Below the pieces are notes generated by a model. That model was not told the DNA's origin and searched no databases. It saw nothing but the letters and a program-made list of their open reading frames with translations. Source: an uncultured Actinomycetes bacterium (GTDB lineage Bacteria > Actinomycetota > Thermoleophilia > RBG-16-64-13). From it: a stretch of DNA of 33,847 nucleotides. The stretch is from contig CAIQPS010000136.1 of the NCBI GenBank assembly GCA_903873715.1, positions 1 to 33,847 on the forward strand, read 5' to 3'. Shown piece after piece: positions 1-33,847 of the stretch. A program made the translations under genes and the position numbers. Each line of letters opens with the position of its first letter. Position 1 is the first letter of the stretch.

Positions 1-2
1 CG

Positions 3-62
3 CCGGCCAAGGCCGCGGCCAAGCAGGCCGCGAAGCCGGGCGGCGGCAAGAAGAAGAGGTAG
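3..62 (+). CDS. 3' end of an unidentified gene (Lys/Ala/Gly-rich C-terminal tail)
   Basis: The window opens inside a reading frame that ends at a TAG at 60-62. The visible 19 residues are Pro/Ala/Lys rich and end in GGGKKKR. Such basic, low-complexity tails occur on several nucleic-acid-binding or ribosome-associated proteins of high-GC bacteria, but nothing here identifies the family. The stop lies seven bases before the GTG start of the next gene, so the two may be co-transcribed. Confidence 0.5.
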   Translation, partial: PAKAAAKQAAKPGGGKKKR

Positions 63-69
63 GTCTATC

Positions 70-633
70 GTGTGCAGGGTCCGGGTCATCAAGGCGGCCG
101 CCGCCGCGGCCCTAGCTTCGTCACTCCTGCTGGTCTTCGGCCTTGGGCTGTCCGCCTGCGGGTCCGATGACGCCACGCTCGGACACGCCGGTAACGCCCC
201 CGCATCGGATCAGGCGGTCACCGAGGAGTCCAAGCAGGCCCCGGACTTCAGCGGGCCCACGCTTGGCGGCAAGACCGTCAGCCTTGCTCAGTACCGGGGC
301 AAGCCGCTCATACTCATCTACACGACACCCACCTGACCGACCTGCAAGGCAGAGATGCCTGAACTCGATAGGTTCTATCGAGAAGCAGCGGACAAGGCGG
401 CGATCCTGGCGGTGGCTCCCGCGAGCGGCGAGAGTGCTATGCGCAACCTGGTGATGCAGGGTAAGTACACCTATCCCATCCTGCTCGACCAAGGTGATCT
501 GGGCGACGCATACAACGTCCGGTACGTGCCGGCGGTGTTCGTCATCGACGCTTCTGGCGACCTGGTGAAGCAGTTCGTGGGCGGCACCACGTTCGCGCAG
601 CTCAACCAGCTGGTCGACGACATCGGGGGATGA
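70..633 (+). CDS. Probable selenocysteine-containing TlpA/thioredoxin-like lipoprotein (in-frame TGA read as Sec)
   Basis: The frame opens at GTG 70, six bases after an AGGTAGG-like site. It meets TGA at 334-336 and continues in the same frame to TGA 631-633, giving 187 residues if the first TGA is decoded. Residues 9-30 form a lipoprotein signal with lipobox LSAC (Cys30), so the protein should sit on the outer face of the membrane. Residues about 57-187 are a thioredoxin fold of the TlpA/ResA type. The TGA falls exactly at the first active-site cysteine, giving T-T-P-T-U-P-T-C-K-A-E-M-P (U89, C92) where relatives carry WCxxC. The cis-proline segment YVP is at 152-154. A hairpin directly after the TGA fits a bacterial SECIS. 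The gene overlaps ccdA by ATGA, so CcdA is the likely electron donor. Alternative: a pseudogene or sequencing error (TGC to TGA), made less likely by the intact downstream frame and the hairpin. Confidence 0.8.
337..360 (+). promoter_or_regulatory. Candidate bacterial SECIS element
   Basis: Directly 3' of the TGA, bases 347-351 (AGGCA) pair perfectly with 356-360 (TGCCT), closing a GAGA tetraloop at 352-355. The first loop base is G and lies 16 nt after the TGA. Published bacterial SECIS models require an apical loop G in the first two positions at roughly 16-37 nt from the UGA, so this sits at the short end of the range. The stem is only 5 bp. SelB binding is inferred, not shown. Confidence 0.6.
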
Positions 634-1346
634 CCCTTCCCGCTGATCTGGGCCTCACGGCCTTCCTGGTCGCTCTGGTGGCCGGTGCCGCCAGCTTCCT
701 GAGCCCCTGCATTCTGCCGCTCCTGCCCGCATATCTTTCGTTCGTCTCCGGGGTGAGCGTCGAACAGGTGGAGCGGGGCAACCGGCGGATCTTCTTCAGC
801 ACCCTGGCCTTCGTTGCCGGGTTCGCCATCGTGTTCACGGCCCTCGGCGCCGGGTTCGCGCTCATCGGGGACCTCATGCCCAGCCAGCGCGTCCTCGAGA
901 TCGTCGCCGGGGCCCTGCTCGTGGTCCTTGGGCTGGTCATCGCCCTCGCGGCGGCGCCGGCGTTCATGCAGCGGGACATCCGGCCGCTGCTCCACCGGGC
1001 GCCGCGCGGCCCCGCCGGCGCGATCATCGTGGGCATAGCCTTCGCGCTCGGATGGACCCCGTGCGTCGGCCCGGTCCTTGCCTCCATCCTCGCCCTGGCC
1101 GCCTCGGGTGGTGACGCCGCCGGCGGCGCCTTCCTCCTGTTGGTCTACTCGCTGGGGCTGGGGATACCGTTCATCATCGCGGGGACGTTCGTGGGCGCGG
1201 CGCTGCGGGCTTTCTCGCGCGTCCGCAAGCATCTGCGCACCATCCAGATCATCTGCGGTGTTCTGCTCGTCATCTACGGCGCGCTGCTCATCGGCGGCCA
1301 GTTCGGCTGGATGAGCCAGTGGCTGTCGGGGTGGGCCATCAACTAG
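630..1346 (+). CDS. ccdA: CcdA/DsbD-type cytochrome c biogenesis transmembrane thiol carrier
   Basis: This 238-residue integral membrane protein is the usual CcdA length, with about six predicted helices. Two hallmark cysteine motifs are visible: SFLSPCILPLLPAY near residues 23-36 and GWTPCVGP near residue 136. In the family these two cysteines shuttle reducing equivalents from cytoplasmic thioredoxin to extracytoplasmic thioredoxin-like proteins such as ResA/TlpA. The ATG at 630 overlaps the stop of the selenothioredoxin gene (ATGA), so the two are translationally coupled and probably act as donor and acceptor. The physiological target may be apocytochrome c reduction; a multiheme cytochrome gene lies 12 kb downstream. 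Confidence 0.9.
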   Translation: MTLPADLGLTAFLVALVAGAASFLSPCILPLLPAYLSFVSGVSVEQVERGNRRIFFSTLAFVAGFAIVFTALGAGFALIGDLMPSQRVLEIVAGALLVVLGLVIALAAAPAFMQRDIRPLLHRAPRGPAGAIIVGIAFALGWTPCVGPVLASILALAASGGDAAGGAFLLLVYSLGLGIPFIIAGTFVGAALRAFSRVRKHLRTIQIICGVLLVIYGALLIGGQFGWMSQWLSGWAIN

Positions 1347-1567
1347 GGCCCCGGGCGGCTGCCGGAGGCGCCCGTGCCGGCCGTCGTGACCCGTGCAAGG
1401 GCACTTGTGGGCGCTCGCCCCGGGCACGTGTATAATCCACCGCTCGCGCCGTCCGCATATGTGGCAGGACCGCACGGTACCTGTCCGGCGGCGTGTGTAG
1501 TATCCATACCACACCCCTGCTCCGGCATTAGGGCCGGGGCCGCATAGACCGTAGGAGGTGACCCAAA
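1347..1567 (+). promoter_or_regulatory. rpsF operon leader with TATAAT box
   Basis: This 221-base gap follows ccdA. A perfect TATAAT at 1431-1436 is a good -10 box; the best upstream element, TTGTGG at 1405-1410, has a long 20-base spacer, so the -35 is weak. Downstream, CCGGC at 1522-1526 and GCCGG at 1533-1537 can form a hairpin with loop ATTAGG shortly before the ribosome site. Its position matches that of S6:S18 autoregulatory leaders in other bacteria, but I cannot confirm the conserved S6:S18-binding motif. Confidence 0.45.
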
Positions 1568-1912
1568 CTGAACAGCTATGAGCTGGCTCTTATCCTGCGT
1601 ACCGACGTAGAGGATCAGGAGCGAACCGCGGTCCTCGACCGCATCAAAGAGATCATCACGGGTGACGGTGGCGCCATCGTGAAGATCGACGAATGGGGAA
1701 AACGGCGTCTCGCGTACGAGATCAAAGACTCGTTCGACGGTACGTACTACATCCTCTATTTCACGGCGACGGCGAAGACCCTCGATGAAGTGACCCGCGT
1801 TCTGGGCATCACCGACACCGCCCTTCGCTTCATGCCCATCAAGCATGAGAAGCCGTTCGCCTTCCAGCAGCAGCCGGCGGCTGCCCCGGCCGCGCCGGCG
1901 CCAGAAGCCTAG
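1568..1912 (+). CDS. rpsF: 30S ribosomal protein bS6, apparent CTG start
   Basis: The 114-residue product begins NSYELALILR and has the bS6 ferredoxin-like fold pattern, including WGKRRLAYEIKD and YILYFTATA, with a Pro/Ala-rich C-terminal tail (AAPAAPAPEA). bS6 binds 16S rRNA with bS18, which is encoded just downstream. In this frame there is a stop at 1559-1561 and the only plausible initiator is CTG at 1568, seven bases after a strong GGAGGTG at 1554-1560. The ATG at 1578 is out of frame, and starting at the next in-frame methionine-type codon (GTG 1679) would remove the first strand and helix. The gene heads rpsF-ssb-rpsR-DUF2232-rplI-dnaB. Confidence 0.92.
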   Translation: MNSYELALILRTDVEDQERTAVLDRIKEIITGDGGAIVKIDEWGKRRLAYEIKDSFDGTYYILYFTATAKTLDEVTRVLGITDTALRFMPIKHEKPFAFQQQPAAAPAAPAPEA

Positions 1913-1926
1913 GCTAAGGAGCAAAG

Positions 1927-2376
1927 ATGGCTCGCGGTTTCGCACGTGTAACGCTGGTGGGCAACCTCACCCGGGATCCGGAACTCCGCACTACGCCCGG
2001 CGGCACCTCGGTGTGCCAGTTCGGCGTGGCCGTGGGCCGGAGGTACAAAGACAACTCGGGTCAGTGGGTCGACAAAGCCAGCTTCTTCGACGTGGTGGTC
2101 TGGGGCCAGCAGGGTGAGAACTGCGCCCAGTACCTGAGCAAGGGCCGTGAGGTAGCCGTCGACGGGCGCCTGGACCAGCGTAGCTGGGAAGCGCAGGACG
2201 GCAGCAAACGCAGCAAGGTGGAGATCATCGCCGAGACCGTCGTGTTCCTGGGCGGTCAGGGTGGCGAGACCCGCGAACCGGCCTACCGCGGCGGCGATCA
2301 GCCGGCCCGCGGCGCGGCTCCGGTCAATGATGATTTTCGTGACATCGATTTCGGGGGAGACGACATCCCGTTCTAA
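1927..2376 (+). CDS. ssb: Single-stranded DNA-binding protein
   Basis: This 149-residue protein has an N-terminal OB fold (residues about 1-110) starting ARGFARVTLVGNLTRDPELR, a typical SSB opening, and containing SFFDVVVWGQQGENCAQYL. The C-terminus is acidic and ends DDIPF, the conserved tip through which SSB recruits repair and replication partners. The linker is short compared with many actinobacterial SSBs. The ATG at 1927 follows AAGGAG, and the gene lies between rpsF and rpsR as is usual. Confidence 0.96.
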   Translation: MARGFARVTLVGNLTRDPELRTTPGGTSVCQFGVAVGRRYKDNSGQWVDKASFFDVVVWGQQGENCAQYLSKGREVAVDGRLDQRSWEAQDGSKRSKVEIIAETVVFLGGQGGETREPAYRGGDQPARGAAPVNDDFRDIDFGGDDIPF

Positions 2377-2412
2377 GCGGGCTGCCGGCGTATCCCCAAG
2401 GAGGACTAAGAA

Positions 2413-2670
2413 GTGGCCAATCCCAAGAAGCCGACCCGGCGCACCCGGCCCACTACCGGTGGCCGCCGTCGCAAGTACTGCTTCTTCTGCAAAGAGAACG
2501 TAGAGGAAGTGGATTACAAGGACTACAGCACCCTGCGCCGGTTCATGTCCGAGCGGGGCAAGATCCGTTCCCGGCGCACGACCGGCGCCTGCCGCCGTCA
2601 TCAGCGCCAGGTGGCCGTCGCCATCAAGCGGGCCCGTGAGGTCGCCCTGCTGCCGTACAGCAGCCGGTAG
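2413..2670 (+). CDS. rpsR: 30S ribosomal protein bS18, cysteine-containing form
   Basis: The 85-residue product has the bS18 core [18 protein letters not shown] and a basic N-terminal arm. It retains cysteines at YCFFC and GACRRH, the pattern of the zinc-binding (C+) form of bS18. Some genomes carry an additional cysteine-free paralogue; none is seen here. The GTG start at 2413 follows AAGGAGGA by about seven bases. It is expected to dimerise with bS6 on the platform of the 30S subunit. Confidence 0.96.
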
Positions 2671-2688
2671 GACCGGGTCCGGGCGGGC

Positions 2689-3663
2689 ATGATGCAAGGC
2701 CCATTCCCGATCTACTCTGTCGCCAAGGCGGTGGCGGGTACCGTGATCATCGCGGTGCTCATGGTCCTCCTCCTGCCGGCGGCCCCGGTGCTCATGCTGT
2801 TCCTCCCGTTGCCGGGCGCGTATTTGACGGCGCGGTTTGGGTGGATGTATGGGCTTTCGGTCGCCGTCGTGGCGGCGGCGCTCGTGTATCTCGGAGCGGG
2901 TGTCAGCGTCGCGCTGCTCACGTTCCTGGTGTGCGTGAGCGTCGGCATGACGCTGGGATGGGCGTTGCGGCAAGGCTGGCGGTTCCCGCGCAGTCTGGTG
3001 GTCATGTCCGGGGCGTTGCTGGTGGCGTTCATCGTCTACGGGCTCGTCCTGTGGCTGGGTCTCGGTGTCACCTACACCCTCTTCAAAGGGGAGTGGCACA
3101 GGTTCGCCGACGACATCACCACGGCGTACACGCAGGCGGGCATCAGCGCCGCGACCGCGAGCAGCATCGCGGACTACGTGAGGCAGATGGCGGACGTGTT
3201 GCCGTACATCGCTCCGGGGTTGGTGGTGATGATGGCGGTACTGGTCCCGGCGGCTACCGCGGGGCTCGGATACCTCATCTTCCCGCGGCTCCGCAGGCCG
3301 CAGATGGTGGGCATGACACTGTCGGGGTTCCGGATGCACTGGGGCGTCGCGTACGTGTCCATCGTGGGACTGGCGCTGCTGCTCTTCGCCCGGTCGGGCG
3401 AGGGTTGGCGGGCGTACATGTTCTACGCCGGCGTCGACCTGCTGATGGTGTCGCAGACGCTGTTCTTCCTGCAGGCGTTGGCCGTGCTTCGCTGGTTCGG
3501 CAACAGCAGGCGGTGGAAGACGGGTTCCCGGGCGGGACTGATGATCTTCGCGATCATCGCGCAACTGTTCCAGGTGACCGGGTTGATCGGGTTGTCGGAT
3601 ACGTGGATCGACTATCGCAAGCGTTTCGCTCTCAGGGATTCGGGTCCGGGTCGCCTGAGATGA
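2689..3663 (+). CDS. DUF2232 (YybS-like) multi-pass membrane protein
   Basis: This 324-residue, strongly hydrophobic protein has about eight predicted membrane segments, including an N-terminal pair around residues 13-65 and a C-terminal helix around 285-305. Position between rpsR and rplI and the family layout match DUF2232/YybS proteins, whose function is unknown. Two adjacent ATGs (2689, 2692) can start it, and the ribosome site is weak (GGGCGGGC). The product ends 20 bases before rplI. No catalytic motif is evident; assignment rests on context, length and hydrophobic pattern. Confidence 0.8.
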   Translation: MMQGPFPIYSVAKAVAGTVIIAVLMVLLLPAAPVLMLFLPLPGAYLTARFGWMYGLSVAVVAAALVYLGAGVSVALLTFLVCVSVGMTLGWALRQGWRFPRSLVVMSGALLVAFIVYGLVLWLGLGVTYTLFKGEWHRFADDITTAYTQAGISAATASSIADYVRQMADVLPYIAPGLVVMMAVLVPAATAGLGYLIFPRLRRPQMVGMTLSGFRMHWGVAYVSIVGLALLLFARSGEGWRAYMFYAGVDLLMVSQTLFFLQALAVLRWFGNSRRWKTGSRAGLMIFAIIAQLFQVTGLIGLSDTWIDYRKRFALRDSGPGRLR

Positions 3664-3683
3664 CAGAAGAGAAGGAGTGACCT

Positions 3684-4145
3684 ATGGAAGTTGTCCTGTT
3701 GCAGGATGTGGAGAAGGTGGGCGCCAAGGGTGAAGTGGCGAACGTGTCCGAAGGATACGCGCGCAACTACCTCTTCCCCCGCAAGCTCGCCGAAAAAGCG
3801 ACCGCCGGCAAGATCGCCCAGGTCCGCAAGATCATGGAGCAGAAAGCCGATCACGCGCGCCGCGAACTCGAGCGCGCCGAAGAGATCCGCGACATGCTCG
3901 GCAAGACCGTTCTCACCATCCCGGCTCCGGTCGGCGGCGGCGAGAAGCTGTTCGGCTCCATCACCAACGCCGACATCGCCACCGCTATCTACGCGGCTCG
4001 GAAGATCCGCATCGACAAGCGTAATGTGGACCTCGACGATCCCATCAAGATGGTGGGCACGTACATGGTCAAAGTGGCAGTGAACGGCAGCCCTGAACCG
4101 GCTGAAGTCAAAGTCATCGTGGTGCCCGAGGAGCATAAGAACTAG
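3684..4145 (+). CDS. rplI: 50S ribosomal protein bL9
   Basis: The 153-residue protein starts MEVVLLQDVEKVGAKGEV and contains VSEGYARNYLFPRKLAEKAT, the bL9 N-terminal rRNA-binding domain signature. A long charged connecting helix follows (about residues 45-80), then the C-terminal domain with GEKLFGSITNADIA. Length is normal. The ATG follows AAGGAGTGACCT, a near-ideal ribosome site. Confidence 0.97.
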   Translation: MEVVLLQDVEKVGAKGEVANVSEGYARNYLFPRKLAEKATAGKIAQVRKIMEQKADHARRELERAEEIRDMLGKTVLTIPAPVGGGEKLFGSITNADIATAIYAARKIRIDKRNVDLDDPIKMVGTYMVKVAVNGSPEPAEVKVIVVPEEHKN

Positions 4146-4203
4146 TCACCCGTCTTCGGACGGCGCTGTTCGCGTCCCCGGGTAGAGAGGGGCGGATGTA
4201 GAG

Positions 4204-5580
4204 ATGGCGGCGGGCAACGGCGGCCCCGGCGGAGAGCCGGGAGGCGACTATACGGTCCCCCAGAACCTCGACGCGGAGTTGTCCGTGCTGGGGGCGAGCA
4301 TGCTCACCCCCAACGTCATCCCCGCCGTCAGTGAGATCGTCCGGCCGCACTACTTCTACCGGCAGGCGAACCAGCGCATCTTCGAGGTCATCGAGGACCT
4401 GTTCTCCCGGGGCGAGCCGGTCGATCCCATCACCGTCTCCGAGCAACTGGCCAACAAGGCCGGCCTCGAGGCGGTCGGGGGCCGCGCGTTCATCCACAGC
4501 CTGGTGACCGCCGTGCCGGCGGCCACCAACGCCCGGTACTACGCGGAGATCGTCAGGGAGAACTACTATCTGCGGTCGCTCATCAAGGTGGGCGGTGAGA
4601 TAACGGAGATGGGCTACCGGCGGGAAGCGACCCCCATCGAACTCATCGACCGGGCCGAGCAGATGGTGTTCTCCATCTCGGAGAGCCGCGTGGCCGGGGA
4701 GTTCGAGCCCATCGGCGAGATCATCACCGAGAGCTTCTCCGAGCTGGAGAGGCTCATGTCCGAGGGGCATCGCAGCACCGGCGCACAGACCGGCTTCCGG
4801 GACCTCGACGACATGACCGGCGGTTTCCAACCGTCGCAACTCGTCATCCTCGCCGCACGGCCTTCCATGGGCAAGACCGCCTTCGCGCTCAACATCGCCC
4901 GCAACGTGGCCGTCGAGCAGCACCAGGGCGTCGCCATCTTCAGCCTGGAGATGTCCAAGGCGGAGGTGGTCAACCGCATGATGTGCTCCGAGGCCCGGGT
5001 CGACAGCTGGCGCGTCCGCCAAGGCAAGCTGCAACCGCGGGACTGGAGCCAGCTGGCCCAGGCCTGCACCCCGCTGCACACGGCGCCCGTCTACATCGAC
5101 GACACCGCGTCCGTCACCCTCATGGAGATCCGGGCCAAGGCCCGGCGGCTCAAGGCCCAGCACAAGGGTCTGGGGCTCATCGTGGTCGACTACCTGCAGC
5201 TGATGATGGGCGGCATGGGGGCGGAGAACCGTCAGCAGGAGATCTCGCAGATATCCCGCGGTCTCAAGATCCTCGCCCGCGAGCTCGAGGTGCCGGTGCT
5301 GGCCCTCTCGCAGTTGTCGCGGCAGGTGGAGCAGCGGGCCGGCAACAGGCCGGTGCTGTCCGACCTCCGGGAATCGGGGTCCATCGAGCAGGACGCCGAC
5401 GTCGTGATGTTCATCTACCGCGACGAGGTCTACAACCGGGACAGCCCCGACAAGGGGACGGCGGAGATCATCATCGGCAAGCAGAGGAACGGGCCCATCG
5501 GCGACATGAAGCTCGCCTTCGTTTCCAACTACACCCGGTTCGCCGACCTGGCCGACCGGCGGCTCAGCCCCCCGGAATAG
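4204..5580 (+). CDS. dnaB: Replicative DNA helicase DnaB
   Basis: This 458-residue RecA-fold hexameric helicase unwinds DNA at the fork. An N-terminal DnaB domain (about 20-125) carries the usual PQNLDAELSVLGA opening. The C-terminal ATPase has Walker A ARPSMGKTA near residues 218-226 and Walker B LIVVDYLQLM, followed by DLRESGSIEQDADVV, a family motif. No intein interrupts the P-loop or the later motifs, a common insertion place in DnaB. The start ATG 4204 lies 58 bases after rplI behind a weak purine-rich site. It closes the ribosomal/replication cluster. Confidence 0.96.
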   Translation: MAAGNGGPGGEPGGDYTVPQNLDAELSVLGASMLTPNVIPAVSEIVRPHYFYRQANQRIFEVIEDLFSRGEPVDPITVSEQLANKAGLEAVGGRAFIHSLVTAVPAATNARYYAEIVRENYYLRSLIKVGGEITEMGYRREATPIELIDRAEQMVFSISESRVAGEFEPIGEIITESFSELERLMSEGHRSTGAQTGFRDLDDMTGGFQPSQLVILAARPSMGKTAFALNIARNVAVEQHQGVAIFSLEMSKAEVVNRMMCSEARVDSWRVRQGKLQPRDWSQLAQACTPLHTAPVYIDDTASVTLMEIRAKARRLKAQHKGLGLIVVDYLQLMMGGMGAENRQQEISQISRGLKILARELEVPVLALSQLSRQVEQRAGNRPVLSDLRESGSIEQDADVVMFIYRDEVYNRDSPDKGTAEIIIGKQRNGPIGDMKLAFVSNYTRFADLADRRLSPPE

Positions 5581-5628
5581 CGGAGCGTCCTGGGCGGACC
5601 GCTCTCCGACGAGACTGGAGACAACACC

Positions 5629-8587
<2,959 letters not shown>

Positions 8588-8624
8588 CAGCCAGAGTCCG
8601 CTTCTCGAGACCGGAGGGATACGC

Positions 8625-9929
8625 GTGGCCACTTCTGACCGGCGGCTGGATGTCCTGGTAGTCGGCGGAGGCGCTAGAGAGCACGCCCTCGTCTGCAGCC
8701 TCAAGAAGAGCCCGCGAATGGGACGGTTGCTGTGCGCGCCCGGCAACGCCGGGATACGCGACGACGCGTTCCTGGTGGATATCGGCGCCGAGGACATCCC
8801 CAGTCTGGTTGCGTTCGTGGAGCGGGAGAAGGTCGATCTCACCGTCGTCGGGCCGGAGGCGCCCCTCGTGGCTGGTCTGGCCGACGCGTTGCGCGAGCGG
8901 GGCTTCGCCGTGTTCGGGCCGGGCGCTGACGGGGCGCTGCTCGAAGGGTCCAAGGCGTTCGCCAAGCAGGTGATGGCGGCCGCCGGCGTACCGACGGCTG
9001 CGGCCGCGACGTTCACCGAGTACGGACCCGCCCTGGCCTATCTGCGCGAGCACGGGGCGCCCGTTGTCATCAAAGCCGACGGGTTGGCCGCCGGGAAGGG
9101 CGTCATCGTGGCCCACGACCTGGCCGAGGCCGAAGCAGGGTTGGCCGAGTGCTTCGTCGAGCGGCGCTTCGGCGATGCAGCCGGGACCGTTCTCATCGAG
9201 GAGTTCCTCGAAGGCGAGGAGTTGTCGCTCTTGGCCCTCGTGAGCGGGCAGCAGATCCTGCCGCTCGCCTCCGCCCAGGACTACAAACGGGTCTTCGACG
9301 GCGACGCGGGGCCGAACACCGGCGGCATGGGCAGCTATTCGCCTGTGCCGGCCGTTGACGACGCGTTGTACCAGGAGTTGGTGGAGACCGTCGTGCGGCC
9401 CACCGTGGCCGAACTGGGGCGCCGGGGCATCGACTTCCGGGGTGTCCTGTATTCCGGCCTGATGCTCACCAAGAACGGCCCCCGGGTGCTCGAGTTCAAC
9501 TGCAGGTTCGGCGACCCCGAGACCCAGGCCCTTTTGCCCCGGCTCGAGAGTGACCTGTTGGAGTTGCTCTGGGCGGCGGCCACCGGAGGTAAGTTGCCCG
9601 CGGCCGCGGCCTGGCGGCGCGGCGCCGCGGTGGGCGTGGTGATGGCCTCGCGTGGCTATCCTGCCTCGGCGTCCAAGGGCGACGTCATCACCGGGCTCGA
9701 CCGGGTGCGGGCTTCCGACCGCGTGCAGGTGTTCCACGCGGCCACCAAGGAAGCGGGAGAGAACATCGTCACGTCGGGCGGCCGGGTGCTCACCGTCACC
9801 GGCTTGGGCGACACTTTCGCGGAAGCGCGGGCCCGGGCGTACGCCGGGGTCGAACAGATTCGCTTCGACGGGGAACAGCATCGCACGGACATCGCGCTCC
9901 GGGCGGAGAAGTGGGAAGCGAGTAGATAG
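8625..9929 (+). CDS. purD: Phosphoribosylamine-glycine ligase (GAR synthetase)
   Basis: PurD makes glycinamide ribotide from phosphoribosylamine, glycine and ATP (second step of IMP synthesis). The 434-residue ATP-grasp enzyme has the N-terminal [15 protein letters not shown] segment, the ATP-grasp signature [17 protein letters not shown], and later [19 protein letters not shown], the strongly conserved GARS motif. The GTG start follows CCGGAGGGATAC, 37 bases after purA. Confidence 0.97.
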
Positions 9930-9970
9930 GCGTCGCAGGCGCGGCACGGCACTGGACGAGGGGAGAGGAC

Positions 9971-10432
9971 ATGGCTGAGCAGCCGTTGGTGGGGATCCTG
10001 ATGGGGTCCCAGTCGGATCTGGAGATCATGGAAGTGGCGGCCAAGGAGTTGGAGACGCGCGGCATCCCCTACGAGATGAACGTCCTCTCCGCCCACCGCG
10101 ACCCTGAGGCCGTGCGCGAGTACTCCCTCACCGCCGAGGCCCGGGGTCTCAAGATGGTGATCGCCGGGGCGGGCAAAGCCGCTGCGCTTCCGGGAGTCGT
10201 GGCCTCGATGACCGACCTGCCGGTGATCGGCGTGCCGATCCGGACCTCCGATCTGGGCGGGCTCGATTCGCTCCTCTCCATGGTGCAGATGCCCTCCGGG
10301 GTGCCGGTGGCGACCGTGGCCATCAACGGGGCCCGCAACGCGGCCATCCTCGCCGCCAAGATCCTGCGCGTCGCCGGGCTGACCGCGCCTGCCGGCGGGA
10401 CCGCGGCGACCGACAAGGGCGGCGCCCGATGA
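9971..10432 (+). CDS. purE: N5-carboxyaminoimidazole ribonucleotide mutase-like PurE, variant active-site loop
   Basis: The 153-residue protein matches PurE in length and core motifs: [25 protein letters not shown], and [19 protein letters not shown]. The family moves a carboxyl group onto aminoimidazole ribotide. The usual GGAAHLPG loop reads [10 protein letters not shown] here (about residues 68-77), replacing the conserved histidine region with alanine. No purK is present in the window, so whether this enzyme uses N5-CAIR (class I) or CO2 directly (class II) is open. The start ATG follows GGGGAGAGGAC. Its stop overlaps the purB start by four bases. Confidence 0.9.
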
Positions 10433-11730
10433 TCCCCCGCTACTCCACGCCGGAGATGGCGGCCATCTGGACCGACGAGGCCCGCATGGCGGCCTGGCTC
10501 CAGGTGGAGCTGGCGGTCTGCGAGGCCTGGACCCGCCTGGGCAGGATCCCCGAGGACGAGATGTGCACCATCCGGGACAAGGCGGCGTTCGACGTCGACC
10601 GGGTGAACGAGATCGAAGAGACCACCCAGCACGACGTCATCGCTTTCGTCAGCTGCGTGGCAGAGAACGTGGGTGATGCCTCCAAGTACATCCACTACGG
10701 GCTCACGTCCTCCGACGTGCTCGACACCGGGACTGCGCTGCAACTCCGCGCGGCCGGCCGGCTGTTGGCCGAGGAGACCCGTAAGCTGGGGCGCATCCTC
10801 CAGCGGCGGGCGTTGGAGCACAAGGACACGGTCATGATCGGGCGCACGCACGGCGTACACGCCGAGCCCATCACCTTCGGCATGGTGCTCGGCCTGTGGG
10901 CCTTCGAGGTGGAGCGCGGCCTGGAGCGTCTCGAGCGGGCCACACACCAGGTCTCGGTGGGCAAGATCTCCGGCGCCGTCGGCACCTACGCCAACGTGGA
11001 CCCCGAGGTGGAGCGCATCAGCATGTCGATCCTCGACCTGGGCGCGGCTCCCATCTCCACCCAGATCGTCCAGCGCGACCGGCACGCCGAGTTCATGGCG
11101 GCCCTGGCGCTGCTCGCCACCACCATCGAGAAGATCGCCCTGCAGGTGCGCCACTACCAGCGCACCGAGGTCCTGGAGGCCGAGGAGTACTTCGCCCCGG
11201 GGCAGAAGGGCTCGTCGGCCATGCCGCACAAGCGCAACCCCATCATCTCCGAGCGCCTTTGCGGCCAAGCCCGCATCATCCGCGGCAACGCGGTGGTCGC
11301 CATGGAGAACGTCGCCCTCTGGCACGAGCGGGACATCTCCCACTCGAGCGCCGAGCGGGTGATATTCCCCGACAGCACCATCCTTCTCCACTACATGCTC
11401 AAGAAGGCCTGCTGGCTGGTGGACAAGCTGAACGTCTATCCCGAGAACATGGCCGCCAACATCGAGAAGAGCTACGGCCTGGTCTACAGCCAGCGGGTGC
11501 TGCTCGCCTTGGTGGAGGCCGGCATCCTGCGCGACGACGCCTACAAGATCGTCCAGCGCAGCGCCATGAAGGCTTGGGAGGAGAAGACCCAGTTCGGTGA
11601 CCTCCTCAAGGCCGACCCGGAGGTCACCAGCAAGCTCACCGGGGCGCAGATCGACGCGCTGTTCGACCCCAGCTACGCTCTGCGGAACATGGGGGTCATC
11701 TTCGAACGGGTGGCCGCGCTGGAGTGGTGA
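10429..11730 (+). CDS. purB: Adenylosuccinate lyase
   Basis: PurB releases fumarate from SAICAR and from adenylosuccinate, serving both the IMP and AMP branches. The 433-residue protein of the fumarase/aspartase superfamily carries the signature [12 protein letters not shown], the catalytic loop region, plus [10 protein letters not shown] and [14 protein letters not shown]. Length is normal for bacterial PurB. The ATG lies in the ATGA overlap with purE, indicating coupled translation. Confidence 0.96.
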
Positions 11731-11963
11731 CGTTCCGCGTACGGCCGGCGACCGACGGTGACGTGGCGGCCATCGCCTGGGCGGGCGAGAACGGATACCG
11801 GCAACTGACCGTCAGGACCGATACGAGGCGGGCGGAGTCGCGGGCGTTCTATCCCGCGCTGGGCTTCGAAGCGTTCAAGGAGCAGCACGTTTACAAGAGG
11901 GACGCCTCCCCGCACCTGCTATCATCGGAGGGAAGCTTGGTCCGCGCAAAGAAGGGTGAGTGA
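11724..11963 (+). pseudogene. Internally deleted GNAT N-acetyltransferase remnant
   Basis: The frame encodes 79 residues, about half the length of a GNAT enzyme. The N-terminus, [16 protein letters not shown], is the first strand and helix of a GNAT fold. It runs directly into ENGYRQLTVRTDTRRAESRA and FYPALGFEAFKE, which resemble the last GNAT strands, with the central acetyl-CoA-binding motif missing. The reading frame is kept, so the loss was an in-frame deletion of roughly 60-70 residues. GTG 11724 or 11727 overlaps the purB stop, and its own stop overlaps the next ATG. A small expressed protein of other function remains possible. Confidence 0.6.
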
Positions 11964-12160
11964 TGGCGGGGCAGACCGTTTGCCCGCGCTGCGGCGCGCA
12001 AGACTCTTTCATCAAGGGCTTCCTCCCGGAGACCTGTGTCTGCCGGGTGTGCCAGAGCCAACTCGACTGGCGGGAGATCCCGGGTTGCGGCCCGGACTGC
12101 AAGACATTGAAGGGCGAAGCGCCGTCCGGCGAGGCGTCCACCGAGAGCCCGGAGGACTGA
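11963..12160 (+). CDS. Small zinc-ribbon-like protein of unknown function
   Basis: This 65-residue protein has two cysteine knuckles, CPRCG near residue 7 and CVCRVC near residues 26-31, with later cysteines in GCGPDC. The C-terminal 20 residues are acidic and likely disordered. Such mini zinc ribbons often bind nucleic acid or protein partners, but no specific family can be named. The ATG at 11963 overlaps the upstream stop (TGATG) and its own stop overlaps the purF ATG in the same way, so it is translated as part of the purine operon. Confidence 0.65.
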   Translation: MAGQTVCPRCGAQDSFIKGFLPETCVCRVCQSQLDWREIPGCGPDCKTLKGEAPSGEASTESPED

Positions 12161-13656
12161 TGCGGGAACTGACGAGCGGAGCCGGTCTGGACTCGGAGCA
12201 GAGGTACCCGTTCCCCGACTGGCTGGCTGACGAATCGCCCCACGACGAGTGTGGCGTCTTCGCCATATACGCTCCCGAGATGGATGTGGCCCGCCTCACC
12301 TTCTTCGCACTGTTCGCCCTCCAGCACCGGGGTCAGGAATCGGCCGGCATCGCCGTCACCGACGGCAGCCGCCTCATAGTCCACAAGGACATGGGCCTCG
12401 TCTCTCAGGTTTTCGAGGAATCCACACTCAAGACCCTTCCCGGGCAGCTGGCCATCGGCCATGTCCGCTATTCCACCACCGGGGCCAGCGAGCAGCGCAA
12501 CGCGCAGCCGTTCGCCCGCACCCGCAACGGGTCGTTCATCGCCCTGGGGCACAACGGCAACCTGGTGAACACCGACGAGCTCCGCGCGAGCCTCGTCGAG
12601 AACGGGCACGTCTTCGAGAGCACGTCCGACACCGAGGTCATCGCCGCCCTGCTTGCCGAGCATCCATCCCGCGACGTCCGCGCCGCGCTGCGCGACATCA
12701 TCCCCAGACTGCGCGGCGCCTTCAGCGCCGTCCTGCTCACCACCGACGCGGTCTACGGCTTCCGCGACCCGTACGGTATCCGGCCGCTCGTGCTGGGGGA
12801 GATAGAGGGGCGTTACTGCCTGTCCAGCGAATCTTCCGGCCTGGACATCATCGGGGCCCGCATCGTACAGGAGATAGAGCCCGGCGAGATCTGCTGGATC
12901 GACGCCGAGGGATACCACATCGAGCAGGTGGTGGACCGCAAGCGCGAGGCGCTGTGCGTGTTCGAGTTCATCTACTTCGCCCGGCCCGACTCCATCATGA
13001 AGGGCCAGACGCTCTACGCGGCCCGCAGCCGGATGGGCGAGGAGCTCGCCGGGGAGTCGCCGGTCGAGGCCGACCTGGTGATCCCCGTGCCGGACACCGG
13101 CAACTCGGCCGCCATCGGCTACGCCGCCCGCAGCGGCATCACCTATGGCGAGGCCCTCATCAAGAACCGCTACATCGGACGCACGTTCATCAACCCGGAG
13201 GACCGGGTCCGCAAACTGGGCATCCGCATGAAGTTCAACCCGCTCAGTTCCGCCATCCAGGGCAAGCGCCTGGTGGTCGTGGACGACTCCATCGTGCGCG
13301 GGAACACCACCCGTGCTCTGGTGAGGGTGCTGTTCGAGGCGGGCGCCAAGGAAGTGCACCTGCGCATCAGCTCGCCGCCTATCGTCTACCCGTGCTTCTA
13401 CGGTATCGACATGGCCAACCAGGACGAGTTCATAGCCTTCAACAAGACCGTGGCCGAGATCAGCGAGGAGCTGGGCGCCACCTCGGTGGCCTACCTCTCG
13501 CTCGAGGGCCTCATGCGGGCCACCAATGCCGGCGACGACGAGGACTGCTTCTGCGCGGCCTGCTTCACAGGGGACTATCCATGCGAAGTGCCCGAATACA
13601 TGAAGCTGTCGAAGTTCAGGTACGAGCAGGGGTCTTGCGGGGCCGTTGAGCGGTAG
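12160..13656 (+). CDS. purF: Amidophosphoribosyltransferase, Fe-S type with propeptide
   Basis: PurF makes phosphoribosylamine from PRPP and glutamine, the first step of purine synthesis. From ATG 12160 (GGAGG four bases upstream, TGATG overlap with the preceding gene) the product has 498 residues. The Ntn-hydrolase nucleophile is Cys31 in HDECGVFAIY, implying removal of a 30-residue propeptide. The PRPP-binding motif VVVDDSIVRGNTT lies in the C-terminal half. Cysteines in LCVFEFIYFARPDS, YPCFYGIDM and DCFCAACFTG correspond to the 4Fe-4S ligands of the Bacillus subtilis-type, oxygen-sensitive enzyme. Confidence 0.96.
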   Translation: MRELTSGAGLDSEQRYPFPDWLADESPHDECGVFAIYAPEMDVARLTFFALFALQHRGQESAGIAVTDGSRLIVHKDMGLVSQVFEESTLKTLPGQLAIGHVRYSTTGASEQRNAQPFARTRNGSFIALGHNGNLVNTDELRASLVENGHVFESTSDTEVIAALLAEHPSRDVRAALRDIIPRLRGAFSAVLLTTDAVYGFRDPYGIRPLVLGEIEGRYCLSSESSGLDIIGARIVQEIEPGEICWIDAEGYHIEQVVDRKREALCVFEFIYFARPDSIMKGQTLYAARSRMGEELAGESPVEADLVIPVPDTGNSAAIGYAARSGITYGEALIKNRYIGRTFINPEDRVRKLGIRMKFNPLSSAIQGKRLVVVDDSIVRGNTTRALVRVLFEAGAKEVHLRISSPPIVYPCFYGIDMANQDEFIAFNKTVAEISEELGATSVAYLSLEGLMRATNAGDDEDCFCAACFTGDYPCEVPEYMKLSKFRYEQGSCGAVER

Positions 13657-13760
13657 GCCCCCCGGGCCTTCTCCTGCTTCGCTCCAGGGCGCCATCCGGC
13701 TCCCCGCCTAGCTCCCAGCGCCCCGATCGGCAGGCGATAGCCCGCCGTCGCCGGCCGCTC
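13657..13760. other. Convergent intergenic region, nothing clear
   Basis: About 100 GC-rich bases separate the end of purF from the end of the minus-strand cytochrome gene. A terminator would be expected, but I see only short GC stems and no hairpin followed by a T run on either strand. Confidence 0.4.
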
Positions 13761-15191
13761 TCAGTCGCTCGGGGGATTGCCTCCGTGACAGCTGCAGTAG
13801 TGGGAGCCGTAGCCGTTGGGATGGCATTTCACGCAACTGATGCCCGTGGCCCTGCCGTGGTCGCCCACGATGGGATGAGTGAAGTTCGCCGGCTTCCAGC
13901 CTGCCGGGGTATGACAGTTGCTGCACGTCGTCAGACCCTTGTGCCGGTCGCCGTGGCAGCCCACGCACTTCGTGGAAGTGGGGGCCGGGAACTGGGTGCC
14001 GGGCAGCACGTCTCCACCGGGCTTGCTCACGTGGCATTTGGAGCAGGCTAGCGTCGCATGGGTGCCGATGAGCTTCAGCGGATGGGTGAAGTCCACCTTG
14101 TCCCAGCCGGCCGGGGTGTGACACTTCGTGCAGTCGGTGAGGCCGCCGTGGTTGTCGCCGTGGCAGGAGACGCACTCGGGGCTCGGTATCGGGAACTGGG
14201 TGCCCGGCACCACTTCGCCGCCCGGTTTGCTCACGTGGCACTTGGAGCAGGCGAGGGTGGCGTGGGTGTCGGTCAGCTCGAACGGATGCTTGAAGTCGAC
14301 GTTCGACCATTTCGTCGGGGTGTGGCAGCTGCCACAGTCGGTGAGGCCGCCGTGCTTGTCTTCGTGGCAGTTGTTGCAGGCCGAGTCGGCCTTCGGCATG
14401 TCGGTCCCGGCGATCAGCTCGACTCCCGGCTTGCTCAGGTGGCACTGCGTGCAGGTGAGCGTGGAATGGGCTCCGGTGAGGGCGAAGGGGTGGTTCTCGC
14501 CGGCCGATCCCCATCCGGACGCATCGTGGCAACTGCCGCACTCGCCGCGCTTCTCGTGGGGAGCGGTGTGGCAGACGGCACATTCTTTAGGCGCGATGCT
14601 GCCGTTGTGGCACTGCAGGCAGGAGGACATCTCCGCGGGATCCTGGTAGACCGGCGGCGTCACGGTGCGGTGGACCACACGGACGTGACACCTGATGCAG
14701 TCGATGCTCGCGTGCTTGCCCCCGTGTTTGAAGGTCACCGCGGTGACCGTGGAGAGCTTGAAGTCGACCGAGAGGTCGGTGTGGCAGCGGACACAACTGG
14801 AGTTCGGGATCTTCCGGGTGACACCCAGCGGGGCTTCGGGATGGCTCGAGAAGTGGACGTAGATCTCGCGGAAGGAGCCGAGTTTCGTCTCGATGTAGGG
14901 GATCGTTCCCGGCGGGATATGGCAGTCGCGGCACTCGGCGGTCGCGTGGTTGGAGTTCTGCCAGCTCTGGTAGTACGGCTCCATCTCGTGGCACGAGTCG
15001 CAGAACGAGCTTGCGCTGGTGAAGTGGGCGGTGACGAACGAGGCGACGATGAGGATGACGATCGCGCCGAAGAAGATGGAGACGCCCACGATCCACCGGG
15101 CTTTGCGGCTCCTGCGCCTCTTCTTGGGCTTTACCGATCCGCTCCCGGGCAGCGCGGTGTTCTGACCGTCCACCGGCTCGTTCTCGCTCAC
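13761..15191 (-). CDS. Membrane-anchored multiheme c-type cytochrome (17 CXXCH plus one CXCH)
   Basis: The 476-residue product has a basic N-terminus (KKRRRSRK), one membrane helix at about 33-54, and a large extracytoplasmic part. Residues 60-130, beginning FCDSCHEMEPYYQSW, resemble the NapC/NrfH quinol-dehydrogenase opening. Seventeen CXXCH heme-binding motifs are present, the first at 64-68 and the last at 453-457; an eighteenth site reads CSCH (466-469), one residue short. Residues 234-438 consist of three tandem units of 68-69 residues, each with three CXXCH and a GTxxP loop. The likely role is electron transfer from the quinone pool to an external or periplasmic acceptor. The GTG start at 15191 follows a GAGGGGGG site. 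It is transcribed away from the cob operon. Confidence 0.9.
   Translation of the reverse strand: MSENEPVDGQNTALPGSGSVKPKKRRRSRKARWIVGVSIFFGAIVILIVASFVTAHFTSASSFCDSCHEMEPYYQSWQNSNHATAECRDCHIPPGTIPYIETKLGSFREIYVHFSSHPEAPLGVTRKIPNSSCVRCHTDLSVDFKLSTVTAVTFKHGGKHASIDCIRCHVRVVHRTVTPPVYQDPAEMSSCLQCHNGSIAPKECAVCHTAPHEKRGECGSCHDASGWGSAGENHPFALTGAHSTLTCTQCHLSKPGVELIAGTDMPKADSACNNCHEDKHGGLTDCGSCHTPTKWSNVDFKHPFELTDTHATLACSKCHVSKPGGEVVPGTQFPIPSPECVSCHGDNHGGLTDCTKCHTPAGWDKVDFTHPLKLIGTHATLACSKCHVSKPGGDVLPGTQFPAPTSTKCVGCHGDRHKGLTTCSNCHTPAGWKPANFTHPIVGDHGRATGISCVKCHPNGYGSHYCSCHGGNPPSD
13878..14492 (-). repeat. Three tandem 204-207 bp repeats encoding three-heme modules
   Basis: Units lie at 14289-14492, 14085-14288 and 13878-14084. 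Each encodes HP-x-x-L-x-x-x-H-x-T-L-x-C followed by three CXXCH motifs, a SKPG loop and a CHTP/W segment. Units two and three are nearly identical over long stretches (THATLACSKCHVSKPGG in both), unit one is more diverged, and a partial fourth unit begins at residue 439. This indicates growth of the cytochrome by internal duplication. Confidence 0.85.
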
Positions 15192-15229
15192 GCAAGGCCC
15201 CCCTCGGCGCTCATTTGTCCATCCGCACT

Positions 15230-15258
15230 ACCTTAATGGGCTGCCTGGCGGAGCGCAA
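15230..15258 (-). promoter_or_regulatory. Possible promoter of the multiheme cytochrome gene
   Basis: On the minus strand TTGCGC (plus coordinates 15253-15258) and TAAGGT (15230-15235) are 17 bases apart, a partial match to a housekeeping promoter, about 40 bases before the GTG start. The boxes match only in part. Confidence 0.3.
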
Positions 15259-15273
15259 GGGCGGCGTGTCCGA

Positions 15274-15302
15274 TTGACGGCCAAAGGCCTACGGTCTACC
15301 AT
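15274..15302 (+). promoter_or_regulatory. Promoter of the cobT riboswitch-operon
   Basis: TTGACG at 15274-15279 and TACCAT at 15297-15302 are separated by 17 bases. Transcription would begin near 15309, immediately before the cobalamin aptamer. Confidence 0.5.
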
Positions 15303-15305
15303 GAC

Positions 15306-15465
15306 CGGGTCAATCTCTCGGAAACGGGAACCCGGTGCGAGACCGGGGCTGCCCCGCAACTGTGACCGCGGACGGAAGCCGCCATACGCCACTGCCCATC
15401 GGGCGGGAAGGCGCGGCCGGTAGGATGAAGCGGAAGCCAGGATACCGCTACGGGAAGACGTTCAC
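15306..15465 (+). promoter_or_regulatory. Cobalamin riboswitch upstream of cobTCUS
   Basis: The conserved core is visible in order: GGGAACCCGGTGCGAGACC (15326-15344), CCCCGCAACTGTGACCGCGG (15352-15371), GCCACTG with GGGAAGGC, and the closing B12 box AAGCCAGGATACC at 15434-15446. The ribosome site GAGGGAGGG (15477-15485) lies about 30 bases after the box and overlaps the palindrome CCTCGAGG (15473-15480); no T-run terminator is seen, so control is probably at translation. Confidence 0.92.
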
Positions 15466-15491
15466 TACTGAGCCTCGAGGGAGGGCGATAA

Positions 15492-16580
15492 GTGGTATCC
15501 ACTTCGCATGCCGCGTTTCTTGCAGAGACCATCGCGTCCATCGGTCCGCTCGACGCCGCCGCCATGCGCGCGGCGGCCGACAGGCAGGCCATCCTGACCA
15601 AGCCCACCGGGGCGCTGGGCCGCTTGGAGGCGTTGTCCATCCAGTTGGCGGGCATCGCCGGTGAGCCGACCCCGTCGTTCTCCCACAAGGTCGTGGCCGT
15701 GATGGCCGGTGACCACGGCGTCACCGCAGAGGGTGTGAGCGCCTATCCGGCCGAAGTGACCCCTGGGATGGTGGCCAACTTCGCGGCCGGCGGGGCGGCC
15801 ATCAACGTGCTGTCCCGGCACGTGGGCGCCCAGGTGGTGGTCACCGACGTGGGTGTCGGGTTCGACATCTCCGCGTTGCAGGGGGTGCGGCACCGCAAGA
15901 TCCGCATGGGCACGGCGAACATGGCTCAGGGCCCGGCGATGACCCGCGACGAGGCTTTGCAGGCCATCGCCATCGGCATCGAGTTGGTGAACGAGACGGT
16001 GGCCGAAGGCGCCTCGATGTTCGCGACCGGAGAGATGGGCATTGGCAACACCACGGCTGCTTCCGCGGTCATCGCGGCGCTCACCGGGCGCCCTGTCGCG
16101 CAGGTCACCGGGCGCGGCACCGGCATCGCCGAGGACGCGCTGCCGCACAAGGTGGCCGTGATCGAGAGGGCCCTTGCGTTGAACAGCCCCGACGCGGGCG
16201 ACCCGGTCGACGTCCTGGCGAAGGTCGGAGGGCTGGAGATCGCGGCGCTCACCGGGGTGGTGTTGGGGGCGGCCGCGAAGCGCCGCCCCGTGGTCATGGA
16301 CGGGTTCATCTCCGCCGCCGCGGCTGGGGCCGCGGCGCGCCTGTGCCCTGCGGCGCGGGACTACATACTGCCGAGTCACGTGTCGGTGGAAGTGGGCCAT
16401 CAGGCGGTGCTCGAAGAACTCGGGCTGACGCCCATGTTCGACCTGCAGATGCGGTTGGGAGAGGGGACCGGCGCCGTTCTCGCCATGTCTCTCTTCGACG
16501 CGGCGGCCAAGACCTTGGCCGAGATGGCCACCTTCGAGAGCGCCGGTGTGGCCAACCGTACCGACGAGGCCGAGAGCTAG
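15492..16580 (+). CDS. cobT: Nicotinate-nucleotide-dimethylbenzimidazole phosphoribosyltransferase
   Basis: CobT activates the lower-ligand base (normally 5,6-dimethylbenzimidazole) to its alpha-ribotide for nucleotide-loop assembly. The 362-residue product contains KPTGALGRLEALS, VMAGDHGVTAEGVSAYP, GEMGIGNTTAASAV and, near the C-terminus, MRLGEGTGAVLA with the catalytic glutamate. Length matches the family. GTG 15492 follows a strong GGGAGGG site and lies directly behind a cobalamin riboswitch. It is the first gene of cobT-cobC-cobU-cobS. Confidence 0.97.
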   Translation: MVSTSHAAFLAETIASIGPLDAAAMRAAADRQAILTKPTGALGRLEALSIQLAGIAGEPTPSFSHKVVAVMAGDHGVTAEGVSAYPAEVTPGMVANFAAGGAAINVLSRHVGAQVVVTDVGVGFDISALQGVRHRKIRMGTANMAQGPAMTRDEALQAIAIGIELVNETVAEGASMFATGEMGIGNTTAASAVIAALTGRPVAQVTGRGTGIAEDALPHKVAVIERALALNSPDAGDPVDVLAKVGGLEIAALTGVVLGAAAKRRPVVMDGFISAAAAGAAARLCPAARDYILPSHVSVEVGHQAVLEELGLTPMFDLQMRLGEGTGAVLAMSLFDAAAKTLAEMATFESAGVANRTDEAES

Positions 16581-16588
16581 GGCGCACC

Positions 16589-17209
16589 ATGACCGAGACG
16601 CTCATCCTGGTGAGGCACGGAGAGGCGGAAGGCTCGCAGCCGGGCCGCTTGCTCGGCCGCGCAGACCCGCCTCTTTCGACGGCAGGGCAGCAGCAGGCGG
16701 CCGCCGTGCGGGCGGCTCTCAGCGGCATGGGCATGTCCACCGGCGTGCCTGTGTTCTGCAGCCCACTGCAACGGGCGTGGGGGACGGCGGCCATCATCGC
16801 GGCCGACGCGAGCGCACTGCGCGTGGACGCGGACCTGCAGGAGATCCACTTCGGGGCCTGGGAGGGTCTGAGTTACGCCGACGTCGAGGATGCGGATCCC
16901 GCGGGAGCTCAGGCGTGGGCGGAGTTCGGTCCGGGGTTCGCGTTCCCGGAGGGGGAGAGCCTTGCCGATTTCGGTGTCCGCATCGGGCGGGCCGCGCAGA
17001 GACTCGCGTCCGATGAGGCGGCCGCGGTGATAGCGGTCGCACACGGGGGCGTCATCCGCGCGCTCATCTGCCACTTCTTGGGCCTGCCCCTGCGCGACTA
17101 CCTGCTGTTCGAAGTGACCCCGGGCTCCGTCGCGACCCTGAGGGTCTGGGGCGACCGGGGCGTGTTGACCGGGCTGTGGCGCCCTTTGGCCGCAGGGGGC
17201 ACGGCATGA
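16589..17209 (+). CDS. cobC: Histidine phosphatase, probable alpha-ribazole phosphatase
   Basis: The 206-residue protein is a phosphoglycerate-mutase-type phosphatase: LVRHGEAEG near residue 7 supplies the phosphohistidine, EIHFGAWEGLSY the acid residue, and VIAVAHGGVIRALI the second histidine. The family includes many substrates, but position between cobT and cobU supports alpha-ribazole phosphatase, which removes the 5' phosphate in loop assembly. The ATG at 16589 is eight bases after cobT. The stop overlaps cobU by ATGA. Confidence 0.85.
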   Translation: MTETLILVRHGEAEGSQPGRLLGRADPPLSTAGQQQAAAVRAALSGMGMSTGVPVFCSPLQRAWGTAAIIAADASALRVDADLQEIHFGAWEGLSYADVEDADPAGAQAWAEFGPGFAFPEGESLADFGVRIGRAAQRLASDEAAAVIAVAHGGVIRALICHFLGLPLRDYLLFEVTPGSVATLRVWGDRGVLTGLWRPLAAGGTA

Positions 17210-17781
17210 GCGCGTCGCGCATCGTGATCGTCACCGGGGGCGGCCGCAGCGGCAAGAGTTCGTACGCTCAGCGTCTCGCTGAAGCGCTGCCCGGTCCAAG
17301 GGTGTACGTCGCGACGGCGGTGCCCTTCGACCAGGAACTGCAGGAGCGGGTGGCGAAGCACCAGGAAGACCGGCTGGCCGGAGGCTGGAGCGCCACTGTC
17401 GAGGAGCCGGTGGGGCTCGCCCGGGCTCTTCAGCAGGCGCCGGCGGCTTCCACGGTGCTGGTGGACTGTTTGACGATGTGGGTGGGCAACCTCATGTGGG
17501 ACGCGGAGCAGCAGGGCGTCGAGGTCTCTGAGGAGCGGGTCGCAACGGTCACTGCCGAGGTGGCCGCCGCAGCGCGTGAGCGCGGCGGCACCGTGGTCTT
17601 CGTAACCAACGAGGTGGGCCTGGGTATCATCCCCGACAACCCCGCTTCGCGTCTCTACCGTGACCTCCTCGGCCGGTGCAACCAGGTGATGGCCGCCGAG
17701 GCCGACACCGTGGTGCTCATGGTGTCGGGCCTGCCTCTCGTGCTCAAGGGTGCCGACCCGCTTTCGGACGGCCGGTCGTGA
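17206..17781 (+). CDS. cobU: Adenosylcobinamide kinase / guanylyltransferase
   Basis: CobU phosphorylates adenosylcobinamide and converts it to the GDP form that CobS uses. The 191-residue protein has the P-loop GGGRSGKSSYAQ at about residues 11-22, the VDCLTMWVGNLM segment and TNEVGLGIIPDNPASRLYRD, all CobU/CobP signatures. The start ATG 17206 is chosen because it overlaps the cobC stop (ATGA) and leaves the P-loop close to the N-terminus. The stop overlaps the cobS GTG. Confidence 0.96.
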   Translation: MSASRIVIVTGGGRSGKSSYAQRLAEALPGPRVYVATAVPFDQELQERVAKHQEDRLAGGWSATVEEPVGLARALQQAPAASTVLVDCLTMWVGNLMWDAEQQGVEVSEERVATVTAEVAAAARERGGTVVFVTNEVGLGIIPDNPASRLYRDLLGRCNQVMAAEADTVVLMVSGLPLVLKGADPLSDGRS

Positions 17782-18527
17782 TCAAGACCTTCTTCTCCGC
17801 CCTCACCTTCCTGACCCCGGCCCGCGTGCCGGTCGGGTGGAGCGGCGGTGAGAAGGAACTACGGGCGGCGCCTGTCTTCTTCCCCATCGTGGGCATCGTC
17901 ATCGGGGGGATCGCCGCGGCCGTCCTCTACGGTCTAGACCAGATCCTGCCGCTCTTCCCCGCCAGTGTCATCGCAGTGCTGGTGATGGTCGCGGGCTCCG
18001 CCGGTCTTCACGCGGACGGTCTGGCCGACTCCGCCGATGGTCTGCTCAGTTCGCGTCCGCGCGAGCGCGTGCTCGAGATCATGCGCGACAGCCATATCGG
18101 CACGATGGGCGTGCTGGCCGTGGTGGCGGTGTTGCTGCTCAAGGTCAGCCTGCTCACCTCGATCGCCGGCCCGGACCGCTGGCGCCTGGTGCTGCTCGCT
18201 CCCATCGCGGGGCGCTGCGGGCTGCTCCTGGTGATGTCACTGTTCCCATACGCTCGGCCGGAGGGAGGGCTCGCCACCGTGTTCCGCTCCGGGGGGACCA
18301 GGGCGGTCCTGCTGGCTGCGTGGGCGGTCGCGGTGGTCTTCGTCGCAGGATGGCTCTGCGCGTCGTTCCGAGGGCTGGCGATCGCCGGCGCGTCGGTGGC
18401 GCTCGCTCTGCTGTTCGGCTGGTATGCGAGGCGCCGCATCGGAGGCTACACGGGCGACATCCTCGGGGCGACCAGCGAGATCGTGGAAGTGCTGCCCTTC
18501 CTCGTGGTGGCTATCTGGGCTCTCTAG
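17778..18527 (+). CDS. cobS: Adenosylcobinamide-GDP ribazoletransferase (cobalamin synthase)
   Basis: CobS joins adenosylcobinamide-GDP to alpha-ribazole, the last step of cobalamin assembly, in the membrane. The 249-residue product is highly hydrophobic with about six helices. It contains the family motif LHADGLADSADGLLS, followed by REILEIMRD-like RERVLEIMRDSHIGTMG, and near the C-terminus GGYTGDILGATSEI. GTG 17778 overlaps the cobU stop (GTGA). It closes the operon and faces the minus-strand btuD gene with a 45-base gap; no clear terminator is visible. Confidence 0.96.
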   Translation: MIKTFFSALTFLTPARVPVGWSGGEKELRAAPVFFPIVGIVIGGIAAAVLYGLDQILPLFPASVIAVLVMVAGSAGLHADGLADSADGLLSSRPRERVLEIMRDSHIGTMGVLAVVAVLLLKVSLLTSIAGPDRWRLVLLAPIAGRCGLLLVMSLFPYARPEGGLATVFRSGGTRAVLLAAWAVAVVFVAGWLCASFRGLAIAGASVALALLFGWYARRRIGGYTGDILGATSEIVEVLPFLVVAIWAL

Positions 18528-18572
18528 GGCCTGCTCCGGTCTCCGCCGGGGGCTTCCGGGCCCTCGACGGTG

Positions 18573-19850
18573 TTAGCGTGGCCGGTCGTCGGCGATCCGC
18601 CGGAGGACGTCCGCCGCTTCCCGCGACCCCGGCACCGCGATAGCCCCTGCCTGCAGCGCCTGCCCGACCAACTCCGCGGCGCGTCCATCGGTGAGGTCCC
18701 GCTCGGCGATGGAGCCTGCGTCCACGAAGACGACCGTCCGTCCTCTCCGCGCCGACTCGAGCGCCACGCGCAGAAGGTCGATATTCCCCGTGCTGAAGAA
18801 CACCGGGGCGACCACCACCGCGTCGCTGTGGGCGGCCAGGTCCTCCATCTGGGCCACGGCATCGGCGGGGAACGGCTGGAAGGGCGGCGCCGAGAGCACG
18901 TCCAGCTCGTAGCGCTGGGCGGTCACGTAGTCGGTGTCGAAGACGCTCACGACACCCACACTCGGCGTGAAGCCGTGCAACACCAGTTCTTCCAGCAGTT
19001 CGGAGGCAGCCCCTCCGCCCGCCATCACGTGGACGTTCAGTGCCTCGGTCTCGGGAGTGGCCTCCCGGGCCTTGGTCCACAACGGGGTGATGTACGGCCG
19101 GGCGCCCTGCCGGTGCACGGCCACCCGGACGCGGAACACCTCCAGGATCACCTTGGGGTCGAGCATCTCGGCCGCGGTCCCCTGGGCGGCGACCCGCCCC
19201 CGATCGACGAGCACCAGGTGCTCGCAATACTGCGCCGCGATGTTGAGATCGTGCAGCACCACCACCACGGTCCTGCCGGCGGCGTGCAGGCGGCCGAGCA
19301 GTTGCATGACCTCCAACTGGTGGTTGAGATCCAGGTTGTTGAGCGGCTCGTCCAGCAGGAGCACCGGGGTCTCCTGGGCGAGCGTCTGCGCGATGAGCGC
19401 GCGTTGGCGCTCGCCGCCCGAGAGCTGGGTGACGGCCCGGTCGGCGAGATCGCCCAGACCGGTGTCGGCGAGCGCGGCGGTCACGGCCGTCTCATCGTGA
19501 TCCGCGCCGCTATGGGCGTAGCGGCCCATGGCCACCATCTCCGAAACAGTAAAGCTGAACTCAAGGCTGAACTGTTGAGGCACCACTCCGACCACGCGCG
19601 CCAGTTCGGCGGCGCGGTAGGTGTGCGTCGGCTTGCCGAACAGGAGGGCTTCGCCGGCCACCGGCTTCACGGTGCCGGCAAGGGCGCGCAGCAGGGTGGT
19701 CTTGCCCGACCCGTTCGGCCCGAGGATGCCCAGGAAGCGGCCCGCGGGGATCTGCAGGTCTACCGACTCGAGCACCCGGCGGGCGCCGAGGTCCACCGTG
19801 AGGCCGCGGACGTCGTAGACGGGGCCCTGGTGGCCGGCCGTGCCCATCAC
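18573..19850 (-). CDS. btuD: Corrinoid ABC transporter ATPase with long C-terminal extension
   Basis: The first ~255 residues are an iron/B12-type ABC ATPase: Walker A GPNGSGKT at 44-51, signature LSGGE at 143-147 and Walker B LLLDE at 164-168. Residues about 262-425 form an extra domain, starting NVHVMAGGGAASELLEELV and rich in alternating strands and helices; similar tails occur in some archaeal BtuD proteins, function unknown. The start is GTG 19850 or ATG 19847, both overlapping the btuC stop. Together with btuC and btuF it forms a cobalamin-riboswitch-led operon for corrinoid uptake. Heme or siderophore import is excluded mainly by the riboswitch. Confidence 0.9.
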   Translation of the reverse strand: MMGTAGHQGPVYDVRGLTVDLGARRVLESVDLQIPAGRFLGILGPNGSGKTTLLRALAGTVKPVAGEALLFGKPTHTYRAAELARVVGVVPQQFSLEFSFTVSEMVAMGRYAHSGADHDETAVTAALADTGLGDLADRAVTQLSGGERQRALIAQTLAQETPVLLLDEPLNNLDLNHQLEVMQLLGRLHAAGRTVVVVLHDLNIAAQYCEHLVLVDRGRVAAQGTAAEMLDPKVILEVFRVRVAVHRQGARPYITPLWTKAREATPETEALNVHVMAGGGAASELLEELVLHGFTPSVGVVSVFDTDYVTAQRYELDVLSAPPFQPFPADAVAQMEDLAAHSDAVVVAPVFFSTGNIDLLRVALESARRGRTVVFVDAGSIAERDLTDGRAAELVGQALQAGAIAVPGSREAADVLRRIADDRPR

Positions 19851-20887
19851 GCGCCCCCGCGCCGGCGGAGCAGATACAGGAAGAAGGGCCCCCCTGCCGC
19901 GGCAGTGATGATGCCCACCGGGATCTCGGCGGGCGCCAACACGGTCCTCGCGACGGTGTCGGCCAGAAGGAGCAGCAGGGCGCCGAACAGGGCGCTGGCG
20001 GGCAGCAGTCGCCGGTGGTCGGGACCGACGATGAGCCGCATGATGTGCGGCACCATCAGTCCCACGAACCCGATGAGCCCGGTGAACGCCACGGCTGCCG
20101 CGGTCACGAGCGACGCGGCGATCATGAGGTTCCGCCTGGTCCGCTGGCTGTCGACCCCGAGCTCCCTGGCCCGTTCCTCTCCCATCAGCAGGAGGTTCAT
20201 GCGCTTGGCCAGGAACATCATGTAGATGAAGCCTACGGCTACCACGGGCAGGGTGATGTACACCTTCGTCCAGGTCGCGGAGGTGAGCCCACCCATCAGC
20301 CAGACGACCACGGTGTGGAGGTCGCGCTCGGTGGTCACCATGAGGAACGACAGGATGGCGGTGAGTGTCGACCCGACCGCCACACCGGACAGGAGCAGCG
20401 AGGCGCTCTGCGTGCGGCCTCCGAACGTGGCGAGCCGGTAGACCAGGAACGCCGCGATCATCGCGCCGACGAATGCCAGGATGGGCAGGGTATAGATGCC
20501 CAGGGAGCCCAGCGGCTTCCAGACGATCGCCACTGTGGCCCCCAGGGCCGCCCCGGCCGAGACGCCCAAGAGGTACGGCTCGGCCAGGGGGTTCCGGAAG
20601 GTGCCCTGGAACGAGGCGCCGGCCGTCGAAAGCGCGGCGCCGGTGACGATGGCCAGGGCTATCCGGGGCAGACGGAGATCGAGCAGCAGGCGTGGAGCCC
20701 AGGCCGGGAAATCCCCGGTGGCGCCGGCTCCTCGGCGAAGGAGCGCGAACAACGCCCTGAGGCTCTGCCCCGGCGACATGCCGGCTGCGCCGGTGATGAT
20801 GGCCGCGATGACGACCGCCACCAGGACGACCACCAGGGCCGTCATGGCCAGACGATACGTCGTGCGCCGGTCGCCGCCGAGGTTCAT
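19847..20887 (-). CDS. btuC: Corrinoid ABC transporter permease (FecCD/BtuC family)
   Basis: The 346-residue permease has about ten membrane helices. FecCD-family features include LRLPRIALAIVTGAALSTAG, FQGTFRNPLAEPYLLGVSAG (split here as the G-x-N-P-L-A-x-P region), and TGLIGFVGLMVPHIMRLIVG near the C-terminal third, the region that contacts the ATPase. ATG 20887 starts the gene 38 bases after the btuF stop. The stop overlaps btuD. Confidence 0.94.
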   Translation of the reverse strand: MNLGGDRRTTYRLAMTALVVVLVAVVIAAIITGAAGMSPGQSLRALFALLRRGAGATGDFPAWAPRLLLDLRLPRIALAIVTGAALSTAGASFQGTFRNPLAEPYLLGVSAGAALGATVAIVWKPLGSLGIYTLPILAFVGAMIAAFLVYRLATFGGRTQSASLLLSGVAVGSTLTAILSFLMVTTERDLHTVVVWLMGGLTSATWTKVYITLPVVAVGFIYMMFLAKRMNLLLMGEERARELGVDSQRTRRNLMIAASLVTAAAVAFTGLIGFVGLMVPHIMRLIVGPDHRRLLPASALFGALLLLLADTVARTVLAPAEIPVGIITAAAGGPFFLYLLRRRGGA

Positions 20888-20925
20888 CGCAGTCTACTGC
20901 CGCCGATCCCGTCCACGTCGGTGCG

Positions 20926-22038
20926 CTACTTCAGCGCGCCGGGATGCACGGCGTCGAGCAGGTCTTTGAGCCCCAGCGCGATCCGCGGCCCCGGGCGGGT
21001 GATGAGAGTGTCGTTCACCAGGATGACCTTTCCGTTCGTGACCGCGGTCAGAGAGGCGAAGCGGGGGTCCTTGGTGAACTCGTCGATGCTCTTGTAGGCC
21101 GTGTTGGGCAGCAAGATGATGTCCGGGTCGGCGGCCACGAGCTGTTCGGCCGAGAACTGGTAGTACTGCTGTGCGGCCGCACTGCTCGAGCCGGGCATGT
21201 TGCCGACGTTGACGACGTTGACGTCCTTGAGCAGTTCGTCCACGAACGAGCCGGGCCCGACCGTCCACAGCGTGTTGTCGACGGCGTAGAAGACCTTCGG
21301 AGCGCTGCCGGCAGCGGCGGCCGCGTCTTTGATCTTCTGGATCTCGGCCTTCATGGAGTCGACCAAAGCGGCCGCCTGGCCGACGTTGCCGGTGGCCGCG
21401 CCGACGATCGTGATGTCGCCGTAGATGGCGTCCAGGCTTGCGGCGTTGAAGAGCAGGACCGGCGCTCCCGCGGCCTTGACCGGCGCAAGGGCGTCCTCCG
21501 ACCCGAACCCGGAATACGCGAGGACCAGGTCGGGGCTCAGGCCCATGATGGCCTCGGTGTTCAACTGGAAATCACCGACTTTGGCGATGTCCGCCACTTC
21601 CGCCGGGTAGTCGTCGAGCGCGCTCACGCCGACCACGCGGTCGCCGGCGCCGATGGCGAAGAGGATCTCTGTGCCCGCGGGGGCGGTCGACACGATGCGG
21701 ACAGGCTTCGCCTTGATGGCGGCCTGCGTGCCGGCGTCGTCGGTGACCGTCACCGGGAAGGTGCCCTCAGCGAGGGAGGTCGTGGTCTCGGCGGGCGCGG
21801 CCGACGTGGTGGTCTCCGCGGGGGCCGACGTGGTGGTGTCCGCAGGCGCGGTGGTCGCCGGAGCGGCTGTCGTCGTGGTCACGTCCGCGGAGCCGCACCC
21901 TGCGGCGAGCAGGCCGAAGCCGGCGGCGAACACCAGAACGAACACGGCCAGGAGCGAGGTGAGAAGGATGCGGCTGTGCCCCGAGGGGAGCACGTTGCGC
22001 CCCGCCGTGCTACGGCGTGGCTGGGGACGTCCGGTCAT
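20926..22038 (-). CDS. btuF: Corrinoid-binding lipoprotein of the BtuFCD transporter
   Basis: From ATG 22038, which follows AAAGGAG, the product has 370 residues. A lipoprotein signal with lipobox LAAGC (Cys48) is followed by a Thr/Ala-rich linker of roughly 45 residues (residues 50-95) and a helical-backbone class III binding fold: RIVSTAPAGTEILFAIGAGD, VGDFQLNTEAIMGLSPDLVL and a C-terminal lobe ending DLLDAVHPGALK. This matches BtuF/FepB proteins, which capture the ligand outside the membrane. The cobalamin riboswitch upstream points to corrinoid as ligand. An earlier in-frame ATG would place the signal peptide far from the N-terminus and lacks a good ribosome site. Confidence 0.93.
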   Translation of the reverse strand: MTGRPQPRRSTAGRNVLPSGHSRILLTSLLAVFVLVFAAGFGLLAAGCGSADVTTTTAAPATTAPADTTTSAPAETTTSAAPAETTTSLAEGTFPVTVTDDAGTQAAIKAKPVRIVSTAPAGTEILFAIGAGDRVVGVSALDDYPAEVADIAKVGDFQLNTEAIMGLSPDLVLAYSGFGSEDALAPVKAAGAPVLLFNAASLDAIYGDITIVGAATGNVGQAAALVDSMKAEIQKIKDAAAAAGSAPKVFYAVDNTLWTVGPGSFVDELLKDVNVVNVGNMPGSSSAAAQQYYQFSAEQLVAADPDIILLPNTAYKSIDEFTKDPRFASLTAVTNGKVILVNDTLITRPGPRIALGLKDLLDAVHPGALK

Positions 22039-22050
22039 TCGGACTCCTTT

Positions 22051-22185
22051 CGGTTCGACACATATGTCACGACCCGCAAGATGGTGGAGAGCAGGTTGTC
22101 TACTCCCCGGCCGGACCATGCAGTGGTCGAACCGAGTAGGCGTCCTGAGGCTTCAGGACGGAGTGCGCTTTCTCCACGGAAAGCG
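22051..22185 (-). promoter_or_regulatory. btuF leader with alternative hairpins near the ribosome site
   Basis: Between aptamer and gene the minus-strand RNA can form hairpins at 22166-22185 (CGCTTTC/GAAAGCG) and 22142-22159 (GTCCTGA/TCAGGAC). CGGTTCGAC on the RNA at 22126-22134 is fully complementary to GTCGAACCG at 22051-22059, which abuts the AAAGGAG ribosome site. A competing local hairpin can occupy part of the first arm. No T run follows any stem, which argues for translational control. Confidence 0.5.
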
Positions 22186-22194
22186 TCTGCTCCT

Positions 22195-22342
22195 CCTCTG
22201 CAGCAGGTATCTGGCTCCCGGAGACCGTCTGGGCGTCGTCTGGCTTCGCCTTCGACGGGTCTCTGGTCACAGTGGCGGGACCGCGCCGGTCTTACACCGG
22301 CTTCCCTCTCAGTCCCGGCGTGCCGGGACTTGACTGCAGAGG
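22195..22342 (-). promoter_or_regulatory. Cobalamin riboswitch upstream of btuFCD
   Basis: Read on the minus strand, a perfect 9-bp P1 stem pairs 22334-22342 (CCTCTGCAG) with 22195-22203 (CTGCAGAGG). Inside are GAGAGGGAAGCCGGTG, AAGACCGGCGCGGTCCCGCC followed by ACTGTGACC, and the B12 box AGCCAGATACC at 22206-22216. These are the conserved blocks of the cobalamin aptamer. Confidence 0.93.
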
Positions 22343-22361
22343 CACCATACTTGCAGCGCGG

Positions 22362-22390
22362 ACTCTACCACCTGCGGAGCGGACAGTAAA
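22362..22390 (-). promoter_or_regulatory. Possible promoter of the btuF riboswitch transcript
   Basis: On the minus strand TTTACT (22385-22390) and TAGAGT (22362-22367) are 17 bases apart and would start RNA near 22355, just before the aptamer. Each box matches consensus at four of six positions. Confidence 0.4.
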
Positions 22391-22528
22391 CTGGTCACCA
22401 TTACCCGCTGCGGCGTGGCCGACCGCCGCACCCGGCATCCCGCGCCGATCGCGGCGGCCGCCGGGCCGCAGGAAAGAGTCGCGCACATCGCGCTCATCAA
22501 CGGGCGGGTGTCTGATACGCTCTACGGC

Positions 22529-22861
22529 GTGAGAAGTTCGGTCAGCATCATCTTGTTCTTCCTTCTGAGTGGTTTCTTCCTGGCGGCGCTGCTGGGTTCC
22601 ACGGAGCGCAGCCGGAAGCTGCTCGCCATAGCCGGGGGCTGCCTGGTGGCCCTCGCGTGCATCATCGTCTTCGTCAAGCCGGTGCAGTTGCCGCCGGCGT
22701 CGCAGCTCATCCACGGCACCACCACGACCACGTCCACCACCGCGCCGCCCGGCCCGCCGGGCGCGGCCGGGTCGAGTGGCGTCGACAGCACCACTACCCC
22801 TACCTCGGTCCCCGGCGGATCGGCGCAGGGTGACCCTTCGGAGGTCGCGAGTGTCAGATAA
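22529..22861 (+). CDS. Small two-helix membrane protein with Thr/Pro-rich tail, unknown function
   Basis: From GTG 22529 the product has 110 residues: two hydrophobic segments (about 5-22 and 32-51) joined by a short basic loop, then a Thr/Pro/Gly/Ser-rich tail. No family is recognised. There is no ribosome site before GTG 22529, but TACGCT at 22516-22521 ends seven bases before it, so the mRNA may be leaderless; another in-frame GTG is at 22508. The stop lies 11 bases inside purM, so the two are likely co-expressed. Confidence 0.5.
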   Translation: MRSSVSIILFFLLSGFFLAALLGSTERSRKLLAIAGGCLVALACIIVFVKPVQLPPASQLIHGTTTTTSTTAPPGPPGAAGSSGVDSTTTPTSVPGGSAQGDPSEVASVR

Positions 22862-23954
22862 GTCCGACTCCATCTTCCCCGCCGGCGGCGCCGCGCCCAT
22901 CGAGGCCCAGGCGCAGCAGGCAGACCTCACCTACCGGCAGGCCGGTGTGGACATCGAGGCGGGGGAAGAGGCCGTCAGGCTCATCAAGGCCGATGCGGAG
23001 AGTACGTACATCCCCGGCGTGCTCGGCTCCATCGGGGGCTTCGCGGGGATGTTCCAGTTGCCCTCCGGTCTTCAGGACGCGGTGCTGGTCACTTCCACCG
23101 ACGGTGTGGGCACCAAGTTGCTCCTCGCCCAGGAGACCGGCCGCGTAGACACGGTCGGCATCGACCTGGTGGCCATGTCCGTCAACGACGTGCTGACCGT
23201 CGGGGCTCGGCCCATCCTTTTCCTTGACTACGTGGCCGTGGGCCGGTTGCTGCCGGGCGAGATGGCGAGCATCGTCGCCGGGGTGGCGGAGGGCTGCCGG
23301 CAGGCCGGCTGCGCCCTCGTCGGCGGCGAGATGGCCGAGATGCCCGGGCTCTACTCGCCCGGAGAGTTCGACCTGGCCGGTTTCTGCGTGGGCCTGGCCG
23401 AGCGGGCCAAGCTCATCGACGGGAGCACCGTCCAGGAGGGCGACGCAGTGCTGGGGCTGGCGAGTAGCGGCTTCCACTCCAACGGCTACTCGCTGGTGCG
23501 CAAGGTCCTCGAGGTCGGCAAGGTCGACTTGGCCGGCACCTTCCCCGGCATGACCGAGACGGTGGCCGACGCCGTGCTGGCGCCCACCCGCATCTACGTC
23601 AAGAGCATCCTCGCCCTGCTCGACGCGGGGATCTCCATCCGCTCCATGGCCCACATCACGGGCGGGGGCATGATCGGCAACTTCTCCCGGGTGGTCCCCG
23701 CGGGGCTCTGCGCCGCGCTGCACTTCGAGGAGTGGACCATCCCGCCGCTGTTCAGGGCCATACAGAAGCTGGGCGGCATCGCCGAACTGGAGATGTTCAC
23801 CGCCTTCAACATGGGTGTCGGCTACGTGCTCGTGGTCCCGCAGGAGCAGAAGGCGCGCGCCAAGGAACTCCTTGCCGCCGCCGGTGAGCGGGTGTTCGAA
23901 CTCGGGACGGTCGTCCAAGGGCCCGACAAAGTCACTCTCGCGGGCGTCTCGTGA
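22851..23954 (+). CDS. purM: Phosphoribosylformylglycinamidine cyclo-ligase (AIR synthetase)
   Basis: PurM closes the imidazole ring to give aminoimidazole ribotide (AIR), which also feeds thiamine and, in some anaerobes, benzimidazole synthesis. The 367-residue product contains TYRQAGVDIEAGEEAV, LVTSTDGVGTKLLLA, GIDLVAMSVNDVLTVGARP and the glycine-rich MAHITGGGMIGN, all PurM features. GTG 22851 is chosen for its GGAGG site six bases upstream. It overlaps the preceding small gene and the following purN (GTGA). Confidence 0.95.
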   Translation: MSDKSDSIFPAGGAAPIEAQAQQADLTYRQAGVDIEAGEEAVRLIKADAESTYIPGVLGSIGGFAGMFQLPSGLQDAVLVTSTDGVGTKLLLAQETGRVDTVGIDLVAMSVNDVLTVGARPILFLDYVAVGRLLPGEMASIVAGVAEGCRQAGCALVGGEMAEMPGLYSPGEFDLAGFCVGLAERAKLIDGSTVQEGDAVLGLASSGFHSNGYSLVRKVLEVGKVDLAGTFPGMTETVADAVLAPTRIYVKSILALLDAGISIRSMAHITGGGMIGNFSRVVPAGLCAALHFEEWTIPPLFRAIQKLGGIAELEMFTAFNMGVGYVLVVPQEQKARAKELLAAAGERVFELGTVVQGPDKVTLAGVS

Positions 23955-24661
23955 CGGGTCCCGGCGGACAGGCTGCCAATGACGAAGGGCACGGCGCCGC
24001 CGGCGACCAAGCGGCCTTCCGGATAGCGGTCCTCGCGTCCGGGAGCGGATCCAACCTGCAGGCCATCATCGATCAACTCCACGGGCGGCCGCTCTCCGGG
24101 CACCCGGCTGACTATCGGCCGGGCGACCCGCGCATCGAGGTGGTGCTGGTGCTCAGCGACGTTCCCGGGGCCCGCGCGCTCCAGAGGGCGGAGCAGGCCG
24201 GCATCCGCACCACGGTGGTCCCGGTCTCCGACTACGCCGACCGGGAGCAGCACGACCTGGCCATCACCACCCGCCTGCTCGAGGCCGAGCCGGACCTGGT
24301 GGTCCTAGCCGGCTACATGCGCATCGTGGCGCCGCCGCTGCTCAAGGCGTTCCCCTGGCGGGTCATCAACCTGCACCCGGCGCTGCTGCCCGCCTTCCCC
24401 GGCACCCACTCCATCGCCGACGCGGTGGGATACGGGGTCAAGGTGACCGGCGTGACCGTGCATTTCGTCGATCCCGGCGTAGACACCGGCCCGGTGATAG
24501 CCCAGGAAGCCGTGCCCGTCCGGCACGACGACACCGCCGATTCGTTGGGCGCGCGCATCCACGCGGTGGAACACCGCCTGCTGCCCGAAGTCATCCGTCA
24601 GATCGCCGCCGGAAAGGTCCGGCCGCCACTTCCGGGAAGCCGGGTCGTACAGGTAGACTGA
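23951..24661 (+). CDS. purN: Phosphoribosylglycinamide formyltransferase
   Basis: PurN transfers a formyl group from 10-formyl-THF to GAR. The 236-residue protein has RIAVLASGSGSNLQAIID, then LAGYMRIVAPPLLKAFP, the catalytic NLHPALLPAFPGTHSI and HFVDPGVDTGPVIAQ with the active-site aspartate. It carries a polar N-terminal extension of about 22 residues and a somewhat longer C-terminus than the E. coli enzyme. GTG 23951 overlaps the purM stop. Confidence 0.96.
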   Translation: MTGPGGQAANDEGHGAAGDQAAFRIAVLASGSGSNLQAIIDQLHGRPLSGHPADYRPGDPRIEVVLVLSDVPGARALQRAEQAGIRTTVVPVSDYADREQHDLAITTRLLEAEPDLVVLAGYMRIVAPPLLKAFPWRVINLHPALLPAFPGTHSIADAVGYGVKVTGVTVHFVDPGVDTGPVIAQEAVPVRHDDTADSLGARIHAVEHRLLPEVIRQIAAGKVRPPLPGSRVVQVD

Positions 24662-24721
24662 GTAACTGAAAACCGAGGGAGAAAGCCGGGATAGAGACCG
24701 GCTGCGTAGAGGGAGGACGCT

Positions 24722-26257
24722 GTGAAGGTCGCGCGAGCGCTGGTTTCGGTATCCGATAAGAAGGACCTGGAACCTTTCGTCAAGGGTCTCACGGACATGG
24801 GGATAGAGGTCATCTCCACGGGCGGTACCGCCAAGTTCCTCAAAGACGCCGGGCTGCCCATCACCGGCATCTCCGAGGTCACGGGTTTCCCCGAGATCAT
24901 GGACGGTAGGGTCAAGACCCTGCACCCCAACATCCATGGCGGGATCCTCGCCGACCGCAGCAAGCCCGAGCATCTCAAGGCCATCGCCGACCTCGGCATC
25001 AAGCCGATCGACCTCGTGGTGGTCAACCTGTATCCGTTCGAAGCCACCGTCGCCCAGCGCGGCGTGAGCGAAGAAGTGGCCATCGAGAACATCGACATCG
25101 GCGGCCCGACCATGGTGCGCGCCGCGGCCAAGAACTTCTCCGGCGTGGCCATCGTCACCGACCCGGCCGACTACACGCCCATCCTCGAAGAACTGCAGGC
25201 GAGCGGCGCCGAACTCGCCTACGAGACCCGCAAGAAGCTGGCGGCCAAGGCCTTCCAGCACACGGCTCACTACGACTCGGCCATCTCCAACTGGTTCAGC
25301 CAGGAAGAGGGCGACTTCCCGAAACACATCATGCTCGACCTGGCCAAGGTCCAGGACCTGCGCTACGGCGAGAACCCGCATCAGCGGGCCGCGTGGTACT
25401 CCACCGTGTCGGCCACCGACCCCGACGCCTCCCTGCAGCAACTTCACGGCCAGGCCATGTCGTTCAACAACCTGCTCGACCTGGACGCCTGCCGCCGCTG
25501 CCTGGACGAGTTCACCCTGCCCGCCTCGGTGATCGTCAAGCACAACAACCCGTGCGGCGTGGCCGTGGCTGAGAACGCCGCGGCGGCCTATGAGAAGGCC
25601 CTCTCCTGCGACCCGGTGTCCGCCTTCGGCGGAGTCATCGCCAGCAACCGCGTGGTGGACGAACATCTCGCCCGCCTGCTCAGCACCAACTTCGTCGAGG
25701 TGCTGTGGGCGCCCGGCTACACCCAGGAAGCCCTGGACATCCTGACGGTCAAGAAGGACATCCGCATCCTCACCGGCCAGATCAGCCGCGACACCTGCGG
25801 CTCCATGGACATGAAGCGCGTCTACAACGGCATGCTGGTCCAGGACTGGGACTGCGAAGCCGACGAGCGCGACAGCATGCGGGTCCTGACCACCCGGCAT
25901 CCCACCGAAGAGGAGTGGGGCGACCTGCTCTTCGCCTGGCGCGTGGCCAAGCACACCAAGTCCAACGCCATCATCCTGGTGAAGGACCTCATGACCATCG
26001 GCGTGGGCGCTGGCCAGATGAGCCGGGTCGACTCCGCCAACCTGGCCGTGGCCCGGTCGCGGTTCCCGCTGGCCGGCTCGGTCGTGGCCTCCGACGCGTT
26101 CTTCCCCTTCCCGGATGCCCTCGAGGTGGCGGTGAACGCAGGCGCGACCGCGGTCATCCACCCCGGAGGCTCCATCCGCGACGACCAGGCGCTGGCGCTG
26201 GCCGAGGAGCGGGGGATGGCCATGGTGGTCACCGGGCGGAGGCATTTCCGCCACTAG
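24722..26257 (+). CDS. purH: Bifunctional AICAR transformylase / IMP cyclohydrolase
   Basis: PurH performs the last two steps to IMP. The 511-residue product has an N-terminal MGS-like cyclohydrolase domain (about 1-150) with VSVSDKKDL, STGGTAKFLKDAG and GRVKTLHPNIHGGIL, and a C-terminal transformylase domain with DLRYGENPHQRAAW and VIVKHNNPCGVA, where the KHNNPCG lysine/histidine pair is catalytic. Length is typical. GTG 24722 follows GGAGGACGCT, 60 bases after purN. A strong terminator follows. Confidence 0.97.
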   Translation: MKVARALVSVSDKKDLEPFVKGLTDMGIEVISTGGTAKFLKDAGLPITGISEVTGFPEIMDGRVKTLHPNIHGGILADRSKPEHLKAIADLGIKPIDLVVVNLYPFEATVAQRGVSEEVAIENIDIGGPTMVRAAAKNFSGVAIVTDPADYTPILEELQASGAELAYETRKKLAAKAFQHTAHYDSAISNWFSQEEGDFPKHIMLDLAKVQDLRYGENPHQRAAWYSTVSATDPDASLQQLHGQAMSFNNLLDLDACRRCLDEFTLPASVIVKHNNPCGVAVAENAAAAYEKALSCDPVSAFGGVIASNRVVDEHLARLLSTNFVEVLWAPGYTQEALDILTVKKDIRILTGQISRDTCGSMDMKRVYNGMLVQDWDCEADERDSMRVLTTRHPTEEEWGDLLFAWRVAKHTKSNAIILVKDLMTIGVGAGQMSRVDSANLAVARSRFPLAGSVVASDAFFPFPDALEVAVNAGATAVIHPGGSIRDDQALALAEERGMAMVVTGRRHFRH

Positions 26258-26308
26258 GAGCGGCGACGGCGGCCCGACGCGGCCGCCGCAAGACCTCGCA
26301 ACGAGCGC

Positions 26309-26340
26309 GGGGCGGGCAGCGGAAGCTGCCCGCCCCGTTT
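26309..26340 (+). terminator. Intrinsic terminator after purH
   Basis: A perfect 12-bp GC stem, GGGGCGGGCAGC (26309-26320) with GCTGCCCGCCCC (26325-26336), encloses a GGAA tetraloop and is followed by GTTTGT. The T run is short but the stem is very stable. Confidence 0.85.
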
Positions 26341-26425
26341 GTCATCCGGGGACGGAAGCCCGGACGGCGGTCCGCTTGACCGCCGCGGTCCCTGCGTGGT
26401 ACCAATGGCGGGCTTCGATAACGGA

Positions 26426-26622
26426 GCCGGGTGCCGCCGCGCGGAGACGCGAGGCGGAGAATAGGGAATCGGGTGAGAATCCCGAGCGGTCCCGCCACTG
26501 TGAACGGGGAGCGGACCCGCCAGGATGCCACTGTCCCACCACCGCAGCCGAAGGCCGGCGCGGCACGGGGGATGGGAAGGCGCGGGCGAGCGATGATCCG
26601 TCAGTCAGTAGACCTGCCCGGC
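26426..26622 (+). promoter_or_regulatory. Cobalamin riboswitch upstream of an NMT1-type ABC transporter
   Basis: P1 pairs GCCGGG (26426-26431) with CCCGGC (26617-26622). Within are GGGAATCGGGTGAGAATCCC, GCGGTCCCGCCACTGTGAAC, GATGCCACTGTCCC with GGGAAGGC, and the closing CAGTCAGTAGACCTGCC. These are the cobalamin aptamer blocks; thiamine-box landmarks are absent. An intrinsic terminator 50 bases downstream suggests control by premature termination. Confidence 0.9.
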
Positions 26623-26670
26623 TCTCTGGGAAAGGCCCTCACGGAAAGGGCCGCACCAGGGGATGATGGC

Positions 26671-26707
26671 AAAGTCTCCTGCCTTTTGGGCTGGGGACTT
26701 TTTTGTT
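26671..26707 (+). terminator. Riboswitch-linked intrinsic terminator
   Basis: AAAGTCTCC (26671-26679) pairs with GGGGACTTT (26693-26701) around a 13-base loop, and the stem runs into a T-rich tract (TTTTTTGTTT). It lies between the cobalamin aptamer and the first transporter gene, the expected position of a ligand-controlled terminator. An upstream stem, GGCCCT/AGGGCC near 26634-26652, may be part of the switch. Confidence 0.85.
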
Positions 26708-26755
26708 TGTGCCGCCCCAGCCCCGAGTCGCTGTGCGATCGCGGGAGGAGGCGGA

Positions 26756-27598
26756 TTGAAGACGACAGAGGGACAGATGCTCCTGGGGCGAGGCTCCGTG
26801 GCCGGCAGCAGGCCGGCCGGGAGGCGGTGGGCCAAGCGGTTCCCCGCACCGCTGGTGGTCTTCGCCGGGGCGGTGGCTGCGTGGGAACTCGCCGTGCGCC
26901 TGGCCGGCATACCGGCGTACGTCGTGCCCCCACCCTCGGCACTGCTCGTCGAATTGTGGGTGCGGCCCGGCATGTTCCTCACCGCGACGCTTTCGACCAT
27001 CGGTGAGGCCCTGGCCGGTCTGGCCGTGGCCTTCTTGGTGGCCTCGGCCTTCGCGGTGGCAGCCCTGCGTTCGCGGCCGCTCGACCGTCTGCTCACCCCG
27101 CTGGTGGTCGTCAGCCAGACCATCCCGGTCATCACTCTCGCGCCGCTCCTCGTCCTCTGGTTCGGGTATGGGCCCACCCCGCGCATCATCGTGTGCGCTC
27201 TCGTCGCCTTCTTCCCTCTCGCGGTCAACGTGCTGAGCGGACTTCGCTCGGCCGACCCCGACCTGCTGCTCCTGCTCCGGTCGGTGGATGCGTCGTGGTG
27301 GGCGGTCTTCCGGCGGGTGAGAGTGCCCAGTGCGGGGCCGTACCTGGCCGCCGGACTCCGTACCGGAGCCACGCTCGCCCTGGTGGGCGCGGTCGTAGCC
27401 GAGTGGACCGGGGCCGGGCGGGGACTGGGCTACATCGTTCTCAGCGCCAACTCCCGGCTGGCGACCGCCCAGGCGTTCGCGGCCGTGTTCGTCATCTGCC
27501 TCCTCGGCTTGGCCGCCTACGGCCTGGTCGGCTTGTTCGAGAAACGCTTTGGCTGGTGGAAGCGCACCGCCACGACTACCGAAAGGAACATCCCATGA
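26756..27598 (+). CDS. ABC transporter permease, NitT/TauT type, cobalamin-riboswitch controlled
   Basis: The product (280 residues from TTG 26756, which follows GGGAGGAGG) has about six membrane helices and a cytoplasmic coupling loop around RSVDASWWAVFRRVRVPSAG, the EAA-like motif of SsuC/TauC/ThiX-type permeases. ATG 26777 is an alternative start. Earlier in-frame starts would lie inside the riboswitch terminator. It is the first gene of a permease / binding protein / ATPase operon, with ATGA overlap to the next gene. Ligand unknown; riboswitch control implies a corrinoid-related compound or a function needed when cobalamin is scarce. Confidence 0.88.
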   Translation: MKTTEGQMLLGRGSVAGSRPAGRRWAKRFPAPLVVFAGAVAAWELAVRLAGIPAYVVPPPSALLVELWVRPGMFLTATLSTIGEALAGLAVAFLVASAFAVAALRSRPLDRLLTPLVVVSQTIPVITLAPLLVLWFGYGPTPRIIVCALVAFFPLAVNVLSGLRSADPDLLLLLRSVDASWWAVFRRVRVPSAGPYLAAGLRTGATLALVGAVVAEWTGAGRGLGYIVLSANSRLATAQAFAAVFVICLLGLAAYGLVGLFEKRFGWWKRTATTTERNIP

Positions 27599-28626
27599 AA
27601 CGGACCGGCATCAGAACCCTGTGGCTGCTCGGGGCGGCCGTCGTAGCGGCAGCGGCTGTGCTGGCCGCCGGGTGCGGCGGCGCATCCGGGGCATCGACGG
27701 ACACTTCCACTCCGGCCTCCGCGACCGTGCAGGTCGATCTGGTGATGGATTGGATCCCCTGGGTCCTCGACATACCAGTCGACGTCGCCCAAGCCAAGGG
27801 CTTCTACGCGCAGCAGGGGCTCTCCGTGCATCAGACGGTGCCGGCGACGGCCACCGACGGCGTGAAGCTCGTGTCCACCGGCAAGAGCCAGTTCGCCCTG
27901 TATTACGCGCCCGACATGGTTATGGCCCTCGATGAGGGAGCGCCCCTGGTGTCGGTGGGCTGTCTCATGGCCCATGCCCCCGTGGGCATGGCGTTCCAAC
28001 CGGGAGTGACGGCGGATTCCCCGGCGGTCCTCGCAGGCAAGGTGGCGTCGGTGCCTCTGATACCGTCGACGAGGGCTTCGTTCGACTCGATGCTCGCCGC
28101 CGCCGGTGTCGCCTCGGACCGTGTGACCGTCGTCGACCCAGGGTTCGATCTGGTGGCGCCGCTCCTATCCGGCAAGGTCTATGCCGCGGCGTTCACCGAG
28201 TTCGGCGAACTGGTGGAGGCGAAGATGCAGGGCCAGGACCTCACCTATCTCGATTTCCGGGCCTGGGGCACTCCCGACTACCCCTTCCTCGACGTCATCA
28301 CCACCCGGGAGTTCGCCGCGTCGAGTCCCGCCACCGTGCGGGCCTTCCTGACCGCCACCCTGGAGGGCCTGAGCTACGCGGCGGCGCATCCCGACGAGGC
28401 CGTCGCGCTCTACGTCAAGGCTCATCCGGAACTGGAGCCGAAGTTGCTGCTCGCCCAGTGGAAGGCGGCCGTGCCCGATCTGGCGCTCGGCACCGGTGGA
28501 GCGGGAAGACAGGACGCGGCCGCCTGGCAGGCGCTCGCCGCCTGGATGCAGACCTCCGGCCTGCTCAAAGGCGCCGTAGACCTCGCCCCGGCCGTCACCA
28601 ACGACTTCCTGCCCCCGGCGAAGTGA
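27595..28626 (+). CDS. NMT1/THI5-like substrate-binding lipoprotein
   Basis: The 343-residue protein has a lipoprotein signal with lipobox LAAGC (Cys27). The mature part begins VDLVMDWIPWVLDIPVDVAQ and contains AKGFYAQQGLSV, the opening of NMT1/SsuA/ThiY-type binding proteins; the x-D-W-x-P pattern is a family hallmark for aromatic or heterocyclic ligands. The second lobe includes DLVAPLLSGKVYAAAFTEF. The start ATG 27595 overlaps the permease stop and follows GAAAGGAAC. The pyrimidine-binding CCCFC motif of eukaryotic THI5 is absent. A benzimidazole-like lower-ligand base is a reasonable guess, but only a guess. Confidence 0.88.
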   Translation: MKRTGIRTLWLLGAAVVAAAAVLAAGCGGASGASTDTSTPASATVQVDLVMDWIPWVLDIPVDVAQAKGFYAQQGLSVHQTVPATATDGVKLVSTGKSQFALYYAPDMVMALDEGAPLVSVGCLMAHAPVGMAFQPGVTADSPAVLAGKVASVPLIPSTRASFDSMLAAAGVASDRVTVVDPGFDLVAPLLSGKVYAAAFTEFGELVEAKMQGQDLTYLDFRAWGTPDYPFLDVITTREFAASSPATVRAFLTATLEGLSYAAAHPDEAVALYVKAHPELEPKLLLAQWKAAVPDLALGTGGAGRQDAAAWQALAAWMQTSGLLKGAVDLAPAVTNDFLPPAK

Positions 28627-28627
28627 C

Positions 28628-29440
28628 ATGGCCGGCGTCCGTCTGACGGCCTCAGGCCTGGCGCTGGGCTATGCCGCCGGGCCGGTCATCACCGGGGTAG
28701 ACCTCTCACTCGCCCCCGGTGACCGGGTGGCCTTCGTGGGCGCCAGCGGCACCGGCAAGACGACGCTGCTTCATGGGCTGGCCGGGCTGCTTGCGCCCCA
28801 GTCCGGCGAGGTGGCCGCCGACGGCGCCGTGGTGGCGTCGCCCGGGGGCCCGTGCACTTCGAGACACGCCGCCTACATGTTCCAGCGGCCGCTCCTGCTG
28901 CCCTGGAAGACCGCCCGCGAGAACGCCGCGCTCGCGGCCACGGTCGCCCGTCCGGCGCCCGACCGGCACGCCACCAGTCCCATCGAGCGTTGGGCCTTGG
29001 CGCAGGCCGAAGAACACCTGGTCGAGTTCGGCCTGGGAGACTTCCTCGACGCCTATCCTCACGAACTCTCCGGCGGCATGTGCCAGCGCGTCGCGTTGGC
29101 CCGCACGCTCATCCTGGGGCGGGGTCTGGTGTTGCTCGACGAGCCCTTCGCCTCCCTGGATGTCCTGACCCGCGGCGACCTTCAGGTATGGCTGCGGGAG
29201 GTGATGGACCGCCACCCGGCCACCTGGGTCCTGGTGACCCACGACATCCGGGAAGCGGTCCTGCTGGCGGATAGAGTCGCGGTGCTCGGAGGCCGCCCGG
29301 CAGGGATCACCGGCTGGGTGGAGACCGCCGGGGACGCCGCACAGGCGGTCGCCGAGTCGGAAGGCCTCCTAAGGGCGACGGTCACCGGAGGAGCGGCACC
29401 CCGGGTCGGGGCGACTCACACCCGGCGCCCAGTCCTATAG
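28628..29440 (+). CDS. ABC transporter ATPase, NitT/TauT type
   Basis: The 270-residue ATPase has Walker A GASGTGKT (38-45), Q-loop MFQRPLLLPW (84-93), signature LSGGM (147-151) and Walker B LVLLDE (167-172), and ends with a VTHDIREAVLLADRV H-loop. The proline-tryptophan after the Q-loop is typical of SsuB/TauB-type importers. ATG 28628 lies one base after the binding-protein stop. The gene ends in CTATAG, which also holds the stop codon of the convergent gene. Confidence 0.92.
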   Translation: MAGVRLTASGLALGYAAGPVITGVDLSLAPGDRVAFVGASGTGKTTLLHGLAGLLAPQSGEVAADGAVVASPGGPCTSRHAAYMFQRPLLLPWKTARENAALAATVARPAPDRHATSPIERWALAQAEEHLVEFGLGDFLDAYPHELSGGMCQRVALARTLILGRGLVLLDEPFASLDVLTRGDLQVWLREVMDRHPATWVLVTHDIREAVLLADRVAVLGGRPAGITGWVETAGDAAQAVAESEGLLRATVTGGAAPRVGATHTRRPVL

Positions 29441-30193
29441 GTTCATCCCCCGGTCCACCACCAGCCACTGCCCGGTGATGTAGCGCGACTCGTCGCTCGC
29501 GAAGAACAGGATGGCGTTCGCCTGGTCGATGATCTCCGCCTCGCCGGCCCAGAACTGGTGCTGCGAGCAGATCTTGATGAACTCCTGGTCGAACTCCGCC
29601 AGCTTCTCGGGCGTGTTGGCCTCGGTGGGGGTGGGGCCGGGGTTAACCGAGTTGCAGCGGACGCCCGTGCCCGCGTACTGCAGGGCGATGTTGCGGGTGA
29701 GGCCGTTGACCCCGGCCTTGGCCGCCGAGTAGGAGGCGCCGCCGTTCATGTACACGCCGCCGATGGACGAGATGTTGATGATGGAGCCCTTGTCCTGCGC
29801 GACCATGTGGGGCAGGACCTCACGGCAGTAGTAGAAGACGCCGGACAGGTTGGTGGCGAGCACGTCGTCCCAGAGCTCGTCCGAGACGCGGACGGTGGCC
29901 GTGTGCTTGTCGATGATCCCGCCGTTGTTGACGAGGATATCGATGCGGCCGAACGCGGCTATCGCCTGGGCGACCACGTTCTTGACGTCCGCGACCTTCC
30001 GGACGTCGCCGGTGACCACCAGGGCGCGCCCACCTGCCGCTTCGATCTCGGCGGCGAGGGCCTTCAGCCGGTCCTCCCGGCGCGCGGTCAGTACCAGCGT
30101 CGCGCCCTCTTTGGCGAACAGCCGCGCCGTACCTTCACCCAGTCCGGAACTGGCCCCGGTGATGAGCGCCACTTTTCCATCCAACCTGCCCAT
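29435..30193 (-). CDS. Short-chain dehydrogenase/reductase
   Basis: This 252-residue classical SDR has the cofactor motif TGASSGLG at 12-19, NNGG at 89-92 (NNAG in most relatives), Asn115, and the catalytic Ser142-Tyr155-Lys159. Arginines after the second strand (TARRED) suggest NADP(H) preference. The C-terminus ITGQWLVVDRGMNL is family-typical. Substrate cannot be told. It lies downstream of an amidohydrolase gene on the same strand, with a 173-base gap containing a long palindrome. Confidence 0.92.
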   Translation of the reverse strand: MGRLDGKVALITGASSGLGEGTARLFAKEGATLVLTARREDRLKALAAEIEAAGGRALVVTGDVRKVADVKNVVAQAIAAFGRIDILVNNGGIIDKHTATVRVSDELWDDVLATNLSGVFYYCREVLPHMVAQDKGSIINISSIGGVYMNGGASYSAAKAGVNGLTRNIALQYAGTGVRCNSVNPGPTPTEANTPEKLAEFDQEFIKICSQHQFWAGEAEIIDQANAILFFASDESRYITGQWLVVDRGMNL

Positions 30194-30223
30194 GGTCCCC
30201 GCCCCTCGTCGTAGCTCGTAATG

Positions 30224-30244
30224 GTCTATCCGATAGTCCTAGAC
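30224..30244 (-). promoter_or_regulatory. Possible operator near the SDR start
   Basis: About 30 bases upstream of the SDR start is the palindrome CTATC-C-GATAG (30226-30236), nested within GTCTA...TAGAC (30224-30244). Its position fits a repressor site, but no local regulator gene supports this. Confidence 0.25.
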
Positions 30245-30306
30245 AGGATACCGCACGGCCGCCCGGACTGCGTCGGCCTCAGCGGAGGCGGCACAACTTG
30301 TCCAGC

Positions 30307-30342
30307 GCATACGATTGTGCGAAATACCGCACAATCGTATGC
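30307..30342. repeat. 36-bp perfect inverted repeat between amidohydrolase and SDR genes
   Basis: GCATACGATTGTGCG (30307-30321) and CGCACAATCGTATGC (30328-30342) are exact inverse complements around AAATAC. The sequence is more AT-rich than its surroundings. No T run follows on either strand. It could be a hairpin terminator of unusual form, a regulator site, or an mRNA stability element. Confidence 0.8.
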
Positions 30343-30366
30343 CGTCGGAAGGTGCGGCGACTCCGG

Positions 30367-31386
30367 CTACAGGCCCATCCCGATGGCCGTCGCAGTCCCG
30401 GTGTACAACTGCTGCCGTTCGGTGTCGCTCATGGCCTGAGCGTCCAGGAACTTGGTGCAGACCGCCATGTCCTCGAACGGGTAGTCGCTGCCGATGACCA
30501 TGCGGCCGGCGCCCAGGGCCGCCCGGGTGCATTCGAAGGCCTGCGGCGAGTAGTTGCCGCTGGTGGAGGCCAGGAGGTTCTCGCGCAGGTACGCGCTCGG
30601 CAGGCGCTTGAGCGTAGGGTAGACGGCCGGGTCGGGGCGCACGTGGCCCTGGAGGTAGGGGCGGTCCACCCGGTCGAGCATGAAGGGCAGGCCCTCGGCG
30701 TAGTGGCCCAGGACGACCTGCAGCTTCGGGAAGGCGTCGAAGACGCCGGCGGTGAGCATCCGCATGGCCACGAGGGCGGTCTCCGCGCCGAACCCGAAGG
30801 TCGGGCCCGACAGCGCCGACCCGTAGGTGCCGAACTCCTTGATTATCGGCCAGGTGGGGTGCAAGTACACCGGCACCCCCAGCTCCTCCGCCTTGGCCAG
30901 TACCGGCCAGTAGCGCTTCTCGTCGAGGAACGAGTCGCCGAAGTTGGAGTGCGTGTTCCACCCGCGGAAGCCCAGCTCCTTCACGCAGCGCTCCAGTTCC
31001 TTGCAGGCGCCGTCGGCGTCTTTGGGGGCCAGGGTGGCGTAGCCCAGGTAGCGGTCGGGGTGGCGATCGATAGCGGCGGCGAGAGCATCGTTCGTCTGCC
31101 GGGCGATCTTGGTGCCCAGCGACGGCTCGAACGGTTCGGTGCCCGGCGCGGCAAGAGACAACACCGCCACGTCTATGCCGGCGTCATCCAGAAGCGCGAT
31201 GCGGCCCTCATCCAGATCGAGGAGCCTGTCCAGGAGCTTGTAAGGGAGCCAGGAGCCCGGCACCGGTTCCATCCGGTAGGTGAACTGCGGGTCGTCGGTC
31301 AGCCGGGGATAGCCGGCATTCTTACGAAGCGCATCCGCCCACACCTCGGACGCGAAGTGGTTCTCGATGTCGATCCTCTTGGTCAC
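30367..31386 (-). CDS. Amidohydrolase-2 family protein, possible aromatic-acid decarboxylase
   Basis: The 339-residue protein is a TIM-barrel metal hydrolase of the ACMSD/gamma-resorcylate-decarboxylase group. Probable metal ligands and catalytic residues are Glu8 and His10 (IENHF), His176 (YLHPTW), His228 (LGHYAEG) and Asp301 (IGSDYPFED). Members usually decarboxylate hydroxybenzoates or related acids without oxygen; some hydrolyse lactones, so the reaction remains open. The adjacent SDR could act on a product. TATAAT on the minus strand at 31425-31430 may be its -10 box. Confidence 0.85.
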   Translation of the reverse strand: MTKRIDIENHFASEVWADALRKNAGYPRLTDDPQFTYRMEPVPGSWLPYKLLDRLLDLDEGRIALLDDAGIDVAVLSLAAPGTEPFEPSLGTKIARQTNDALAAAIDRHPDRYLGYATLAPKDADGACKELERCVKELGFRGWNTHSNFGDSFLDEKRYWPVLAKAEELGVPVYLHPTWPIIKEFGTYGSALSGPTFGFGAETALVAMRMLTAGVFDAFPKLQVVLGHYAEGLPFMLDRVDRPYLQGHVRPDPAVYPTLKRLPSAYLRENLLASTSGNYSPQAFECTRAALGAGRMVIGSDYPFEDMAVCTKFLDAQAMSDTERQQLYTGTATAIGMGL

Positions 31387-31424
31387 TGCTCGCCCCCTTG
31401 CGAATGGAACACGGATTGTCCCCG

Positions 31425-31430
31425 ATTATA
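31425..31430 (-). promoter_or_regulatory. Possible -10 box for the amidohydrolase gene
   Basis: The minus strand reads TATAAT here, 39 bases before the amidohydrolase ATG. No convincing -35 element is seen at the right distance, so this is a weak call. The rest of the 164-base gap (31387-31550) shows no gene. Confidence 0.3.
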
Positions 31431-31550
31431 GGGCGACGAGGGCTGGTGTGAGGTCTTTTCTGGCGATATACGCGTGGTACCGGATTCGACACCGATCCTA
31501 TGGCGCCGGGAGACCTGCCGCGCTCGTACGGCAGCCGATCGCCCGCCCGA

Positions 31551-32282
31551 CTAGCGGAGCGCCATGCGGTCGAGCAGCCCGAAGAGCAGCTCGGCGCAGG
31601 CCTCGAACGGGGCATCGGGGGCCAGGAGGTCGTCGAGGGGTGAGACCCACGGTCCCAGCGGCTTCTCCGGCGTGGCGCAGACCTCGCCCTGGGCCCGGGC
31701 CACTTCCACCAGCTCGCCCAGCGTCTCCCGGGTCTCCTCGAGGTGGAACTGCAGGCCGGTCACCCGTCCGCCGTCGTAGCAGAAGGCCTGGTTGGGCGTG
31801 CCCTCCGAGAAGGCGGCGTGCACTGCTCGCGGCGGGATGGAGAACATGTCGCCATGCCACTGCAGGGTGGTGAAGCGGTCGGGGAAGTGGGAGAAGAGCC
31901 CCGTCTGGCGGCCTGCCTCGCTCAACTCCACCTGGAGCCAGCCGATCTCCTCGAACGGCGCCCGGGTCACGACCCCGCCCAGCACGTCGGCGATGAGTTG
32001 GCCGCCCAGGCAGACGCCCAGCACGCACTTACCGGCGTCGATGCAGGCCCGGATGAACTGCTTCTCGCCCACGAGCCACGGGTATTCGTCGTGCTCGTAG
32101 ATGTTCATCGGTCCGCCCATGATCACCAGAAAGTCGAGGCCCTCCGGGTCGGGCAGGGCGCCCGCCCCGGAGGGCTCGTCGTATATCAGGGTTCCGGCGA
32201 TCTCATGACCGCGGCTCTCGGCCCAGTCCTGGATCCAGCCTACCCGCTCATACGGTACGTGTTGCAGATAATGGATTCTCAC
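31551..32282 (-). CDS. Class I glutamine amidotransferase-like protein
   Basis: The 243-residue protein has the class I glutaminase triad: Cys91 in LGVCLGGQ, His180 and Glu182 in GLQFHLEET. An oxyanion-type MGGPMNIYEHDEYPWL segment (55-70) is typical of the stand-alone GuaA-like group (COG0518), which often acts on gamma-glutamyl compounds or as an amidase; the true substrate is unknown. The C-terminal 45 residues are variable. It follows the upstream membrane-protein gene by 22 bases and is probably co-transcribed with it. Confidence 0.88.
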   Translation of the reverse strand: MRIHYLQHVPYERVGWIQDWAESRGHEIAGTLIYDEPSGAGALPDPEGLDFLVIMGGPMNIYEHDEYPWLVGEKQFIRACIDAGKCVLGVCLGGQLIADVLGGVVTRAPFEEIGWLQVELSEAGRQTGLFSHFPDRFTTLQWHGDMFSIPPRAVHAAFSEGTPNQAFCYDGGRVTGLQFHLEETRETLGELVEVARAQGEVCATPEKPLGPWVSPLDDLLAPDAPFEACAELLFGLLDRMALR

Positions 32283-32304
32283 ACCGGGGAGTTTACCCCA
32301 GGCC

Positions 32305-33411
32305 TCACATCTTCTCGACCCGCACCGCCACCGGGGCGCCGCGCTGGGCCAGCCGGGCCCGGTTCGCCGCCGCGGTCTCGCTGCCGGCCCTGCGGACTTC
32401 GCGCTGGGCGCGCCGGGCTTCCCGCGCTTCCAGTACCAGCTGGCCGTCCCGGACGTCGAACTCCTTCTGGGTGGAGCGGAGCACGCGCCATTTCTCCCGG
32501 GCGTTCTTGAGGATGGCCTTGTAGTACTTGAAGTGCCAGGCCAGGTGGAAGAGGGAGATGAAGGTCATCACGATGCCGGCTTCCACGTGCCAGAAGAGCA
32601 GGTTGATGGGCCAGTTGACGAACGGTGCGTAGTCGAGCTGGAAGGCGAGGATGGTGCCGAAGATCCCCGTGATCAGGAAGGTGGCCGCCAGGAGCATGTT
32701 CCAGATCTTGCGGTGGGTGGCCATCTTGATGCGCTTGGTCTTGTAGAGGAAGAAGCTGACGCCGTAGACGAGCAGGAAGCCGATGGCGATGGGGCTCACC
32801 AGGTAGTGGGTGAGCAGGCCACCGGTGGTGGCGCCGCTGGTCACGGCGAGTGACGCGGAGGCCGCAGCCGCCGAGGGGAGGCTGCTCGTCGCCGAGTCGG
32901 CCGTGGTGCTCGAATCGGTGGTGCCGCCGGAGGTCGGGGTCGTGGTGGAGGTGGTCCCGCTGGTGATGTCGCTGGCCAGGACGGCGGCGCTGCCGCTCGC
33001 GGCGATGGTGGCGGCGGAGGCGTCGCTGGAAGCGGAGTCGGTGGCGGAGGCGGTGACGCCGCCGCTCAGGCAGGCGCCGCAGCCGGCGCACGGGCCGAGC
33101 GGGCAGTCGCCTGTGGGGGGCTCTCCAGAGGTGGTGGTCGTCACCGCGAGGGCGGTCGTGGTGGTGGTGTCCTGGGTCTTGGCCGTGGTCGTCGTGACGC
33201 CGGGGTCGGACTGCGACAGGTCGCAGATACCGTCACTGTTGGTGTCGACGTAACGGCGGCAGGCGCCCGGGTAGGGGTCGTTCACGAGGCCCTTCGGGCA
33301 ATTGTTCCAGGCCAGAGCGCCGGCCGGGAACACCATCCCGTACGTGACGGCGAAGAGGGCCAAGCTGAAGACAGTGGCCAGGACCGCGATCTTCCTCTTT
33401 CGTCCATTCAT
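32305..33411 (-). CDS. Membrane protein: Cys cluster and Ca-binding-like loop, Ser/Thr linker, histidine-rich four-helix domain
   Basis: The 368-residue protein starts with a signal or anchor helix (8-34). Next come a Cys-containing segment with DTNSDGICD at 56-64, an EF-hand-like calcium loop, and a cluster C103-C108-C111-C114 ([12 protein letters not shown]). A long Thr/Ser/Ala linker (about 115-195) leads to four membrane helices (about 203-295) with histidines at 202, 233, 275, 289 and 293. The helical part resembles DUF4405/cytochrome b-like domains, where paired histidines bind heme. The C-terminal 65 residues are charged and cytoplasmic. A role in transmembrane electron transfer is inferred. 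Confidence 0.7.
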
Positions 33412-33530
33412 AGGTGGTGCCTTTACTTGGGGGGTTGACGTCTGGGATGCTACCGGGGCGGGGATAAGCGCCGTATAAAAAAGCGGCCATTTTCCCGGAG
33501 GTTACGGGATCGTCATCTGGGCGAGCGCGG

Positions 33531-33559
33531 TTGACACTGAGGAGGGTGGGGGCTACAAT
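33531..33559 (+). promoter_or_regulatory. Consensus sigma-70-type promoter of the tRNA gene
   Basis: TTGACA (33531-33536) is a perfect -35 box and TACAAT (33554-33559) a five-of-six -10 box, with 17 bases between. The tRNA begins 16 bases after the -10. Confidence 0.88.
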
Positions 33560-33575
33560 CCAAACCTCTTGATGA

Positions 33576-33648
33576 GGGCCGTTAGCTCAGTTGGTAGAGC
33601 ACCGGACTTTTAATCCGATGGTCGATGGTTCGAGCCCATCACGGCTCA
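33576..33648 (+). tRNA. tRNA-Lys (anticodon TTT)
   Basis: Seventy-three bases fold as a cloverleaf. The acceptor GGGCCGT pairs with ACGGCTC (one G-T), the D arm contains TAGCTCAGTTGGTAGAGCA, the anticodon loop is CTTTTAA with anticodon TTT, and the T arm contains GGTTCGAGCC. The discriminator is A and the CCA end is not encoded. Confidence 0.97.
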
Positions 33649-33653
33649 TTAAG

Positions 33654-33684
33654 AAAAGCCCCGCGAGAGCGGGGCTTTTTGTTT
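33654..33684 (+). terminator. Intrinsic terminator after tRNA-Lys
   Basis: AAAAGCCCCGC (33654-33664) pairs with GCGGGGCTTTT (33669-33679) around GAGA and continues into TGTTT. Stem and T run are both good. Confidence 0.92.
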
Positions 33685-33795
33685 CCCGACTCCTTCCGCC
33701 CGCCCCTCGGGCCCGCGCCGCCAGCGAAAACAGAAGCGTTGTTCTAATATGGTCGGCGGTTCAAAGCCGATCTTGCGTTTCCATGAGGTGATGAC

Positions 33796-33847
33796 GTGTC
33801 AGACAAGAGGAAGCTCGTAAGAAAGTCCCAGATGACCACGGGCGGTC
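33796..33847 (+). CDS. 5' end of an unidentified gene
   Basis: GTG 33796 follows GAGGTGAT and opens a frame that runs off the window. The 17 visible residues, beginning SDKRKLVRKSQMTTGG, are basic and do not identify a family. A TAATAT box at 33745-33750 could be part of a promoter. Confidence 0.5.
   Translation, partial: MSDKRKLVRKSQMTTGG

Follow-up and report, generated by a model that had tools for sequence, protein, structure and literature searches.

A conserved terminal CX1CH motif, a candidate heme site, in NapC-anchored multiheme cytochromes of Actinomycetota

Why should a cytochrome with 17 canonical heme-binding motifs end in one that is a residue too short? The question is raised by a gene in a 33,847-nucleotide contig of an uncultured actinomycete, the whole of which was analysed and is referred to here as the window. 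The gene lies on the minus strand (13761..15191), with a GTG start at 15191 and a TGA stop at 13763-13761, and a purine-rich stretch resembling a ribosome-binding site (GAGGGGGG; 15198..15205, minus) is found 6 bases ahead of the GTG. Translation of this strand, which the initial annotation had not specified, yields a 476-aa protein and bears out its description of 17 CXXCH motifs followed by a terminal CSCH. The CXXCH motifs span aa 64-457 and CSCH occupies aa 466-469, such that the CXXCH rule is satisfied at 17 of the 18 sites and the last is CX1CH. All 36 cysteines fall inside the 18 motifs, and the protein contains 38 histidines. No other frame in the window has two or more CXXCH motifs, and the plus-strand reading of 13761-15191 contains a stop and no CXXCH. 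From its basic N-terminus the protein proceeds through one membrane helix, a NapC/NrfH-like part (motifs 1-5), four triheme units (A-D) and the CSCH to the tail GGNPPSD, giving 5 + 4 x 3 + 1 = 18 sites. AlphaFold modelled the full-length protein poorly (pLDDT 56; about 90 at aa 31-50), and a model of the C-terminal 137 aa (66.5) gave no significant fold match.

The proposal that a NapC/NrfH-like anchor is fused to triheme units was supported by several comparisons. Pfam assigns aa 32-177 (14661..15098, minus), which carry motifs 1-4, to PF03264 (NapC/NirT; E 3.9e-19, 69.5 bits against a gathering cut-off of 24.1), and NrfH (2j7a) is the best match among known structures both by sequence (PDB) and by fold (Foldseek). 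The predicted membrane anchor is an AlphaFold helix at aa 27-59 (15015..15113, minus), placed within PF03264. Heme 1 is of the CxxCHxM type (CDSCHEM, aa 64-70), and its CHEM is invariant in relatives. Also invariant are Lys103 and Glu109, which align with a Lys and an Asp of NrfH 2j7a; the conserved lysine and acidic residue near heme 1 correspond to the quinol site in NrfH. Since the N-terminal domain resembles NrfH in sequence and fold, with matching positions for Met70, Lys103 and Glu109, quinol oxidation is the natural inference, and this part of the protein would be expected to oxidise menaquinol. Identity with NrfH proper was rejected: the TIGR03153 equivalog model scores 71.9 against a cut-off of 134.2, nrfA is not adjacent and the neighbours are pur and cob genes. 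Motif 5 (CLQCH, aa 191-195; 14606..14621, minus) bridges the NapC-like part and the triheme units that follow.

The rest of the protein had been described as triplicated, near-identical three-heme modules of recent origin. We find instead that four triheme units follow the five-heme part: A (aa 204-271, motifs 6-8; 14379..14582), B (aa 272-339, motifs 9-11; 14175..14378), C (aa 340-408, motifs 12-14; 13968..14174) and D (aa 409-457, motifs 15-17; 13821..13967), all on the minus strand. The cytochrome c7 family PF14522 matches with 61.3 bits against a gathering cut-off of 24.8; TIGR04257, at 25.6 against 40, falls far under its cut-off. Identity among the units is only 30-71% in protein and 53-75% in DNA, so 'near-identical' was an overstatement, and recent expansion of the whole set is unsupported. 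The best pair is B/C (71% protein, 75% DNA), the remaining pairs reaching 30-62% in protein. The closest relative, L039 (at the same place as L002), is 57% identical over the matched part, and since its gene also adjoins purF and other pur genes we regard it as a syntenic ortholog. It has 12 sites (5 + 2 x 3 + 1) and ends in CTPCH; relative to it, the window protein therefore has two extra triheme units, and its terminal motif is shorter by one residue. The B/C pair alone may thus represent a lineage-specific duplication. A comparison of repeat number among relatives, as the initial annotation had proposed, gave a range of 9 to 29 CXXCH, the number of triheme units varying widely.

For the terminal motif itself, C466-S-C468-H469 (13785..13796, minus), two readings had been offered, an unusual heme site and the loss of a site, and relatives with CXXCH at this place were to expose an assembly error. 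Such relatives exist: L033, like the ortholog L039, ends in CTPCH, which is the one point that speaks for an artefact of sequencing or assembly, or for decay of the site in a single genome. The wider family argues strongly against it. We drew relatives from the window's own class (Thermoleophilia-like) and from Coriobacteriia, both Actinomycetota, and assembled 41 members with a complete C-terminus, leaving out the unrelated L042, L043 and L058 and adding L085 and L134. Among these the terminal motif is CX1CH in 23, CX2CH in 18 and degenerate in none. Because the automatic family filter accepts only proteins with a C-x(1-3)-C-H close to the end, it would discard a wholly degraded site, and the C-termini of the family loci were also inspected by eye; no degraded terminal site was seen among them. 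Since 22 other proteins, from two classes and in open frames, carry CX1CH, with codons that differ while Cys and His are kept, the CSCH is no assembly error, and we regard error or decay as exceedingly improbable. These comparisons indicate that CX1CH is a real, conserved feature.

The motif is also constrained in ways that set it apart from a relic. Both cysteines and the histidine occupy homologous columns that are invariant in an alignment of 34 C-termini, and X in the 23 CX1CH proteins is always T (12), P (6) or S (5). The two spacings come with different tails: CH(G/K)GxPPxGD follows CX1CH, of which the window's GGNPPSD (13764..13784, minus) is an example, and mostly acidic runs follow CX2CH. 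PP is found in the tails of 14/23 CX1CH proteins versus 0/18 with CX2CH, and the acidic fraction is 0.10 versus 0.38 (p 1.3e-6). One relative (L084:1426-2730 (+)) has 14 CXXCH and two CX1CH (CGCH and CSCH) in duplicated terminal-type modules, its second copy being the only other CX1CH within family proteins. Outside such a module CX1CH occurred once (L077) among 71 other multiheme frames with 701 CXXCH. A search of 348 Bacillota genomes gave one distant match, which lacks CX1CH but contains masked stretches.

How the two spacings are related was examined on a tree of the N-terminal part (40 rows, three of them on long branches), which is unrooted, such that the older state is not readable. The spacing state changes eight times on this tree, at least six of these changes being forced by well-supported branches, and a single CX1CH clade was rejected (p 2e-5). 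One Coriobacteriia genome encodes adjacent paralogs that end in CTCH and CTACH (L037:238-2773 (+)). Exchange of C-terminal modules between paralogs could lie behind some of the changes; with or without it, the pattern indicates that the CX1CH motif is maintained by selection. Because C-x-C-H is kept, alternates with CXXCH at the same place and has its own conserved tail, the survey argues against the 'lost' half of the earlier proposal. Heme at the site is likely.

Other sites in the family vary in spacing too. At heme 1 most Coriobacteriia share CX2CH with the window protein, and several relatives have CX3CH; at heme 3 the window protein and L039 have CX2CH and others CX4CH. Together with the terminal site, this means that the family tolerates spacings of one to four, if all of these hold heme. 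To our knowledge, the unusual heme spacings described all have at least two residues or lack a Cys. CX3CH, CX4CH, CX15CH and single-Cys motifs also depart from the two-residue spacing while binding heme covalently, but the CX1CH spacer is shorter than any characterised one we found. In the open-access literature we found no characterised CXCH heme site, and the sole mention of CXCH was as a search pattern. Tests of the E. coli Ccm machinery have reportedly shown attachment to CXnCH with n = 2-6, and not with n = 1, which counts against heme at CX1CH. The terminal CX1CH, kept intact in relatives, is probably an unrecorded kind of heme attachment.

Whether so short a spacer could reach the heme was addressed with a geometric search, in which sampled peptide conformations were scored for their fit to an idealised heme held by two thioethers and an axial His. 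In the arrangement that gives CX2CH its cytochrome c helical turn, the lowest penalty reached by CX2CH was 4.0 in one run and 5.5 in another; CX1CH reached 6.4-6.9 over three runs, and CCH 18.1 in its single run. Other choices of face and orientation lowered the CX1CH penalty to 1.5-1.9, with the X residue extended. Thr and Pro favour such an extended conformation. The search is crude, small, noisy and undersampled, treats the peptide alone and scored CX3CH, known to occur, at 10.6. In this model, geometry would permit CX1CH to reach both heme vinyls and the iron; the spacing is not forbidden, and nothing beyond that is implied.

We put at even chances the full proposal: that CX1CH is a genuine c-type heme spacing class, that it forms the exit heme of NapC-anchored conduits in Actinomycetota of anaerobic type, that System I* matures it, and that it is retained because it offers another heme geometry, with Cys-X-Cys extended instead of helical, or another redox role. 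The motif may instead have ceased to bind heme, leaving 17 hemes, and now act as a redox-active pair of thiols, bind a metal or serve as a docking tail. Its spacing does lie outside the described CXXCH rule, its GGxPPxGD tail looks specialised, and a conserved distal His or other ligand was not found near the terminal site for either spacing, the preceding segment having a His in a minority of members. Against this, 18 relatives, the syntenic ortholog included, have a canonical CX2CH heme site at the homologous position, the two spacings interchange repeatedly on the tree, and the His is as strictly kept as the cysteines, where a simple disulfide would need no His. We therefore consider loss of heme binding unlikely, if deserving of serious attention. 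The missing distal His can also be read in another way, in that the terminal site could be an open exit heme, although this is speculation.

A further variant would retain the heme but attach it by a single thioether through the Cys next to the His, as in kinetoplastid cytochromes c, the first Cys being spare or regulatory. Single-thioether cytochromes c exist (PMC8262978), the Cys-His pair of CX1CH retains its canonical relation, and the two-thioether fit in the natural heme arrangement was somewhat poorer for CX1CH than for CX2CH. The first Cys, however, is invariant in 23/23 CX1CH proteins, including both copies in L084, which is unlike a spare residue and makes this variant rather improbable.

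Contig C137 of the genome carries ccmE, ccmF and ccmC in one run (CcmF and CcmC identified by Pfam); between ccmF and ccmC, in the places expected for CcmA and CcmB, are genes for an ABC ATPase and a membrane protein. The CPSKY with which CcmE ends is of the System I* type (CXXXY, with Cys for His), and a CPSKY CcmE was found in 10/10 genomes tested. System II was rejected, ResB being absent from the genome. A Desulfovibrio System I* operon needs neither CcmG nor CcmH to produce holocytochromes in E. coli (PMC3601427). A CcdA/DsbD-type transmembrane protein (PF02683; 630..1346, plus), encoded 12 kb from the cytochrome gene, may supply the thiol reductant used in maturing cytochromes c. Two genomes have side-by-side pairs of CcmE-type domains (L098/L104 in G004; L094/L105 in G009); CPSKY is present in both domains of the former, and the latter gave one match to the pattern used. 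Beside the ccm operon (L092:9121-13163 (-), G000:C137) lie further multiheme frames: one encodes a protein with paired CXXCH, and another, of 962 aa, combines lysozyme-like and M23 peptidase domains with three CXXCH.

These observations suggest a model, towards which we lean somewhat as a whole, in which the protein is a membrane-anchored, menaquinol-oxidising conduit with a CX1CH exit heme. On the membrane's outer face, the NapC/NrfH-like N-terminus would oxidise menaquinol, and the electrons would travel along 17 canonical hemes, five in the NapC-like part and 12 in the four c7-like units. They would reach an exit heme at the C-terminus, attached to the CSCH by the System I* Ccm machinery, for final transfer to an outside acceptor or a partner cytochrome. 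The direction of flow and the acceptor are inferred. Against the model, the cytochrome gene stands alone, neither a partner reductase nor a surface cytochrome being encoded beside it, and the structure predicted for the full-length protein is poor. The variable number of triheme units fits a conduit of adjustable length. As for the 'molecular wire in a Gram-positive-type cell' first proposed, the Actinomycetota setting agrees with the cell type, and the wire would be this conduit. NapC-family proteins commonly pass electrons to separate reductases, and the cytochrome might likewise supply a periplasmic-type reductase or another cytochrome, as an NrfH- or CymA-like hub; the genome does encode further multiheme proteins, on contigs C137 and C166. 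But no reductase gene was found nearby in the window or in the examined relatives, and the 9-29 CXXCH range is more in keeping with a conduit whose reach varies than with one fixed docking partner. We consider such a hub unlikely, while giving it real weight.

Parts of this architecture are familiar. NrfH, NapC and CymA share the single N-terminal membrane helix, the NapC-type domain, the CxxCHxM heme 1 and the Lys and acidic residue near it, but have 4-5 hemes, to which the window protein adds 12 triheme-unit hemes and the terminal CX1CH. ImcH, of Geobacter and others, also combines a NapC-like part with a multiheme extension, and has an atypical CX3CH by a membrane helix, as do several relatives of the window protein; it differs in having three membrane helices, 5-9 CX2CH, no c7 triheme array and no reported CX1CH (PMC6295460). 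Cytochrome c7 and triheme 'nanowire' repeats (PF14522, TIGR04257) are built of similar CXXCH units with interspersed His, whereas here they are joined to a NapC-like anchor in one chain, with CX1CH at its end. Also comparable are the proposed Gram-positive quinol oxidisers, of similar size and heme number: multiheme proteins of Anaerosomatales (PMC9686372) and a 20-heme putative quinol oxidase of Carboxydothermus ferrireducens (Ga0395992_02_135863_137242), the latter constitutive during growth (PMC7829351). A terminal CX1CH is unreported for either, and C. ferrireducens belongs to another phylum, Bacillota. Each of two cultured Coriobacteriia carries 17-18 multihemes, and Fe(III) is a requirement for one of the two (PMC9686372).

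Genome surveys, which as a rule count hemes by CXXCH, would overlook CX1CH. If the motif binds heme, it would set a new lower spacing limit for the Ccm machinery and mark the last heme of membrane-to-outside conduits in little-known Actinomycetota. The natural CX1CH/CX2CH pairs, namely the adjacent L037 paralogs and the window protein with its ortholog L039, offer a ready-made test, and L084 would be a good single relative.

The gene stands alone between a plus-strand pur run (purA, purD, purE, purB, purF) and a divergent cobalamin riboswitch (15284-15467, plus) that adjoins cobT. One group of relatives (f3) adjoins an Nramp metal transporter gene, a hint, and no more, of a link to Mn or Fe metabolism. 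Because the PurF match within the 566-aa purF frame (11956-13656 (+)) begins only at aa 99, translation probably starts further downstream. Two further cobalamin riboswitches are present in the window (22185-22353 (-) and 26412-26635 (+)), making three in 34 kb, and in their vicinity lie cobT, a gene for a CobC-like phosphatase and a CobS gene.
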